Notes under the pieces: model-generated | What the model saw: only the letters and a program-made list of their open reading frames with translations | Told to the model about the DNA's origin: nothing | Databases searched by the model: none | DNA from: Actinocatenispora sera | GTDB taxonomy: Bacteria; Actinomycetota; Actinomycetes; Mycobacteriales; Micromonosporaceae | Length of the DNA: 64,000 nt | Reading direction: 5' to 3' | Assembly: GCF_018324685.1 (NCBI RefSeq) | Contig: NZ_AP023354.1 | Span: forward strand, 3,534,001-3,598,000 | Shown: positions 1-64,000 of the stretch, piece by piece | Numbering within the stretch: the first letter of the stretch is position 1 | Layout of the letters: the number at the start of each line of letters is the position of its first letter | Translations under genes and position numbers: made by a program

Positions 1-107
1 CGGCGCCCGCGAGCCCGGCGCCGCACGAAGCGGCGCCCGCGAGCCCGGCGCCGCACGAAGCGGCGCCCTCGGGCCCGGCGCCGCACGAAGCGGCGCCCGC
101 GAGCCCG
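1..107. repeat. 30-bp tandem repeat array of hairpin units
   Basis: About three and a half copies of a 30-bp unit run from the window edge to the TetR stop codon. Each unit has a perfect 7-bp inverted repeat, CGGCGCC then GGCGCCG around a 9-base loop, followed by CACGAAG. The third unit differs mainly in its loop, so the stem is kept. The array lies directly 3' of the minus-strand TetR gene and could act as an iterated terminator or mRNA 3' stabiliser; that role is inferred. The left end is cut by the window. Confidence 0.9.
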
Positions 108-707
108 TCATCCGTCTGCCGGCCAGGCCCGCAGCGCGAGCGCCGCGACCCGTTCGAGCTGCGCCCGGCCGACGCCGTCGCGGGCGGCCTGGGCGATGCC
201 GGTGAGCGTGGTCAGCAGGTACCGGCCGAGGGCGGTGGCGTCGGTGTCGGCGGGCAGCCGACCGGCGGCGACGTCGGCCCGGATCTTCGCGGCGAACGCG
301 GCGGCCTTGGCGTTGCGCACCCGCCGCAGCAGGTCGTGCACCTCGGTGTTGCCGGTGCTCGCGTCGCCGCTGGCGATCAGGCAGCCAGCGGGCAGGCCGC
401 GACGGGTGTAGCGACTGGGGCCTTCGCGCAGCACCCGCGCCGCGGCGGCCCGGGCGGTGGGCTCCTCGGCCAGGGCCCGGTCGATGAACTCCCCGTACCG
501 CGTGTCGTAGCGCCGCAGCGCCTCGGCGAACAGCTGCTTCTTGTCGCCGAAGGCGTGGTAGAGGCTGGGTGCGCCGATGCCGAGCTCGTCGGTCAGGTCG
601 CGCATCGTGGTGGCCTCGTAGCCGTGCCGCCAGAACAGCCGGACCGCCTGGTCGAGCGCGGCGTCCCGGTCGAACGAGCGCGGCCGGCCGCGCGCTGCTG
701 TTCCCAT
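108..707 (-). CDS. TetR/AcrR family transcriptional regulator
   Basis: This is a 199-residue one-component repressor. The N-terminal winged region carries the TetR DNA-binding helix-turn-helix at about residues 10-55, including the stretches TTMRDLTDELGIGAPSLYHAF and FGDKKQLF. The rest is a helical ligand-binding and dimerisation domain without an identifiable ligand. The start at 707 (MGTAARGRPRSFD) gives the usual TetR N-terminus; upstream sequence in this frame is not typical of the family. It is transcribed divergently from an SDR oxidoreductase across a 78-bp gap containing an inverted repeat. Divergent TetR/SDR pairs usually mean the repressor controls the oxidoreductase and itself, which is inference here. 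Confidence 0.93.
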   Translation of the reverse strand: MGTAARGRPRSFDRDAALDQAVRLFWRHGYEATTMRDLTDELGIGAPSLYHAFGDKKQLFAEALRRYDTRYGEFIDRALAEEPTARAAAARVLREGPSRYTRRGLPAGCLIASGDASTGNTEVHDLLRRVRNAKAAAFAAKIRADVAAGRLPADTDATALGRYLLTTLTGIAQAARDGVGRAQLERVAALALRAWPADG

Positions 708-714
708 GCCCACA

Positions 715-738
715 ATTGTATAGCGATAGTTAGACAAT
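715..738. promoter_or_regulatory. candidate TetR operator in divergent promoter
   Basis: The AT-rich gap between the TetR and SDR genes holds an ATTGT (715-719) and ACAAT (734-738) inverted repeat with a 14-base spacer. A TATGCT hexamer at 738-743 could be a -10 element for the SDR gene. The location and low GC against a GC-rich background suggest the shared control region. Binding by the neighbouring TetR protein is inferred. Confidence 0.45.
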
Positions 739-785
739 ATGCTAGGGTCCCGATCTGTAACGACCGTTAGAGAAAGGCACAAGTG

Positions 786-1538
786 ATGGGTGACCTGACG
801 GGGCGCACGGCGCTGGTGACCGGCGCCGGCCGAGGGATCGGGCGGGCGATCGCGCTGCGGCTGGCAGCCGACGGCGCCCGGGTCGGCGTGCATTACGGCA
901 CGAGCGCCGACGCGGCCGCGCAGACCGTCGCCGCGATCGAGGCCGGCGGCGGGCAGGCGTTCGGGTTCGGCGCCGAACTCGGCGTGCCCGGCGACACCGC
1001 GGCGCTGTGGGCGGCGTACGACCGGCACGCGGACGGCGTGGACATCCTGGTCAACAACGCCGGCGTGCTGGGCGGGCGGACGCCGTACGAACTGCTCGAC
1101 GCGGCGAGCTACGACCACGTCTTCGCGGTGAACACCCGGGCGCCGTTCTTCCTGATCCAGCAGGGGCTGTCCCGGCTGCGCGACGGCGGCCGGATCGTCA
1201 ACGTCTCGACCCGGTTCACGCACGGCGCGCGCAACCCGGACCTGCTCGCGTACACGATGTCGAAGGCGGCGCTCGACGCGCTCACCGCCACCCTGGCCAA
1301 GCAGCTCGGCGGCCGCGGCATCACCGTCAACGCGGTCGGCCCCGGCGCCACCGACACCGACATGAACGCGGCCCGGCTCGGTACCGAGCAGGGCCGGGCC
1401 GAGATCGCCGCGCTCTCGCCGCTGGGCCGCGTCGCGACGCCGGACGACATCGCCGCCGTCGTCGCGTTCCTGGCCTCGCCGGACGCGCGATGGGTCACCG
1501 GCCAGTGGATCGACGCGAGCGGCGGTTCGTTGCTCTGA
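786..1538 (+). CDS. SDR family NAD(P)-dependent oxidoreductase
   Basis: A classical short-chain dehydrogenase of about 250 residues. The Rossmann cofactor motif TGAGRGIG is near residue 12, NNAG near residue 90, and the catalytic YTMSK near residue 155 with an upstream Ser. The C-terminal GQWIDASGGSLL is typical of 3-oxoacyl-ACP-reductase-like SDRs. The substrate is unknown. AGAAAGG at 771-777 lies 8 bases before the ATG at 786; a GTG at 783 is an alternative start. It is divergent from the TetR gene and probably under its control. Confidence 0.93.
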   Translation: MGDLTGRTALVTGAGRGIGRAIALRLAADGARVGVHYGTSADAAAQTVAAIEAGGGQAFGFGAELGVPGDTAALWAAYDRHADGVDILVNNAGVLGGRTPYELLDAASYDHVFAVNTRAPFFLIQQGLSRLRDGGRIVNVSTRFTHGARNPDLLAYTMSKAALDALTATLAKQLGGRGITVNAVGPGATDTDMNAARLGTEQGRAEIAALSPLGRVATPDDIAAVVAFLASPDARWVTGQWIDASGGSLL

Positions 1539-1627
1539 CCAGCACAGCGTGACGGCTCCGGGCCGTACCGTCGCAGGCTCGCGGGGAAGGTAGGCGGCGG
1601 CGGCGGTGCGGCTGGTGGTACGGAAGC

Positions 1628-2497
1628 ATGTCCGGTGTGTCGACACAGCAGACGACCCCCCGCCGCGCCGCCCTCGTCGTCGCCGTCGTGCTCGCGCTGG
1701 CCGCGGCCGGGTGCGGACCGGCCGCGTCCGGCGCCGACCCCGGGCCGACCAGCTCACCGAACGCGGTTGCCCTGGCGCAGCTGGCGAAGCTCACCGTCCG
1801 GGCGCCGGCGAGCATGGCCGGGTACCGCCGCGACCGGTTCGGTCCGGCCTGGGCCGACGTGGACCACAACGGCTGCGACACCCGGGACGACATCCTGGCC
1901 CGAGACCTCACCGGGGTGCGCCGGGACTCCGACGGGTGCACCGTGCGCTCCGGCAGCCTGCCCGACCCGTACACCGGCCGTACCATCGCGTTCCGGCGCG
2001 GCGTGCGCACCTCGGCGGCGGTGCAGATCGACCACCTGGTGGCGCTGGCGAACGCGTGGCGCACCGGCGCCCGCGGCTGGACCGCCGACAAGCGGCGCCG
2101 GCTCGCCAACGACCCGGCCAACCTGCTCGCGGTCGACGGCCCGGCGAACGAGTCCAAGGGCGACCAGGACGCCTCCACCTGGCTGCCCCCGGCCGCCGGC
2201 TACCGCTGCGCGTACGTGGCGGCGCAGGTGCGCGTGAAGACCACCTACGGACTGTGGGTGACGCGGGCCGAACACGACGCGATCGCCCGCATCCTGCACG
2301 GCTGCGGGGGCGCACCGGCGCCGACTGCCTCGACCCGGGGTACGTCGTCACCGGGTGCGTCGGGCTCGTCGGTGCCGACCGTGCACCCCGGGTCCTGGTG
2401 CGGCACACCGGATGCGCGTGGCCGCACCGCCGGCGGTACCGCGATGGTGTGCACCGGCCCGGCCGGCGAGCGGCCCCGCTGGCGCACCCCGAACTGA
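1628..2497 (+). CDS. secreted HNH-family (DUF1524-like) endonuclease lipoprotein
   Basis: A 289-residue exported protein. A hydrophobic signal segment ends in the lipobox-like AAAGC near residue 28, so it is probably a lipoprotein. The core holds the DUF1524/HNH pattern: VQIDHLVALANAW, then RRLANDPANLLAV and NESKGDQ, matching the metal-binding His/Asn/Asp arrangement of extracellular actinobacterial HNH nucleases. The C-terminal 60 residues are Ser/Thr/Pro-rich and probably flexible. Likely role: extracellular DNA or RNA cleavage for nutrient use or competition (family-level inference). Confidence 0.85.
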   Translation: MSGVSTQQTTPRRAALVVAVVLALAAAGCGPAASGADPGPTSSPNAVALAQLAKLTVRAPASMAGYRRDRFGPAWADVDHNGCDTRDDILARDLTGVRRDSDGCTVRSGSLPDPYTGRTIAFRRGVRTSAAVQIDHLVALANAWRTGARGWTADKRRRLANDPANLLAVDGPANESKGDQDASTWLPPAAGYRCAYVAAQVRVKTTYGLWVTRAEHDAIARILHGCGGAPAPTASTRGTSSPGASGSSVPTVHPGSWCGTPDARGRTAGGTAMVCTGPAGERPRWRTPN

Positions 2498-2660
2498 GCG
2501 CTCCCGGCCGGCGCGCACCGCCGCCTCTCCGATGGCCGCGGACGTCCTCGCAGGTCGATGCCGATGGCGCGGTCTTGTCGTACCGGCCGGCTATCGTGAC
2601 GCCGCAGTCAAAACACGGCACCAGATCGGTGTCGGGTCGACAGGGAGGCACACCGCGTCG

Positions 2661-3181
2661 ATGGACGATACAGAGCCGATCCCGGTCGGCGGGCAGACCG
2701 GCGCCGACCGCGCGCGACGCAGCGGCACCGTGCTGGTCCGACCGGTGCCGATGCGCAAGCTGGCGAAGGTCCCGTTCGTGGAGCTGGCCGACGGACGGGT
2801 GCAGGGCGTGGTGTCCAGCGGCTCGGACATCGCTCGGGTGTACGTGTCGTCGGTGGCCGCGGCCGGGCACGGCCTGAGCTGCAGCACCAACAACAACCGG
2901 CCGTGCGGCGCGCTGCATGGACCGTACCCGTGCAAGCACATCAGCCTGATGCTCGCCGAGGCGACCCGGCAGTACGGGCTGCCGCGGGTCGCCCGCTACC
3001 TGCGGGTCGAGGTCGAGCCGGACGGTGCCCTGGAGTCCGCGCTCGACCCGCACCACGAGCCGACCCCGGCCGCCACCGTCTTCAGTCGATTCCTGCGCCA
3101 TCTGTCCTATCTGGAGCTTCCCGAGGTCACCGAGCCGGTGCCGGAACTGCACTGGTTCGGCGGGACGAGGGCGGTCGACTG

Positions 3182-3182
<1 letters not shown>
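2661..3182 (+). CDS. SWIM zinc finger protein, first gene of MoxR-VWA operon
   Basis: A 173-residue protein with a SWIM-type zinc motif in which Cys residues of CSTNNNRPC are followed by PYPCKHI, giving the CxnC...CxH ligand set. SWIM domains bind nucleic acid or protein partners. Upstream residues VELADGRVQGVVSSG resemble other SWIM proteins encoded with MoxR/VWA genes, including E. coli YehQ. AGGGAGG at 2642-2648 precedes the ATG at 2661. The stop overlaps the next start (TGATG at 3180-3184), so it is translationally coupled to the DUF5691-like gene and heads a five-gene operon. Confidence 0.85.
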
Positions 3183-4566
<1,384 letters not shown>

Positions 4567-4570
<4 letters not shown>

Positions 4571-6096
4571 CCGACCACGAACCGGCGCACGCCGACGCGG
4601 CTGCGGTACCCGCCGACGACGAAGTCCCGACGGACGGGTCTGGCTACGACGAAGGCCCGACGGGCGGGTCTGGCTACGACGAAGGCTCGACGGGCGGGTC
4701 CGCAAACGACGAAAGCCCGATGGGCGCGCGGTCGGTCGAGGACGATCGACCGAGGGATGCGGTGTCCGGCAACGACGAGCGCCCGACGGACGCCGGTCGC
4801 GATGCCGCGCGGCGCCAGGTGCTCTACTGGCGGCTGCTGTCGCGGGTGTTCGGCGCCGACGAGCAGCCCGCCCTGGAGACGACCAGCGTGCAACTGGTCG
4901 AGGAGCTCGGGCTGCCACCGGCGTTGACCGACCCGTCGGTGAGTCTCGACACCGTGGTGCAACGGTTCCCGGAGCTGGCTGCGGAGTTCGACGACCTGTT
5001 CCGACCCGCGCCGGCCGGGGAGCGCGACACCGCCGCCGAGGTGCGCCGGGCCGCTCTGGCCGGAAAGCTGCTGCTCAACGTGTTCGCCACCGGCAGCGGC
5101 AACGTCAGTGCCACCCAGCTCGCCGGCTGGCAGTCCGACGCGGGGTGGTTCGAACGCGCGCTCGGCTGCGAGCCGGGCCAGCTGCGCGGCCAGCCGAACG
5201 GCAGCGAGCTGGGCTGGGTGCTCGCCGGCATCGAGGGTGACCTGGTCAACCGGATGCGGCTGCGCGAGGTGCTCGCCGACCCGGTGCTGGCCAAGCAGCT
5301 GACGCCGAGCATGTCGCTGATCGAGCAGCTGCTGCGGGACAAGTCGAACCTGTCGGGCGTCGCGCTGGCCAACGCCAAGGCGCTGATCCGGCGGTACGTC
5401 GACGAGGTCGCGCAGGTGTTGCGCACCCAGGTGGAGAAGACCAGCGCCGGCACGGTCGACCGTTCGGTGCCGCCCAAGCGGGTGTTCCGCAACCTCGACA
5501 TCGACCGCACCATCTGGCAGAACCTGACCAACTGGAACCCGGACGACGAGCGGCTCTACGTCGACCGGCTGTTCTACCGGCACACCGCGCGGCGCACCAC
5601 CCCGGCGCGGATGATCGTGGTGGTCGACCAGTCCGGCTCGATGGTCGACTCGATGGTGAACTGCACGATTCTCGCGTCGATCTTCGCCGGGTTGCCGAAG
5701 GTCGACGTGCACCTGATCGCGTACGACACGCGCTCGCTCGACCTCACGCCGTGGGTGCACGACCCGTTCGAGGTGCTGCTGCGCACCAACCTGGGCGGCG
5801 GCAACGACGGGCCGGTCGCGCTGGCCATGGCCCAACCCAAGATCGCAGACCCGCGCAACACGGTGCTGGTGTGGATCTCCGACTTCTACGAGTTCGACCG
5901 GTCCCAACCGCTGTTCGACGGGCTGCAGGCGGCGCACCGCTCGGGAGTTCGGCTGATCCCGGTCGGCTCGGTGACCAGCTCCGGCCGGCAGGAGGTCAAT
6001 CCGCGGTTCCGGCAGAAGTTCAAGGACCTTGGCACCCCGGTGATCTCGGGGCACATCCGCAAGCTCGTGACCGAACTCAAGAACTTCCTCGGCTAA
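4567..6096 (+). CDS. VWA domain protein (YehP-like), partner of MoxR ATPase
   Basis: A 509-residue cytoplasmic protein. The first about 75 residues are acidic decapeptide repeats rich in Gly, Asp and Ser. A helical middle region follows (about 80-330). A von Willebrand A domain fills the C-terminus, with the MIDAS motif DQSGS near residue 350, a downstream Thr/Asn region, and VLVWISDFYEF as the last MIDAS strand. VWA proteins encoded beside MoxR AAA+ ATPases act as substrate or partner adaptors in pairs such as ViaA-RavA and NorD-NorQ. It starts in the ATGA overlap with the preceding gene and is followed 16 bp later by the ATPase. Confidence 0.88.
4621..4740 (+). repeat. four 30-bp in-frame repeats in VWA gene
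   Basis: Exact 30-bp periodicity at 4621-4650, 4651-4680, 4681-4710 and, degenerately, 4711-4740. The unit begins GAAGGCCCGACGGGCGGGTC and encodes a decapeptide such as DEGPTGGSGY. The second copy is the cleanest and decay increases downstream. It encodes a flexible acidic N-terminal extension on the VWA protein. Confidence 0.92.
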
Positions 6097-6112
6097 GGCT
6101 AGGAGACACATC

Positions 6113-7228
6113 GTGACCGACGACCTGCTGCGCGCGCCCGCCGAGGTCAAGTACGCCGACGAGCTGGACTGGCTGGAGTCGGTGGACGACGGGCCCAAGC
6201 CGTTCTCGTGGCGGCTGTCGCCCAAGATGGTGCGGCTGTTCATTCTCGGCTCCGAGCGCGCCGACGGGCTGGAGCGCGAGATACCGCAGAAGTGGTTCGG
6301 CGACCGCAGCTTCGTCGAGCGCGCGATCGTCACGCTCGCCTCCGACCGGGGCCTGCTGCTGATCGGCGACCCCGGCACCGGCAAGAGCTGGCTGGCCGAG
6401 CTGCTGTCGGCCGCGATCTGCCGCAACTCGACGCTGGTGGTGCAGGGCACCGCCGGTACCACCGAGGACCACATCAAGTACTCGTGGAACGTGTCGATGG
6501 TGATCGCGAAGGGGCAGTCGCGCGAGTCGATGATCGCGTCGCCGATCATGACCGCGATGGAACGCGGCGTGATCGGCCGGTTCGAGGAGCTGACCCGCTC
6601 CACCAGCGACGTGCAGGACGCGCTGATCTCGATCCTGTCCGAGAAGTACGTGTCGATCCCGGAGCTGGACGACGACAACATCGTGTTCGCCCAGCCCGGC
6701 TTCTCCATCATCGCCACCGCGAACAGCCGCGACCGTGGCGTGAACGACCTGTCGTCGGCGTTGAAGCGGCGGTTCAACTTCGTCCGCATCCCGGTGGTGA
6801 CGAACAGGAAGAGCGAGACCGAGATCGTCCGGTTCCGCACCGAGGAGCTGCTGCGCCGGCACGCGATCGAGCTGGACGTGCCGCCGTCGCTGCTGTCGAT
6901 CCTGCTGCAGAGTTTCGCCGACCTGCGCGCCGCGGCGCAGTCGGCGGCCAGCGACGACGAGAAGCTGGAGTCGGCGCTGTCCACCGCCGAGCAGATCGGC
7001 GTGCTGGAGGATGCGATCCTGTCCAGCCACTTCTTCGGCGACCGCACCCTGACCGCGCAGCGGCTCGCCTCCTCGCTGGTCGGTTCGCTGGCCCGGCGCA
7101 GCCCGGAGGACCTGGCGATCCTCAACAAGTACTGGCACGGGGTGGTCGAGCCGCGCAGCCAGGCCGAGGGCGGCGAGTGGCCGGCGTTTCTCGACGGTGG
7201 CCGTGACACCATCGCGACGCTGTCATGA
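6113..7228 (+). CDS. MoxR-type AAA+ ATPase (YehL-like)
   Basis: A 371-residue AAA+ ATPase. Walker A is GDPGTGKS at about 85-92. The Walker B region is GVIGRFEELTRS with Glu-Glu in place of the usual Asp-Glu. Sensor 1 lies in IIATANSRDRGVN and an arginine-finger region in SALKRRFNF. Such ATPases work as hexameric chaperones with a VWA partner to remodel or activate client proteins. AGGAGA at 6101-6106 sets the GTG start at 6113. The stop forms an ATGA overlap with the DUF5682 gene. The VWA partner is directly upstream. Confidence 0.93.
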   Translation: MTDDLLRAPAEVKYADELDWLESVDDGPKPFSWRLSPKMVRLFILGSERADGLEREIPQKWFGDRSFVERAIVTLASDRGLLLIGDPGTGKSWLAELLSAAICRNSTLVVQGTAGTTEDHIKYSWNVSMVIAKGQSRESMIASPIMTAMERGVIGRFEELTRSTSDVQDALISILSEKYVSIPELDDDNIVFAQPGFSIIATANSRDRGVNDLSSALKRRFNFVRIPVVTNRKSETEIVRFRTEELLRRHAIELDVPPSLLSILLQSFADLRAAAQSAASDDEKLESALSTAEQIGVLEDAILSSHFFGDRTLTAQRLASSLVGSLARRSPEDLAILNKYWHGVVEPRSQAEGGEWPAFLDGGRDTIATLS

Positions 7229-10080
7229 CCGGGGCTGCCGGGAGCGGGATGCCGGCCGGCGCGCCGTTCGCGGCGCTGCGCGGGCAGCTTCGCGATGCGG
7301 CCGGTGAGTTCGGTGGCGGCGAGGTCACGGCCGACATCCTGACCGGGCTGGTCGACGACGTCGACCGGGCGTTGCGCGAGCGGCTGGAGATCTTCCCGGT
7401 CTGCCACCACTCGCCGGCCTCCGCGGTGGCGATGGCCCGGCGGTTGCATGCCAAGCAGCCCAGGGTCATCTACCTGGAACTGTGCGAGGACCTGCAACCG
7501 CTGCTGGGCGAGCTGGCCAACTGCACCCTGCCGGTCGCGTTGCAGGCATACGCATCGGAGCTGGACGGGTTCCCGGCCGAATGGGGCCCGCTGTCGGTGG
7601 TCGCGCCGATCACCGAGGCATCCGCCGAGTACCAGGCGATCTCGTACGCGCTGACCACGCCCGGGGTCGAGCTGGTCTGCGTGGACCACTCGACCGATCA
7701 CGTCTTCCAGCAGAAGCCACCCGAGCGCGCCACGGCAGAACTCATGCCGGAGGACGGCGCGCTGCACGGCGACGCGGTCGGCGTGCAGCTCGGCGACCTG
7801 CGGCCACGGTTCGCCGAGCTGGAGGCGTTCCTGCTGCACCACGGCAAGGTGCGGCACTGGTCGGAGTGGTGGGACCAGTACGTCGAGCAGCCGCTCGTCG
7901 GCGCCGACCACGCCACCTACCGGCAGGTCATGGTGCTGATCGGCAGCCTGTTCCGGCGGCTGACCCCCGACCCAGCCCGGCTGTCGGAGGACGAGGCGCG
8001 CGAGCGGTACATGTGGACCCGGATCCGGGACCACCGCGCACAGTCCACTGTGGACGTGGACGACTGCCTGTACGTGTGCGGTGCGTTCCACGCGGCGAGC
8101 CGGGTCGACCAGTTCGGCGTCGACTCGACCGCGGCGTACCGGATCGTCCCGCGCACCGCCACGAGCTGGCTCTACGGGCTGATCCCGTCCAGCCACTCGG
8201 CGATCGAGGCGCAGTTCGGGCTCGCGCCGGGCTCGGTGTCGATCGCCGCGGCCATCTGGTCCCGCGCCACCAGCGGCCGCGGCGCGGTCCGGCCGTACCG
8301 GCTGAGTTCGGCGAAGTCCGGCACGGGGAAGAAGGCGGCCACGCCGCGGGCGGCGAAGGCGGCCACGCCGCGGGCGGCGAAGGCGGCCACGCCGCGGGCG
8401 GCGAAGGCGGCCACGTCGAGTGCGACCGGAGCGGCTCCCGCGTCGGGCGAGCCGGTCGGCGACATGCTGTCCGGCTTCCTGGCCGCGCCGTCCCGGCCCG
8501 GCGGCCTGGACGAAGACGAGCTGCGCGGCTGGTGCGTCGACCTGGTCCGGCTGGCCCGCCGCAACGGCTACCTGGCCAGTACCGCCGACGCGATCGCGGT
8601 GTTCGAGACCTCGGTGCTGCTGGCCGGGATCCGCGGCCGGCACCGGCCCACCCCGTACGACTTCACCGACGCGGCGGTCACCTGCATCGAGAAGGACACC
8701 GTGCCCGGCCGCCGCGACGTCGCGACGCTGTGCGGGATCCTGCTCGGTGGCGACCGGATCGGCCGGGTCGGCTACGACGCGCTGCCGCCACTGGCTCGCG
8801 ACGTGTACGACCGGCTCATCCCGCTCGGGCTCGATCTGGCCGCCCGCACCCAGAAGCGGGCCCTGCTCGATCTGGCCGGGCAGCCCGAACTGCGGCCCTG
8901 CTCGGACCTGCTGTGGCTGTTGCGCCGGCTGCTGCCGGACGGTGCGGTCCGGCCGATCATGGGCGAGCGCACCCTGGGCGAGAGTTCGGTTCAGGAGAGC
9001 TGGGACCTGGCGCTGGGCCGCAACCAGCGGTCGCTGATCGAGCTCGGCTACGACGGGGTCACCGTCGAGCAGGTGCTCGAACAACGGCTGCGCCGCGCCG
9101 CCTGGGACCCCATGGCCACCGCCGGTACCGCGCTCGCCGCCGTCGAGGACTCGATCCTGTTCCTCGCCAACCGCCGGTTCACCGAAGAGCTCGGCGCCCG
9201 CGCGGTCGGCCTGCTCGCCGCCGAGCGCACCGTCGCCGGCGCCCCCGACGTGCTGCGCCGCATCCGGCGCCTGCTCACGTACTACCGGGGTGCCGGGTCG
9301 GTGCTGCCGGACTGGGTGCAGGAGTTCGTCACCGCCGGCTACGCCCACTACTGCACGCTGCTGCCGGTCGCCACCGTCGACGAGGACACCTCGGTCCGGC
9401 AGGTCGCCGCGATGCTCGGCTTCCTGTTCAGCATGGAGAGCCTGGCGCTGTCGCTCGGCTGCGACCGGGCCCAGCTGGAGCTGGCGGTGGCGCAGTCGCA
9501 TCCGGAGACGCCGGCCACGATCGCGCTGCTCTGGGCCGCGCGGTACCAGCTCGGCCTGCTCACCCTGGCCGACCTGCGCTCCCGCTGCGACGAGCTGCTC
9601 GGCAACCCGCTGACGGTGCCGTCGTTCCCGGCGTACCTGAGCGGGTTCGTGCAGGCGCTCGACCCGGCGCCCGCGCTGACCGGGTTTGTGGTGGAGGCGC
9701 TGTCCGGCGCGTTCGCCCGGCTGCCCGACGAGGTGCTGCTGCCCTGGCTGCCGAGGCTGCTGACCACGCTGCGGGCGGAGGCGGCCGAGCTGATGCCGCT
9801 GCTGGTGCGCGAGGCAGGTCGCACGTTCCCCGGTTCGCTGCCTGCTCTCGACACGTGGACCCCGCCGTGGGTCGGGGCGCCGCCGGCACCGGAGGCGTCG
9901 GTACCGGTGGTGGCGGGGCCGGTGGTCGACCTGCTCGCCGACCGGCCGGACACCTGCAACGCCGTCGCCGCCCTGCTGGGCAGCACCGATCCCTGGTCCG
10001 GCACGGCATCCGCGCCACCGACCGGGCTGCTCACCGAGCATCCCGCCACCGCCGCCGCGATCGCCGCACTGTTCGACTGA
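7225..10080 (+). CDS. DUF5682 family protein (YehM-like), large operon partner
   Basis: A 951-residue protein. The N-terminal domain contains PVCHHSPASA near residues 59-68 and VIYLELCEDLQPLL, reminiscent of the TraB/ChaN/EreA-like fold suggested for DUF5682 proteins; a catalytic role is not established. A linker at about 365-405 has three and a half copies of KAATPRAA. A long, mostly helical C-terminal region follows. The ATGA overlap with the ATPase gene couples its translation. E. coli YehM is the closest recognisable relative by architecture. It is the last gene of the operon and probably either the client or the effector of the MoxR-VWA pair; both are inferences. Confidence 0.82.
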   Translation: MTGAAGSGMPAGAPFAALRGQLRDAAGEFGGGEVTADILTGLVDDVDRALRERLEIFPVCHHSPASAVAMARRLHAKQPRVIYLELCEDLQPLLGELANCTLPVALQAYASELDGFPAEWGPLSVVAPITEASAEYQAISYALTTPGVELVCVDHSTDHVFQQKPPERATAELMPEDGALHGDAVGVQLGDLRPRFAELEAFLLHHGKVRHWSEWWDQYVEQPLVGADHATYRQVMVLIGSLFRRLTPDPARLSEDEARERYMWTRIRDHRAQSTVDVDDCLYVCGAFHAASRVDQFGVDSTAAYRIVPRTATSWLYGLIPSSHSAIEAQFGLAPGSVSIAAAIWSRATSGRGAVRPYRLSSAKSGTGKKAATPRAAKAATPRAAKAATPRAAKAATSSATGAAPASGEPVGDMLSGFLAAPSRPGGLDEDELRGWCVDLVRLARRNGYLASTADAIAVFETSVLLAGIRGRHRPTPYDFTDAAVTCIEKDTVPGRRDVATLCGILLGGDRIGRVGYDALPPLARDVYDRLIPLGLDLAARTQKRALLDLAGQPELRPCSDLLWLLRRLLPDGAVRPIMGERTLGESSVQESWDLALGRNQRSLIELGYDGVTVEQVLEQRLRRAAWDPMATAGTALAAVEDSILFLANRRFTEELGARAVGLLAAERTVAGAPDVLRRIRRLLTYYRGAGSVLPDWVQEFVTAGYAHYCTLLPVATVDEDTSVRQVAAMLGFLFSMESLALSLGCDRAQLELAVAQSHPETPATIALLWAARYQLGLLTLADLRSRCDELLGNPLTVPSFPAYLSGFVQALDPAPALTGFVVEALSGAFARLPDEVLLPWLPRLLTTLRAEAAELMPLLVREAGRTFPGSLPALDTWTPPWVGAPPAPEASVPVVAGPVVDLLADRPDTCNAVAALLGSTDPWSGTASAPPTGLLTEHPATAAAIAALFD
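8332..8427 (+). repeat. 24-bp in-frame repeats, Lys/Ala-rich linker
   Basis: Three perfect 24-bp copies (8332-8355, 8356-8379, 8380-8403) and one degenerate copy (8404-8427). They encode KAATPRAA and its variant KAATSSAT. This basic linker, similar to histone-H1-like tails, separates the two parts of the DUF5682 protein and could contact nucleic acid; that contact is speculative. Confidence 0.93.
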
Positions 10081-10157
10081 GCCGGCGCCGGGGCACCTGG
10101 ATGTGCGGGCGGGGCCGCGACGGGCGGGCGTGCCGGGCCCGGACGCCGCGGCTCTCT

Positions 10158-10170
10158 GTCCACGATGGAC
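10158..10170. other. semi-palindrome GTCCACGATGGAC
   Basis: One of three intergenic copies in this window of GTCCAYNRTGGAC. It lies about 115 bp upstream of the serine protease start. Function unknown. Confidence 0.4.
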
Positions 10171-10284
10171 GGCGTACCGGTAGGGGATGACGCCTGGGGG
10201 GAGACCCGTACGCCGGGTGGTGGACGGCGGTTCGCTCGCTGGTTCGATGCGCGCGACCGGGCCCGGCTCCTAGGGTCGGTCCGC

Positions 10285-11424
10285 ATGAGGAAACGAATTC
10301 CGGCCATGGCGGCCGGCGCGGCCGCGATGACGACGGTGTTGCTGGCTGGACCGGCGGCGGCGATGTCCGGCGGGCAACCGGTGCCGGCACCGGATCCGGC
10401 ACCATGGGTCGCCACCCTTGCCCTGACCGGGGACGGGTCGTTGCTGCAGCGGGCCGGCTGCGGTGCCGCGCTGATCGCGCCGGACCGGGTGGTCACCGCC
10501 GCCCACTGCGTCGACCAGGTGGATCCCAGCAGCCAGGAGGTGCACGTCGGCGCGCGGGTGCTGTCGACCGACCCGGGGGAGACGCGCCGCATCGCCGGCG
10601 TCAGCGTGCGGCCCGGCTACCGGATCATCCCGTCGCCGGCCAACCCGGACGACCCGAACGACTCGACCGCCGCCGACGATCTCGCCCTGGTCCTGCTGGA
10701 CCGCCCGGTCACCGACATCGCGCCGCTGCCGGTGGCCGACCGGCGGCCCAACCCCGGTACGCAGGTGTCGCTGTTCGCGCACGGCACCACCGGACATGCC
10801 GGCGCGGACTTCCGCGACGACGTGCTGCACCGCGGCGACCTGACCACGCTGCCCGCCGGAGACTGTACGGCGCGGACGCCCGGCCCGGTCGACACGGCGT
10901 CGGTGTGGTGCGCGCAGGACACCGCCGGTACCGGCGTCACCGGCTGCTTCCAGGACAGCGGCAGCCCGCTGGTGGCCTGGACCGGGGACGGAGCGCGGTT
11001 GGTGGGGCTGTTCAGCTTCGGCGGTGAGACCGCGGGCAAGACCTGCGGTACGCCGTCGGCACAGTACGCCGCGGACACGACCGGCCTGCGCCGGTGGCTG
11101 TTCGCACCGCGCCCGTCGCTCGAGCCGTACCCGGCGAGTGCGCCCGGCGTGAGCGGCTCGGCGACGGTGGGCGGCACGCTGCACTGCACGCCGCCGGAGT
11201 GGAGCCGGTCCCGGGGCGGCCGGCCCGAGTCGATCGGGTACGGCTGGGCGACGGTGACGTGGGCCGGCCCGTTCGAGCTGCCGACGCCGATCGAGGGTGC
11301 CGGCACCGACACCCTCGCCCTCGGCGCGGACCTGGCCGGGGAGCAGGTTGCCTGCGTGGTGACGGCCCGCAACCCGGCCGGCGCGGTGACCGCCCTGTCG
11401 GCGCCGGTGCCGGTCGCATCGTAG
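10285..11424 (+). CDS. secreted trypsin-like serine protease with C-terminal domain
   Basis: A 379-residue exported S1 protease. A signal peptide (MRKRIPAMAAG... ending near PAAAMSGG) is followed by the chymotrypsin-fold domain. The triad is visible: His in TAAHC, Asp in TAADDLALVLL, and Ser in CFQDSGSPL, a variant of the usual GDSGGP. Cys pairs flank the His and Ser. Residues about 290-379 look like a beta-rich Ig-like domain (GSATVGGTLHC ... GEQVACVVTARNPAG). The start at 10285 is chosen because it begins the signal peptide; about 200 bp of non-coding DNA precede it. The SRPBCC gene follows after 3 bp. Confidence 0.9.
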   Translation: MRKRIPAMAAGAAAMTTVLLAGPAAAMSGGQPVPAPDPAPWVATLALTGDGSLLQRAGCGAALIAPDRVVTAAHCVDQVDPSSQEVHVGARVLSTDPGETRRIAGVSVRPGYRIIPSPANPDDPNDSTAADDLALVLLDRPVTDIAPLPVADRRPNPGTQVSLFAHGTTGHAGADFRDDVLHRGDLTTLPAGDCTARTPGPVDTASVWCAQDTAGTGVTGCFQDSGSPLVAWTGDGARLVGLFSFGGETAGKTCGTPSAQYAADTTGLRRWLFAPRPSLEPYPASAPGVSGSATVGGTLHCTPPEWSRSRGGRPESIGYGWATVTWAGPFELPTPIEGAGTDTLALGADLAGEQVACVVTARNPAGAVTALSAPVPVAS

Positions 11425-11427
11425 GGT

Positions 11428-11871
11428 GTGCCGGTGATCGAGGTGACGGCGTCCCGCGAGGTGCCGGTCACGGCGGAACGGGCCTGGGCGGTGGTGGCCG
11501 ACTACGGCCACGACCCGCGATGGCGCCGTGGCGTGCGCACGATGGCGCCGCAGCCACCCGGCCCGGTCGCGGTCGGTACCACCACCGCGGAGGTGCTCCG
11601 GTTCGCCGGCCGCACGTACCGCAGCGGCGGGCTGGTCACCGAGGTCGACGAGGGGCGCAACTTCGCCTGGCGGACGACCTCGGGCCTGGTCGCGCACGGC
11701 AGTCGGACGGTGCGGCCGCTCGGCGCGCGGTCGGCGCGGGTGACGCTGCGCGCCACGGTACGGCCGGTGGGCGCGCAGCGGCTGCTGGCCCCGCTGTTGC
11801 GGCCGCTGCTCGCCCGGACGCTGCGCGGCGATCTCGATCGCCTGGCCGCCCTGCTGGCCGCCGATCACTGA
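11428..11871 (+). CDS. SRPBCC family protein
   Basis: A 147-residue START/Bet v1-like small-molecule binding protein. Typical features are VPVTAERAWAVVADYGHDPRWRRG at the N-terminus, a mixed alpha/beta pattern, and a C-terminal helix RTLRGDLDRLAALL closing the cavity. No catalytic residues are identifiable and the ligand is unknown. GTG at 11428 is used; GTG at 11434 is an alternative. It starts 3 bp after the protease stop and is probably cotranscribed, although the two functions are not clearly linked. Confidence 0.85.
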   Translation: MPVIEVTASREVPVTAERAWAVVADYGHDPRWRRGVRTMAPQPPGPVAVGTTTAEVLRFAGRTYRSGGLVTEVDEGRNFAWRTTSGLVAHGSRTVRPLGARSARVTLRATVRPVGAQRLLAPLLRPLLARTLRGDLDRLAALLAADH

Positions 11872-12019
11872 CGCCCGCCATCCGCCGACCGCCGCCCGCC
11901 GACCGCCACCGCTGAGGGCCGCCGGCCGCCGACCCGCCGCCCGCTGACGGCCGCTGCCCGCCGGCGATCGGGTCGGTGGGCACGGTGGCGAACGACGGAC
12001 CGACCGGGTCGGGACGCGG

Positions 12020-12604
12020 TCAGCGCCGGGCGTAGTGCGCGATGATCACGCCGGTACCGGTGGTGACGCTGCCGGTGAGTTCGAGCTCGGTGAGCGGCGC
12101 GGGACCGTCGAACAGCCGCATGCCGCTGCCGAGCGTGAGCGGGTGGATCAGCAGGGTGTAGCGGTCGATCAGGCCGGCCGCGTGCAGGCTGCGGACCAGC
12201 GAGGCGCTGCCGTTGATGCTCAGGTCGGTGCCGGGCTGCTCCTTCAGCGCGCCGACCGTCTCGACGGCCTCGCCGCGCAGCAGGATCGAGTTCTGCCAGG
12301 CGTTCGCGTCGGGCAGCGACCGGGACACCACGTACTTGGTCGCCGCGTTCATGTGCGCGGTGAACGGGTTGCCGTCGGTCGCCCGCCCCCACGCGGCGGT
12401 GAAGTCCTCCCAGGTGCGGCGGCCGAACAGCATGTCGCCGGGCCTGGCCATGCCCTGGGCGAGTTCCCGGCTCATCACCTCGTCGGTGTACCGGGGGCCC
12501 CAGCCGCCGTGGGTGAAGCCGCCGCGGGTGTCCTCGTCGGGCCGGCCGAGGCCCTGGACGACCCCGTCCAGGCTGATGAACATGGTGACGCTGATCGAAC
12601 GCAT
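12020..12604 (-). CDS. dihydrofolate reductase family protein (RibD C-terminal type)
   Basis: A 194-residue protein of the RibD C-terminal/DHFR-like superfamily. MFISLDGVVQG at the N-terminus, MLFGRRTWEDF, VVSRSL and the NADPH-loop region INGSASLVRSL are diagnostic. Many actinobacterial paralogues are unlinked to folate or riboflavin pathways, and the substrate here is unknown. A GGGAGGA ribosome site precedes the ATG at 12604. A GC-rich, repeat-like 148-bp gap separates its 3' end from the SRPBCC gene, which converges on it. Confidence 0.92.
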   Translation of the reverse strand: MRSISVTMFISLDGVVQGLGRPDEDTRGGFTHGGWGPRYTDEVMSRELAQGMARPGDMLFGRRTWEDFTAAWGRATDGNPFTAHMNAATKYVVSRSLPDANAWQNSILLRGEAVETVGALKEQPGTDLSINGSASLVRSLHAAGLIDRYTLLIHPLTLGSGMRLFDGPAPLTELELTGSVTTGTGVIIAHYARR

Positions 12605-12683
12605 CGTTCCTCCCGCGGTTCCGGCCGGAGTCACCCGCCGGGGCGCGGGCGACGGCTGAACAGACGACCGGCGGGCCGGGAAC

Positions 12684-13259
12684 TCATCGGTGCTCGCCGG
12701 GGTCTTCGGTGGCCGGCGGCGAGCCGGGAGTTCGGCCGGGGTCGTACTCGGCGGCGAGCAGGCCGAGCAGTACCTCGTCGGCGAAGTCGCCGGCCACCCA
12801 CAGCGACCGGCGGAGCAGCCCTTCCCGGACGAAGCCGACGCGCTCGGCGGCGTGGAGCATCCCGGCGTTGTCGGCGAGCGTCTCGACCTGGAGCCGCTGC
12901 AGGCCGAGCGTCTCGAAGCCGTACCGGCACAGCACCCGGACCACGTCGGTACCGAGACCCCGGCCGCGATACCCCGGGCGCAGCGACATGCCCAGGTGCG
13001 CCCGGCGGTTGTGCGGGTCGATGCCCCACAGCAGGGCGGAACCGGCGAGCTCGTCGCTGGCCAGTTCGACGACCGAGAACCGGGCCGCGTCCGCCGAGGG
13101 CTCGGACACCGCGAACGGGGAGGCGGTGTCGGCGGCCGGGCGCCAGGGCCGGGTGTCGGCACGGGATCGGATCGCGACGTCGTCGTACAGCTCGGCGTGC
13201 AGGACGGCGACGTCGGCCTCGTGCCGGGCGCGCAGGCTCACCTTCGTACCTCGCAACAT
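12684..13259 (-). CDS. GNAT family N-acetyltransferase
   Basis: A 191-residue RimJ/RimL-type acetyltransferase. It opens with GTKVSLRARHEADVAVL and has the acetyl-CoA pyrophosphate loop GYRGRGLGTDVV (motif A) and the later VETLADNAGMLHAAERVGF (motif B), the hallmark of the RimJ/RimL branch. The substrate is unknown. It lies 79 bp upstream of the DHFR-like gene on the same strand and may be cotranscribed. Confidence 0.92.
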   Translation of the reverse strand: MLRGTKVSLRARHEADVAVLHAELYDDVAIRSRADTRPWRPAADTASPFAVSEPSADAARFSVVELASDELAGSALLWGIDPHNRRAHLGMSLRPGYRGRGLGTDVVRVLCRYGFETLGLQRLQVETLADNAGMLHAAERVGFVREGLLRRSLWVAGDFADEVLLGLLAAEYDPGRTPGSPPATEDPGEHR

Positions 13260-13426
13260 GACCGCTTCCTACCCGACGGCGGCGTCGAACGGCACCGAAT
13301 TTGCCCATCGCGCGGCACCGTCCCGGGTGCACACCCCGCAGACCACGACATACGTCGACCCTGAGTAACCATTCGTGGCGTGCTTCGTTGCGTTCGGTGA
13401 GATCAACGGCCTGATCAAGGAGAAGT

Positions 13427-13903
13427 ATGCGTACGTCCCGCGCGCTGGCGGTGGCCGCACTGGCCGCCGGGACCGTCCTCGCACTGGGGTCGCCGGCCGT
13501 CGCCGGTTATTCGACGCCGCCCTGCGCCGGCAACGGCTACGGCCACCCGTCCTGCCCGTCGACGCCCGGTCCGTCGACGCCCGGCGGTTACGGCTCGCCG
13601 AGCCCGTCGATGCCGTCCTCGCCCAGCCCGTCCTCGCCCGGCGGGTACGGGTCGCCGAGCCCGTCGCCGTCGACCACCAGCGCCAGCCCGTCACCCAGCA
13701 GCAGTGCTTCCCCGAGCGGCAGTGCCTCCCCGAGCGGCAGTGCCTCACCGTCGGCCTCGGTCAGCACGGTGCCGTCGACCAGCCCGTCGACGCCCACGTT
13801 GCCGGTCACCGGTGGCGGCATCGGGCTGCTCGCCGGGGCCGCCGCGGTGCTGCTCGCCGCCGGCGGCTGCGTCTGGTTGCTGGCCCGCCGCCGCCGCGCC
13901 TGA
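13427..13903 (+). CDS. LPxTG-anchored Ser/Pro-rich surface protein
   Basis: A 158-residue secreted protein. A signal peptide ends near AVAG. The mature part starts with a short Cys-containing segment (PPCAGNGYGHPSC) and continues as a Ser/Pro/Gly repeat stalk. The C-terminus is LPVTGG, a hydrophobic segment and an Arg cluster: a sortase signal for peptidoglycan anchoring. AAGGAG precedes the ATG at 13427. No enzymatic domain is seen. A similar signal occurs in the protein at 33159-33920, but the stalks differ. Confidence 0.9.
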   Translation: MRTSRALAVAALAAGTVLALGSPAVAGYSTPPCAGNGYGHPSCPSTPGPSTPGGYGSPSPSMPSSPSPSSPGGYGSPSPSPSTTSASPSPSSSASPSGSASPSGSASPSASVSTVPSTSPSTPTLPVTGGGIGLLAGAAAVLLAAGGCVWLLARRRRA

Positions 13904-13919
13904 CCGTACCCTGAAGGCG

Positions 13920-13937
13920 GGGCGCCCGGCGGCGCCC
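13920..13937. terminator. hairpin after LPxTG gene
   Basis: GGGCGCC (13920-13926) and GGCGCCC (13931-13937) form a 7-bp GC-only stem with a 4-base loop, 17 bp after the LPxTG stop and before the next gene. No U-tract follows, as is common in high-GC actinomycetes. Confidence 0.55.
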
Positions 13938-13959
13938 GAGCCCGTGGAGGGGGGACGGG

Positions 13960-14964
13960 ATGCCGCGACGGCGGAGTGCGGGCACCGACCAGCCGATGCG
14001 GGAGTACCGGCGACGCCGCGACCCGACCCGTACGCCGGAGCCGATGCCCACCGCCACACCGGCCGGCGGCCACGGCGACACGTTCGTGATCCAGCAGCAC
14101 GACGCCACCAGCCTGCACTGGGACCTGCGGTTGGAGCGCGACGGCGTGCTGGTGTCCTGGGCGGTGCCGCGCGGCCTGCCGGCCGAGCCGGGGGTCAACC
14201 GGCTCGCCGTGCACACCGAGGACCACCCGCTGGAGTACTCGACGTTCGAGGGCACGATCCCGGCCGGCGAGTACGGCGGCGGCACGATGACGATCTGGGA
14301 CACGGGGACGTACCAGACCGAGGAGTGGCGCGCCGACAAGGTCACCGTGGCGCTGGCCGGCAGCCGGGTGCAGGGCCGGTACACGCTGTTCGCCACCGAC
14401 GGCAAGAACTGGCTGATCCGCCGGCTCGACCCGCCGCAGGATCCGGACCGAGCGCCGATGCCGCGCGAGATCGAGCCGATGCAGCCGGTCCGGCAGGCCC
14501 ACCCGCCGCGCGAGGCGGACCGGTACGCCTACGAGTTCGACTGGGGCGGCAAGCGGGCGGTCGCGTTCGTGTCGGGAGGGCGGATCCGGCTGCACGGCGC
14601 GGACGGTACCGAGATCGAGTCGCCGGCCGGCCTGCCCCGCGCCGCCCGGCGGCTGGGCGCGCGACCGGTGGTACTCGACGGGGAGCTGGTCACGCTCGCG
14701 GCCGACCGGGTGTTCGTCGGCTTCGACCTGCTGTACGACGACGGGATCGACCTGACCGGGTGGCCGCAGCAGCAGCGGTGGGACCGGCTCGACGCGCTGC
14801 CCTGGTGGGGCGGCAGTTGCCAGCTCGCGCCCCGGTTCGACGACCCCGCCGCGGTTCGCGCGACGGCCCGGGAACGCGGCCTGCCCGGCATCGTCGCCAA
14901 GCGCCGCGACGCCCCGTACCGACCCGGCGCGACCTCGGCGGCCTGGAAGCGCATCCCTGCCTAG
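13960..14964 (+). CDS. LigD-type 3'-phosphoesterase fused to catalytically dead ligase domain
   Basis: A 334-residue protein. Residues about 40-160 form the DNA-ligase-D 3'-phosphoesterase domain: QQHDATSLHWDLRLE supplies His47, His53, Asp55 and Arg57, and HTEDHPLEY supplies His90 and Tyr94. Residues about 188-334 resemble an ATP-dependent ligase adenylation domain, with LDGELV, VGFDLLYDDG and GIVAKRRDAPYRPG, but motif I reads EFDWGGKR where ligases have ExKWDGxR. The nucleophilic Lys is Asp194 and the following Asp is Gly. The protein ends at AAWKRIPA, lacking a complete motif V and the OB-fold. It may clean DNA 3' ends in NHEJ-type repair without sealing. Its stop codon lies in a CTAG site used by a MITE. 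Confidence 0.85.
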   Translation: MPRRRSAGTDQPMREYRRRRDPTRTPEPMPTATPAGGHGDTFVIQQHDATSLHWDLRLERDGVLVSWAVPRGLPAEPGVNRLAVHTEDHPLEYSTFEGTIPAGEYGGGTMTIWDTGTYQTEEWRADKVTVALAGSRVQGRYTLFATDGKNWLIRRLDPPQDPDRAPMPREIEPMQPVRQAHPPREADRYAYEFDWGGKRAVAFVSGGRIRLHGADGTEIESPAGLPRAARRLGARPVVLDGELVTLAADRVFVGFDLLYDDGIDLTGWPQQQRWDRLDALPWWGGSCQLAPRFDDPAAVRATARERGLPGIVAKRRDAPYRPGATSAAWKRIPA

Positions 14965-15130
14965 GGTCTGTTTCGCAAGTCCCGCGTGCCGGCTGCGGCG
15001 GCCCCGTTTGCCCGCTCGCGGCGTTGTCGGACAGCCCGTGTGCAAGCCCGGCACACGAACTGCCCTCCGCCTTGCGAGCAGACAAACGCGACTCGCCTCG
15101 CTCGGCCGGGGGCTCCGAAACAGACCCTAG
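14961..15130. mobile_element. MITE flanked by CTAG target duplication
   Basis: A 162-bp non-coding element (14965-15126) with 11-bp perfect terminal inverted repeats, GGTCTGTTTCG at the left and CGAAACAGACC at the right, bounded by CTAG (14961-14964 and 15127-15130). No coding capacity is evident. The size, IRs and 4-bp CTAG duplication fit a MITE mobilised in trans, plausibly by an IS5-type transposase (inference). The left CTAG supplies the stop codon of the pseudo-ligase gene; the right CTAG was then used by the full IS. Confidence 0.8.
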
Positions 15131-15182
15131 CTTGAGTTTTAACCTTGGTGGGCGGTGTGGGGCACCCTGGTTGATCATGGAA

Positions 15183-15240
15183 GCAGCCCTTGGTTGATCA
15201 TTCCTCTTGCGACAGTAGGAAGATCAACAGCAAGGGCTGC
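15183..15240 (+). promoter_or_regulatory. RBS-sequestering hairpin upstream of transposase
   Basis: A long interrupted inverted repeat ends one base before the GTG start at 15242. GCAGCCCTTG (15183-15192) pairs with CAAGGGCTGC (15231-15240), TTGATC (15194-15199) with GATCAA (15222-15227), and TTCCT (15201-15205) with AGGAA (15217-15221), around an 11-base loop. The ribosome site AAGGG (15232-15236) lies in the outer stem. Transcripts entering from outside would fold and hide it, as known for several IS elements. Confidence 0.7.
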
Positions 15241-15241
15241 G

Positions 15242-16711
15242 GTGATCAGTGTGCCTCAACCATATCGTCGGGTCGTCGGCGGGCAGTTGAGCCGGTTCCG
15301 GCGGGACTTTTATGCGTGTTTGACGTCCCGGGCCGATGGCCTGTTCGAGGCGTGTGACGCCTTGTTGTGTGTCGATGGGCCGGTGCGGTCGTTGCCGGAG
15401 TTGTCGCTGGCCGGAGTCCACCGCCGTGGTCACGGTGGTCTGTATGGCGCGCTGGCGGCTGGCCGTATCGACTCCGATCGGTTGCGGCAAGCGATGTTGG
15501 GGTGCACGTTGCCGCGGGCGGGTGATGGGCGGATCGTGCTGGCGGTGGACGTGACGTGTTGGTTGCGGCCCGAGGCACATACCAGTCCCGGCCGGATGAT
15601 GTGTCATACCTACGGTCGTGGCAAGGATCAGCACATCGGGGTGCCGGGCTGGCCGTGGTCGGTGGTGGTGGCGTTGGAGACCGGACGGTCGTCATGGACC
15701 GCGCCGTTGGACGCGGTCCGGTTGGCTCCGGGTGAGGACGCGGCGGCCGTGACCGCTTACCAGCTACGGCGGGTCGTGACCGGCCTGATCGAGGCAGGGC
15801 ATTGGGATGCCGGTGATCCGGAGATCCTGATCGTGGCCGACGCCGGCTACGACGGTCCCCGCCTGTCGTTCGTGCTGGCCGATCTGCCGGTGCGGGTGCT
15901 GGTGCGGATGCGTTCCGACCGGGTCCTACGCCGAGCGGCTCTGTCTGATCGTCGGCATACGGTGGGCCGGCCGTGCCGGCACGGCAGCGAGTTCGTGTTC
16001 GGCCAGACGGCAACCTGGGGCGAGCCCGATGTCCAGATCTCCACCGACACCAGGCATTACGGGCCGGCGCGTATCCGTGCTTGGGACCGTCTGCATCCGC
16101 GGTTGACGCACCGCACCGCCTGGGCCGCGCATACCGGCGATCTGCCGGTGCTGGAAGGCACCGTCATCCGCCTCGACGTCGAGAGGCTGCCCTCGGGCGC
16201 GATCCCGAAACCGGTGTGGCTGTGGCATTCGGCCACCGACCTGGACCCTGGGCAGGTCGACCTGGCATGGCAGGCGTTCCTGCGCCGCTTCGACATCGAG
16301 CACACCTTCCGCATGCTCAAACAGACCCTGGGCTGGACCTGCCCGAAACTACGCGACCCGGCCGCGGCCGAACGCTGGACATGGCTGGTGCTGGCCGCCT
16401 ACACCCAACTACGCCTCGCACGAAACGTCGCGGCGGACCTGCGTCGGCCGTGGGAGAAACCCCTCCCGCCACAGCGGGTGACCCCGGCACGCCTCCGGCG
16501 AGGGTTTCGATACCTGCACCCGCGGCTGCCTCCTCTAGCGGCTGCGCCGAAACTCTGCCGGCCCGGGCCAGGACGCCCAGCCGGGCACCCCAACCAACGG
16601 CCAGCCGCCCGCCATGACGTGCACACGGCGTCCAGACCGGACCGACCCAAACCGCATCGCCACAAACCTAAGAAGCCGTCGGCCACGCCACGACCCCGAC
16701 GAACAGGTTAA
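15242..16711 (+). CDS. DDE transposase of insertion sequence
   Basis: A 489-residue transposase. The start GTG at 15242 (MISVPQPYRRVVGG) has AAGGG 5 bases upstream. Likely catalytic acidic residues are in LAVDVTCW, IVADAGYDG and FDIEHTFRMLKQTLGW, giving a DDE triad of the IS4/IS701 kind. The C-terminus is Pro/Arg/Lys-rich and the TAA stop falls within the right inverted repeat. Less biased codon third positions than neighbouring genes (for example TTGTTGTGTGTC) mark it as acquired. Intact and probably active, given the identical second copy. Confidence 0.93.
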   Translation: MISVPQPYRRVVGGQLSRFRRDFYACLTSRADGLFEACDALLCVDGPVRSLPELSLAGVHRRGHGGLYGALAAGRIDSDRLRQAMLGCTLPRAGDGRIVLAVDVTCWLRPEAHTSPGRMMCHTYGRGKDQHIGVPGWPWSVVVALETGRSSWTAPLDAVRLAPGEDAAAVTAYQLRRVVTGLIEAGHWDAGDPEILIVADAGYDGPRLSFVLADLPVRVLVRMRSDRVLRRAALSDRRHTVGRPCRHGSEFVFGQTATWGEPDVQISTDTRHYGPARIRAWDRLHPRLTHRTAWAAHTGDLPVLEGTVIRLDVERLPSGAIPKPVWLWHSATDLDPGQVDLAWQAFLRRFDIEHTFRMLKQTLGWTCPKLRDPAAAERWTWLVLAAYTQLRLARNVAADLRRPWEKPLPPQRVTPARLRRGFRYLHPRLPPLAAAPKLCRPGPGRPAGHPNQRPAARHDVHTASRPDRPKPHRHKPKKPSATPRPRRTG

Positions 16712-16722
16712 AACTCAAGCTA

Positions 16723-16899
16723 GGGGCACTTCCGGCTGGCGAGCTGACCCGTCCCGCCGGCCGATGCAACAGGACCGGGCGGCTTGTCAGCTTCGGTGTC
16801 CGGTACACGGCGGTGAGCCAGGAGACCTGCCTGATCGCCTGGCCCGACCCGGCGCACCGGGACCGCCTGCTGGTCTTCGATCGCAGGGCGGTCCGCTGA
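16723..16899 (+). pseudogene. 5'-truncated coding remnant beside IS
   Basis: From the right end of the IS a frame stays open for about 58 codons to TGA at 16897-16899, with almost exclusively G/C third positions. The peptide includes GRLVSFGVRYTAVSQETC and LIAWPDPAHRDRLLVF. No credible start with a ribosome site is seen; the only in-frame GTG near the middle would give 24 residues. It looks like the tail of a gene whose 5' part was lost. It is not in the reading frame of the upstream pseudo-ligase. Parent unidentified. Confidence 0.35.
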
Positions 16900-17037
16900 C
16901 CACACCCGGCGCCGTCCCCGGGCTCGGCGCGCGTCGCGGGGCCGCTGCCCACCGTGCCCCCGGCACCGTGGCGCACGGGCTACCGTCGGTACCGTGGCTG
17001 CTCGGTCACCGTGGTCGGGCACGACGGAGGGCGGACG

Positions 17038-17838
17038 ATGAGCGGACAGGGCTCCGACTGGACGCCGGACGGGGTGGACGACTCCCGCCCGAACGCGGCC
17101 CGGATGTACGACTACTTCCTCGGCGGGGCGCACAACTTCGAACCGGACCGGCAACTGGCGGACACGCTGCTGAGCATCGCGCCGGAGATCCGCGACATCG
17201 CCCGGGCCAACCGGGCGTTCCTGCAGCGTGCGGTGCGGTGGCTGGCGGCGGCCGGGATCGACCAGTTCCTCGATCTCGGCTCCGGGATCCCGACCGCCGG
17301 CAACGTGCACGAGATCGCCCAGCGGCTCGACCCGAACAGCCGGGTGGTGTACGTGGACACCGAGCCGGTCGCGGTCTCGCACAGCAAGCTGTTGCTGGCC
17401 GATGCCCCGCACGTCGCGGTGCTGCAGGCGGACCTGCTCGACCCGGCCGCGGTGTTCACCTCGCCGGAGGTGACCGGGCTGCTCGACCTCGACCGGCCGA
17501 TCGCGATCCTGCTCGTCTCGGTGCTGCACTTCTTCGGCGACGAGCAGCGACCCGGTGCGCTCGTCGCCGACTACCTGGCCCGTACCGCGCCGGGCTCGTA
17601 CCTGGCCATCTCGCACGTGACGCCGAACGAGCACAGCGAGCAGGTCCGGACGCTCTACCAGCACACCACCGATCGGCTGTACCCGCGTTCGAAGGCGGAG
17701 ATCGCGGCGCTGCTGGACGGGTTCCCGCTGGTACCGCCGGGACTGGTGCGGCTGGGCGACTGGCACCCCGACACGATCGTGGCCGGCGCCGAGGCCGACC
17801 GGGCCGCCTCGTATGCGGCGATCGCCGAGCGCCGCTGA
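17038..17838 (+). CDS. SAM-dependent methyltransferase (DUF574 family)
   Basis: A 266-residue protein of the actinobacterial DUF574 methyltransferase family. Diagnostic features are PNAARMYDYFLGGAHNF near the N-terminus, the SAM-binding motif FLDLGSGIPTAGNVHEIA, the acidic VVYVDTEPVAV after the second strand, and HVTPNEHSEQV. Substrates in this family, which is expanded in actinomycetes, are mostly unknown. GGAGG at 17026-17030 supports the ATG at 17038. It converges on the SARP regulator gene. Confidence 0.92.
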   Translation: MSGQGSDWTPDGVDDSRPNAARMYDYFLGGAHNFEPDRQLADTLLSIAPEIRDIARANRAFLQRAVRWLAAAGIDQFLDLGSGIPTAGNVHEIAQRLDPNSRVVYVDTEPVAVSHSKLLLADAPHVAVLQADLLDPAAVFTSPEVTGLLDLDRPIAILLVSVLHFFGDEQRPGALVADYLARTAPGSYLAISHVTPNEHSEQVRTLYQHTTDRLYPRSKAEIAALLDGFPLVPPGLVRLGDWHPDTIVAGAEADRAASYAAIAERR

Positions 17839-17869
17839 CCCGGCGTGCGGGGCGTCCGCCGGCCGACGT

Positions 17870-19669
17870 TCAGGCGAGGTCGGCGCAGCGGGCGGCGTGT
17901 CGTCGGATCAGATCGTTCCACTCGTAGCGGCCCGCGCCGCGCTGCTGGACCAGGTACATCGCCGCCAGCGTGTCGAGCATCCGGGACGCAACGTCCGCTG
18001 ACCCACCGAACACCGCTGGCGCATCCTCGACCCGCAGTTCGGTGCCCGGGTAGCGGCCCAGCTGCCGGTACGCGGCGGCGGTCTTCGCGTCGAGCGCCCG
18101 GTACGACCAGTCCAGGACGGCGGCGAGATCGGTGTCGGTGCCTTCGTGCGTCGACAGCACGTCGAGGCCGCTCACCGTCGTTGGCTCGCCCGGCATGGCG
18201 ACCCCGGTACGGGCGATTCGTTCACCGATGATGCGCAGTGCCAGCGGCAGCCCGGCGCACCGTTGCACGAGATCGGTTGTGACCTGCGGGGTTAGTGATC
18301 CAGGGGAGAGACCTGCGGCGGCGCACAGCAACTCGGCAGCCGCGTCCGCCTCCAGCTCGGCCACCTCGACGCGGTGCGCGCCGTCCCGGGCGACCAGACC
18401 GCGCAGCTGCTTGCGGCTGGTGACCACGGTGGCGGCGGTGGACCCGCCGCCGGGCAGCAACGGTCGGATCTGGTCGCTGTCGCGGGCGTTGTCGAGGACG
18501 ACGAGGACCTGGCGCTCGGCGAGCATGCTGCGCAGCAGGGCCCCGGCCGACCGGATCTCGGTCGGTACCGCGTCGGTCGGTACACCCAGTGCGCCGAGCA
18601 GGATGGCGAGCGAGTCCTCCACCCGCAGGGGCGGTGCGTCACCGTAACCGCCGAGATCGAGGTAGAGCTGTCCGTCCGGGAACCGGCCCCGGATCCTGTT
18701 GGCCCACCAGAGCGCAAGCGCCGTCTTGCCAGCGCCCGCCGGACCGACCACGGCTGCCAGGGTGCTGTCCCCGGCCGCCAACCAGTCGTCGAGCGCCGCC
18801 AGTTGAGGGTCCCGCCCGATCAGCCGACCGCTCGGCGCGGGCAGCTGGCGCGGTGGAACCTGCGCGACCGGCGTCGAACCGGAGGTGCAGTGCACCGGCA
18901 TCGGCGGACCCGGCTCCCGGGCTGGTACGGCCGATTCGGTGCGCAGGATCTCCGAGTGCAGATCGCGAATCGTGGTGCCAGGATCGACGCCCAGCTCGTC
19001 GCGCAGCACCTGCCGCAGCTGCTGGTAGACCATGAGCGCGTCGGCCCGCCGACCGCTGCGGAACAGCGCGAGCATCAACTGGCCGGCCAGGGTCTCGCGG
19101 AACGGGTTGGCGCGCACCAGATCCGACAGTTCGACGATGAGCTCGGCGTGGCGACCGAGCCGCAGGCAGAGTCGGGCCCGTTCTTCGTGGGCATCCAGGT
19201 ACCGGTCGGTGAGGTGGTCGATCGTGTGCCGGTACAGCGCCGACGCGTCGAGGTTGCCGAGCAGTGGCGGGCGCCACAGGGCGAGCGCCTCGCTCAGCAG
19301 GTCCACCGCGGCCTCCGTGGCGCCACGCAGTTCCGCGTCCGCGGCGGCGGTGGTGAGCTGGTCAAACAGCAACAGGTCGTGATGCGCCGCGTCGGTAACC
19401 AGCTGATACCCGGAACCCTGGGTCTGGATGACGGAGCGGCCGAGCAGCTGGCGGACCCGTGAGATGCCGTTGTGCAGCGCGGAGCGGGGATGACTCGGTG
19501 GCTGGTCGCCCCACACCCACTCCGCAAGCCGGTGCCAGGAGACGACCTCGTTGGGCGACAACAGAAGCCCGGCGAGCAGCGTCAGGACACGGTTGCCGCC
19601 CAGGGGTACCGGCTGGCCGGCACGCCAGGCCTGGACCGGTCCGAGAACCCTGAATTCCAGCTCTGCCAC
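17870..19669 (-). CDS. AfsR/SARP family transcriptional regulator with NB-ARC domain
   Basis: A regulator of about 599 residues. Order: an OmpR-like winged helix at about 1-95 (LEFRVLGPVQAW, PRSALHNGISRVRQLLG), a bacterial transcriptional activation domain at about 100-245 (DELGVDPGTTIRDLHSEIL), and an NB-ARC ATPase from about 280 with Walker A GPAGAGKTALA, VLVVLDNARD (Walker B) and GLPLALRI. No TPR array follows, so it is a shorter AfsR type. GTG at 19669 gives the canonical AELEFRVLGPV start and avoids overlap with the next gene; longer starts reach 19789. SARPs activate biosynthetic operons, and it sits just downstream, same strand, of the isoprenoid gene pair. Confidence 0.9.
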   Translation of the reverse strand: MAELEFRVLGPVQAWRAGQPVPLGGNRVLTLLAGLLLSPNEVVSWHRLAEWVWGDQPPSHPRSALHNGISRVRQLLGRSVIQTQGSGYQLVTDAAHHDLLLFDQLTTAAADAELRGATEAAVDLLSEALALWRPPLLGNLDASALYRHTIDHLTDRYLDAHEERARLCLRLGRHAELIVELSDLVRANPFRETLAGQLMLALFRSGRRADALMVYQQLRQVLRDELGVDPGTTIRDLHSEILRTESAVPAREPGPPMPVHCTSGSTPVAQVPPRQLPAPSGRLIGRDPQLAALDDWLAAGDSTLAAVVGPAGAGKTALALWWANRIRGRFPDGQLYLDLGGYGDAPPLRVEDSLAILLGALGVPTDAVPTEIRSAGALLRSMLAERQVLVVLDNARDSDQIRPLLPGGGSTAATVVTSRKQLRGLVARDGAHRVEVAELEADAAAELLCAAAGLSPGSLTPQVTTDLVQRCAGLPLALRIIGERIARTGVAMPGEPTTVSGLDVLSTHEGTDTDLAAVLDWSYRALDAKTAAAYRQLGRYPGTELRVEDAPAVFGGSADVASRMLDTLAAMYLVQQRGAGRYEWNDLIRRHAARCADLA

Positions 19670-19736
19670 GGCACCATCATCCTCGGGGGAAAGTCTGCGT
19701 TTCGTGCGCACCACGTGGATGAAAGCGGGCAGCGCG

Positions 19737-21767
19737 CTATGTGCCAGATGTGCCTGATTCATGACGAAGTGGCGAGGTGAGGGCCGCAAGGCTGTGTGTG
19801 GCCAGGCGCCGTGCTGTCTCGTCGGTCAGGTCCGCCGCGGCCGCCGCGGCGGCGGCCTCCCGCCGGCCGGCTGCCCTGGCGCGCGCGAGTACGGCTGCGC
19901 GTAGGCCGGGGTCGTCGCGGAGCGTCGATTCGGAGACGTGAACCCCGCCGACCTGTGCGGGTACCGCGGTGAACCCGCCGGATCGCATCGCCGCCCAGGT
20001 GGTGTCGAGCCGCGTGGGTTCGCCGCGAACCGCGAGTACGTCCTCGGTGTGCAGGAACGCCCGGCCGTAGCGATTCCCGAACTCCTGCATCGCCCGCACG
20101 GTGCTGGCCACGCCGCCGCCGAGGTACGTCCCGATGCGGGCGGGGAACTCGAACAGGGAGCCGTAGACGTCCAGTGCCACCTCGGGCCCGCGACCGCGCG
20201 CCCGTAGGTGCGTCAGGTCGGCGAGCCAGTCGGCGAATGCCCAGGACACTTCGGGCGCCGACTCGGCGATCAGGCGCGACGCCTGCGCAAGCAGAAAGTC
20301 GCCGGACAGCACCGTAGCGGTCTGCGCCCAGTCGATACCGCGACCGGAGGGTCGGGCGCCGGGCTGCCAGAGGAACGCCAAGGCACCGAGCATGGCGAGC
20401 TCCACCGCGGCGGCGGTGGTGGCCCGGCGGGACGGCGGTACCCGGGTCGAGGCCGTCAGCCCGGCCAGAAACAGCAGCGCGGGGCGGAGTTGCTGACCTC
20501 CCAACGTGCCGTCGGATGTGGCCAGCTGGGCCAAGAACGGCCAGGTGGTCTGCACCGTTCGGACCAACACCTCGTCGCAGGCGAGCAGAAACGGCATGGC
20601 AAACGACGCGTCGACGGGGTCGAGGTCTGCACCCGTGGCCACGGCGCCGGTGACCCCGGACGGCAGCAGGACGGCTCGCCGCGTCTTGGCGAAGAACGGC
20701 TGGTCGCTGTCGGCGGCGGCGGACAGCACGCGCCAGGTCAGGTGATGTCGCCGGGTCGCATGTCGGGCGATCTCGAAGCGACCCAGGAACCTGGCGGCGG
20801 CGCGTTGCACGTAGTGGCGTCGCGCCGCTGCGGGATCGTCCGGATGCGTGCCGATCGCGGCGGCAGCGAGGCGTGCGCTGTGCACCGCGTAACCCAGGGT
20901 TTCACCAGTAAACGGGTTGGCCAAGCCGGCCGCCGCGCCGATCAGGAGTCCGTTCGCCGCGACGAGCCGTTGCCGGGAAAAGCCGGTGTGTAGCCGACCG
21001 GCCTGGGCCTTTCCCGCGTCGGTCAGTCCGGCGTACCGGGCATCCAGCTCGGTCAGTGTGGCCCGGCCGACGGCCAGCAACTGCGCCGGATCCAGCGGCC
21101 GAGTCGTCGGCACCGGGCAGGCCACCCCGAGCGTCCCGGCTCCGGCACCGGTCGGCAACAACCAGACACTCACCGGTACTCGTTGCTGCATGGTCGGCAC
21201 GGCCAGCGCCAGAAGCACGGCGTCGGTGTCATCCGGCATGCCCGACACCCGGACCGACACCATCGAGCCGGTCGGTTGGCCGCCCCCGCTGGGGGAGTTC
21301 GCCGCGCCCTCCCGACCGCCGTTCGGTGCGCACCCGACGGCGAGTACCAGGTGCCGGGCCTGAACCGACACCAGCACGGAGAGGCCATCGACCCGGATTC
21401 GATGCACACCGTCGAGCTGGCCAGTGACAGTTCCCACGCCGGGGAGGGGCTGGGCACCTGCCTCGATCGCAGCCGTGCGCAGGGTCGCTCGCAACGCACC
21501 GACCGGCATGACACGGCCGCCGGTGCCGGTGACCCGCCGGCACGAATCCGGTCGCAGCCGCAGATCGACCGCATCGACGTGATGCCCCGCGAGCTCGATG
21601 TCCAGCGACGACAGATCGGCCTCCGCTGGACCACTCACGTAGAGGTCATGATCGGCGGGCGCCGGGGGGTGGTCGATCAGCAACACCGACCGCCCGGCCC
21701 GGGCGAGCACCGTCGCGAGGACACATCCGGCCGGGCCGGCGCCGAGGACGGCGACGTCGGCGATCAT
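19737..21767 (-). CDS. geranylgeranyl-reductase-like flavoprotein fused to degenerate polyprenyl synthase domain
   Basis: A 676-residue two-domain protein. Residues 1-370 are a geranylgeranyl-reductase-type FAD oxidoreductase: GAGPAG at 9-14 and GAAAGLANPFTGETLGYA at 277-294, where most relatives have GDAAG. Residues about 390-620 follow the all-helical trans-polyprenyl synthase fold (GGQQLRPALLFLAG at 423-436, AAAVEL at 451-456), but both Asp-rich motifs are gone: LGALAFLW replaces the LIHDDVVD region, and EDVLA at 575-579 replaces DDxxD. The synthase half should be inactive and is probably a partner-binding module. Its ATG overlaps the stop of the intact synthase gene (ATGA), which suggests a complex making a reduced isoprenoid; that role is inference. 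Confidence 0.8.
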   Translation of the reverse strand: MIADVAVLGAGPAGCVLATVLARAGRSVLLIDHPPAPADHDLYVSGPAEADLSSLDIELAGHHVDAVDLRLRPDSCRRVTGTGGRVMPVGALRATLRTAAIEAGAQPLPGVGTVTGQLDGVHRIRVDGLSVLVSVQARHLVLAVGCAPNGGREGAANSPSGGGQPTGSMVSVRVSGMPDDTDAVLLALAVPTMQQRVPVSVWLLPTGAGAGTLGVACPVPTTRPLDPAQLLAVGRATLTELDARYAGLTDAGKAQAGRLHTGFSRQRLVAANGLLIGAAAGLANPFTGETLGYAVHSARLAAAAIGTHPDDPAAARRHYVQRAAARFLGRFEIARHATRRHHLTWRVLSAAADSDQPFFAKTRRAVLLPSGVTGAVATGADLDPVDASFAMPFLLACDEVLVRTVQTTWPFLAQLATSDGTLGGQQLRPALLFLAGLTASTRVPPSRRATTAAAVELAMLGALAFLWQPGARPSGRGIDWAQTATVLSGDFLLAQASRLIAESAPEVSWAFADWLADLTHLRARGRGPEVALDVYGSLFEFPARIGTYLGGGVASTVRAMQEFGNRYGRAFLHTEDVLAVRGEPTRLDTTWAAMRSGGFTAVPAQVGGVHVSESTLRDDPGLRAAVLARARAAGRREAAAAAAAADLTDETARRLATHSLAALTSPLRHESGTSGT

Positions 21768-22717
21768 GCCGATTCGGGCCAGATCATGGCCGCCACCTCA
21801 GTCAGCGAGGTACGCCGCGGCGAGTCGACGCCGTCGAGCGCGGCCAGCGCGATCTGGTAGCGGTCCTGGGCAAGCTCATGCGCCGCGGCGAGGCCACCAC
21901 TCGCGGTCACGTGCGCCCGCACCGCGGGCAGGTCGTCACGGTCGAACGCCGGATCGAGAAGCAGCGTGGCAAGTTCGCCGGTACCGTCAGCGGCCAGCGC
22001 GAACAGGGTCGGCGCACCGAACAAGCCGAGCAGATGATCGGTCCCAACGGGCTTGCCGGACTCGATCGTCGCCAGGTCCAGACAGTCGTCGAGGATCTGG
22101 AACGCCACACCGAGCTCGGCGCCGAAGCGCCCGGACGCGGCCAGCGTGCCGGAGTCCGCGCCCGCTGCAGCGGCACCGAGCGAACAGCTGAGCCGGAACA
22201 GGTCGCCCGTCTTGCGTTCGACCAGTTCCAGGTAGTCCGGGAGGGACAGGTCGATGTCGAAGGCCCGCTCCACGTCGAGGATCTCCCCGTACGCGAGTCC
22301 GGCCGCGGCGCGTGCGACCACCGTTTCGAGGCCGTCACCGAGTTCCGCCGCCTCCCGGCCGGCCAGCGCGAAGCACGCCAGACCGGCGAGGGTCGCGAGC
22401 TCGTCGCCCACCGTCGCTCGGGCGCTCGGCGCACCGCGCCGGCTCGTACCCCGGTCGACCACGTCGTCGTGCAGCAGCGATGCCAAGTGGAGCAGTTCCA
22501 CCAGCGCCGCGAGCCGGACGAGATGAGGGTTCGTGGCGCCGACCGCGGCGGCGTGCAGGAGCACCGAGCGCAGCCGCTTGCCCGGGCGCTCGGCGAGCGC
22601 GCGCACTGGTGTACCCAGTGGTTCGGGCACTGCCGCGGTAAGTTCGCCGAGCCGGGCCCCCGTCAGCGCGATGAACTCCGCGCGCGCCCGCGCTGAGACC
22701 GTTGCCGTCACGTCCAT
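21764..22717 (-). CDS. polyprenyl (trans-isoprenyl) diphosphate synthase
   Basis: A 317-residue class I prenyltransferase. The substrate-binding PGKRLRS is at about 45-51, the first Asp-rich motif HDDVVD at 83-88, and the second is ILDDCLD near residue 213. Both motifs are intact, so it should condense allylic diphosphates with IPP. Product length cannot be fixed by eye: residues before the first motif are LHLASLL, with no bulky aromatic at the usual chain-limiting position. The first gene of the operon, it is translationally coupled to the reductase/pseudo-synthase fusion, its likely partner. Confidence 0.92.
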   Translation of the reverse strand: MDVTATVSARARAEFIALTGARLGELTAAVPEPLGTPVRALAERPGKRLRSVLLHAAAVGATNPHLVRLAALVELLHLASLLHDDVVDRGTSRRGAPSARATVGDELATLAGLACFALAGREAAELGDGLETVVARAAAGLAYGEILDVERAFDIDLSLPDYLELVERKTGDLFRLSCSLGAAAAGADSGTLAASGRFGAELGVAFQILDDCLDLATIESGKPVGTDHLLGLFGAPTLFALAADGTGELATLLLDPAFDRDDLPAVRAHVTASGGLAAAHELAQDRYQIALAALDGVDSPRRTSLTEVAAMIWPESA

Positions 22718-22910
22718 CCGACCGCCCTTCTGCCGCGTCGGGACGACGCCGGTTGCGAGCACACCAACCGGCTCTGTCCGTTCGCTGTCGGATCTCTCCC
22801 GGCTGTCGACGGGTGGGGGCGGGCGGCGCCGGTACCGACGGCGCACTGACAGTCGCCTGGCAGCGTGCCGGCACACAATCGGCGCGTTCGGCCGGCCGAA
22901 AGGAGAAACA

Positions 22911-24215
22911 GTGCGACGAAACCTCCGACCGAGAGTCCCGTTCCGGGTGATGACGATGGCTGCAGCTGCGCTGCTCGCCGTCGTCGGGCTCGCCGTCGCG
23001 CCGCCTTCGGCGTCGGCGGCGCCGCCACCGATGCCGCTCGTAGCGCCGCCGCAGCTGCCCGACAACGCACGGCCGGTGTGCGGTCCCGTGCTGCCCGGCT
23101 ACGTGCACTGCGACGCGTTCGTACGCACCGACAGTGCAGGGTCCGATCCCACCGACCCGCAAGAACCGGCGGCCGGGGAACCGGTACCCAGCGCGTACCG
23201 ACCGGCGGACCTGCAGGACGCCTACGGCCTCCCGTCGGCCACGGCCGGCGGCGGGCAGACCGTCGCGGTCGTCGACGCATACGACGATCCCAAGGCGGAG
23301 TCGGATCTGGCGGTCTACCGGGCAGCCTTCGGGCTGCCGCCGTGCACGACCGCCAACGGCTGCTTCCACAAGGTCAACCAGCGTGGTGAGACGAAGAACT
23401 ACCCCGCGCCCGACAGGCACTGGGGAATGGAGATCTCGCTCGACCTTGACATGGTCTCGGCGATCTGCCCCCGGTGCCACATAGTGTTGTGGGAGGCGGA
23501 TCAAGCCTCGCAGGAGGATCTGGCGGCTGCCGCCCACCTGGCCGGTTGCGACTGCACCTCGCCGGCCGGCACCAACTACGGCGCGCGGTACGTGTCCAAC
23601 AGCTACGGCGGTCCCGAGGCGGGCTTCAGCGCCAGTGTCGACGACTCGTACAGATCGGACAAGGGGACGGTCTACACGGTGTCGTCCGGCGACAGCGGTT
23701 ACGGGGTGGAGTATCCGGCGTCGTCGAAGTGGGTGACGGCCGTGGGCGGGACCTCGTTACTGCCCGCGGACAACGCCCGCGGCTGGGACGAGATCGCCTG
23801 GCTCTACGGCGGTTCCGGGTGCTCGACATACGTGGCGAAGCCGGCGTGGCAGCACGACGGCGGGTGCAGTGGCCGCAGTGTCGCAGACGTCGCCGCAGTC
23901 GCCGATCCCACTACCGGGGTCGACATGTACGACAGCTACGAGACGGTTGACTACAACGGTCCATGGCTGGTCAACGGTGGTACCAGCGCCGCGTCACCAA
24001 TCATCGCCGGGGTGTACGCGCTCGGTGCGAAGGTGTTGCCCGGCACGATCCCATCGACCTACCCGTACGCGAAGTTCACCCAGCTCAACGACATCGTCGG
24101 CGGTACCAACAGCTTCGAGAACTGCTCTCCCGAGTATCTGTGCAACGCCGGGCCGGGATACGACGGCCCGACCGGGTACGGCACGCCCCACGGCGTGGCC
24201 GCGTTCCAGGAGTGA
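22911..24215 (+). CDS. secreted S53 family (sedolisin-like) serine peptidase
   Basis: A 434-residue exported peptidase. A signal peptide runs to about ASAAPPP. There is no long pro-domain, unlike many sedolisins. The catalytic Glu and Asp lie in HWGMEISLDLDMVSAICP and the nucleophilic Ser in NGGTSAASPIIAG; the oxyanion Asp is probably in SSGDSGYG. Several Cys pairs suggest disulphides. AAAGGAG at 22899-22905 sets the GTG start at 22911. It is divergent from the isoprenoid operon and convergent with the trypsin-like protein, with a strong terminator between. Confidence 0.88.
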   Translation: MRRNLRPRVPFRVMTMAAAALLAVVGLAVAPPSASAAPPPMPLVAPPQLPDNARPVCGPVLPGYVHCDAFVRTDSAGSDPTDPQEPAAGEPVPSAYRPADLQDAYGLPSATAGGGQTVAVVDAYDDPKAESDLAVYRAAFGLPPCTTANGCFHKVNQRGETKNYPAPDRHWGMEISLDLDMVSAICPRCHIVLWEADQASQEDLAAAAHLAGCDCTSPAGTNYGARYVSNSYGGPEAGFSASVDDSYRSDKGTVYTVSSGDSGYGVEYPASSKWVTAVGGTSLLPADNARGWDEIAWLYGGSGCSTYVAKPAWQHDGGCSGRSVADVAAVADPTTGVDMYDSYETVDYNGPWLVNGGTSAASPIIAGVYALGAKVLPGTIPSTYPYAKFTQLNDIVGGTNSFENCSPEYLCNAGPGYDGPTGYGTPHGVAAFQE

Positions 24216-24219
24216 TGGG

Positions 24220-24250
24220 TGGTGCGCACCGGGACCGCCGGTGCGCACCA
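24220..24250. terminator. bidirectional terminator hairpin
   Basis: A perfect 13-bp inverted repeat (TGGTGCGCACCGG and CCGGTGCGCACCA) with a 5-base loop fills most of the 39-bp gap between the convergent S53 peptidase and trypsin-like genes. Confidence 0.8.
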
Positions 24251-24254
24251 GCGC

Positions 24255-25883
24255 TCAGCCCGCGACGACCGGGCCGACGATGTTCACCGACGGCAATGTT
24301 GCGAGCTGGTCGTAGACGGTCTGGAACACGCCCGGGTCGTTCATGTAGTCGATGATCTGCTGGTAGTTCATGCCCACGGTGTTAGCGACGACGCCGGTCA
24401 GGAGGGTGTAGGCCACCTGCGCCTCGTCCTGGTCCAGCACCGGTTGGATGCCGGCGCCGCCGGTCATCCCGGCGAACATGAACTCGAGGTCGTCGATGTT
24501 CTCCTGGGTCATCGTGGCGCCGGAGTCAGGGTTGGCCAGGACGGTGGCGACCAGGGTGCGGTACTTGTCGTAGTACTCCTTGGCGTATCCGATCGCGACG
24601 CCCTCGGCCTCCTTTCCACCGAGCCGGTCGATGACGGTCTGCTGGTTGAGATAGATCGCGCCGATGAGCAGGTTGCCCAGCGGGCTCTGGGCGAGAAACT
24701 GGTCCCTGGCCTGTGAGGTCAGGTCGTTGTCGTCAGCCAGCGGCAGGTCGTAGTAGTGGCCGACGGTGGCGAGCAGCTCGCAGTTCGACGTGGGCGGCTC
24801 GGGCTCCTGAACGAATGTTCGCCCGTTGCCGCCGGCGAGAACGAGGGCGCCGGAGTCGCCGGGTAGGCAGAACGCCTGGGACCAGATCTGGTCGGTGAGA
24901 GTGACGTACTTGAAGCCGTAGTCGATCTTCACGATGGCTGCGAGCGCGGTCACCATGCTCGAGGTGTAACCGGACGCGTGGCCCACCTTCTCGATGTGCG
25001 AGAACAGTTGCGGTGCCGCGATGCAGCTGTGCTCGTCGTCGGCGACCGACAGTTCGACGTGCAGCGCGTCGACGATGTGATCCATCCGGGAGATGAACGA
25101 GTTGACGTGTCGTTGTAGGGGGTCGGTGTCGCTGGCGGTGATCATGCCGATAGCCGGATGGGTGGCGGAGATCGGCGCCATCAGGCCGTCGGCGACGCCG
25201 AGGTCGGCGGTGACGCCGGAGTTGAGTACCCCGATCGCCGCGTCGACGGTGGCGGTCGTGCCCAGCTCGCTGAACCGGCGTACGGTGCCGATCGCGTCGT
25301 TACTGCCCCCACCGTCCTGCCTGGCCGGCTGGTAGATCGCCTCGCCGAAGGCCGGCTGATCGACCCGGGCGAGCACCGAGTTCGATGACAGGAAGCAGAT
25401 CCTGCCGTCGTTGTTGTCGAGGTCCCGGACGAAGCAGCCCAACGTGCCGGACAGCGAGCCGGTCGCGTTGGAGATCCCCGCACCCTGGACCGGGTCGGTG
25501 AACTTCTTCCGGATCGGGTCGTTCACCGCGTTCGGTTTCGCCGCTCCGGCATCCGGGCCGGGCCGATAGGACGCGTTCGCCACCGCGGGCAGGCCGGGAT
25601 GCCGCAGCGGGCGGACCTCGACCACGTCGACGCCCCACCGGCGCCCGTCGACCTCGATCGTCGCCGGCACCATGCGGTGCAGCGGGATCTGCCCCTCCGC
25701 CAGCTTCTTGCGCACCATGGCGATCACGACAGGTTCGTCGACGTAGTCGCCGGCGCGGTGCCGCATCCCGATCGCCGCACCGGTGAAGTGCGGGTCGTCC
25801 CGGAAGACCCGGAACAACTTGCGCTGCGCGCGGATCAGCGACGCCTGTACGTCGGCGTCGAACACCATCGGTTCCAGTTTCAT
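24255..25883 (-). CDS. trypsin-like fold protein lacking catalytic His
   Basis: A 542-residue protein without a clear signal peptide. The middle has trypsin-like landmarks: GTLGCFVRD, then FLSSNSVLARV at about 164-174, VDAAIG with Asp214, and LPGDSGALVLA with Ser344. Related proteins read SNNHVLA at the first site, so Ser169 stands where the catalytic His should be. The protein is either inactive or uses other residues. The C-terminal 200 residues (NLLIGAIYLNQQTVIDRLGG onward) are helical and unrecognised. AGGAGG precedes the ATG at 25883, which overlaps the upstream gene stop (ATGA). Confidence 0.7.
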   Translation of the reverse strand: MKLEPMVFDADVQASLIRAQRKLFRVFRDDPHFTGAAIGMRHRAGDYVDEPVVIAMVRKKLAEGQIPLHRMVPATIEVDGRRWGVDVVEVRPLRHPGLPAVANASYRPGPDAGAAKPNAVNDPIRKKFTDPVQGAGISNATGSLSGTLGCFVRDLDNNDGRICFLSSNSVLARVDQPAFGEAIYQPARQDGGGSNDAIGTVRRFSELGTTATVDAAIGVLNSGVTADLGVADGLMAPISATHPAIGMITASDTDPLQRHVNSFISRMDHIVDALHVELSVADDEHSCIAAPQLFSHIEKVGHASGYTSSMVTALAAIVKIDYGFKYVTLTDQIWSQAFCLPGDSGALVLAGGNGRTFVQEPEPPTSNCELLATVGHYYDLPLADDNDLTSQARDQFLAQSPLGNLLIGAIYLNQQTVIDRLGGKEAEGVAIGYAKEYYDKYRTLVATVLANPDSGATMTQENIDDLEFMFAGMTGGAGIQPVLDQDEAQVAYTLLTGVVANTVGMNYQQIIDYMNDPGVFQTVYDQLATLPSVNIVGPVVAG

Positions 25884-26437
25884 CGGATCCTCCTGGCCGG
25901 GCTCGGCACGCGGTCGGGTCCAGCCGGTAGGCGCCGCAGCCCGCCGATCCACAGCTGCGCAGCGGAATCGGAGTTCGGGTCGAAGTGGGTACTGATGGTG
26001 GCGACAGCCAACGCGACCGTGGCGGTCACCGTGGTGGCCTGGTCGCCTCTGGCGAGCGCGGTGATCGCGCCGCGCAGCGCCGGGTCGTCGGCCGGATCGG
26101 CCTCGATCAGTGCGTTTGCGCCGGCCTGAACGAGTTTCGACCGGGCGCTACCGACCTTTCCCCACGCGGTCTGCAACCGTGCCATGGTGGCCCGGGACAC
26201 GGCAGAGCCCGACTCCGCGAACGACGGGAACGGGATCGGGTACACCGCGCCGGCTGCTGCGATTCGTAGCACCATCTCGCACTGTTCGGCGGACAGAGCG
26301 CCGGCCGACGCGTCGGCCGGCGCTCCGCCCGTGCCGACCGCCACGGCGGTCGTCATCGCGGCGGTGGCAGCCAACAGGGCACGACGGGTGAGCCGGCGTG
26401 CCGACGGACCTGCTCGTTCTGGTGTGGCTGAGCTCAT
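25880..26437 (-). CDS. exported small protein, possible Tat substrate
   Basis: A 185-residue protein of unknown family. The N-terminus has an RR-rich stretch (ARRLTRRALLAATAAM) and hydrophobic core ending at ADASAG, consistent with a Tat or Sec signal. The mature part is helical, without motifs I recognise, and ends in a basic tail. The ATG at 26437 has GGGAG 9 bases upstream; ATGs at 26446 and 26455 are alternatives. Its stop overlaps the start of the trypsin-like gene, so the two are coupled and may act together. Confidence 0.65.
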   Translation of the reverse strand: MSSATPERAGPSARRLTRRALLAATAAMTTAVAVGTGGAPADASAGALSAEQCEMVLRIAAAGAVYPIPFPSFAESGSAVSRATMARLQTAWGKVGSARSKLVQAGANALIEADPADDPALRGAITALARGDQATTVTATVALAVATISTHFDPNSDSAAQLWIGGLRRLPAGPDRVPSPARRIR

Positions 26438-26587
26438 CGAGACCATCTCCCGCAACCAGTCCTGGTGGGTCCAGTCATGGATGCCACTGCCGGCTTTCGG
26501 TCCGCTGTCAGCTCACTCCGAATCCGGTACCAGCGGACGTTTCGGCTGGTGGGAGTCGGGTCGGATGCCGGCGGGACGAGGCCGCTC

Positions 26588-27781
26588 CTAGCTGAAGGCG
26601 GTGAGGGTCAGGTGCAGGGCGGTCGGCGCGCCGTCCTCGATGTACGAGGCGAAGCCGCCGACGTCGTCGAACGGGAACCCGTACGCCCTGCCGTCGGTCA
26701 TGTGCGCGTGCATGATCCGCGCGTAGTGGTTGGTCGGGTCGGTGGCGTAGAAGCCGGCCGGGTCGTCGGTCGGCTGGCTGGCCGAGGCGAGCAGGGTGGA
26801 GCGGTTGAAGCCGGCGCCGAGCGCCGCGGCCACCGGGCCGGTCAACCCGTCGTTCGGTGCGGCGAGCGCGCCGGCGCAGAAGAACACGTCCGAGGTGGTC
26901 GGCTTCGAGATGGGGGCGACCGCGCCGTCGAAGGTGAACACACCGCCGGTGACCCGGCCGGTCCGGTCGGCGCCGCCGGTGTGCACGGTGAGCGTCTCGC
27001 CGGCGTACTTCGACCAGACGTCGTCGAGGTAGCCGTCGAAGTAGTCGGCGGCGAACCGGCCGACCTCGATCCCGTGCCCGGGCGCGATGACGCGCAGGTC
27101 GTCGAGCACCAGCGAGCCGAACCCGGCCTGGGCGGCCACCTCGGCGAAGATCCTTCCTCGTCCGCCGGCTTCCAGCGTCCCGGTGGTCTGGTCGGCGGCG
27201 CCGACCAGGTGCACCGACGACGGCACGCCGAACATGTCGACCTGGGTGTTGTTGCAGTGCATCCCGGAGCCGTCGTAGGTGAACTCGAAGAAGTCGTGCA
27301 GCACCGGGTAGTTCGGGTCCGACTCGACCCAGCCGGCCGGGTACGCCAGCGCCGGGTTGCCGTTGCCGTCCGGCACCGCCTTGAACCTCAGCGGGTCGCC
27401 GAGCGCGAAGTAGATCCGGCCGGACATGTGCGGCAGCGCGATCGTCGTGTCGCCGCTGCCGGCGAGCGGGATCGAGTAGTCGGTGTAGCCGTCGGATCCG
27501 TTGTCGGACAGCGACACCGGGATCAGGTTGCCGCCCGCGTCGGCGTGCGCCTGGGCGCCGGTGGCGAGGTCGGTGCCCACCACGTACAGCCGGACGGCGT
27601 CGTTGCCGGCCGCGCCGGAGTCGTTGGTGACGGTGACCGCCAGGGTGCCGTCCGCGAACGGTCCCCGGGTACCGGCGGCAGCCACCGACGGCGCGCCGAA
27701 CGCGGCGACCAGCGGCGCTCCGATCGCGCCGAGCGCGAGGCCGCGCAGCAGCGATCGGCGGGGTACGGGGGTGTCGGACAT
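26588..27781 (-). CDS. GH64 family endo-beta-1,3-glucanase, Tat-exported
   Basis: A 397-residue secreted glycoside hydrolase family 64 enzyme that cleaves beta-1,3-glucans such as laminarin or fungal cell walls. PRRSLLRGLALGAIG is a twin-arginine signal. The thaumatin-like core includes HMSGRIYFALG, and the likely catalytic acid/base pair is the Glu in DFFEFTYDG and the Asp in NTQVDMFGVPSSVHL. AAAGGAG precedes the ATG at 27781. It follows the LacI gene by 37 bp on the same strand, so it is probably the regulated gene of a two-gene operon. Confidence 0.93.
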   Translation of the reverse strand: MSDTPVPRRSLLRGLALGAIGAPLVAAFGAPSVAAAGTRGPFADGTLAVTVTNDSGAAGNDAVRLYVVGTDLATGAQAHADAGGNLIPVSLSDNGSDGYTDYSIPLAGSGDTTIALPHMSGRIYFALGDPLRFKAVPDGNGNPALAYPAGWVESDPNYPVLHDFFEFTYDGSGMHCNNTQVDMFGVPSSVHLVGAADQTTGTLEAGGRGRIFAEVAAQAGFGSLVLDDLRVIAPGHGIEVGRFAADYFDGYLDDVWSKYAGETLTVHTGGADRTGRVTGGVFTFDGAVAPISKPTTSDVFFCAGALAAPNDGLTGPVAAALGAGFNRSTLLASASQPTDDPAGFYATDPTNHYARIMHAHMTDGRAYGFPFDDVGGFASYIEDGAPTALHLTLTAFS

Positions 27782-27818
27782 GCCCGCTCCTTTCGCTTGT
27801 CTGTCCACAGGGGACTTG

Positions 27819-28856
27819 TCAGGTTGCTGTGCCACCACTGGATTCGCGGACCACCAGCCGGGTCGGCAGCAGGACCGAGCGGGACGGTTCGGTGGCCGGT
27901 GCGGCGGCGAGCTCGGCCAGTACGGCCGCCGCGGTGGTGCCGAAGCGCCGGTAGTCCTGGGCGATCGTGGTCAGGCCGGGCCGGACCATCGCCGCCGCGT
28001 CGATGTCGTCGAAGCCGACCACCGCGACGTCGCCCGGAAGCGTACGGCCGGCGTCGGCCGCGGCCCGCATCGCCGCGATCGCCATCGCGTCGCCGGCGAC
28101 GAACACCGCGGTCGGCGGGGTCGGCAGGTCGAGCAGCCGGCGCATGCCGGCGGCACCGGAGGCGGCGAAGAAGTCGCCGGTCACCTCGTACCCGGGCCGC
28201 CGGCGCAGCCGCCGCCGGGCGAGCTCGGCCCGGAAGCCGGCGAGCCGTTCCGCCGCCGGCCACAGGTCCAGCGGGCCGGTGATGGTGGCGATCCGCCGGT
28301 GCCCCAACGCATGCAGGTGCGCCACCGCGTCGGCCGCGGCGGTGCGGTTGTCCGATCCGACGCTCGCGGTACGCGGACCGTCGAGCGCGAGGTCGAGCCC
28401 GACGCACGGGACCGGCGTTGCCAGCAGCGCCCGTACCTGCGGGGTGTGCTGGTCGACGCCCATCATCACGATGCCGTCCAGGGTGTACTGCCGGGCGAGC
28501 CGGACGTAGCCGTCCTCGTCGTCGGGCGGCACGATCGGCAGGAGGATCAGCCCCTGGCCGCGGTCGCTGAGCGCCGCCTTGAGCCCGATCAGCACCTCCT
28601 GCAGGAACGGGTGCTGTCGCCCGCCGCTGCGGTAGCCGGTGTCCCACAGCAGCCCGATCAGCCCGGACCGGCGGCTGGCCAGGGTGCGCGCGGACGCGTT
28701 GGGGCGGTAGCCGAGTTCGGCGGCGAGTGCGACGATGCGGGCCCGGGTCGCGGCGCTGACCTCGGGTCGGCCGTTGAGCGCGCGCGACACGGTCGCGGCC
28801 GAGACGCCGCTGCGGCGGGCGAGCTCGTCGATGTCCACAGGACGCACTCCCGACAT
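27819..28856 (-). CDS. LacI family transcriptional regulator
   Basis: A 345-residue repressor. The N-terminal helix-turn-helix and hinge are clear (DIDELARRSGVSAATVSRAL, then PNASARTLASRRS), followed by a periplasmic-binding-like sugar domain with FVAGDAMAIAAM and VAVVGFDDIDAAAM. A LacI-type operator lies just upstream of its start, indicating autoregulation. The downstream GH64 gene suggests a glucan oligosaccharide inducer (inference). Confidence 0.93.
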   Translation of the reverse strand: MSGVRPVDIDELARRSGVSAATVSRALNGRPEVSAATRARIVALAAELGYRPNASARTLASRRSGLIGLLWDTGYRSGGRQHPFLQEVLIGLKAALSDRGQGLILLPIVPPDDEDGYVRLARQYTLDGIVMMGVDQHTPQVRALLATPVPCVGLDLALDGPRTASVGSDNRTAAADAVAHLHALGHRRIATITGPLDLWPAAERLAGFRAELARRRLRRRPGYEVTGDFFAASGAAGMRRLLDLPTPPTAVFVAGDAMAIAAMRAAADAGRTLPGDVAVVGFDDIDAAAMVRPGLTTIAQDYRRFGTTAAAVLAELAAAPATEPSRSVLLPTRLVVRESSGGTAT

Positions 28857-28863
28857 AACCGAC

Positions 28864-28875
28864 GTAAGCGCTTCC
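28864..28875. promoter_or_regulatory. LacI-type operator
   Basis: GTAAGCGCTTCC contains the perfect palindrome AAGCGCTT (28866-28873), centred on the CG step typical of LacI/CebR operators. It lies 8 bp upstream of the lacI start and therefore controls the lacI-GH64 operon. Confidence 0.7.
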
Positions 28876-29007
28876 GGTCCAGTAAAGAACCCTTACCGAA
28901 GCCCTGTCAACCCCGGCCCACCGCGCTCGTGGACGCAGGTTCGCGCTCCGGCGGGCGGGGCGGCTACGCGGACGCGGCTGGCCGCGTACCTCGGCGGTGC
29001 CGGTCGG

Positions 29008-29358
29008 CTACTCCGGTCGCAGGTACCGGCGGAGCACGTCGGCCTCCGCCCGCAGCCGGTCGGCCGCCTCGGCGCGCCCGCTCCGGGCGTACCCGGTCGC
29101 CGCGTCCACCCGCTCGGCCACCTCGGCGGCGACGATGGCGTGCAGGTCGTCCGCCGTCAGCTCCCGGCGCGCCGCCTCGGCCGCGCCGACGCCGACCACC
29201 GCGCCCGCCACGTGCTCGGCGTCGGAGGTCGGCGAGTCCGGTGCCGGTACCGCCTCGGCATTGTCGATCGCGGCCAGGGCCGACCGCAGCGCGGAGACGG
29301 CGACCCGGTCCCGGGCCTTGAGTGCGGCGGTCAGATCGCGGCGCAGGGTGGTTCGCAT
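29008..29358 (-). CDS. GatB/YqeY-like protein
   Basis: A 116-residue all-helical protein similar to the YqeY/GatB C-terminal tail domain. The N-terminal TLRRDLTAALKARDRVAVSALRSALAAIDNAEA is typical. Full YqeY proteins are about 150 residues and end in GxVxG(K/R)xxP; that part is missing, so this is a short version ending at RRYLRPE. The family binds tRNA or assists amidotransferase, but the role of stand-alone members is unknown. Monocistronic by layout. Confidence 0.8.
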   Translation of the reverse strand: MRTTLRRDLTAALKARDRVAVSALRSALAAIDNAEAVPAPDSPTSDAEHVAGAVVGVGAAEAARRELTADDLHAIVAAEVAERVDAATGYARSGRAEAADRLRAEADVLRRYLRPE

Positions 29359-29443
29359 GGGCCGCGACGCTAACCGCGGCTCCCGCCGGTGGCAACGCTT
29401 TTCCGGCCGGCGACGAGGCCGCACGGAGCCGGTCGGCCGGCGC

Positions 29444-30670
29444 TCAGAGCTTGGCCTGGCACGGTTCGGGCCGGGGCGCGGCGATCTCGGGGTGGATGTC
29501 GCGGTGACGCGGCCGCCGGGCCCGGCGGGACAGCAGGTGGCCGGCCAGGGCCGCGAGGAGGCCGGCGAGTCCGGCCGCCGCGAAACCGGCCGCCGGAGCG
29601 GAGGCATCGATCGTCCAGCCGACGACCGGGGCGCCGAGCGCGACGCCGGCGCTCATCGCCGACGCCTGCAGCCCGGTCGCCTCGCCGCGCACCCCGGCCG
29701 GGGCCAGCCGGCTCACCGCGTCGGCCACGGTGGACAGCGTCGGTGCGGTGAGCAGACCGGTACCGACGACGGCCAGGCACAGCCAGGGCCAGCTGGGGGC
29801 GAGCCCGGCCAGTACGGTCGCGACGCCGAGCAGGCCGAGCAGCAGCCAGGTCGGCAGTGGCCGGTTCAGCATGCCGTAGCAGAGCCCGCCGGTGACCGAG
29901 GCGAGGCCACAGACGGCGACCACGAGGGAGGCCCAGGAGACCTGGCCGGCCTGGCGCAGCGTGGCCACGATGGCGAGGTCGATGCCGCCGAGCAGCAGGG
30001 CGATGCCGAACGCCAGCACGAGTACGGCGATCATCCCGGCCCCGAGCCACTCGCGGCGCGGCGGCCGCGGTGCCGTACCGGCGGGTGCCTCGTCGGGCGA
30101 GCGCAGCGGCGGGTCCAGGGCGGCGAGCGCGGCGCCGCCGACCACGATGGCGCCGCCGATTCCCCACGCCATCGTGGCGGGGGACAGCGTCGCCGCGGCG
30201 AGGATCACCGCGGCCGGGCCCACCAGGTACGACAGCTCGCCCTGGACCGACTCCAGCGCGAACGCCGGCCGGCGCTGCCCGCCGGTGCTCAGCGCGGCGA
30301 TCGCCTGCCGGGTCACCGCCTGCGCCGGGACCATCAGCAGGCCGGCGACGAACGCGGCGCCCAGCAGCACCGGGTACCGCAGGGCCGGTAAGGCCAGCCA
30401 GAACCCGGCCTGCGTGACGACGGTGGCCAGCAGCGCGGTACGCAGGCCGCGCCGGTCGATGAGCCGGCCGAGCAGCGGCCCGCCCAGCGCCAGGCCGGCG
30501 GTGAGGGAGGCCGGGACGGCGCCGGCGGCCGCGTAGCCGAGGTGCAGGCCGAGCACCACGTACAGGGTCAGGGCCATGCCGGCCGCCGTGATCGCGGTGC
30601 GGGCGAGCAGCGAGACGGCGAGCAGCGGTGCCATTCCCGGCACCCCGAGCACCTGTCGGTATCCGGTCAC
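29444..30670 (-). CDS. MFS transporter
   Basis: A 408-residue major facilitator with about 12 hydrophobic segments. The loop between helices 2 and 3 is LLGRLIDRRGLRTALL, the motif A equivalent. It most resembles drug/metabolite exporters of the SetA/YceJ sort, but no substrate can be assigned. Divergent from a LysR regulator across a 72-bp gap containing an inverted repeat, so probably controlled by it. Confidence 0.9.
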   Translation of the reverse strand: MTGYRQVLGVPGMAPLLAVSLLARTAITAAGMALTLYVVLGLHLGYAAAGAVPASLTAGLALGGPLLGRLIDRRGLRTALLATVVTQAGFWLALPALRYPVLLGAAFVAGLLMVPAQAVTRQAIAALSTGGQRRPAFALESVQGELSYLVGPAAVILAAATLSPATMAWGIGGAIVVGGAALAALDPPLRSPDEAPAGTAPRPPRREWLGAGMIAVLVLAFGIALLLGGIDLAIVATLRQAGQVSWASLVVAVCGLASVTGGLCYGMLNRPLPTWLLLGLLGVATVLAGLAPSWPWLCLAVVGTGLLTAPTLSTVADAVSRLAPAGVRGEATGLQASAMSAGVALGAPVVGWTIDASAPAAGFAAAGLAGLLAALAGHLLSRRARRPRHRDIHPEIAAPRPEPCQAKL

Positions 30671-30684
30671 CTCCGTGACGCTAG

Positions 30685-30719
30685 ATCAGACCCGAAGCCA
30701 TAGGAACTGGCGATCTGAT
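30685..30719. promoter_or_regulatory. candidate LysR operator between MFS and lysR
   Basis: ATCAGA (30685-30690) and TCTGAT (30714-30719) form an inverted repeat in the 72-bp divergent gap. TATAAC at 30729-30734 is a good -10 element for the LysR gene, only 8 bp before its ATG, so that mRNA may be nearly leaderless. Confidence 0.5.
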
Positions 30720-30742
30720 TAGGCGTGCTATAACTGATTGTT

Positions 30743-31585
30743 ATGGCACGAGAGTTGGAGACCGCACTGCTGCGCTCGTTCGTCACCGCGGTGCGGGCCG
30801 GCAGCATCAGCCGCGCCGCGACCCAGCTCGGGCAGACCCAGCCCGGAATCAGCCAGCAGCTGCGCAAGCTCGAACGCGCCGTCGGCCATCCGCTGCTGCA
30901 CCGGTCGTCGGCGGGCGTCGCGCCGACGCGCGCCGGCGAGGAACTCCTGCCGTACGCGGAGCGCATCCTCGCGCTCGCCACCCAGGCGCTCGCCGAAACC
31001 GGGCACGCGCTCAGCGGCCACTGCGGCATCGGGCTGCTGGAGGACCTGGCCGCCTCGCACCTGCCGCAGGCGCTCGCCGACCTCGCCCGGCTGCACCCGG
31101 ACGCGACGCTGGAGGTGCTCAGCCTGTCCAGCGCGACGATGCGCGAGGCGTACGACGCGGGCCGGGTCCAGCTCGTCCTGGACGAGCTGCCGTACCTGCC
31201 GGGCCCGCCGCGGTGGACGGTGCGCCGCCCTCTCGCCTGGGCGGTCGGCCACGGCGTCGAGCTGACCGCGGATCCGCTGCCGGTCGTGCTGTTCTCCGGC
31301 ACCTGCACCTGGCGCAGCTCGGTACTGGAGGCGTTGTCCCAGGTGGACCGGCGCTGGCGGATCGCGTTCGAGAGCGACAGCCTGGCCGGCGTGCTGGCCG
31401 CGCTGCGGGCCGGGCTGGGCGTCTCGGCGCTGCTGCCGGCCAACCTCGAGCCGGGCATGGTCTGCCACGACCAGGCAGCCCTGCCGGCGCTGCCCGACGT
31501 CGAGCTGGGCCTGACCCGGCACCCGCGCACCGACGGCGATCCGCTGATCGACGCGGTGGCGGCCGTCCTGCGCCGGATGGTCTGA
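30743..31585 (+). CDS. LysR family transcriptional regulator
   Basis: A 280-residue regulator. The N-terminal helix-turn-helix is classic (RSFVTAVRAGSISRAATQLG, QPGISQQLRKLERAVG) and the rest is a periplasmic-binding-like effector domain. The effector is unknown. Divergent transcription from the MFS gene suggests that it controls export of its ligand. Confidence 0.93.
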   Translation: MARELETALLRSFVTAVRAGSISRAATQLGQTQPGISQQLRKLERAVGHPLLHRSSAGVAPTRAGEELLPYAERILALATQALAETGHALSGHCGIGLLEDLAASHLPQALADLARLHPDATLEVLSLSSATMREAYDAGRVQLVLDELPYLPGPPRWTVRRPLAWAVGHGVELTADPLPVVLFSGTCTWRSSVLEALSQVDRRWRIAFESDSLAGVLAALRAGLGVSALLPANLEPGMVCHDQAALPALPDVELGLTRHPRTDGDPLIDAVAAVLRRMV

Positions 31586-31761
31586 GCCGGGTGAGCCCGG
31601 ATTCCGGACGGCCTGGCCCGGGGTGAGCCCAGGTTCCGGCCGGTCCGGGCGGCGGGACGGTACGAGCCCGGTGGCCCGGTTCCGAGGGTCTTGGCGGCAG
31701 GACGGTCTGGTGCGGACGCTGTGCGCGCCACCGTCCGAGTGCTCGGCGCCGCAGGGCGGGT

Positions 31762-32994
31762 CTACCGGGCGGCGAGCAGGGTGTGGATCGCGTCGACGGC
31801 GGTGGTCAGCCCGTCCTCGGCGCGCATCGCCGCGCCGACGGTCGCGGCCCGGCCCCGGTAGCGTGCCGTACGAGCGGCGGCGATCGCGCGGGCCAGCCCG
31901 GCGGCGGTGATCCGGCGGATGCCGCTCGCGGCGGGTGCGGTACCCAGTCGCTGCAGTTGCCGCGCCCAGAAGAACTGGTCGGCGGCGAACGGCAGGACCA
32001 CCGAGGGCACCCCGGCCCGCGCCGCCGTGTGCGTGGTGCCGGAGCCGCCGTGGTGCACCACCACCGCGGTACGGGGAAACAGCCAGTCGTGCGGGACGTC
32101 CCCGACGACGCAGAAGTTCGCCGGCAGCTCCAGGGCATCGGCGCCGCTCCAGCCCGGCGCGAAGACCACCCGCTCGCCGGCCGCGGCGGTGACCACGACG
32201 TCGAGCAGGGCACGCTGGTCGAACCCGGCCATGCTGCCGAACCCGACGTAGATCGGTGCGTCGCCGGCGGCGAGGAACTCGGCCAGCGCCGCCGGTGGCG
32301 ACCACTCGTCGGCGGGCCGGAACCACTGCCCGCACAGCCGGGCGTCGGCCGGCCAGTCCGCCGGCCGCGGCAGCAACGTCGGCGAGATCCCGTACAGCAT
32401 GGGATGACCGGCCCACGGCTTGCGTCCCGGCGGCAGGCCGACGGACGCCCGCGCGGCGTTGGTGGCGCCGCGAAACGAGCGCCACAGCACGGCCTCGACC
32501 AGGCGGTAACTGGCCCGGTTGAGCCGGCCGGGCAGCCGCCGCGGTGGCAGGAACGGCGACGGGAACGCGGCGGTGGCGGTGAGCGGGATCATCCCGGCGC
32601 CGAGCGCTGGCAGGTGGAGCTTCTCCGCGGCGGAGAACCCCACGTACGCGGCGAGGCCGGCGACGATCAGCGCGTCGCAGCCGGCCGCCGTGTCGAGCAC
32701 CTGGTCCAGCCAGGCGCCGGTGTTGTCGTTCGCGAGCCGGGCCAGCGCCCGGGTGGTGGACTGCAGACCGTTGCGCCGGGTCACGGCCGAGACCACGTCG
32801 CTGCCGGGCCGCAGCGCGGTGCGGATGTCGCCGGCCAACGCCACGCTGCGCACCCCGAGCTCCCGGGCGCTGCGCAAGGTACCGCCGTCGGCCAGCAACG
32901 TCACCTCGTGCCCGGCGTCGCGCAGCGCCGCGCAGAGCGCGGCGATCGGCCGGGTGTCGCCCTCGGTGCCGTAGGTCGCCGCCACCAGCTTCAT
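31762..32994 (-). CDS. glycosyltransferase, GT1/MGT family
   Basis: A 410-residue GT-B fold glycosyltransferase resembling sterol/macrolide glucosyltransferases. The N-terminal Rossmann strand is KLVAATYGTEGDTRP. The C-terminal nucleotide-sugar site is visible: PIYVGFGSMAGF, VHHGGSGTTHTAARAGVPSV and PFAADQFFWARQL, where His-His-Gly-Gly-Ser-Gly contacts the diphosphate. Acceptor unknown; no biosynthetic cluster adjoins it. The start region is duplicated (see findings), but only the ATG at 32994 is in frame with the conserved N-terminus. Confidence 0.9.
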   Translation of the reverse strand: MKLVAATYGTEGDTRPIAALCAALRDAGHEVTLLADGGTLRSARELGVRSVALAGDIRTALRPGSDVVSAVTRRNGLQSTTRALARLANDNTGAWLDQVLDTAAGCDALIVAGLAAYVGFSAAEKLHLPALGAGMIPLTATAAFPSPFLPPRRLPGRLNRASYRLVEAVLWRSFRGATNAARASVGLPPGRKPWAGHPMLYGISPTLLPRPADWPADARLCGQWFRPADEWSPPAALAEFLAAGDAPIYVGFGSMAGFDQRALLDVVVTAAAGERVVFAPGWSGADALELPANFCVVGDVPHDWLFPRTAVVVHHGGSGTTHTAARAGVPSVVLPFAADQFFWARQLQRLGTAPAASGIRRITAAGLARAIAAARTARYRGRAATVGAAMRAEDGLTTAVDAIHTLLAAR

Positions 32995-33084
32995 GCCGCC
33001 ACCAGCCTCATGCCGCCACCCAGTCTCATGCTGCCTTCGCGATCTGCCGCACCGTACCGCGCGGGCGGTCGCCCGCCGGACGTG

Positions 33085-33148
33085 GCACGGCCCCGGCACC
33101 GGGGGCGGGGTACCGGGGTACCGGGGTACCGGGGTACCGGGGCCGTGC
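33085..33148. terminator. large hairpin with GGTACC repeats
   Basis: GCACGGCCCCGG (33085-33096) and CCGGGGCCGTGC (33137-33148) are perfect 12-bp arms. The 40-base interior contains four tandem GTACCGGGG repeats (33110-33142), each with a KpnI-like palindrome. It lies just 3' of the LPxTG gene and 5' of the glycosyltransferase on the same strand, and probably terminates the former. Confidence 0.65.
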
Positions 33149-33158
33149 GTACCCGACG

Positions 33159-33920
33159 TCAGGGGCGGGTACGGCGGCGCCGCGCCGCCAGGGTGAGCAC
33201 CGTGCCGGCGGCCAGCAGCACCGCGGCGGCCCCGCCGATCAGGCCGAGCGAGGTGCCGGTCACCGGCAGCCCGCCGCTGCCGCCCGCGGCCAGCGTGACG
33301 CTCGGCTCGGTGGACGGCGACTCGGAGGCCGAGCCGGACGGCGACGCCGACGCCGATACCGACGCCGACGGGGAGGTCGGCTCGTCGCTCGGCGAGGGCG
33401 ACGGCGAGTCCGGGGCCGACTCCGACGGAGACGGCGACGCGGAGACGTCGATGCAGGTGTTCAGCGCCGCGGTGGTGCGCGCCGACTGCGCGCCGGAGCT
33501 CGCCTTCACCTGCATCCTGGTCACCACGTTGTGCCGCAACGGCCCGTACACGGCGAACGTGAACGTGTCGGTGACCACCAGCTGGTCGGTCGTCTCCGGG
33601 CAGTACACGTACGACGCGTTGGCCTTGCACGTGCCGTCGCTGCCGTGCCCGGTGAAGCTGATCGGGCCGGTCCAGTACAGCGCGAAGCTGCCGGCGGGGT
33701 TCGCGGTGCTGGACTGGCGGGAGGTGACGGTCAGCGTCACCGTGTCGCCGGCGTAGGCGACCTTCGTGTCGAAGCTGGCCGACACCGCGATCGTGCCGTT
33801 CGGCGCCGGGCTCGCGCTGGGGCCGGGATCGCTGGTGGCATCCGCGAGCGCCGGTGCCGCCGCGGTCAGGGCGAGCGCACCGCCGACCAGCGCGGTGACG
33901 GCGAAGGTACGAAGCTTCAT
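33159..33920 (-). CDS. LPxTG-anchored surface protein
   Basis: A 253-residue secreted protein. The signal peptide ends near PALADA. A beta-rich domain of about 120 residues (VAYAGDTVTLTVTSRQ, GTCKANASYVYCP) resembles DUF11/Ig-like surface modules. A Ser/Pro/Glu stalk follows. The end is LPVTGTSLGLIGGAAAVLL plus RRRR, a sortase signal. The ATG at 33920 follows a GAAAGGGA ribosome site. Its anchor closely resembles that of the protein at 13427-13903, so both are probably attached by the same sortase, which is not encoded here. Confidence 0.9.
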   Translation of the reverse strand: MKLRTFAVTALVGGALALTAAAPALADATSDPGPSASPAPNGTIAVSASFDTKVAYAGDTVTLTVTSRQSSTANPAGSFALYWTGPISFTGHGSDGTCKANASYVYCPETTDQLVVTDTFTFAVYGPLRHNVVTRMQVKASSGAQSARTTAALNTCIDVSASPSPSESAPDSPSPSPSDEPTSPSASVSASASPSGSASESPSTEPSVTLAAGGSGGLPVTGTSLGLIGGAAAVLLAAGTVLTLAARRRRTRP

Positions 33921-34105
33921 CGAGTCCCTTTCGAGGTGGTCGAGGTGGTCGGGGCGGTCGCGCCAGCGGCGGACGTATCCGTTACACGCACGACCCCCGT
34001 CGCCGGTGGCGCGGCAGCGCCCGGGTGAACCGAGCCGTACCGTCGATGTCAGCGCAAGGGCACCACCACCGAACGACCACACCGTCAGCCGGAAGGACCC
34101 GTCCG

Positions 34106-34597
34106 ATGCCCAGACCTCCTGCCGTCGGCGCCGCCGCGCCGGACTTCGAGCTTCCCGGCATCGTCCTGTCGACCTCGCCGGCGCCGGAGATCCGTCGGGG
34201 TACGTACCGGCTGTCCGAGCGGCCCGCACGGCCACTGCTGCTCGCCTTCTATCCCGGCGACGACACCCCGGTGTGCACCCGCCAGCTGTGTTCGTACTCC
34301 GCAGGGCTGGACGGCTTCGCGTCCGTCGGAACGGACGTGTGGGCGATCAGCCGGCAGGATCTGGACTCGCACGAGAGTTTCGCGAGTGGCCGGGGGATCG
34401 AGCTGCCACTGCTGTCGGACCTCGACGGCACCGTCACCGCCGCGTACGGCATCGCGGTGCCCGGCCTGGGCCTGCGCCGGTCGGTGTTCCTGGTGGACGT
34501 GGCGGGCATCGTGCGGTGGCGGCACGTCGGCCTGGTGGGGCTGAGCTTCCCGTCCCGCGAGGACCTGCTGGCGGCCGTACGGTCACTCGACCGCTGA
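34106..34597 (+). CDS. peroxiredoxin, AhpC/TSA (Bcp/PrxQ-like)
   Basis: A 163-residue thiol peroxidase. The active-site loop is YPGDDTPVCTRQLCSY: the peroxidatic Cys follows Thr-Pro-Val, and a second Cys five residues later is the arrangement of atypical two-Cys Bcp/PrxQ enzymes. FLVDVAGIVRWRHVG is the usual late strand. Most PrxQ sequences have Gly where Val stands here. GGAAGGA at 34091-34097 supports the ATG at 34106. Confidence 0.9.
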   Translation: MPRPPAVGAAAPDFELPGIVLSTSPAPEIRRGTYRLSERPARPLLLAFYPGDDTPVCTRQLCSYSAGLDGFASVGTDVWAISRQDLDSHESFASGRGIELPLLSDLDGTVTAAYGIAVPGLGLRRSVFLVDVAGIVRWRHVGLVGLSFPSREDLLAAVRSLDR

Positions 34598-34731
34598 CCA
34601 CGGGCGCGGCAACCGGGTCGGCCGACCGCCCCGCGCGGCGGCCAGGCTCGGCGCCGACGGCCCGGCGCGTTGCCGTCGGCCGAGCCCCGTAGCATGTCGA
34701 TGCTGCTGGAGCGCACCCACCGGGAGATCGA

Positions 34732-35691
34732 ATGCGGAAGCCAATCCCCGTCACGGTCTTCGCGGTCGCCCTTGCGCTCGGCGTGACCGGATGCTCGGTG
34801 GCGACCGGGCACGCGTCCACCGGTGGACCGGTGCGGATTCGTTGCGCCGAGCCGCAGAGCGGCGGGACCCTGCCGACCCACCGGCTGACCTTCGCCGGCC
34901 TCGGGCTCGATGCGTGGACCGGCTCGCCCAGGTCACCGGTCTCGCCGAGCATCGCGTACGACTGGGATCACCACGCCTACGGAGACGTGCCGCACCCGAT
35001 GATCAGCCCGCAGCCGGGCGCGAGCCTGGTGGCGTACGTCGATATGGGTTCCGGCTTCCCGAACGTGCTCCGGCTGACGCACGTGGACGGCTCCGGTGAC
35101 CGCTCGCTCACGCTGCCCGCCGCAGCGGTCGCGGCGCCGCAGTGGTCGCCGGATGCCAAACGGGTGCTCGTCTCCGTGTCCGACAGCGCCGGCCGGTCCG
35201 GGTTCGCGGTGGTGGATCCGGCCAGCGGTACCGTCGCCGCCCAGTGGCCGGGGATGAAGCTGCGGGCGCCCTACTTCAGCTGGTACGGCGACGGTACGAA
35301 GGTCGCCGCGACGGTGGCCGACGGGAGCGCGATCCAGCTGTACGACCTCGACGGCAGCGCGGGGGACACGGTTCCGGTGCGTGGCACGGTGTCCGGTGCC
35401 GGCAGCTGGTCACCCGACCTGCGGCACGTCGTCGTGCACACGGCGCGCGGCAACCGGGTGGTGGCGACCGACACCGGCACCGTGGTCGCCACGCTGCCGG
35501 CCGGCAACGTTCCCGGAGCCGCCGCCTGGTGGTCGGACGCCACCCACCTGCTGGTCCGCTCCACCGGCGAGCACGGTGCCATCCGGCTCTGCCTGGCGAC
35601 CCTGTCCGGCCGGATCACCCGGAAGTGGGTGGTGCCGGTGCCGGGCGACGACCGGCGGCCACCTGCCCTCGTCCTCTCCCGGGACAGCTGA
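34732..35691 (+). CDS. TolB-like beta-propeller lipoprotein
   Basis: A 319-residue exported protein. The lipobox LGVTGC sits at about residues 16-21. The mature part has several WD/PD40-like blades such as APQWSPDAKRVLVSVSD and GAGSWSPDLRHVVVHTA. Probably a surface scaffold; no partner or substrate is evident. Confidence 0.8.
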   Translation: MRKPIPVTVFAVALALGVTGCSVATGHASTGGPVRIRCAEPQSGGTLPTHRLTFAGLGLDAWTGSPRSPVSPSIAYDWDHHAYGDVPHPMISPQPGASLVAYVDMGSGFPNVLRLTHVDGSGDRSLTLPAAAVAAPQWSPDAKRVLVSVSDSAGRSGFAVVDPASGTVAAQWPGMKLRAPYFSWYGDGTKVAATVADGSAIQLYDLDGSAGDTVPVRGTVSGAGSWSPDLRHVVVHTARGNRVVATDTGTVVATLPAGNVPGAAAWWSDATHLLVRSTGEHGAIRLCLATLSGRITRKWVVPVPGDDRRPPALVLSRDS

Positions 35692-35715
35692 CCCGGCGAA
35701 GACCCGGACGCCGGG
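35692..35715. terminator. weak hairpin between convergent genes
   Basis: CCCGGCG (35692-35698) and CGCCGGG (35709-35715) form a 7-bp stem immediately after the TolB-like stop, in the gap facing argG. Confidence 0.35.
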
Positions 35716-35791
35716 CACGAGCCCCGTCGGACGGACGTGCCTCGACATCTCGCCGCGGCCGCGGTGGGACGACCACCTCGGCGCGAAGCGG

Positions 35792-39467
<3,676 letters not shown>

Positions 39468-39605
39468 GGCAGGGGTCCTACCACCTGCGCACCCTGTCGG
39501 CAATGCCATCCCGATGTCGCCGGCCACCCGTCGCCGCCCGTTTCGCCGGGCCGGCATCGGGTAAGCGCAGCCCGGGAACCCACTCGTACCTGCGGAGGCG
39601 CCACC

Positions 39606-41447
39606 ATGCCCCATGACAGCCGGTTTCGCCGCGAGCTCGGTCAACAGCTGCGGGTCGACTCGGTACGGGCGTCGGCGGCGGCCGGTTCCGGCCACCCGAC
39701 CTCGTCGATGTCGGCCGCCGACCTGCTTGCCGTGCTCGTCGACGGCCACCTGCGGCTCGACTACACCGATCCGGGCAACCCGGACAACGACCACCTGATC
39801 TTCTCCAAGGGCCACGCATCGCCGCTCTACTACGCGGTACTGAAGGCGGTCGGCGCGATCGACGACGCCGAACTGCTCACCTTCCGCAAGTTCGGCTCCC
39901 GGCTGGAGGGCCACCCGACGCCGCGCATCCCCCCGACCGATGTGGCGACCGGCTCGCTCGGCCAGGGCCTGCCGATCGGTGTCGGCCTGGCGCTCGCCGG
40001 TGCCCGGCTGGACCGCACCGGGTACCGGACGTGGGTGCTGTGCGGCGACTCCGAACTCGCCGAGGGGTCGATCTGGGAGGCGTTCAACTACGCCGGCTGG
40101 GCGAAGCTCGCGAACCTGACTGCGATCGTCGACGTGAACCGGCTCGGCCAGACCCGCGAGACGATGTTCGGCTGGGACCTGGACGTCTACCGGGACCGGG
40201 CGCTCGCGTTCGGCTGGCACCCGATCGAGGTGGACGGGCACGATGTGGACGCCATCGACCGCGCGTACGACGAGGCGCAGGCCACTACCGACCGGCCGAG
40301 CGTGATCCTCGCCCGTACGGTGAAGGGCAAGGGGGTGGCGGCGGTCGCCGACCAGCCCGGCAAGCACGGCAAACCGCTGGACGATCCGGACGCCGCGATC
40401 GCCGAGCTGGGTGGCGAGCGCGACCTGCGGGTGTCGGTACCGCACCCGGAGAAGGCGACGCCGCACAGCTTCGCCGCGCCCGGTGCCGCCCCGCCCCGGT
40501 ACGAGCTGGGGGAGCAGGTCGCCACCCGGGCCGCGTACGGCAAGGCGCTCGCGGCGCTCGGCTCGGCCCGCGGCGACATCGTCGCGCTCGACGGCGAGGT
40601 GTCCAACTCGACGCACGCCGAGGACTTCCGCGCCGCCCATCCGGACCGGTACTTCGAGATGTTCATCGCCGAGCAGCAGATGATCGCCGCCGCGGTCGGC
40701 ATCCAGGTACGGGGCTGGGTGCCGTACGCGTCGACGTTCGCCGCATTCCTGTCCCGCGCGTACGACTTCATCCGGATGGCCGCGATCTCCCAGGCCAACC
40801 TGCGGCTGGTCGGCTCGCACGCGGGGGTGTCCATCGGCCAGGACGGGCCGTCGCAGATGGCGCTGGAGGACTTCGCCGCGATCCGGGCGGTGCACGGCTC
40901 CTGCGTGCTGCACCCCTCCGACGCCAACCAGACCGTGCAGCTGGTGGCGGAGATGGCCGACCGGCGCGGCATCAGCTACCTGCGCACGCTGCGCGCCGCG
41001 ACCGAGGTACGCACCCCGGCGGACGAACCGGTGCACATCGGCGGCAGCCGCGTCGCGCTCGGCCCCGACGCCACCGGCGCGGCGGTACTGGCCTGCGGCA
41101 TCACCCTGCCCGGGGCGATCGACGCGGCGCAGCGGCTGGCCGCCGAGGGGGTGCGCGTCCGGGTGCTGGACTGCTACTCGATCAAGCCGCTGGATCGCGA
41201 CGCGGTGCTCGCCGCGGCCGACGAGTGCGCGCTGCTGGTCACGGTCGAGGACCACTGGTCGGAGGGCGGTCTCGGCGAGGCGGTACTGGCCACGCTCGCC
41301 GACGCCAACCGCCACCCGACCGTGCGTCGCCTTGCGGTACGGGGGATGCCGGGGTCCGGGACACCGGCCGAGCTGATGCACGCGGCCGGCATCGACGCGG
41401 ACGCCATCGTCGCCGCCGTCCGCGCGGCCCAGGAAGCGTCTTCGTAG
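39606..41447 (+). CDS. transketolase
   Basis: A 613-residue thiamine-diphosphate enzyme of the pentose phosphate pathway. SGHPTSSMSAADLLAVL, ThDP/Mg motif GDSELAEGSIWEAFNYAG... with VDVNRLGQ, the pyrimidine-domain Glu in MFIAEQQMIAAAVG, and GVSIGQDGPSQMALEDFA are all present. It is about 50-90 residues shorter than the usual actinobacterial Tkt, closer to archaeal or split-type enzymes fused in one chain, so it is probably a second, accessory transketolase. No pathway partners adjoin it. Confidence 0.92.
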   Translation: MPHDSRFRRELGQQLRVDSVRASAAAGSGHPTSSMSAADLLAVLVDGHLRLDYTDPGNPDNDHLIFSKGHASPLYYAVLKAVGAIDDAELLTFRKFGSRLEGHPTPRIPPTDVATGSLGQGLPIGVGLALAGARLDRTGYRTWVLCGDSELAEGSIWEAFNYAGWAKLANLTAIVDVNRLGQTRETMFGWDLDVYRDRALAFGWHPIEVDGHDVDAIDRAYDEAQATTDRPSVILARTVKGKGVAAVADQPGKHGKPLDDPDAAIAELGGERDLRVSVPHPEKATPHSFAAPGAAPPRYELGEQVATRAAYGKALAALGSARGDIVALDGEVSNSTHAEDFRAAHPDRYFEMFIAEQQMIAAAVGIQVRGWVPYASTFAAFLSRAYDFIRMAAISQANLRLVGSHAGVSIGQDGPSQMALEDFAAIRAVHGSCVLHPSDANQTVQLVAEMADRRGISYLRTLRAATEVRTPADEPVHIGGSRVALGPDATGAAVLACGITLPGAIDAAQRLAAEGVRVRVLDCYSIKPLDRDAVLAAADECALLVTVEDHWSEGGLGEAVLATLADANRHPTVRRLAVRGMPGSGTPAELMHAAGIDADAIVAAVRAAQEASS

Positions 41448-41575
41448 CCCGGTGCCCGTAACCGGGGTCCGGTGTCCGGTGCCTTGGAGCCCGGAACCCG
41501 GTGCCCGGAGCCCGGTGCCCGGAGCTCGGGGGCCGGCGCTGGAGCCCGGAGGCCGGGGGACGTCCTCGCGGTCGG
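41448..41575. repeat. degenerate GCCCGG-rich short repeats
   Basis: The gap after transketolase is built of variants of a 7-14-bp unit such as CCCGGTGCCCGGAG. It is low complexity with no consistent period and no coding potential. It separates the convergent transketolase and DUF3040 genes and may fold into GC stems that end transcription. Confidence 0.6.
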
Positions 41576-41917
41576 TCAGCGGCGGCCGAGGGCCGGCGGA
41601 GTGGCGCGGTACCGCGGCGGAGTGGTGCGCGGCGAGCGGCGGCGCAGGTGCCACCGCCAGCCGGCGCCGACGGTGGCCGCCGCCGCGCCGGCGATCGCGG
41701 CCGCCGCCAGGCAGAACGTCGGGTTCACCGCGGCGCCCATGCCGACCAGGGTGACCACGCAGGCCAGCAGGGCGCCGATCGCGGTGCGGCAGAGCCGCCC
41801 GGCCTGCTGGCTGACCGGCGCGAGGCGGCCGAGCCGGTCGGCGAGCCCCGGATCGTCCTGCTCGACGGATCGTGCGATGATCTCCAGTTGCCGCCGCTCG
41901 TACTCGGTCAACGACAT
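41576..41917 (-). CDS. DUF3040 family membrane protein
   Basis: A 113-residue protein with the DUF3040 opening MSLTEYERRQLEIIARSVEQDD and two hydrophobic segments (IGALLACVVTLVGMGAA, LAAAAIAGAAAATVGAG). These actinobacterial proteins are probably inner-membrane with a short cytoplasmic helix; their function is unknown. Monocistronic. Confidence 0.85.
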   Translation of the reverse strand: MSLTEYERRQLEIIARSVEQDDPGLADRLGRLAPVSQQAGRLCRTAIGALLACVVTLVGMGAAVNPTFCLAAAAIAGAAAATVGAGWRWHLRRRSPRTTPPRYRATPPALGRR

Positions 41918-42069
41918 GGCCCTGCCTCGTGGACGTCGCGTGACTGTGGGCGCTCCTCGGGCCGTGACGCCCGGTACCGCCGCTGTCAGTGTGCCAGCAG
42001 CGCGACCGGGCGGCCGCGTACTGTGACCGGGCCGACGTGTGAGCTGTACCGTCCGGACGGCCGCTGAAT

Positions 42070-42082
42070 GTCCATAGTGGAC
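42070..42082. other. semi-palindrome GTCCATAGTGGAC
   Basis: Second intergenic copy of GTCCAYNRTGGAC, about 37 bp upstream of the putative csoR -10 element. It could be an operator, but sharing with unrelated loci suggests a more general element. Confidence 0.4.
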
Positions 42083-42118
42083 GATCATGGCGCCGGCCGG
42101 CCGCCGGACCACCGCACC

Positions 42119-42124
42119 TTATGA
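42119..42124 (+). promoter_or_regulatory. -10 element of leaderless CsoR-like gene
   Basis: TATGAT is a consensus-like -10. The expected start point 6-8 bases downstream coincides with the ATG at 42133, and no ribosome site precedes that ATG, so a leaderless mRNA is likely. No clear -35 is seen. Confidence 0.5.
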
Positions 42125-42132
42125 TGTGCCGC

Positions 42133-42417
42133 ATGACCACGCGCGGCTACACGGCGACCAAACCGCAGCTGCTGACCCGGCTGCGCCGCATCGAGGGCCA
42201 GATCCGCGGCATCGAGCGGATGGTGGACGAGGACCGGTACTGCATCGACATCCTGACCCAGATCGCCGCGATCCAGGCCGCACTGGACAAGGTGGGCCTC
42301 GGCCTGCTCGACGGGCACGCCCACCACTGCATGCAGGAGGGCGCCGAGGAGGGCCGCGCGGACGAGATGACCGAGGAGATGATGTCCGCGGTCGGCCGCC
42401 TGCTGCGCCGCGGCTGA
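42133..42417 (+). CDS. metal-sensing repressor, CsoR family
   Basis: A 94-residue all-helical repressor of the CsoR/RcnR family. LLTRLRRIEGQIRGIERMV is the signature N-terminal helix. Copper ligands Cys (EDRYCIDIL) and His-x3-Cys (GHAHHC) are all present, matching Cu(I)-sensing CsoR rather than RcnR. No copper ATPase or chaperone gene adjoins, so targets lie elsewhere or it has diverged. ATG at 42133 is preferred; 42121 would give four more residues. Confidence 0.88.
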   Translation: MTTRGYTATKPQLLTRLRRIEGQIRGIERMVDEDRYCIDILTQIAAIQAALDKVGLGLLDGHAHHCMQEGAEEGRADEMTEEMMSAVGRLLRRG

Positions 42418-42537
42418 CCGAATCCGGCCGTGCCGGTGCCCGGTCCGGCCCGGCAGGCTGCCCGATCGGCGTCCGCCCTCCGCTACCGGCGCCGCTGCCG
42501 TACCGTGCTGCTGAGCGTGGGAGATCGGAGGTATGGC

Positions 42538-44013
42538 GTGGTTGCCCTGAACGCGAAGACGGTCCGGCGGCTGCCCGACGAGGTGGTCGTGCCGGGGTAC
42601 GACCGCAGCCGGGTGACGGTGGGCATCGTGCACCTGGGCGTTGGCGGCTTCCACCGCGCGCACCAGGCGATGTACCTGGACCGGCTGATGGCCGCCGGCG
42701 AGGCGCTGGACTGGGGCATCTGCGGCGTCGGGGTGCTGCCGGCGGACCGGGCGATGGCCGACGCGCTCGCCGCCCAGGACCACCTGTACACCCTGGTGGT
42801 CAAGCACCCGGACGGGCGGTACGAGCCGCGGGTGATCGGGTCGATCGTGGACTACCTGTTCGCCCCGGACGACCCGGAGGCGGTCATCGAGAAGCTGGCC
42901 GCACCGGCCACCCGGATCGTCTCGCTGACCGTGACCGAGGGTGGGTACAATCTGCACCACGTTACCGGGCAGTTCGCCGCCGACAACCCCGACGTGCAGC
43001 ACGATCTCGTGCCCGGGGTGGCGCCGAAGACCAGCTTCGGGCTGATCGTCGAGGCGCTGGCGCGGCGGCGCGACCGCGGCATCGCGCCGTTCACCGTGAT
43101 GTCGTGCGACAACCTGCAGGGCAACGGCGACCTGTCCCGGCGGGTGTTCACCGCGTTCGCCCGGCTGCGCGACCCGCAGCTGGCCGACTGGATTGACGCG
43201 AACGTCCGGTTCCCGAACTCGATGGTGGACCGGATCACGCCGGTGACCACCGACGCCGACCGGGCCGAGATCGCCCGCCGGTTCGGTGTCGAGGACCGCT
43301 GGCCGGTGGTGTGCGAACCGTTCACCCAGTGGGTGCTGGCCGACGACTTCGGCGCCGGCCGACCCGGCTACGAGAAGGTCGGCGTGCAGGTCGTCGACGA
43401 CGTCGAGCCGTACGAGCTGATGAAGCTGCGGCTGCTCAACGCCAGCCACCAGGCGCTGGCCTACTTCGGCCACCTCGCCGGCTACCGGCTGGTGGACAGG
43501 GCGGCCGCCGACCCGCTGTTCGCCACGTTCCTGCGGCAGTACATGGACCGCGAGGGCACCCCCACGCTCGCCCCGGTGCCCGGCGTCGACCTCGACGCGT
43601 ACCAGGCGAGCCTGCTGGAGCGGTTCGCGAACCCCGAGGTCCGTGACACGATCGCCCGGCTGTGTGCGGAGAGCTCCGACCGGATCCCGAAGTGGGTGCT
43701 GCCGGTGATCCGCGCGCAGCTGAAGGCCGGCGGCCCGATCGACCACGCCACCGCGGTCGTGGCGAGCTGGGCCCGCTACGCCGAGGGCGTGGACGAGCAG
43801 GGCGAACAGATCACCGTCGTCGACCCGCTCGCCGACCGGCTCACCGCGGCGGCGAAACGGCAGCGCAGCGAGCCGCTCGCGTTCCTCGCCGACCGCAGCA
43901 TCTTCGGCGACCTGATCGACGACGAGCGGTTCACCGCCTCCTATCGGGCCACCCTCGACTCCCTGCACACCGTCGGCGCCCGCGCCACGTTGGAGGGTCT
44001 CGTCGCCGGCTGA
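42538..44013 (+). CDS. mannitol dehydrogenase family protein
   Basis: A 491-residue polyol-specific long-chain dehydrogenase (mannitol dehydrogenase/fructuronate reductase family). N-terminal IVHLGVGGFHRAHQAMYLD binds NAD(P), TVMSCDNLQGNGDLSRR is typical, and the catalytic Lys/Asn region is YELMKLRLLNASHQALAY. Substrate (mannitol, fructuronate or related) is not resolved. GGAGG at 42527-42531 supports the GTG start at 42538. No PTS or uronate genes are adjacent. Confidence 0.93.
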   Translation: MVALNAKTVRRLPDEVVVPGYDRSRVTVGIVHLGVGGFHRAHQAMYLDRLMAAGEALDWGICGVGVLPADRAMADALAAQDHLYTLVVKHPDGRYEPRVIGSIVDYLFAPDDPEAVIEKLAAPATRIVSLTVTEGGYNLHHVTGQFAADNPDVQHDLVPGVAPKTSFGLIVEALARRRDRGIAPFTVMSCDNLQGNGDLSRRVFTAFARLRDPQLADWIDANVRFPNSMVDRITPVTTDADRAEIARRFGVEDRWPVVCEPFTQWVLADDFGAGRPGYEKVGVQVVDDVEPYELMKLRLLNASHQALAYFGHLAGYRLVDRAAADPLFATFLRQYMDREGTPTLAPVPGVDLDAYQASLLERFANPEVRDTIARLCAESSDRIPKWVLPVIRAQLKAGGPIDHATAVVASWARYAEGVDEQGEQITVVDPLADRLTAAAKRQRSEPLAFLADRSIFGDLIDDERFTASYRATLDSLHTVGARATLEGLVAG

Positions 44014-44076
44014 CCGCGGCGCCGGCTGGTCGGGCGCGGGGTCGTGCCACGGTTCGGCCCCGGCGTGCGGTGCGGG

Positions 44077-44877
44077 TCAGCCGACCAGCGGGACGAAGGT
44101 ACTGGTGCCGATACTCACCGCGAGCGCCGCGGCGGCGAGCAGCACCCCGAACGCCAGGACCAGCCGGTCGGCACCGGTGAACGGGTGCCGGCGGGCGAAG
44201 GTGCGCGGGGTGCCGGCGTCGAAGCCGCGCGCGTCCATCGCCGTGGCCAGCCGGCCGCCCCGCCGTACCGCGCCGACCAGCAGCGCGAACATGGTGGCGG
44301 CGAACAGCCGGAAGCGGGCCAGCGGGTTCGCGCCGCCGTCGATGCCGCGGGCCCGGCGGGCAAGACCGAGCAGCTCCCACTCGTCGGCCAGCAGCGGCAG
44401 CAGCCGGTACGCGGCGAGCGCGCCGATCGCGAACCGGGCCGGTACCCGCAGCTGCTGTACCAGGCAGTCGGCGAGGTCGGTCGGGTCGATGGTGGCGAAC
44501 GCGACCACCCCGGGTAGCGCGATCGCGAGTACCCGCAACCCGAGCGCGCCGCCGACGGCCAGGCTCACCGACGACAGGTGCAGCGGCCCGAGCTGCAGGT
44601 AGGTCGTCCCGCCCTGATCGGCGGCGAACAGCATGTTCGCGCTGCCGACCAGGACCGCGCCGACCAGCACCGGCCAGCCGCGGCGCAGCAGCCGGCCGTA
44701 GTGCAACCCGCCGAACGGAAGCGCCGCCAGCACCCCGAGCAGCGCGACCGTCGGGGTCACCGGGTCGATCGAGGCGAGTACGGCGAGCGACACCGCCAGC
44801 GCGGCGCCGAGCTTGGCGAGCGGGTTGAGCCGGGAGACCGGGGCGTCCGGCGGTGCGGCGGCCGGCGCGATGCGCAT
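44077..44877 (-). CDS. ykoC: ECF transporter T component (YkoC-like)
   Basis: A 266-residue membrane protein, the EcfT scaffold of an energy-coupling-factor importer. SRLNPLAKLGAALAVSL opens it, and the two cytoplasmic coupling motifs LARRARGI and AMDARGF contact the ATPases. The start overlaps the ATPase stop by one base (TGATG). With the YkoE and YkoD homologues and a TPP riboswitch this forms a thiamine-precursor (probably HMP) uptake system. Confidence 0.9.
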   Translation of the reverse strand: MRIAPAAAPPDAPVSRLNPLAKLGAALAVSLAVLASIDPVTPTVALLGVLAALPFGGLHYGRLLRRGWPVLVGAVLVGSANMLFAADQGGTTYLQLGPLHLSSVSLAVGGALGLRVLAIALPGVVAFATIDPTDLADCLVQQLRVPARFAIGALAAYRLLPLLADEWELLGLARRARGIDGGANPLARFRLFAATMFALLVGAVRRGGRLATAMDARGFDAGTPRTFARRHPFTGADRLVLAFGVLLAAAALAVSIGTSTFVPLVG

Positions 44878-46415
44878 CACGCCACCTCGGCCGGTGCGGT
44901 CAGCCGGCCGCCGGCCAGCGTGACGGTACGGTCGGCGAGCGCGTCGACCAGATCGGTGTCGTGCGTGACGACCGCGAGGCCGCGGCCGCCGTCGGCAAGC
45001 TCGCCCAGCAGCGCCACCGTCTCCCGCCAGGTACGCAGATCCTGGCCGAACGTCGGCTCGTCGAGCACCAGCAGCCGGGGGGCGGCCGACAGCGCGGTCG
45101 CCACCGACAGCCGGCGCTGCTCCCCGCCGGACAGCGAGTACGGGTTGGCGTCGGCAAGGCGGCTCAACCGCAACCGGTCGAGCAGCTCGTCCACGGTGGC
45201 GGCGATCTCGGCCGCCGGTCGGTGCAGCCGGCGCGGACCCAGCGCAAGCTCGTCGCGCACCCGGGCGGCGACGAACTGGTGTTCCGGGTTCTGGAACACC
45301 GAGCCGATCCGGCCAGCCAGCGCCGCGGCCCGCCACCGGTGCGGCGGCCTCGCCGCCGACCGACCGTTTCGCGCGGGCGTCGCGGTCGAGCGGTTCGGCC
45401 ACCGTCCGGTCGATCGGATCGGCCCCCGCGCCGCCGACGGGTCGGTCAGCGCCGGTTCGGCGACCACCCGGCCGGTACCCGGTGCGAGCAGCCCGCCGAG
45501 CAGCAGCGCCAGCGTCGACTTGCCGGATCCGTTGTGCCCCAGCACCGCCAGCACCTGCCCGGCCGGTACCGAAAGGTCCACATCGGACAGTGCCGGGGTG
45601 CTGCGGTCGCGGTGCGTGTAGCCGAGCCGCTCGGCGCGCAGCAGCGTCGGCCCCGCCGTACGGGCCGGGTGCGATCCGGCGTGCACCGAGCCGGGCACCC
45701 ACACCCCCTGCGCGGCCAGGGTTTCGCCGTGCTCGGCGAACACCTTCGCCGGCGGGCCGTCGACCGCGACGCCGCCGCCGGCGGCCAGCACCACCACCCG
45801 GTCGATCAGCGGCAGTGCCTCGGCGACCCGGTGCTCCACCAGGATCATGCTGCGCCGCCGGTCGGCCAGCGCGCCGGCGATCGCGGCGCGCACCAGCTCG
45901 GCGCCCGCCGGGTCGAGGTTGGCGGTCGGCTCGTCGAGCAGCAGCAGCTCGGGGTCGGGCGCGAGCACCCCGGCCAGCGCGAGCCGTTGCTTCTCCCCGC
46001 CGGACAGCGCATCGGTGGCCCGGTCGCGCGGGTAGCCGAACCCGACGGTACGCAGCGTCTTGTCCACCCGAGGCCAGATCGCCGCCGGTGGTACGCCGCG
46101 GCACTCCAGCCCGAACGCGACGTCGTCGCCGCTGCGCGCCATCACCAGCTGCGTCTCCGGGTCCTGGAACAGGATCCCGGGCCGGTGCGTACCGCCGGGC
46201 GGCCGGCCGTCGAGCAGGATCTCGCCGGCCGACTCGCCGGTGTCGGTGGGCAGCAGGCCGGCGATGCCGGCCAGCAGCGTCGACTTTCCGGCACCGGAGG
46301 CGCCGAGCAGCAGCACCCGCTCGCCTGGCTCGACGTGCAGGTCGACGTCGCGGACGGCCCAGGCCGAGCGGCCGGCGTGCCGCCAGGAGAAGCCGCGTAC
46401 CGCAAGGGTGGTCAT
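44877..46415 (-). CDS. ykoD: ECF transporter fused double ATPase (YkoD-like)
   Basis: A 512-residue protein with two ABC ATPase domains in tandem, replacing separate EcfA1 and EcfA2. First domain: Walker A GASGAGKS, signature LSGGEKQRLALAG, Walker B LLLLDEPTANLD. Second: GHNGSGKS, LSGGEQRRLSVAT, LLVLDEPTFGQD. Between Walker A and the Q-loop of the second domain lies an unusual Arg/Ser/Pro-rich stretch of about 45 residues (45350-45470). It overlaps ykoC and is 4 bp after ykoE. Powers uptake of the substrate captured by YkoE. Confidence 0.9.
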   Translation of the reverse strand: MTTLAVRGFSWRHAGRSAWAVRDVDLHVEPGERVLLLGASGAGKSTLLAGIAGLLPTDTGESAGEILLDGRPPGGTHRPGILFQDPETQLVMARSGDDVAFGLECRGVPPAAIWPRVDKTLRTVGFGYPRDRATDALSGGEKQRLALAGVLAPDPELLLLDEPTANLDPAGAELVRAAIAGALADRRRSMILVEHRVAEALPLIDRVVVLAAGGGVAVDGPPAKVFAEHGETLAAQGVWVPGSVHAGSHPARTAGPTLLRAERLGYTHRDRSTPALSDVDLSVPAGQVLAVLGHNGSGKSTLALLLGGLLAPGTGRVVAEPALTDPSAARGPIRSTGRWPNRSTATPARNGRSAARPPHRWRAAALAGRIGSVFQNPEHQFVAARVRDELALGPRRLHRPAAEIAATVDELLDRLRLSRLADANPYSLSGGEQRRLSVATALSAAPRLLVLDEPTFGQDLRTWRETVALLGELADGGRGLAVVTHDTDLVDALADRTVTLAGGRLTAPAEVA

Positions 46416-46419
46416 GGCG

Positions 46420-47013
46420 TCACACGGTGCTCGCGCGCTCGCGGCCGGCGCCGAACCGGTCGAGCACCCCGGTGCCGGCCATCGCCCGTACCAGCGCCCA
46501 GCCGAGCAGCCCGGCGAGCAGCAGCCCGCTGACCGCGCCGAAGCCGGTGTAGGCGAGCTTCCAGCCCCACGCCCAGCTCGGGTAGTAGGTGAACCACTCC
46601 CAGACGGTCGCGAACACCGCCGCCGCGGCGCCCGCCAGCATGGCCACCGGCAGCTTGAACACCCGGTAGGCGAACAGCGCGAAGATCAGTTCCGCGCCGA
46701 GCGCCTCGACGAAGCCCTCCAGTACCGAGGTGAGGCCCCACTGGTTCCCGATCAGCGACTCCACCAGCGCCGCGATCACCTCGACGAACAGCGCCGCGCC
46801 CGGCTTGCGAATGATCAACCCGCCGAGTACCGCGCCGAGCATCCAGATGCCGATGCCCAGGCCGCCGGCCGGCTTGAAGAAGTCGAACGCGGTCCCGAAC
46901 ACGCCCCACAGCAGCGACCACGCCCAGAACACGACGCCGATCGCGACGCCGAGGACCGCCGCCACGACGATGTCGATCGTGCGCCATCTCAGGCTGCGTG
47001 TCGTGTCACCCAT
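46420..47013 (-). CDS. ykoE: ECF transporter S component (YkoE-like, thiamine precursor)
   Basis: A 197-residue integral membrane substrate-binding subunit. VVAAVLGVAIGVVFWAWSLL, the loop FKPAGGLGIGIWMLGAVLGGLIIRKPGAA and EWFTYYPSWAWGWK are typical of YkoE. GGGAGG precedes the ATG at 47013. The TPP riboswitch about 115 bp upstream predicts repression when thiamine diphosphate is plentiful, so the cargo is thiamine or hydroxymethylpyrimidine. Confidence 0.92.
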   Translation of the reverse strand: MGDTTRSLRWRTIDIVVAAVLGVAIGVVFWAWSLLWGVFGTAFDFFKPAGGLGIGIWMLGAVLGGLIIRKPGAALFVEVIAALVESLIGNQWGLTSVLEGFVEALGAELIFALFAYRVFKLPVAMLAGAAAAVFATVWEWFTYYPSWAWGWKLAYTGFGAVSGLLLAGLLGWALVRAMAGTGVLDRFGAGRERASTV

Positions 47014-47127
47014 CGCTGTACCTCCCAGTCCGTGAACCAGGAGGAGCCACCCGTACCCGGCCATGCCGGACACGGCGACGTGCCGCGACGAGACGTCGAC
47101 GGCACGCCGAACTGCGTGAGATCCAAC

Positions 47128-47222
<95 letters not shown>

Positions 47223-47469
47223 GATATGCGAGGACCAGCCGGCCCTCATGTTGTCGACCTCGACCCTAGTGCCCAGCCGCGCGCAGCTCAATCGCTCGCG
47301 TCGACGGTGTGCCCGCCCTAACAGACGCCGGCGGTACGCGCGGCCCGTTGCCGAGGCGGGCCGGGGGAGATGATTCACAGCGTGTTCGCAGGCTGTTGGC
47401 CGGTGGGCGCCGGGTTGGCGTGACAGCCTCGAACGCGTTGACATCGCACCCCCCGGATCGGGAGGACGA

Positions 47470-48033
47470 ATGATCAGGCGCTGGGGAGCCGTCCTGATGG
47501 CGGCGGCCGGGCTCACCGTGGCGGTGGGCACACCGGCCGCGGCGAGCAGCAACGTTCCGCGGACCCGCCACCACACCACATCCGGGCGGCCCAACCAGAC
47601 CATCACCTTCGCCCGCACACCCGACCTCGCCGGCCCGGTGATCCGGGTGACCGCGCGCGGCCCGATCAACGGCTTCGGCACCGCCCGGGTCGTCGACTTC
47701 GCCGCCGACGAGGCGACCGGTGGCTTCCGCGGCATCTGGGACCTGGCCTTCGGCGCCGACACCATCCGGTACCAGTTCCGCGGCGTCGCCCGGGACCAGC
47801 GGCCCGGCCCGTCGACGCCGGCCGAGATCACCGGGTCGACCGGCCTGCTGATGCCGCTCGGCGGCGTCCAGCAGGCCGCGCGTGACCTGCCGCAGCGGTA
47901 CGACGCGCTGGTCGCCGGCGATTTCCGGTTGCTGGCGGGTACCGGCCGGCTGGCCGGAATCGGCGGTTCCGGCACGTTCCACGGCTTCACCATGCCGGCC
48001 GAGGTGACGCCGACCCTTCCGGCCAGCGACTGA
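47470..48033 (+). CDS. secreted protein of unknown function
   Basis: A 187-residue protein. The signal peptide is MIRRWGAVLMAAAGL to about PAAASS. The mature part is beta-rich with repeated Gly-Phe/Thr turns (GPINGFGTARVVDFAADEA, GSGTFHGFTM), a pattern like allene-oxide-cyclase or lipocalin-like barrels, but I cannot assign a family. GGAGGACGA precedes the ATG at 47470. Apparently monocistronic. Confidence 0.72.
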   Translation: MIRRWGAVLMAAAGLTVAVGTPAAASSNVPRTRHHTTSGRPNQTITFARTPDLAGPVIRVTARGPINGFGTARVVDFAADEATGGFRGIWDLAFGADTIRYQFRGVARDQRPGPSTPAEITGSTGLLMPLGGVQQAARDLPQRYDALVAGDFRLLAGTGRLAGIGGSGTFHGFTMPAEVTPTLPASD

Positions 48034-48075
48034 TCGCCCGTCCGGCCAGCTCCGGCACGCTGTGTGTGATTTGGC

Positions 48076-48087
48076 TACCAGTGGGTA
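48076..48087. promoter_or_regulatory. palindrome upstream of acyl-CoA dehydrogenase
   Basis: TACCAGTGGGTA within GCTACCAGTGGGTAAC is a dyad 48 bp before the dehydrogenase start. Its position suits a TetR-type fatty-acid regulator, which is an inference. Confidence 0.4.
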
Positions 48088-48134
48088 ACACCGACGAGTA
48101 GCCTCGAGAGTGCAGCCGGAGCAAGGGGGCCGAG

Positions 48135-50063
48135 ATGACGGCGACCGTACGCGACGAGCACCCGGGCGGACACGTCGACGAGGCGACCGCCCGCGAGACG
48201 GCCGAGCAGGCCCGCGAGACCGAATGGCGCAAGCCGAGCTTCGGCAGGGAGCTGTTCCTCGGCCGGCTGCGGTTGGACCTGGTCCACCCGCACCCCGAGC
48301 CGGACCCGGCCGACGTCGAACGCGGCGAGGCCTACCTCGCGAGGGTCCGCGAGTTCACCGCGACCCGCATCGACGGGCGCCGGATCGAGCGCGAGGACCG
48401 GATCGACGACGACACCCTGCGCGGCCTGCGCGAGCTGGGCGCGTTCGGGATGAAGATCGACCCGGCGTACGGCGGGGTCGGCCTCTCGCAGTACTACTAC
48501 GGCCGGGCGCTGATGATCATCTCCTCGGCGTCCCCGGCGGTCGCCGCGCTGCTGTCCGCGCACCAGTCGATCGGCGTACCGCAGCCGCTCAAGCTGTTCG
48601 GCACCGAGGCGCAGAAGCGCCGGTACCTGCCGCGCCTCGCGGCCGGCGAGATCAGCGCCTTCCTGCTCACCGAGCCGGACGTCGGCTCCGACCCGGCCCG
48701 GCTGGCGACCAGCGCCACCCGTACCGACGACGGCGGGTACCGCATCGACGGGGTGAAGCTGTGGGCCACCAACGGCGTGCTCGCCGACCTGCTGGTGGTG
48801 CTCGCCCGGGTGCCCGACGCCGGGATCACCGCGTTCGTCGTCCCCGCCGACGCCGAGGGCATCACGGTCGAGCGGCGCAACTCGTTCATGGGCCTGCGCG
48901 GCCTGGAGAACAGCGTCACCCGGTTCGACCGGGTGTACGTGCCGGCCGCCGACCGGATCGGCGCCGAGGGCCAGGGCCTCAAGATCGCCCTCACCACGCT
49001 GAACACCGGCCGGCTGGCGCTGCCGGCGCCGTGCGTAGGCGCGGCGAAGTACAGCCTGGCGGTCACGCGACAGTTCGCCGCCGCCCGGGTGCAGTGGGGC
49101 AAGCCGGTCGGCGCGCACGAGGCGGTGGCCGGCCAGCTCGCCGAGCTGGCCGCCGGCACGTACGGGATGGAGGCGGTGCTGGATCTGTGCGACCTGCTGG
49201 CCGACGACGACCGCAACGACATCCGGATCGAGGCCGCGATCGCCAAGCTGTACGCCTCCGAGCTCGGCTGGCGCATCGTCGACGCCGCGATGCAGATTCG
49301 CGGCGGCCGCGGCTACGAGACGGCCGACTCGCTGGCTGCCCGCGGCGAGCGACCGATCCGTACCGAGCAGTTGCTGCGGGACATGCGGATCAACCGGATC
49401 TTCGAGGGCTCCAGCGAGATCATGCGGCTGTTCATCGCCCGCGAGGCGGTCGACCAGCACCTGTCGGTCGCCGGCGAGCTGATCGACCCGAAGGTGGCAC
49501 TGCCGGGCAAGGCGCGGGCCGGTGCCCGGGCCGGCGCGTTCTACGCGCGCTGGCTGCCGGGCCTGACCGTCGGCCGCGGCCAGAACCCCGCCTCGTACAC
49601 CGAGTTCGGGCCGCTGGCCCGGCACCTGCGGTACGTGGAGCGGGCCAGCCGGCGCCTGGCCCGGTCCACGTTCTACGCGATGGCGCGCTGGCAGGGCGGA
49701 CTGGAACGCAAGGAACGGTTCCTCGGCCGCATCGTCGACATCGGCGCGGAGCTGTTCGCGATGACCGCCGCCTGCGTGCGCGCCAGCCGGGACGAGCGCG
49801 CCGGCTCGCCGCACGCGGCGGCCTCGGCCGAGCTCGCCGACCTGTTCTGCGTGCAGGCCACCGCGCGGGCCGAGGCGCTGTTCGATGCGTTGTGGCGCAA
49901 CGACGACGAGCTGGCACGGCGGGCCGCCGCGCGGGTGCTCGACGGCCGGTACGCGTTCCTGGAGGAGGGCATCCTGCCGCCGAGCGACGACGGCCCCTGG
50001 GTCGCCCACCACGAACCCGGGCCGGCCACCGTACCCAGCGTCCGCCGCCACGTACCGCGCTGA
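48135..50063 (+). CDS. acyl-CoA dehydrogenase
   Basis: A 642-residue flavoenzyme catalysing alpha,beta-dehydrogenation of acyl-CoA in beta-oxidation. The FAD signatures are AFLLTEPDVGSDPARL and IRGGRGYETADSL; the catalytic Glu lies in IFEGSSEIMRLFIARE. The extra C-terminal domain (about 450-642) places it with VLCAD/ACAD9-like enzymes acting on long chains. AAGGGGG precedes the ATG. Confidence 0.93.
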   Translation: MTATVRDEHPGGHVDEATARETAEQARETEWRKPSFGRELFLGRLRLDLVHPHPEPDPADVERGEAYLARVREFTATRIDGRRIEREDRIDDDTLRGLRELGAFGMKIDPAYGGVGLSQYYYGRALMIISSASPAVAALLSAHQSIGVPQPLKLFGTEAQKRRYLPRLAAGEISAFLLTEPDVGSDPARLATSATRTDDGGYRIDGVKLWATNGVLADLLVVLARVPDAGITAFVVPADAEGITVERRNSFMGLRGLENSVTRFDRVYVPAADRIGAEGQGLKIALTTLNTGRLALPAPCVGAAKYSLAVTRQFAAARVQWGKPVGAHEAVAGQLAELAAGTYGMEAVLDLCDLLADDDRNDIRIEAAIAKLYASELGWRIVDAAMQIRGGRGYETADSLAARGERPIRTEQLLRDMRINRIFEGSSEIMRLFIAREAVDQHLSVAGELIDPKVALPGKARAGARAGAFYARWLPGLTVGRGQNPASYTEFGPLARHLRYVERASRRLARSTFYAMARWQGGLERKERFLGRIVDIGAELFAMTAACVRASRDERAGSPHAAASAELADLFCVQATARAEALFDALWRNDDELARRAAARVLDGRYAFLEEGILPPSDDGPWVAHHEPGPATVPSVRRHVPR

Positions 50064-50084
50064 TGCTGCACCCACCGCCCGGCC

Positions 50085-50149
50085 GCGTCGATCATGGTGT
50101 CCGGTGTCGAGACGAGCGCCTCTCCTCGACATGACGCCATGATCGACGC
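50085..50149. terminator. nested bidirectional terminator
   Basis: GCGTCGATCATGG (50085-50097) pairs with CCATGATCGACGC (50137-50149); inside, TGTCGAG (50105-50111) pairs with CTCGACA (50125-50131). It lies between the convergent dehydrogenase and VOC genes and can fold on either strand. Confidence 0.75.
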
Positions 50150-50165
50150 CGGGGTCGGCGTCGGG

Positions 50166-50873
50166 TCAGCGGGACAGCAGGCAGAACTCGTTGCCGTCCG
50201 GGTCGGCCAGTACGGTCCGGTCGGCGGCACCCTGTTCCGAGTCGAGCCGGGTCGCGCCGAGCGCGAGCAGCCGGTCGAGCTCGGCCGCCGGATCGCCGTC
50301 CGGCGCGAGGTCGAAGTGCAGCCGGTTCTTGCCCAGCTTGGGCGCGACGGGCGGGCCGCCCCAGGTCACCTTGGGCCCGCCGTGCGGCGACCGGATGGCC
50401 GTCTCCTCGTCCTGGTCCCACACCAGCGGCCAGCCCAGCGCCTTGCTCCAGAAGTACCCGACGGCCTGGGAACCGTCACAGGACAACGCGCCGAGGAAGC
50501 CGCAGTCGGCGAGGAAGCGGTTGCCGGCCGGCAGCACGCAGAACTCGTTGCCGTCCGGGTCGGCCATGACCGCGTGGTCGGCGTCAGGGCCCTGCCCGAT
50601 GTCGATGTGCCGGCCGCCGAGTTCCAGCACCCGGGCCACGGTCTGCTCCTGCTGCTCGGCCGAGGCGCTGGTGAGGTCGAAGTGGATCTGGTTCTGCCCG
50701 CGTTTGGGCTCGTCCGAGGCCAGACATCGGATCCGGAACCCGGTGTCGTCGGTGGGTGTCAGCGCGGCGCCGGCCGGGTCGTCGGCCGGATCCCAGCCGA
50801 GTACGCCGGCCCAGAAGCGGGCCAGATCGGCAGGGTCGTGCGCGTCGAAACAGAGCGCGTCGAGGCGGGCCAT
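50166..50873 (-). CDS. VOC family protein (glyoxalase/bleomycin-resistance-like)
   Basis: A 235-residue protein made of two VOC repeats. Each ends in the same DPDGNEFC signature (MADPDGNEFCVLPAG and LADPDGNEFCLLSR), and each begins with an RFW(A/S)xxLGW segment. Metal ligands are plausible (His in IHFDL and LHFDL, Glu in NEFC). Substrate unknown; such proteins range from glyoxalases to antibiotic-binding proteins. The ATG at 50873 follows a GGAGC ribosome site. Confidence 0.9.
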   Translation of the reverse strand: MARLDALCFDAHDPADLARFWAGVLGWDPADDPAGAALTPTDDTGFRIRCLASDEPKRGQNQIHFDLTSASAEQQEQTVARVLELGGRHIDIGQGPDADHAVMADPDGNEFCVLPAGNRFLADCGFLGALSCDGSQAVGYFWSKALGWPLVWDQDEETAIRSPHGGPKVTWGGPPVAPKLGKNRLHFDLAPDGDPAAELDRLLALGATRLDSEQGAADRTVLADPDGNEFCLLSR

Positions 50874-50974
50874 GGCGAAAGCTCCGATCCATTCTGGCCG
50901 GGGCGGTACCCCAGCTGTGAGGAAGGCCACGCTAAGCGGAGCGTCGGCCGCGTCGCAACCGCATTGGCCCGGCC

Positions 50975-51802
50975 TCACCCGCCCACCGCGTCGAGCAGGG
51001 CGCGGCCGAGCGCGGCGTGCGCGCGTACCGCCGGGTGGGTTCCGCCGTAGTCGTCCGGGTCGCTCAGCCCGTCGGCGAGGAACGCGAACGTGGCCGCCGG
51101 CGCGCCGTCGAGGTCGAACACGATGCCCACCTCGTGCCGGCGGTCCTCGTCCGCGCCGTGCTTGACCGCCGCCCGCCGGCGCTGCGCCGACGACAGGTAC
51201 CGGCGCACCCCGTCGCAGTACCCGGGCTGCGCCCAGCGCATCGCCCGCAGCACCGTGTCGGTACCGGCCGGGGAGAGCAGCGCGCCGGTCGCGAGCCGGC
51301 GCAGCAGCTCGTGCGTCTCCCGGGCGGTGGTGGTACCGAGAAAGAAGTGCCGCTCGTCGGCCGGCAGCGGCTGCACCCGGGTGTGCCGGAACCCTTGCGC
51401 GGCAAGGAAGTCGTTGATGCGGGGACCGGGCAGCAGCCGGCCGAGCAACCGGACCGCGGTGTTGTCGGAGCCGTTCACCAGCGCCACCACCAGGTGCGCG
51501 ACGGTCAGCCGGTCACCGAAGGCCGCCTGCAGGTGCAGCGTGCCGGTGCCGCCTGCGACCAGCTCCGCGGTCAGCTCGACGGTGTCGGTCAGCGCCAGCT
51601 CGCGGCGGTCGACGGCGGCGAGCGCAGCGGCCGCGATCGCCACCTTCTGCACGCTCGCCGCGACCACCACCGCGTCCGGGTCCGCATCGAGCACCGTCTC
51701 GCCGAACACCGTCAGGTACGAGTGCCAGCGCCCGCCGGCCGCCCCGGTACACCGCGCGTAGGTCGCGGCGAGCCCGTCAGCCGGCGCAGGACGGGCAGTC
51801 AC
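50975..51802 (-). CDS. class A beta-lactamase-like serine hydrolase
   Basis: A 275-residue protein with penicillin-recognising landmarks: SVQK (SxxK, nucleophilic Ser), SDN in LVNGSDNTAVRLL, and KHG replacing KTG before a DEDRRHEVGIVF strand. No signal peptide or lipobox is visible from the GTG at 51802, unusual for a periplasmic beta-lactamase. This start overlaps the zur 3' end by 26 bp, so it is probably translated from the smtB-zur message. It may be a hydrolase or DD-peptidase-like protein linked to zinc status (inference). Confidence 0.82.
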   Translation of the reverse strand: MTARPAPADGLAATYARCTGAAGGRWHSYLTVFGETVLDADPDAVVVAASVQKVAIAAAALAAVDRRELALTDTVELTAELVAGGTGTLHLQAAFGDRLTVAHLVVALVNGSDNTAVRLLGRLLPGPRINDFLAAQGFRHTRVQPLPADERHFFLGTTTARETHELLRRLATGALLSPAGTDTVLRAMRWAQPGYCDGVRRYLSSAQRRRAAVKHGADEDRRHEVGIVFDLDGAPAATFAFLADGLSDPDDYGGTHPAVRAHAALGRALLDAVGG

Positions 51803-52178
51803 CGAAGATCTCCACGGTGTGCGAGACCTGCCGGTACCCGTGCTCGGCAGCGACCTTCGCGGCCCACTGCTCGACCGCCGGACCGGCCACCTCGACCGTC
51901 GCGCCGCACCGCCGGCAGACCAGGTGATGGTGGTGGTCCCCCTGCCGGCACCGCCGGTACAGGTGCTCGCCGTTGGGCGGGCGCATGGTGTCCACCTCAC
52001 CGGCGTCGGCGAGCGCCTGGAGGGTGCGGTACACCGTGGTCAGGCCGACGGCGTCGCCCTGGCCGCGCAGCATCGCGTGCAGGTCCTGCGCGCTGCGGAA
52101 CTCGTCGACCTCCGACAGCAGCTGCACCACCGCCGCCCGCTGCCGGGTGGCCCGCCCCATCGGCCGCCCCTGGGTCAC
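51777..52178 (-). CDS. zur: zinc uptake regulator, Fur family
   Basis: A 133-residue Fur-type repressor. The winged helix holds VGLTTVYRTLQALADAGEVD. GDHHHHLVCRRCGATVEV gives the regulatory His cluster and the first CxxC of the structural zinc; DCPSC near the end is the second. GGGGAGGG lies 3 bases before the GTG at 52178, which overlaps the upstream ArsR stop (GTGA). The pairing smtB-zur beside glyS matches the mycobacterial furB locus, which supports Zur rather than an iron regulator. Confidence 0.92.
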   Translation of the reverse strand: MTQGRPMGRATRQRAAVVQLLSEVDEFRSAQDLHAMLRGQGDAVGLTTVYRTLQALADAGEVDTMRPPNGEHLYRRCRQGDHHHHLVCRRCGATVEVAGPAVEQWAAKVAAEHGYRQVSHTVEIFGDCPSCAG

Positions 52179-52543
52179 GAGCCCTCCCCGGCGGCGACGG
52201 CCGGCTCGGCGGTGACGGCCGGCTCGGCGGCGTCCCGGTTGATCGGCTCCGGCTCGCGCGAATGGCTGACCGCGTCGGCGACGATGTGCGCCACGTGCTG
52301 GTCGGCCAGCGAGTACGCGATCTCGCGGCCGCGGCGCCGGCCACGCACCACGCCGGCACCCTTGAGCACCCGCAGGTGCTGGGAGACCAGCGGCTGCGGC
52401 GCACCGATCGCATCGACCAGCTCGTGCACGCAGCGCGGCCCCGCGGCGAGCTCGGTGACCACCGCGATGCGCAGCGGCGCGGCCAGCGCGCGCAGCAGCT
52501 CGCCCGCCGCCTGGTAGTTCTCGGACGCGTTGGGCATGCTCAT
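52175..52543 (-). CDS. smtB: ArsR/SmtB family zinc-sensing repressor
   Basis: A 122-residue winged-helix repressor. RCVHELVDAIGAPQPLVSQHLRVL is the recognition region. The C-terminal helix has DQH, then ten residues, then HSRE: the exact D-x-H-x10-H-x2-E spacing of the SmtB alpha5 zinc site. After that an Ala/Glu/Pro-rich tail follows. It is cotranscribed and translationally coupled with zur. In mycobacteria SmtB represses this operon when zinc is low. ATG at 52543 is used; 52564 is an alternative. Confidence 0.9.
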   Translation of the reverse strand: MSMPNASENYQAAGELLRALAAPLRIAVVTELAAGPRCVHELVDAIGAPQPLVSQHLRVLKGAGVVRGRRRGREIAYSLADQHVAHIVADAVSHSREPEPINRDAAEPAVTAEPAVAAGEGS

Positions 52544-52654
52544 CGGCCGCACCACGGGCAGCACGCGACAACAGCGGTCATGTCACCACCGTATCGCTCC
52601 CGCGGCGGCGCCCGAGCGGGCCGACGGTCACCCGCGAGACCGCGGCCCGGCCGG

Positions 52655-52930
52655 TCAGGCCAGCTTGACCACCGCGATGATCACGAGCACGGCGATCAGC
52701 AGCAGCTGCATCGCCCGGCGGGCCGCGAGCAGCCGTGGCCAGGTCACCCGCAGCACCGCGACCAGCCCGGCCGCGATCAGCAGCAACATGATCGCGCCGA
52801 CCAGACCCGGGGCGAACAGTCCGACCAACACCACGGCCAGGGCGAAAAGGAACACTCCGGTACGCGGCAGCCCGGCCAGCCAGGCGAGCAGCACCTGCGC
52901 CCGCCGTGCCACCGGTGAACCTTCCGACAT
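52655..52930 (-). CDS. small two-to-three-span membrane protein
   Basis: A 91-residue protein with three hydrophobic stretches (GVFLFALAVVLVGLFAPGLVG, AIMLLLIAAGLVAVLRV, LLLIAVLVIIAVVKLA) separated by Arg-rich turns. It resembles the small actinobacterial DUF6703-type proteins, which lie near glyS in related genomes; I am only moderately sure of that name. Function unknown. Confidence 0.72.
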   Translation of the reverse strand: MSEGSPVARRAQVLLAWLAGLPRTGVFLFALAVVLVGLFAPGLVGAIMLLLIAAGLVAVLRVTWPRLLAARRAMQLLLIAVLVIIAVVKLA

Positions 52931-53079
52931 AGTCACCGACCCTAGCGCCGTCGGCGCCGCCCGGTGGGGCCGCGCCCCGACGAAACTCCTCCCGGCATGC
53001 CTGCCACAACCCTCCGGTGCCGCGTACCGGCGCCGGGCGGTACCGGTAGCGTTGCCGGAAACGAGGTACGGATCGATGC

Positions 53080-53484
53080 GTGGGGGACGTCGTGCTGGTG
53101 GTCAACCGATTCGTGCTGGGCGCCGGCCAACTCGACGAGCGGGACGTGACCGGGCCGGACGCGGATGCCGAGCGCGACTTTCTCAGCCGGGCCGAACCGG
53201 CGCTCGCGGCGCTGGCCGGCTGCACCGGCTTCGTGCACGGCGAGCTGGGGCGCGCGGTCGACGATCCGACCCGCTGGTGCCTGGTGACCCGGTGGGCGTC
53301 CATCGGCGCGTACCGGCGGGCGCTCGGCTCGTACCAGGTGAAGATCGCCGCGACCGCGCTGCTGGCCGAGGCGGTCGAGGAGCCCGCCGGGTACGAGGTG
53401 CTGCGCGGCGCCGACGCCGACGGCATCCGCGTCGAACACAGCGATCGGGCGCCGGGCGAGGCCAACCGCCCGCCGCGGCGGTAA
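53080..53484 (+). CDS. antibiotic biosynthesis monooxygenase (ABM) domain protein
   Basis: A 134-residue ferredoxin-like protein. VVLVVNRFVL, FLSRAEPALAALAGCTGFVHGELG and WCLVTRWASIGAYRRALGSYQVK are the usual ABM segments. It probably binds heme or a quinone-like aromatic, or acts as a small monooxygenase; no cluster indicates which. GTG at 53080 or 53092 could be the start; the latter has a GGGGGA site just upstream and a more typical MLVVNRF opening. Confidence 0.8.
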   Translation: MGDVVLVVNRFVLGAGQLDERDVTGPDADAERDFLSRAEPALAALAGCTGFVHGELGRAVDDPTRWCLVTRWASIGAYRRALGSYQVKIAATALLAEAVEEPAGYEVLRGADADGIRVEHSDRAPGEANRPPRR

Positions 53485-53687
53485 CGACATGGACCGCCGG
53501 CGCGAATGTTCACTCGCCAGCCTCGGCCGGCTGCGGCAGACCGGCCATGATCGACCGCGAGTGGCGCGGTGACCACGCATCGGTCAGGATCGGCGAGTGA
53601 TGCCCCGGCTGGTTACGATCACCGCAAACCAGCAGACCGGGGGAGCCGACCGAACATGATCGTCAGCGGGGCGTGGGGAGCGTGCGG

Positions 53688-54562
53688 ATGACCGGCCCCA
53701 CCGGTGACTCTCCCGAGCCGGACCGCCCCGCGGCGCCGCCGGGCTGGACGCCGCCCACCCCACCAGGCGGGCAGCCGGCGTGGACCCCGCCGTCGTCGCC
53801 CGGCCCCCCGCGCCCGGCCAGCCGCGGCCCGTCCCGCCGCCCGGCAGCCAGCCACCGCCCCCGGCCCCGCCGGCCGGCGCGCCAGGTGCGCCACCGGCCG
53901 CGTCGCCGCCGGCACGGCCCCCGGCCGGTGCGCCGCCATGGACCGGCGGGATGCCGCCGGCCGGAGCCCAGCCGCCCGGGATGCCGCCTGCTGGTGCCCA
54001 GCCGCCCGGGATGCCGCCTGCTGGTGCCCAGCCGTCCGGGATGCCGCCGGCCGGGCCACCCGCACCGCCGTCCGAGCCGGCCGGGCCGCCACCGCCGGCC
54101 GGACCCGGTGCGGTCGTGCCGTTCACCGCCGCGCCGCGGGAGCGCAACCCGCGGGTCTGGATCGGCCTCGGCGTGGTTGCCTTCCTGGTCGTGCTGTGCT
54201 GCGGCGGTGGGATCGCCGGGATCTTCGGCTACGGCACCTACCAGGAACACCAGATCTCCGCCGCCGCCGACAAGTTCCTCGTCGCGCTGGAGGACCAGCA
54301 GTACGCGCAGGCGTACCGGATGCAGTGCCAGCAGGCGCGGGCACAGGAGAGCGAGCACGAGTTCGTCAGCCGGCTGGACAACCAGCCCCGGCTGGAGTCG
54401 CACCAGCTGTCGACCCCGCGGCAGTACCAGGGCAACACCGTGTTCGAGGTGCCCGCCACCCTGCAGTACGAGGGCGGCCAGTCCCGGTCGCTGGACGTCA
54501 TCGTGGTGGGCAGCAGCGCCGGTGGCGGCGTCGGCTGGCAGGTCTGCGGTACCACCGGCTGA
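53688..54562 (+). CDS. Pro-rich membrane protein with NTF2-like domain, apparent frameshift
   Basis: A membrane-anchored protein of about 290 residues if repaired. The N-terminal segment MTGPTGDSPEPDRPAAPPGW continues in one frame to about 53803; the rest (PAPGQPRPVPPPGSQPPPP onward) is read in the frame one base back. A lost base in the C6 run at 53804-53809 would explain this. After a Pro/Gly/Ala-rich region with four 30-bp decapeptide repeats (MPPAGAQPPG, 53948-54050), a transmembrane segment (IGLGVVAFLVVLCCGGG) precedes a DUF4878/NTF2-like extracytoplasmic domain (HQISAAADKFLVALEDQQYA). GGGGAG precedes the ATG at 53688. Function unknown. Confidence 0.7.
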
Positions 54563-54728
54563 CCGGTCCCGACCGGCGCCGGGGCGGGCCGAATCCGGCT
54601 CGATCCGATTTCTGCCGGCGAGTACTCTGAACAGCTCCGACGGACGGTAACCAGCGGCACCGACGAGCGTTGTGCTCGGTGACGTCAATGTCCCCGCCGA
54701 CCGCCAGCCGGATGGAGGAGCTGTGCCT

Positions 54729-56102
54729 GTGGACCGCATCGATGCGATCGTGAGCCTGGCCAAGCGCCGTGGCTTCGTCTTCCCCTCCAGCGAGATCTAC
54801 GGCGGGTCGAAATCCGCCTGGGACTACGGTCCGCTCGGCGTCGAGCTGAAGGAGAACGTGCGGCGGGCGTGGTGGCGCTCCATGGTGACGTTCCGGGACG
54901 ACGTGGTGGGGCTCGATTCGGCGGTGATCCTGGCGCCGGAGGTGTGGGCCGCGTCCGGTCACCTGACCGAGTTCGTCGACCCGCTCACCGAGTGCCAGTC
55001 CTGCCACAAGCGGTACCGCGCCGACCATCTCACCGAGGAACACACCGCCCGGCACGGCGCCGCGCCGGCCAGCCTGGCCGACCTGACCTGCGCCAACTGC
55101 GGCAACCGCGGCACCTTCAGCCCGCCGCGCAACTTCAACGGGCTGGTGCGCACCTCCCTCGGCCCGGTGGAGGACAGCTCGTCGACCCACTACCTGCGGC
55201 CGGAGACGGCGCAGGGGATCTTCGTCAACTTCCTCAACGTGATGCAGTCGTCCCGGCGCAAGCCGCCGTTCGGCATCGCGCAGGTCGGCAAGTCGTTCCG
55301 GAACGAGATCACCCCCGGCAACTTCATCTTCCGCACCCGCGAGTTCGAGCAGATGGAGCTGGAGTTCTTCTGCAAGCCGGGGGAGGACGAGCAGTGGCAC
55401 GAGCATTGGCTCGCCGAGCGGTGGCGCTGGTGGACCGATCTCGGACTGTCCGAGCGCAACCTGCGTCGCAACGAGCATCCGGCGGCGAAGCTGGCGCACT
55501 ACGCCAAGCGCACCGTCGACATCGAGTACCGCTTCGGCTTCGGTGGTAAGGACTTCGACGAGCTGGAGGGCGTGTCGAACAGGTCCGACTTCGACCTGCG
55601 CACCCACTCCACCGCGTCCGGCACGGACCTGTCCTACTTCGACCAGGAGAACGGCGAACGCTGGTTCCCGTACGTGATCGAGCCGGCCGCGGGCCTGACC
55701 CGCGCGGTGCTCGCCTTCCTGCTGGAGGCGCACGACGTGGACAAGGCGCCGAACACCAAGGGCGGCATGGACTCCCGGACGGTGCTGCGGTTCGACCCGC
55801 GGCTGGCGCCGGTGAAGGTTGCGGTACTTCCGTTGTCGCGCAACCCACAGCTGTCACCGAAGGCCCGCGGGCTGGCCACCGACCTGCGCCGGCGGTGGAG
55901 CGTGGAGTTCGACGACGCCGGTGCGATCGGCCGGCGGTACCGGCGGCAGGACGAGATCGGTACCCCGTACTGCGTGACGGTCGACTTCGACACGCTGTCC
56001 GACAACGCGGTCACGGTTCGCGACCGCGACTCGATGAAGCAGGAACGGGTCAGTCTCGACCACGCGGAGGCATACCTCGCGGAGCGGCTGCCCGGCTGCT
56101 GA
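54729..56102 (+). CDS. glyS: glycyl-tRNA synthetase
   Basis: A 457-residue class II aminoacyl-tRNA synthetase of the alpha2 type. Motifs: [22 protein letters not shown], the zinc-binding CQSC and CANC pairs, [40 protein letters not shown] (motif 2) and the late [25 protein letters not shown] anticodon-binding segment. GGAGGAG at 54714-54720 favours the GTG at 54729 (8-base gap) over 54723. A strong terminator follows. The nearby smtB-zur pair reproduces mycobacterial gene order. Confidence 0.95.
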
Positions 56103-56113
56103 GCGACGACGCG

Positions 56114-56149
56114 GCGAGGGCCCGACACCGTGCGGTGTCGGGCCCTCGC
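56114..56149 (+). terminator. glyS intrinsic terminator
   Basis: A perfect 16-bp stem (GCGAGGGCCCGACACC and GGTGTCGGGCCCTCGC) with a GTGC loop starts 11 bp after the glyS stop. It may also serve the converging minus-strand gene. Confidence 0.92.
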
Positions 56150-56171
56150 TGTGGGGGGACGTGCTGCGGTT

Positions 56172-56198
56172 GGGGGGGGGGGGGGGGGGGGGGGGGGG
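56172..56198. repeat. uninterrupted G27 tract
   Basis: Twenty-seven consecutive G residues between the glyS terminator and the stop of the convergent secreted-protein gene, preceded by TT and followed by AACCGC. Nothing similar occurs elsewhere in the window. It could form G-quadruplexes, vary by slippage, or be an assembly artefact. Confidence 0.9.
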
Positions 56199-56211
56199 AA
56201 CCGCGGTACTG

Positions 56212-57018
56212 CTACGGGCAGGGCAGCGCGTTGACGATCGCGGTCGCCCGCACCTCGTCGTCCGCGTACGCCGACGGGAACGCCGACACCTGGACCCGCT
56301 GGGCCGCCACGGTCACCGGCAGGTGCTGCCAGCCGGGGATGCGCAGCAGCGCCTGGTAGAACTTGGTCGCCGAGATCTCCGGGTTCATCAGCTGGTTCAG
56401 CGAACCCCAGTTCGGCTGCTGCTGGAACAGCCCGACCGACAGGTGGTCGGAGCCGACCGCCTGGTGCGCCATCCGCATCGACGCCGGCAGGTTCACGTTG
56501 GCGTAGTTGCGCAGCTGGCTCTCCTGCAGCGCCGTCGACAACGCGATGATCTGGCCGCGCTTGCTGATGTGCATCTTCCGGCCGGCCCGCATGATGGCGC
56601 GGGCGTTCTGGGTCTGCAGCCTGGACAGGTCGGTGACCCGAGCCGGCGCGGTGCACCGCTTGGCGCTGCGCGAGGCCTCGGCCGCCTTCTTCTTGCGCGC
56701 GGCGTCGTCGGCCTTCTTCTTGGCGTCGTCGGCCTTCTTCTTGGCCGCGGCGTCCTCGGCCGCCTTCTTCTTGTCGGCTTCGGCCTGGGCCGCAGCCTGC
56801 CGGGCCCGGACCATGTTGGCCGAGACCCGCTGGCCGGAGGCCTGGATCCGCTGCCCGGACAGGTCCACCGCAGGCTTGGCCTCGGTGGTTGCCGCGACGG
56901 GCTTCTCGTGACTGGACGTGTCAGATGTGGGGGAGGCACTGGCCAGCGATGCACCAAACAGCGCGGGGGAGCACGCAATCACCGCAGCCAGCACCACGCG
57001 CAGACGCGCGCGATTCAT
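56212..57018 (-). CDS. secreted coiled-coil protein with lysozyme-like C-terminal domain
   Basis: A 268-residue exported protein. The signal peptide ends near ASLASASP. Residues about 75-118 are a charged coiled coil of Lys/Ala/Asp repeats (DDAKKKADDAARKKKAAE). The C-terminal 150 residues contain GQIIALSTALQESQLRN and SVGLFQQQPNWGS, a pattern seen in actinobacterial transglycosylase-like proteins where the Glu would be catalytic. It probably acts on or near peptidoglycan. A long leader (see 57019-57528) precedes it, and the poly-G tract begins 13 bp after its stop. Confidence 0.82.
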   Translation of the reverse strand: MNRARLRVVLAAVIACSPALFGASLASASPTSDTSSHEKPVAATTEAKPAVDLSGQRIQASGQRVSANMVRARQAAAQAEADKKKAAEDAAAKKKADDAKKKADDAARKKKAAEASRSAKRCTAPARVTDLSRLQTQNARAIMRAGRKMHISKRGQIIALSTALQESQLRNYANVNLPASMRMAHQAVGSDHLSVGLFQQQPNWGSLNQLMNPEISATKFYQALLRIPGWQHLPVTVAAQRVQVSAFPSAYADDEVRATAIVNALPCP

Positions 57019-57528
57019 GGCAGTCCTTCGGTATAGGGGGTTTGGGGGGTCTGGCACGCCGGGGGGACGTGCCGCGCCTCGACGCCTCTAACGCCGGGGC
57101 TGATCGAGTGGGAGCTCGATCCGCCTGGACCCGGTGGCTGGTGCTACCGGGCGGCCTGCGCGTCGCTTGCCGGCGGGTGGCCTACCCACGATGGTTCGCG
57201 GCGCTTGAACCTGGGTAACACTCCGCAGTCGCTGCTGGCCAGCCTCTGCGCGTCTTTCATGGCGTAACCCACAGTGATCATGAAACTGCTGGGTTGACAA
57301 GTCCGGCGTGCGTTACGGAACCGCCCAGTCACGCCGAGTCGTGTTGTCACGGCGGCGTGCGGAGCACACCGGTACGCGAGCCTGCCTCACAACTCCCGTG
57401 CCCGTTTCAGCACTCTCGGTAATCATGCTGCGGCTCGGGCAGTCGTTTGCCCGCCCGTCTGCGGGGTTGCCCGCGGCGCAGACACGCAACCGGAGCCGCC
57501 GCGGCCGCAGCCGTGTGAGCCGGCTCAC
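57019..57528 (-). other. 510-bp intergenic leader, no gene seen
   Basis: No convincing ORF on either strand. It is less GC-rich near 57240-57300 (TGATCATGAAACTGC, TTGACA at 57294-57299), so the promoter of the secreted-protein gene probably lies there, giving a leader of over 200 bases. The leader contains several potential stems (for example GAGCTCGATC/GATCGAGTGGGAGCTC around 57098-57121). Actinobacterial wall-hydrolase genes often have c-di-AMP riboswitches, but I could not align the conserved ydaO-motif segments here. Confidence 0.4.
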
Positions 57529-58761
57529 TCAATCGTCGGCGGCCGCGTCCACCGTCACGGTGATTGCGGGCGGCTCGGCCAGCCGCCGCTCCACCACCGC
57601 CGCCAGCGGCGACGTCGGAGCCCGCCGCCGACCCCGCCGCAGCGACCGCTGCGCCTCCCGCCGGTCCCCGGCCGTCGCCGCCGCGATCGCGGCTATCAAC
57701 TCGGCCTCGCCGGCGTCGTACTGGTTGATCGACCAGCGGATCGCCTGCTGGCAGAACTGGAGAGCCAGGTCGGTGTCCCGGTCGTACAGCGCGAACAGCG
57801 CCAGGACGACCGCCGCGAAGTCGCGTCGCAGCGTGAACGCGACAGCGGGGCAAAGCTCGCGGGCCCGAGCGGCCGCTTCCGGCGCCACCGGCTGGTCGGC
57901 GAGCACGGCAAGCCCGGTGTACAGGCAGAAGGAACCGCGGGCCATCATGTCGTCGATGCCGACGACATCGAGGTGGGCGGCGGCCGCGGCGCTGGCGGCG
58001 GCGTACTCGCCCCGGTGGTACCGGATCGCGATGCGCACCAGGGCGGCGTCGCGCTCGGATATGTTGTCCGCCAACGCATCCAGCGAGACCTGCATCGCCT
58101 CGTGGTCGCCGCGCGACTCCGCCCGGCTGAGCCGCTGGGCGGTGGCCCGGCCGGCCTTGGCGACCGCCCACTTCGTGGGTGCGAAGCGACGCGGGCGCCA
58201 CAGGGCGATCCGGGTCGGCAGCTGCGACGGCACGTTCAGCTGGCCACCCCACAGCACGAGCCAGCCGAAGACGAACAGTGCGATGGTGGCCGCCGGGCGC
58301 AGCCAGGGCACCGGGATCGGCCCGACCGACCGGTCGAAGTTCAGTAGTTGCCACAGGACCCAGACCATCGCCGCGGTACTGGCCAGCGCGGGGACGAAGG
58401 CGAGCAGCCAGCGACGTGCCGTGGCCACCCCGCCGCGTGGTTGGTTGAAGCCGAACCGGATCGGCAGCGGGATCGTCCGCAGCAGCACGGCGTACCGCCC
58501 GATCAGCCAGCGACCGCGAATCCGCCCGGTACCGATGTCCAGGACCGCCACGTCCAGGCCAGCGAGCAATCCGCCGATCAGCGTGGTGCACAAAAAGCCC
58601 AGCTGCACCATCGCGACGCACGCCACGCCACGCAGCAGTACCGGTCCGTCGAGCCAGTGATCGCCGAGGCTTCCGTTCCACCACAGCACGCTGACGAGCA
58701 GGGCGAGGACGAGGTTGATTTTGGGCGGAATGCGGCGGGGCAACCGCAGAGGTGGGGGCAC
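57529..58761 (-). CDS. membrane protein with C-terminal TPR-like region
   Basis: A 410-residue protein. About four membrane spans lie in the first 200 residues (INLVLALLVSVLWW, CVAMVQLGFLCTTLIGGLLAG, WLLAFVPALASTAAMVWVLWQLL, IALFVFGWLVLWGG). The rest is an alanine-rich helical-repeat region (ALVRIAIRYHRGEYAAASAA, AVVLALFALYDRDTDLALQFCQQA) like TPRs. It resembles M50-like or TPR membrane proteins, but no HExxH motif is seen. GTG at 58761 is assumed; no ribosome site supports it. Function unknown. Confidence 0.75.
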   Translation of the reverse strand: MPPPLRLPRRIPPKINLVLALLVSVLWWNGSLGDHWLDGPVLLRGVACVAMVQLGFLCTTLIGGLLAGLDVAVLDIGTGRIRGRWLIGRYAVLLRTIPLPIRFGFNQPRGGVATARRWLLAFVPALASTAAMVWVLWQLLNFDRSVGPIPVPWLRPAATIALFVFGWLVLWGGQLNVPSQLPTRIALWRPRRFAPTKWAVAKAGRATAQRLSRAESRGDHEAMQVSLDALADNISERDAALVRIAIRYHRGEYAAASAAAAAHLDVVGIDDMMARGSFCLYTGLAVLADQPVAPEAAARARELCPAVAFTLRRDFAAVVLALFALYDRDTDLALQFCQQAIRWSINQYDAGEAELIAAIAAATAGDRREAQRSLRRGRRRAPTSPLAAVVERRLAEPPAITVTVDAAADD

Positions 58762-58889
58762 GGCGTGATCGTAGGGATGTGCCGATCGTCCGGGACTCGG
58801 CCGAACGGCCGATTCCCGCCGGTGTGACCTGACCTGCGCCGGGCCGCGCCGAGCGCGCGGCGGGCGGCGGTGCGTGCCATGCTCGTCGG

Positions 58890-60067
58890 GTGAGTGCACC
58901 GACCCTGAACCAGCCCGTACCGGCCAGCCCCCGACGGGGCTGCCCGGGCCGCTGCGGCTCGGCCCGTACGAGCTGCCCGCACCGGTGGTGCTGGCGCCGA
59001 TGGCCGGCATCACCAACGTGGCGTTCCGGGCGCTGTGCGCCGAGCACGGCGGCGGGCTGTACGAGTGCGAGATGGTCACCACCCGCGCGCTGGTCGAACG
59101 GAACCCCAAGACGCTGCGCATGATCGAGTTCGGCGCGACCGAGCGCCCGCGCAGCCTCCAGCTGTACGGGGTGGACCCGCGGGTCACCGCGGACGCGGTG
59201 CGGATGGTGGTGGGCGAGGGGCTCGCCGATCACATCGACCTGAACTTCGGCTGCCCGGTACCGAAGGTGACCCGCAAGGGCGGCGGCTCGGCGCTGCCGT
59301 GGCGCCGCCGGCTGTTCGAGGCGATCGTGCGCGGGGCGGTCGAGGCGGCCGCGCCGGCCGGGGTGCCGGTGACGGTGAAGCTGCGCCGCGGCATCGACGA
59401 CGAGCACCTCACCTTCCTGGACGCGGGGCGGATCGCGCAGGACGCCGGCGTCGCCTGGGTGGCGTTGCACGGGCGGACGGCCGCACAGCGCTACTCCGGT
59501 ACCGCCGACTGGGCGTCGATCGCCGAGCTGAAGGGCGCGCTGTCGGTGCCGGTGCTCGGCAACGGCGACATCTGGGAGGCCGACGACGCGCTGCGGATGG
59601 TGCGCCAGACCGGCTGCGACGGCGTGGTCGTCGGCCGCGGCTGCCTCGGCCGGCCGTGGCTGTTCGCCGACCTGGCCACGGCGTTCGCCGGTGGCACCGG
59701 CCGGGTGCTGCCGACCCTGGGCGAGGTGGCCGCGACGATGCGCCGGCACGCGGTACTGCTGGGCGAGTGGCTCGGATCGGAGCGGGACGGCTGCGTCGAC
59801 TTCCGCAAGCACGTCGCCTGGTACCTCAAGGGGTTCCCGGTGGGCAGCGCGCTGCGGCGCGCCCTGGCGATGTCCTCGTCGCTGTCCGAGCTGGACGGCC
59901 TGCTCGCGCAGCTGGACCCGACCGAACCGTTCCCGGTGGCGGAGCTGGGCAAGCCGCGTGGCCGCACCTCGGCGCCGGGCCGGGTGGTGCTGCCCGAGGG
60001 CTGGCTGGCCGACCGGGACGCGCTGACCGTCCCGTCCGCGGCGGAACTCGACGTCTCGGGCGGCTGA
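58890..60067 (+). CDS. dusB: tRNA-dihydrouridine synthase, apparent 5' frameshift
   Basis: An FMN enzyme reducing uridines in tRNA. The Dus core is intact: PAPVVLAPMAGITNVAFRAL, HIDLNFGCPVPKVTRKGGGS (catalytic Cys), VTVKLRRGIDDEH, WVALHGRTAAQRYSGTADW and VVVGRGCLGRPWLF. The likely N-terminus MSAPTLNQPVPASP (GTG 58890) is in a different frame from the TGLPGPLRLGPYELPAP that follows. Adding one C in the C5 run at 58928-58932 restores a single frame. Alternatively the protein starts from GTG 58874 in the downstream frame. The family B assignment is moderate. Confidence 0.87.
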
Positions 60068-60096
60068 GCCGGGCCGACCGGAAGGCCGTGATACCC

Positions 60097-62421
60097 GTGC
60101 CACGAGGACCGCGGCGCACGATTCCCGCACCGTTGCTGGACGTGTCGTTCGGCGGGTCGTTCTCCGCCGGCGACGCGTACACCGCCGCCACCGGTGAGAC
60201 GATGGCCGGTGCGCTGACCCGCCGTACCGGTGCCGAGTCGATCGACGCGGAGCACGGTGCCGTGCTGCACGGCGGCGCGGACGGGCTGGCCTTCGTGCCG
60301 GCCGCGCCGGTCAGCGGCGGCCGCCTGCAGCGTCCCTTCGTCGTCGAGGCCGCCTTCACTGCGATCGTCGTCGAGGCCGCCGTCACTTCGACCGGCCGCC
60401 AGGGATCGCCGGCGACGGTGCTCGCGGTCGGCGGTGCCCTGTTCGCCCGCTACGCCGGAAACCAGCTGCAGTACGGGTTCTCGGTGCTCGCCGGCGGCGG
60501 CCGGACCGACGTGAGCCGTACCGTGGCCGCGCCGGCGGCGGGCGGGCCGCACGTGCTGTCGCTCGCGTACGAGCCGGGCGACGGTGGGGCGACGCTGCAC
60601 GCGTTCCTGGACGGCGACCGGCTGCCGGATGCGGTGAGTACGGCCGGGGCGGCGAGCTGGGCGCCCGGTGCGCCGGGGAGCACCGTGAGCCTCGGCAGCG
60701 AGGTCAGCCCCGGTGGGGCCGGCGGCCTGGCCGGGTCGGTGCGCCGGGTCCGCCTCGCCGCCCTCCCCGGACCGTTCACGGCCGCGGACCTTGCGCTGCA
60801 ACGCTTCCGGCCGGCCGCGACTCGGGCCGGCGCCGACGCCGGCCCCGCCGCGCGCGGCACGGCCCCGCGCGCGGCGGCGAAGTACGCGCCGGCGCAGCGG
60901 CTGGCGATCACGCCGGGGGAGCCCCTGAACTCCTTGGTGGCCAAGGCATCCGCGCTGCGGCCGTCGCAGCGGCAACTGGACTGGCAGCGGCTGGGCCGGA
61001 CCGCGTTCCTGCACTTCGGCATGAACACCTTCACCGGCCAGGAGTGGGGTACGGGCACCGAGGATCCGGACCTGTTCGCGCCGCGGGACCTGGACACCGA
61101 CCAGTGGGCGAGGACGTTGCGGGACAGCGGGTTCGAGCTCGCGATCCTGGTGGTCAAGCACCACGACGGTTTCGTGCTCTACCCGTCGCGCCACACCGGG
61201 CACAGCGTCGCGTCGAGTGCCTGGCGCGGTGGCGCCGGTGACGTGCTGCGCGAGTTCGTGAACTCGATGCACTCCCACGGCCTCAAGGCCGGCGTCTACC
61301 TGTCGCCGGCGGATGAGAACCAGTACCACGACGGGGTGTACGCCAACGGCAGCGCGCGGACCAGGCGGACGATCCCGACCCTGGTGGACGGGGACGACCG
61401 GGCGGCCCGGGTCGCCGACGGCAGCCTGCCCACCTTCCACCTCACCGCCGACGACTACGGCACCTACATGCTCGACCAGCTGTACGAGGTGCTGACCGAG
61501 TACGGCCCGATCGACCAGGTGTGGTTCGACGGCGCGCCGGGGCGGATCCCGCCGGACGCGGTCGAGCCGTACGACTTCGCCAGCTGGTACTCGCTGATCC
61601 GGTCGCTGGCGCCGCGCGCGGTGATCTCGGTGACCGGCCCGGACGTGCGCTGGGTCGGCAACGAGAACGGCGTCGCCCGGCAGAACGAGTGGAGCGTGTT
61701 GCCGACCGTCACCCGCGCCGACGGTGCGCCGGACTACGCGCTCGGATTCGCCGCGCCGGACCAGGGCAGCGATGCCGCGCTGCTCGCCGGCCGGGACGCC
61801 GGCGCCACCGAGCTGTCCTGGTGGCCGGCGGAGTGCGACGTGTCGCTGCGCGACGGCTGGTTCTTCCATCCCGACCAGGCGCCGAAGTCGGTGGCGCGGC
61901 TGGTGGACCTCCACCACCGGTCGGTCGGCCGCAACGCGGTGCTGCTGTTCAACGTGCCTCCGGACACCGATGGCCGGATCAATGCCGCGGACGGGACCCG
62001 GCTCGCCGAGTGGCAGGCGGAACTGCACCGGCTGATGCCGGCCGACCTGGCCCGCGGCGCCCGGGTGACCGGCGACGGCAGCTCGCCCGGCGCCGTGGTC
62101 GACGGCAGGGACGGCAGCGACTGGACCGCGCCCGGGCCGGACACCGGCACGCTCACCCTCACCCTGCCCGCCGCCACCAGGATCGAGCGGGTGGTGCTGG
62201 CCGAGGACCTCCGGCACGGCCAGCAGCTGGTGCGGGCGGTACTGGAGGAACCCGACGGCGCAGGCGGCTGGTCCGCGGTCGCCACCGTCGGCACGGTCGG
62301 CGCGCGGCGCATCGTCGTACTCGACCGGCCGATCGACACCGACGCGATACGGCTGCGCGTCCTCGGCTCCCGGGCCGCCGTGCACCTGCACCGGATCAGC
62401 CTGTACTGCGCCGAATCCTGA
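60097..62421 (+). CDS. modular alpha-L-fucosidase (GH29) with flanking beta domains
   Basis: A protein of about 774 residues. Residues about 1-240 are a LamG/concanavalin-like domain. The GH29 catalytic domain covers about 285-640: FLHFGMNTFTGQEWG, LVVKHHDGFVLYPS, the nucleophilic Asp in QVWFDGAPG, and NEWSVLP. A C-terminal F5/8-type beta-sandwich (about 650-774) may bind sugars. No signal peptide is seen, so it seems intracellular or non-classically exported. GAAGG at 60081-60085 favours GTG 60097 over 60088. It follows dus by 29 bp but is functionally unrelated. Confidence 0.88.
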   Translation: MPRGPRRTIPAPLLDVSFGGSFSAGDAYTAATGETMAGALTRRTGAESIDAEHGAVLHGGADGLAFVPAAPVSGGRLQRPFVVEAAFTAIVVEAAVTSTGRQGSPATVLAVGGALFARYAGNQLQYGFSVLAGGGRTDVSRTVAAPAAGGPHVLSLAYEPGDGGATLHAFLDGDRLPDAVSTAGAASWAPGAPGSTVSLGSEVSPGGAGGLAGSVRRVRLAALPGPFTAADLALQRFRPAATRAGADAGPAARGTAPRAAAKYAPAQRLAITPGEPLNSLVAKASALRPSQRQLDWQRLGRTAFLHFGMNTFTGQEWGTGTEDPDLFAPRDLDTDQWARTLRDSGFELAILVVKHHDGFVLYPSRHTGHSVASSAWRGGAGDVLREFVNSMHSHGLKAGVYLSPADENQYHDGVYANGSARTRRTIPTLVDGDDRAARVADGSLPTFHLTADDYGTYMLDQLYEVLTEYGPIDQVWFDGAPGRIPPDAVEPYDFASWYSLIRSLAPRAVISVTGPDVRWVGNENGVARQNEWSVLPTVTRADGAPDYALGFAAPDQGSDAALLAGRDAGATELSWWPAECDVSLRDGWFFHPDQAPKSVARLVDLHHRSVGRNAVLLFNVPPDTDGRINAADGTRLAEWQAELHRLMPADLARGARVTGDGSSPGAVVDGRDGSDWTAPGPDTGTLTLTLPAATRIERVVLAEDLRHGQQLVRAVLEEPDGAGGWSAVATVGTVGARRIVVLDRPIDTDAIRLRVLGSRAAVHLHRISLYCAES
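60338..60391 (+). repeat. 27-bp tandem duplication in fucosidase gene
   Basis: Two adjacent 27-bp copies (60338-60364 and 60365-60391) differ at two positions and duplicate nine codons in the N-terminal domain (FVVEAAFTA then IVVEAAVTS). The frame is kept. Confidence 0.9.
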
Positions 62422-62426
62422 CCTTC

Positions 62427-62439
62427 GTCCACCATGGAC
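62427..62439. other. semi-palindrome GTCCACCATGGAC
   Basis: Third intergenic copy of GTCCAYNRTGGAC, 5 bp after the fucosidase stop. No stem of useful terminator length surrounds it. Confidence 0.4.
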
Positions 62440-62601
62440 AGCACGGCGAACGGCGTGGCCCGGCACGAGCGGCGGTGAGTCCAGCACCCGCTGCGTGGCC
62501 GCGTCGCACCAGGGGTACCGGCGGCGTCGACACGGCCGCTGGCAGCTAGCTTGAGTTTTAACCTTGGTGGGCGGTGTGGGGCACCCTGGTTGATCATGGA
62601 A

Positions 62602-62659
62602 GCAGCCCTTGGTTGATCATTCCTCTTGCGACAGTAGGAAGATCAACAGCAAGGGCTGC
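62602..62659 (+). promoter_or_regulatory. RBS-sequestering hairpin, IS copy 2
   Basis: Identical to the structure at 15183-15240: three nested stems placing the transposase ribosome site in the outer stem. Confidence 0.7.
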
Positions 62660-62660
62660 G

Positions 62661-64000
62661 GTGATCAGTGTGCCTCAACCATATCGTCGGGTCGTCGGCG
62701 GGCAGTTGAGCCGGTTCCGGCGGGACTTTTATGCGTGTTTGACGTCCCGGGCCGATGGCCTGTTCGAGGCGTGTGACGCCTTGTTGTGTGTCGATGGGCC
62801 GGTGCGGTCGTTGCCGGAGTTGTCGCTGGCCGGAGTCCACCGCCGTGGTCACGGTGGTCTGTATGGCGCGCTGGCGGCTGGCCGTATCGACTCCGATCGG
62901 TTGCGGCAAGCGATGTTGGGGTGCACGTTGCCGCGGGCGGGTGATGGGCGGATCGTGCTGGCGGTGGACGTGACGTGTTGGTTGCGGCCCGAGGCACATA
63001 CCAGTCCCGGCCGGATGATGTGTCATACCTACGGTCGTGGCAAGGATCAGCACATCGGGGTGCCGGGCTGGCCGTGGTCGGTGGTGGTGGCGTTGGAGAC
63101 CGGACGGTCGTCATGGACCGCGCCGTTGGACGCGGTCCGGTTGGCTCCGGGTGAGGACGCGGCGGCCGTGACCGCTTACCAGCTACGGCGGGTCGTGACC
63201 GGCCTGATCGAGGCAGGGCATTGGGATGCCGGTGATCCGGAGATCCTGATCGTGGCCGACGCCGGCTACGACGGTCCCCGCCTGTCGTTCGTGCTGGCCG
63301 ATCTGCCGGTGCGGGTGCTGGTGCGGATGCGTTCCGACCGGGTCCTACGCCGAGCGGCTCTGTCTGATCGTCGGCATACGGTGGGCCGGCCGTGCCGGCA
63401 CGGCAGCGAGTTCGTGTTCGGCCAGACGGCAACCTGGGGCGAGCCCGATGTCCAGATCTCCACCGACACCAGGCATTACGGGCCGGCGCGTATCCGTGCT
63501 TGGGACCGTCTGCATCCGCGGTTGACGCACCGCACCGCCTGGGCCGCGCATACCGGCGATCTGCCGGTGCTGGAAGGCACCGTCATCCGCCTCGACGTCG
63601 AGAGGCTGCCCTCGGGCGCGATCCCGAAACCGGTGTGGCTGTGGCATTCGGCCACCGACCTGGACCCTGGGCAGGTCGACCTGGCATGGCAGGCGTTCCT
63701 GCGCCGCTTCGACATCGAGCACACCTTCCGCATGCTCAAACAGACCCTGGGCTGGACCTGCCCGAAACTACGCGACCCGGCCGCGGCCGAACGCTGGACA
63801 TGGCTGGTGCTGGCCGCCTACACCCAACTACGCCTCGCACGAAACGTCGCGGCGGACCTGCGTCGGCCGTGGGAGAAACCCCTCCCGCCACAGCGGGTGA
63901 CCCCGGCACGCCTCCGGCGAGGGTTTCGATACCTGCACCCGCGGCTGCCTCCTCTAGCGGCTGCGCCGAAACTCTGCCGGCCCGGGCCAGGACGCCCAGC
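62661..64000 (+). CDS. DDE transposase, partial at window end
   Basis: Same 489-residue transposase as at 15242-16711; the first about 446 codons are present and intact, including all three putative catalytic acidic residues. Only the basic C-terminal tail and stop are outside the window. Confidence 0.93.
   Translation, partial: MISVPQPYRRVVGGQLSRFRRDFYACLTSRADGLFEACDALLCVDGPVRSLPELSLAGVHRRGHGGLYGALAAGRIDSDRLRQAMLGCTLPRAGDGRIVLAVDVTCWLRPEAHTSPGRMMCHTYGRGKDQHIGVPGWPWSVVVALETGRSSWTAPLDAVRLAPGEDAAAVTAYQLRRVVTGLIEAGHWDAGDPEILIVADAGYDGPRLSFVLADLPVRVLVRMRSDRVLRRAALSDRRHTVGRPCRHGSEFVFGQTATWGEPDVQISTDTRHYGPARIRAWDRLHPRLTHRTAWAAHTGDLPVLEGTVIRLDVERLPSGAIPKPVWLWHSATDLDPGQVDLAWQAFLRRFDIEHTFRMLKQTLGWTCPKLRDPAAAERWTWLVLAAYTQLRLARNVAADLRRPWEKPLPPQRVTPARLRRGFRYLHPRLPPLAAAPKLCRPGPGRP

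Follow-up and report, generated by a model that had tools for sequence, protein, structure and literature searches.

We consider it moderately probable that two overlapping genes of Actinocatenispora sera, one for a live synthase and one for a fusion protein that carries a dead copy, together specify a single polyprenyl synthase that functions only as a hetero-oligomer. As far as comparison of sequences can tell, the pair is real, recurrent and under selection in the relatives tested. The genes lie in the 64,000-nucleotide stretch of A. sera DNA analyzed here (the window), where they and their neighbours are arranged as follows:

21764..22717, minus strand: live trans-polyprenyl synthase, 317 aa (PF00348, 1.3e-48)
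19737..21767, minus strand: the fusion, ATG start, 676 aa; flavoprotein at about residues 1-375, dead synthase at about 384-668
20643..21767, minus strand: geranylgeranyl reductase (GGR)-like FAD half of the fusion, GAGPAG at residues 9-14, GAAAGL at the GD motif
19740..20618, minus strand: pseudo-synthase half of the fusion, helix-E GDFLLAQAS at residues 489-497
17870..19762, minus strand: SARP regulator with an NB-ARC domain, 3' of the fusion (BTAD 2.1e-41, NB-ARC 1.3e-11)
22911..24215, plus strand: subtilase-like peptidase, divergent from the synthase (PF00082 8.7e-8 for 22914-24215)
24255..25883, minus strand: NARROW-LEAF-1-like (NAL1-like) trypsin-fold protein, 542 aa
25880..26455, minus strand: TAT158, small all-helical protein with a Tat-like start, overlapping the NAL1-like gene

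The initial annotation had described a 676-residue reductase/pseudo-synthase fusion whose start codon (ATG) lies across the stop codon of an intact synthase gene, with a SARP activator behind it on the same strand, and all of this holds: GG-red-SF and MenJ match the N-terminal half and a nonaprenyl synthase the C-terminal half, both reading frames are open and share the sequence ATGA at 21764-21767, and the SARP domains are found (BTAD 2e-41). The start at 19669 given there for the unit needs correction, as this position is one of two candidate start codons of the SARP gene (19762 or 19669) and the fusion ends at 19737. On re-inspection of the flanks no cyclase or quinone gene was seen adjoining the pair, in agreement with that description, which had overlooked the two peptidase-like neighbours and the Tat-signal protein. 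The start codon of the subtilase-like peptidase (22911) was picked by eye, and its hydrophobic start, likewise judged by eye, suggests that the protein is probably exported. Past the TAT158 gene lies a glycoside hydrolase family 64 beta-1,3-glucanase (26591-27781; PF16483 4.6e-97). Elsewhere in the window, the predicted genes at 15596-16711 and 63015-63998 have identical first 60 residues (MMCHTYGRGKDQ...) and mark a repeat that may be an insertion sequence.

The live synthase belongs clearly to its family, with a PF00348 score of 165.9 bits against a cut-off of 27 and intact GKRLR, HDDVVD, KT and DDCLD motifs; at the position of the helix-E Asp it has Leu (L113). The residues leading into its first Asp-rich motif are small (LASLLHDD), which we take to suit a medium or long chain product. 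In the C-terminal half of the fusion the catalytic Asp-rich motifs are absent: FLWQ stands in place of the first and EDVLA in place of the second, GK is replaced by GQ and KT by VY, so that the loss of both Asp-rich motifs and of the GGKRLRP Lys, as first reported, is borne out. This motif reading used ordinary rows from a biased set together with the genus of A. sera, and the column counts quoted below come from a separate alignment.

The concern raised in the initial annotation, that the C-terminal half might not have a polyprenyl synthase fold, is answered by two comparisons, on which the evidence for homology is based: residues 421-584 match a solved nonaprenyl diphosphate synthase (2e-7), and a profile of the dead halves (A1) aligns with the ordinary synthase profile over 273 columns (hhalign probability 99.7%, E 2.9e-27). 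The single-sequence Pfam score is 22, under the PF00348 cut-off of 27. By these profile and sequence matches the C-terminal half is homologous to the trans-polyprenyl synthase family. In an AF2 model of the whole fusion, built from a 27-sequence alignment (mean pLDDT 86, pTM 0.86), the first half is of mixed fold and the second consists of helices only; because the alignment contained synthases, the model is no independent proof of the synthase fold, and no synthase appears among the 50 Foldseek matches listed for the whole model, which are ranked by whole-chain E-value.

The fusion is rare and scattered among soil bacteria. In the family of A. sera, 11 of 354 genomes have matches at E 1e-20 or better. 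Fusion-level matches, which in the class sample means 1.7e-77 or better, the remaining matches being 6e-39 or weaker, occur in 2/394 genomes of that sample, A. sera included, and the phylum sample yields one genome in 396, A. sera itself. The three other genomes of the A. sera genus give weak matches only (1e-12). The fusion is present in 6 of 250 genomes in the family of Streptosporangium canum, one of them with two copies, in 3/246 genomes in the genus of G525, and once among 72,556 plasmid records (Rhodococcus oxybenzonivorans). A first wide scan with the A. sera protein alone as query found no relative; a wide scan with profile A1 succeeded, and since only the best 80 of 339 loci were used, many of them ordinary synthases, weaker fusions may be missing. 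Hosts identified by profile scanning and checking of neighbours include Micromonospora (loci checked as G147 and G195), Nonomuraea, Rugosimonospora, Streptosporangium, Actinosynnema and Actinomadura, as well as Actinoplanes, Herbihabitans, Amycolatopsis and a Chloroflexi MAG. Literature searches among open PMC papers listed no title or abstract start that names such a fusion.

We compared the neighbours of 28 distinct fusion loci by tblastn. The live synthase is present at 27 of them, the exception being a 3.7-kb contig that starts inside the fusion, and at 25 of the 28 it is adjacent to and co-directional with the fusion; at 2 of the 27 the two genes are divergent and about 4.8 kb apart. Homologues of the fusion usually lacking an adjacent synthase, the other outcome that would have spoken against the initial annotation, is therefore contrary to what the 27 synthase-containing and 25 adjacent loci reveal, and live and inactive homologous subunits are encoded together, by which a heteromeric synthase is recognised, at 27/28 loci. 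The NAL1-like protein accompanies the fusion at 21 of the 28 loci, a TAT158 relative at 14, a PKD-domain protein at 8 and a SARP at 4 (A. sera, and a relative near the fusion in three others). At several loci the genes for TAT158, the NAL1-like protein, the synthase and the fusion overlap one another or directly adjoin. Other peptidases of different classes (subtilase-like, M4), probably exported, stand at 6/28 loci and were identified by Pfam except for one in L022; relatives of the A. sera subtilase-like peptidase lie near the fusion in L022 and L023, the one in L022 having no Pfam match and being recognised solely by its likeness to the A. sera protein. An S8 peptidase with no signal obvious by eye occurs together with a 150-aa protein at 2/28 loci, the Rhodococcus plasmid (L021, 9137-14070) and L187 (genus g70), where both genes stand 5' of the synthase and occupy the place that the NAL1-like gene has in other loci. 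At the Chloroflexi MAG locus (L034, 905-1294) the opposite strand encodes a protein weakly related to the 150-aa one (57 bits). Behind the second fusion copy in genome G1239 (L182, 3915-9445) come co-directional genes for a 185-aa protein, for an AMP-binding enzyme and an acyl-CoA dehydrogenase, and for two epimerase-like proteins; G1345 (L186) has genes that resemble those of L182 by their first residues.

The most informative feature of the pair is a reciprocal loss. Our alignment set 24 dead domains and 23 live partners against 56 ordinary synthases; omission of the near-copies G294, G198, G217 and G311 reduced the 28 loci to 24 sequences, the truncated contig contributes no live partner, and the Chloroflexi partner is partial. 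Among the columns that ordinary synthases conserve and that were flagged as retained by the live copies only are GK, most positions of both Asp-rich motifs, an Arg that follows the first motif, KT and the Gln that precedes the second motif. The helix-E Asp (GDxLLA) behaves in the opposite way: it is present in all 24 dead domains and in none of the 23 live partners, which have Leu (12) or Thr (11). Among ordinary synthases (56 of 57 loci gave a sequence) it is found in 53 of the 54 rows with a residue in this column, two rows being gapped and one (L163) having a residue other than Asp, a count that the retrieval of this set with the dead-domain profile may bias towards helix-E retention. The ordinary synthases among the 80 loci (L044-L111 hold 53 reading frames that have live motifs) had been fetched with a DFLLA-like pattern and were therefore kept out of the count, for which loci from the class and phylum samples were taken. 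The ordinary synthase of the A. sera genome itself (L005) has TGDYLF at helix E, and the two solved synthases, in an alignment with the live copy, have AGDF and VGDF. Only this one column is cleanly complementary, as a second column flagged as dead-only lies in an unreliable, gappy stretch; over the whole of helix E the dead and live copies resemble the ordinary consensus about equally (47% versus 46%). In the majority of trans-prenyltransferase structures, the dimer is formed by helices E and F (PMC7261888). From its place in the fold, the GDxLLA motif would be helix E and its Asp would lie at the dimer contact; in the portions of the trans-prenyltransferase literature examined, no role for this Asp was found. 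As opposite features have been lost, the live and dead copies may work only together.

The descent of the two domains is consistent with this. In a tree of 68 rows, the 21 dead copies fall on one side of a branch with support 99 and the 19 live copies are grouped with support 93, which for this quick method with SH-aLRT only falls under the 95 mark; dead and live copies together form one group with support 96. The tree omits seven further rows and takes only every other ordinary row; among the ordinary rows included, L163 and L114 have long branches. That dead and live domains are sister groups points to one old duplication, and the history is most simply read from the tree as one duplication, then fusion, then parallel descent. 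For the sister ordinary synthases, a fusion relative was absent from the surrounding stretches of the two loci examined. The copies of the pair in two Nonomuraea, S. canum and G1231 (L035, L036, L038, L185) differ by a low dS of 0.13-0.38, which may reflect transfer between genera.

Pairwise dN/dS in 16 close pairs is 0.11-0.27 for the dead half, 0.07-0.38 for the reductase half and 0.07-0.53 for the live gene; the pairs come from five Micromonospora-group genomes and four of Nonomuraea or Streptosporangium type, a set outside A. sera itself. These values indicate that the dead half is under purifying selection in the close relatives tested. They also bear on the idea that this is an ordinary cluster with a decaying duplicate, the C-terminal half being a functionless relic: the catalytic motifs are indeed gone, yet the constraint on the dead half in these relatives and the retention of the helix-E Asp in 24/24 copies from several families make decay highly improbable.

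The sequences show that a synthase gene was duplicated and that one copy kept the catalytic motifs, while the other is joined to a GGR-like flavoprotein and has lost them, the copies remaining paired. If the two proteins are halves of one enzyme, the dead domain would stand in for a subunit in the usual helix-E/F dimer of the synthase and supply the conserved helix-E side that its live partner lacks, and for this reason the live subunit is proposed to be stable or active only together with the dead domain. The flavoprotein would be held at the synthase through the place of the dead domain in the dimer. Less firmly, the growing or finished chain may be handed over to the flavoprotein, which might reduce it in lineages that keep the reductase motif and carry out a reduction or another redox step in the A. 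sera clade. Docking of the pseudo-domain onto the live synthase had been proposed in the initial annotation, and it is supported indirectly, by the reciprocal helix-E loss, the single duplication and the presence of the synthase at 27/28 loci. The dead domain could instead serve as a holder of the prenyl chain for its own flavoprotein, with the live synthase remaining a homodimer that makes the substrate. Such a role would suit a domain that keeps its helical bundle in the model and its family profile, and co-location could reflect pathway order only; however, it leaves unexplained both the loss of the helix-E Asp in 23/23 live copies against its retention in 24/24 dead ones and the sister relationship of the dead domain to precisely its partner synthase, and we consider it distinctly unlikely.

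What the flavoprotein does is a separate matter from the hetero-oligomer. The N-terminal half has the fold and the FAD-binding GxGxxG motif of the GGR family, and its best NCBIfam match is the GG-reductase subfamily GG-red-SF (TIGR02032, 4e-16), with 59.5 bits, below the curated cut-off of 158.8; MenJ matches at 1e-13 with a score of 51 against a cut-off of 700. The first Foldseek match of the fusion model is 3oz2, a GG-reductase-like protein, and the 50 matches listed include the Sulfolobus GGR entries 4opt and 3atq. The CG motif and a PxxYxWxFP-like stretch, which we take to be markers of the GGR family, are missing from the A. sera protein. The CG[DG] motif is present in 9/9 fusions outside the A. 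sera clade, which come from Micromonospora, genus g25, genus g70 (three), Rhodococcus and Chloroflexi and do not form one supported clade, and in 0/12 inside it, counted on the 12 of the 15 clade sequences that include the N-terminal part (tree support of the clade, from dead domains, 100). A. sera has PVSVWLLP where several fusions of other lineages have PSYGWVFP; the PxxYxWxFP-like pattern missed several rows, and this comparison was therefore taken from alignments. The GD motif is GA in A. sera, Rugosimonospora and Rhodococcus, its pattern being unmatched in three rows. Where the CG[DG] motif is kept, the chain is likely to be saturated. For A. sera, the partly saturated isoprenoid product put forward with the docking proposal is not supported, given the absence of CG[DG], the altered PVSVWLLP stretch and the lost Asp of the GD motif.

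There is a substantial possibility, which we place somewhat below even, that the flavoprotein of the A. sera clade is no longer a prenyl reductase and performs another redox step or a structural role, the product being unsaturated or otherwise changed. The clade-wide loss of CG[DG], the GA in A. sera, the GG-red-SF score below its cut-off and the halogenases and monooxygenases of the same superfamily that stand beside GGRs among the 50 Foldseek matches listed all agree with this, whereas the top NCBIfam and first Foldseek matches are of the GG-reductase type and GAGPAG is intact. The reductase half of two fusions, Actinoplanes KI2 (L023/L042) and G1239a (L181), contains a frame break, and one of these sits in a genome carrying a second, open copy; only their open parts were used.

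The NAL1-like protein of A. sera scores 23.8 bits against the NAL1_N model by hmmscan and 27.5 in the genome search (cut-off 27), and it matches plant NARROW LEAF 1 over residues 34-205 (6e-8). Of the catalytic His and Ser of the NARROW LEAF 1 family, the GDSG sequence is retained and the His position is Ser in A. sera (LSSNSVLA). The His is kept in 9 of 13 rows and lost in A. sera, Rugosimonospora and both Actinomadura copies (noted at A. sera 24255-25883 and loci L041 and L022), and owing to this loss the A. sera protein may bind rather than cut. The predicted fold of TAT158 has a confident core, and nothing in the PDB matched it at E 0.001 or better. We considered a defence system: PADLOC matched two PDC-M02B models to the A. 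sera TAT158 and one other model to one member, single-member matches among 10 relatives that we took as chance. The S8 peptidase of the Rhodococcus plasmid, also considered as a defence protein and rejected, matches subtilase and IetS models, as expected of a subtilase.

It is conceivable, and in our estimate fairly unlikely, that the locus is a protease-centred accessory system for regulated proteolysis or conflict, with TAT158 or another processed protein receiving a lipid anchor or signal from the prenyl enzymes. Searched with the NAL1_N Pfam model, 11 of 101 related genomes have a match, never more than one, and the sole match in the A. sera genome is the neighbour of the synthase; with matches so rare, the link between NAL1-like protein and fusion is unlikely to be due to chance. 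The presence of NAL1-like proteins at 21/28 loci, the S8 peptidase with its 150-aa partner at two more, the patchy distribution and the plasmid occurrence fit such a system, but no such protein is found at three loci of one genus and in the Chloroflexi MAG, the A. sera NAL1-like protein lacks the catalytic His, and the PADLOC matches to TAT158 relatives remain sporadic. A broader and rather doubtful proposal combines these elements into a mobile protease-linked lipid module, where an obligate heterodimeric synthase, its dead half bearing its own flavin reductase, would build and reduce the chain in one particle and provide a lipid to some protein on which the NAL1-like and Tat-signal partners act.

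Known systems resemble the proposed hetero-oligomer in part. In rice, the inactive synthase GRP heterodimerises with GGPPS1 and directs OsGGPPS1 to a GGR-containing complex (PMC9399743). As far as the available text describes it, this system likewise places an inactive partner beside a live synthase and links it to a GG reductase; there, the reductase is separate from the inactive subunit, whereas the bacterial fusion is one chain, and the bacterial synthase domains are distinguished as sister groups with reciprocal loss. In mint geranyl diphosphate synthase (LSU/SSU), a catalytic subunit and one lacking the Asp motifs are both needed for activity, and in the Micrococcus luteus hexaprenyl synthase (HexA/HexB) one subunit lacks the Asp-rich motifs and HexA may control chain length (PMC7839719); unlike for the A. 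sera pair, the passages available on these enzymes mention no fused flavoprotein or NAL1-like neighbour. MenJ-type GG reductases resemble the flavoprotein half, while the MenJ model (406 positions) covers a flavoprotein part with no synthase domain and the fusion has both. The NAL1-like neighbour matches the plant NARROW LEAF 1 protease over its own residues 34-205 and differs from it in being bacterial, in lying beside a prenyl synthase and in having lost the triad His in A. sera. Heteromeric synthases with an inactive subunit are thus already known, and an inactive subunit joined to a reductase is not among the precedents as far as their available text goes.

If the proposed assembly is correct, the pair would be a natural fused metabolon, in which evolution has split a homodimeric enzyme into one copy that works and one that docks, the latter serving to tether the next enzyme. 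The complementary helix-E change would provide a direct and testable handle on partner choice in prenyl synthases, within a small bacterial pair that lends itself to expression, and the recurrent NAL1-like neighbour would give a metabolic context to a bacterial relative of a plant protease.
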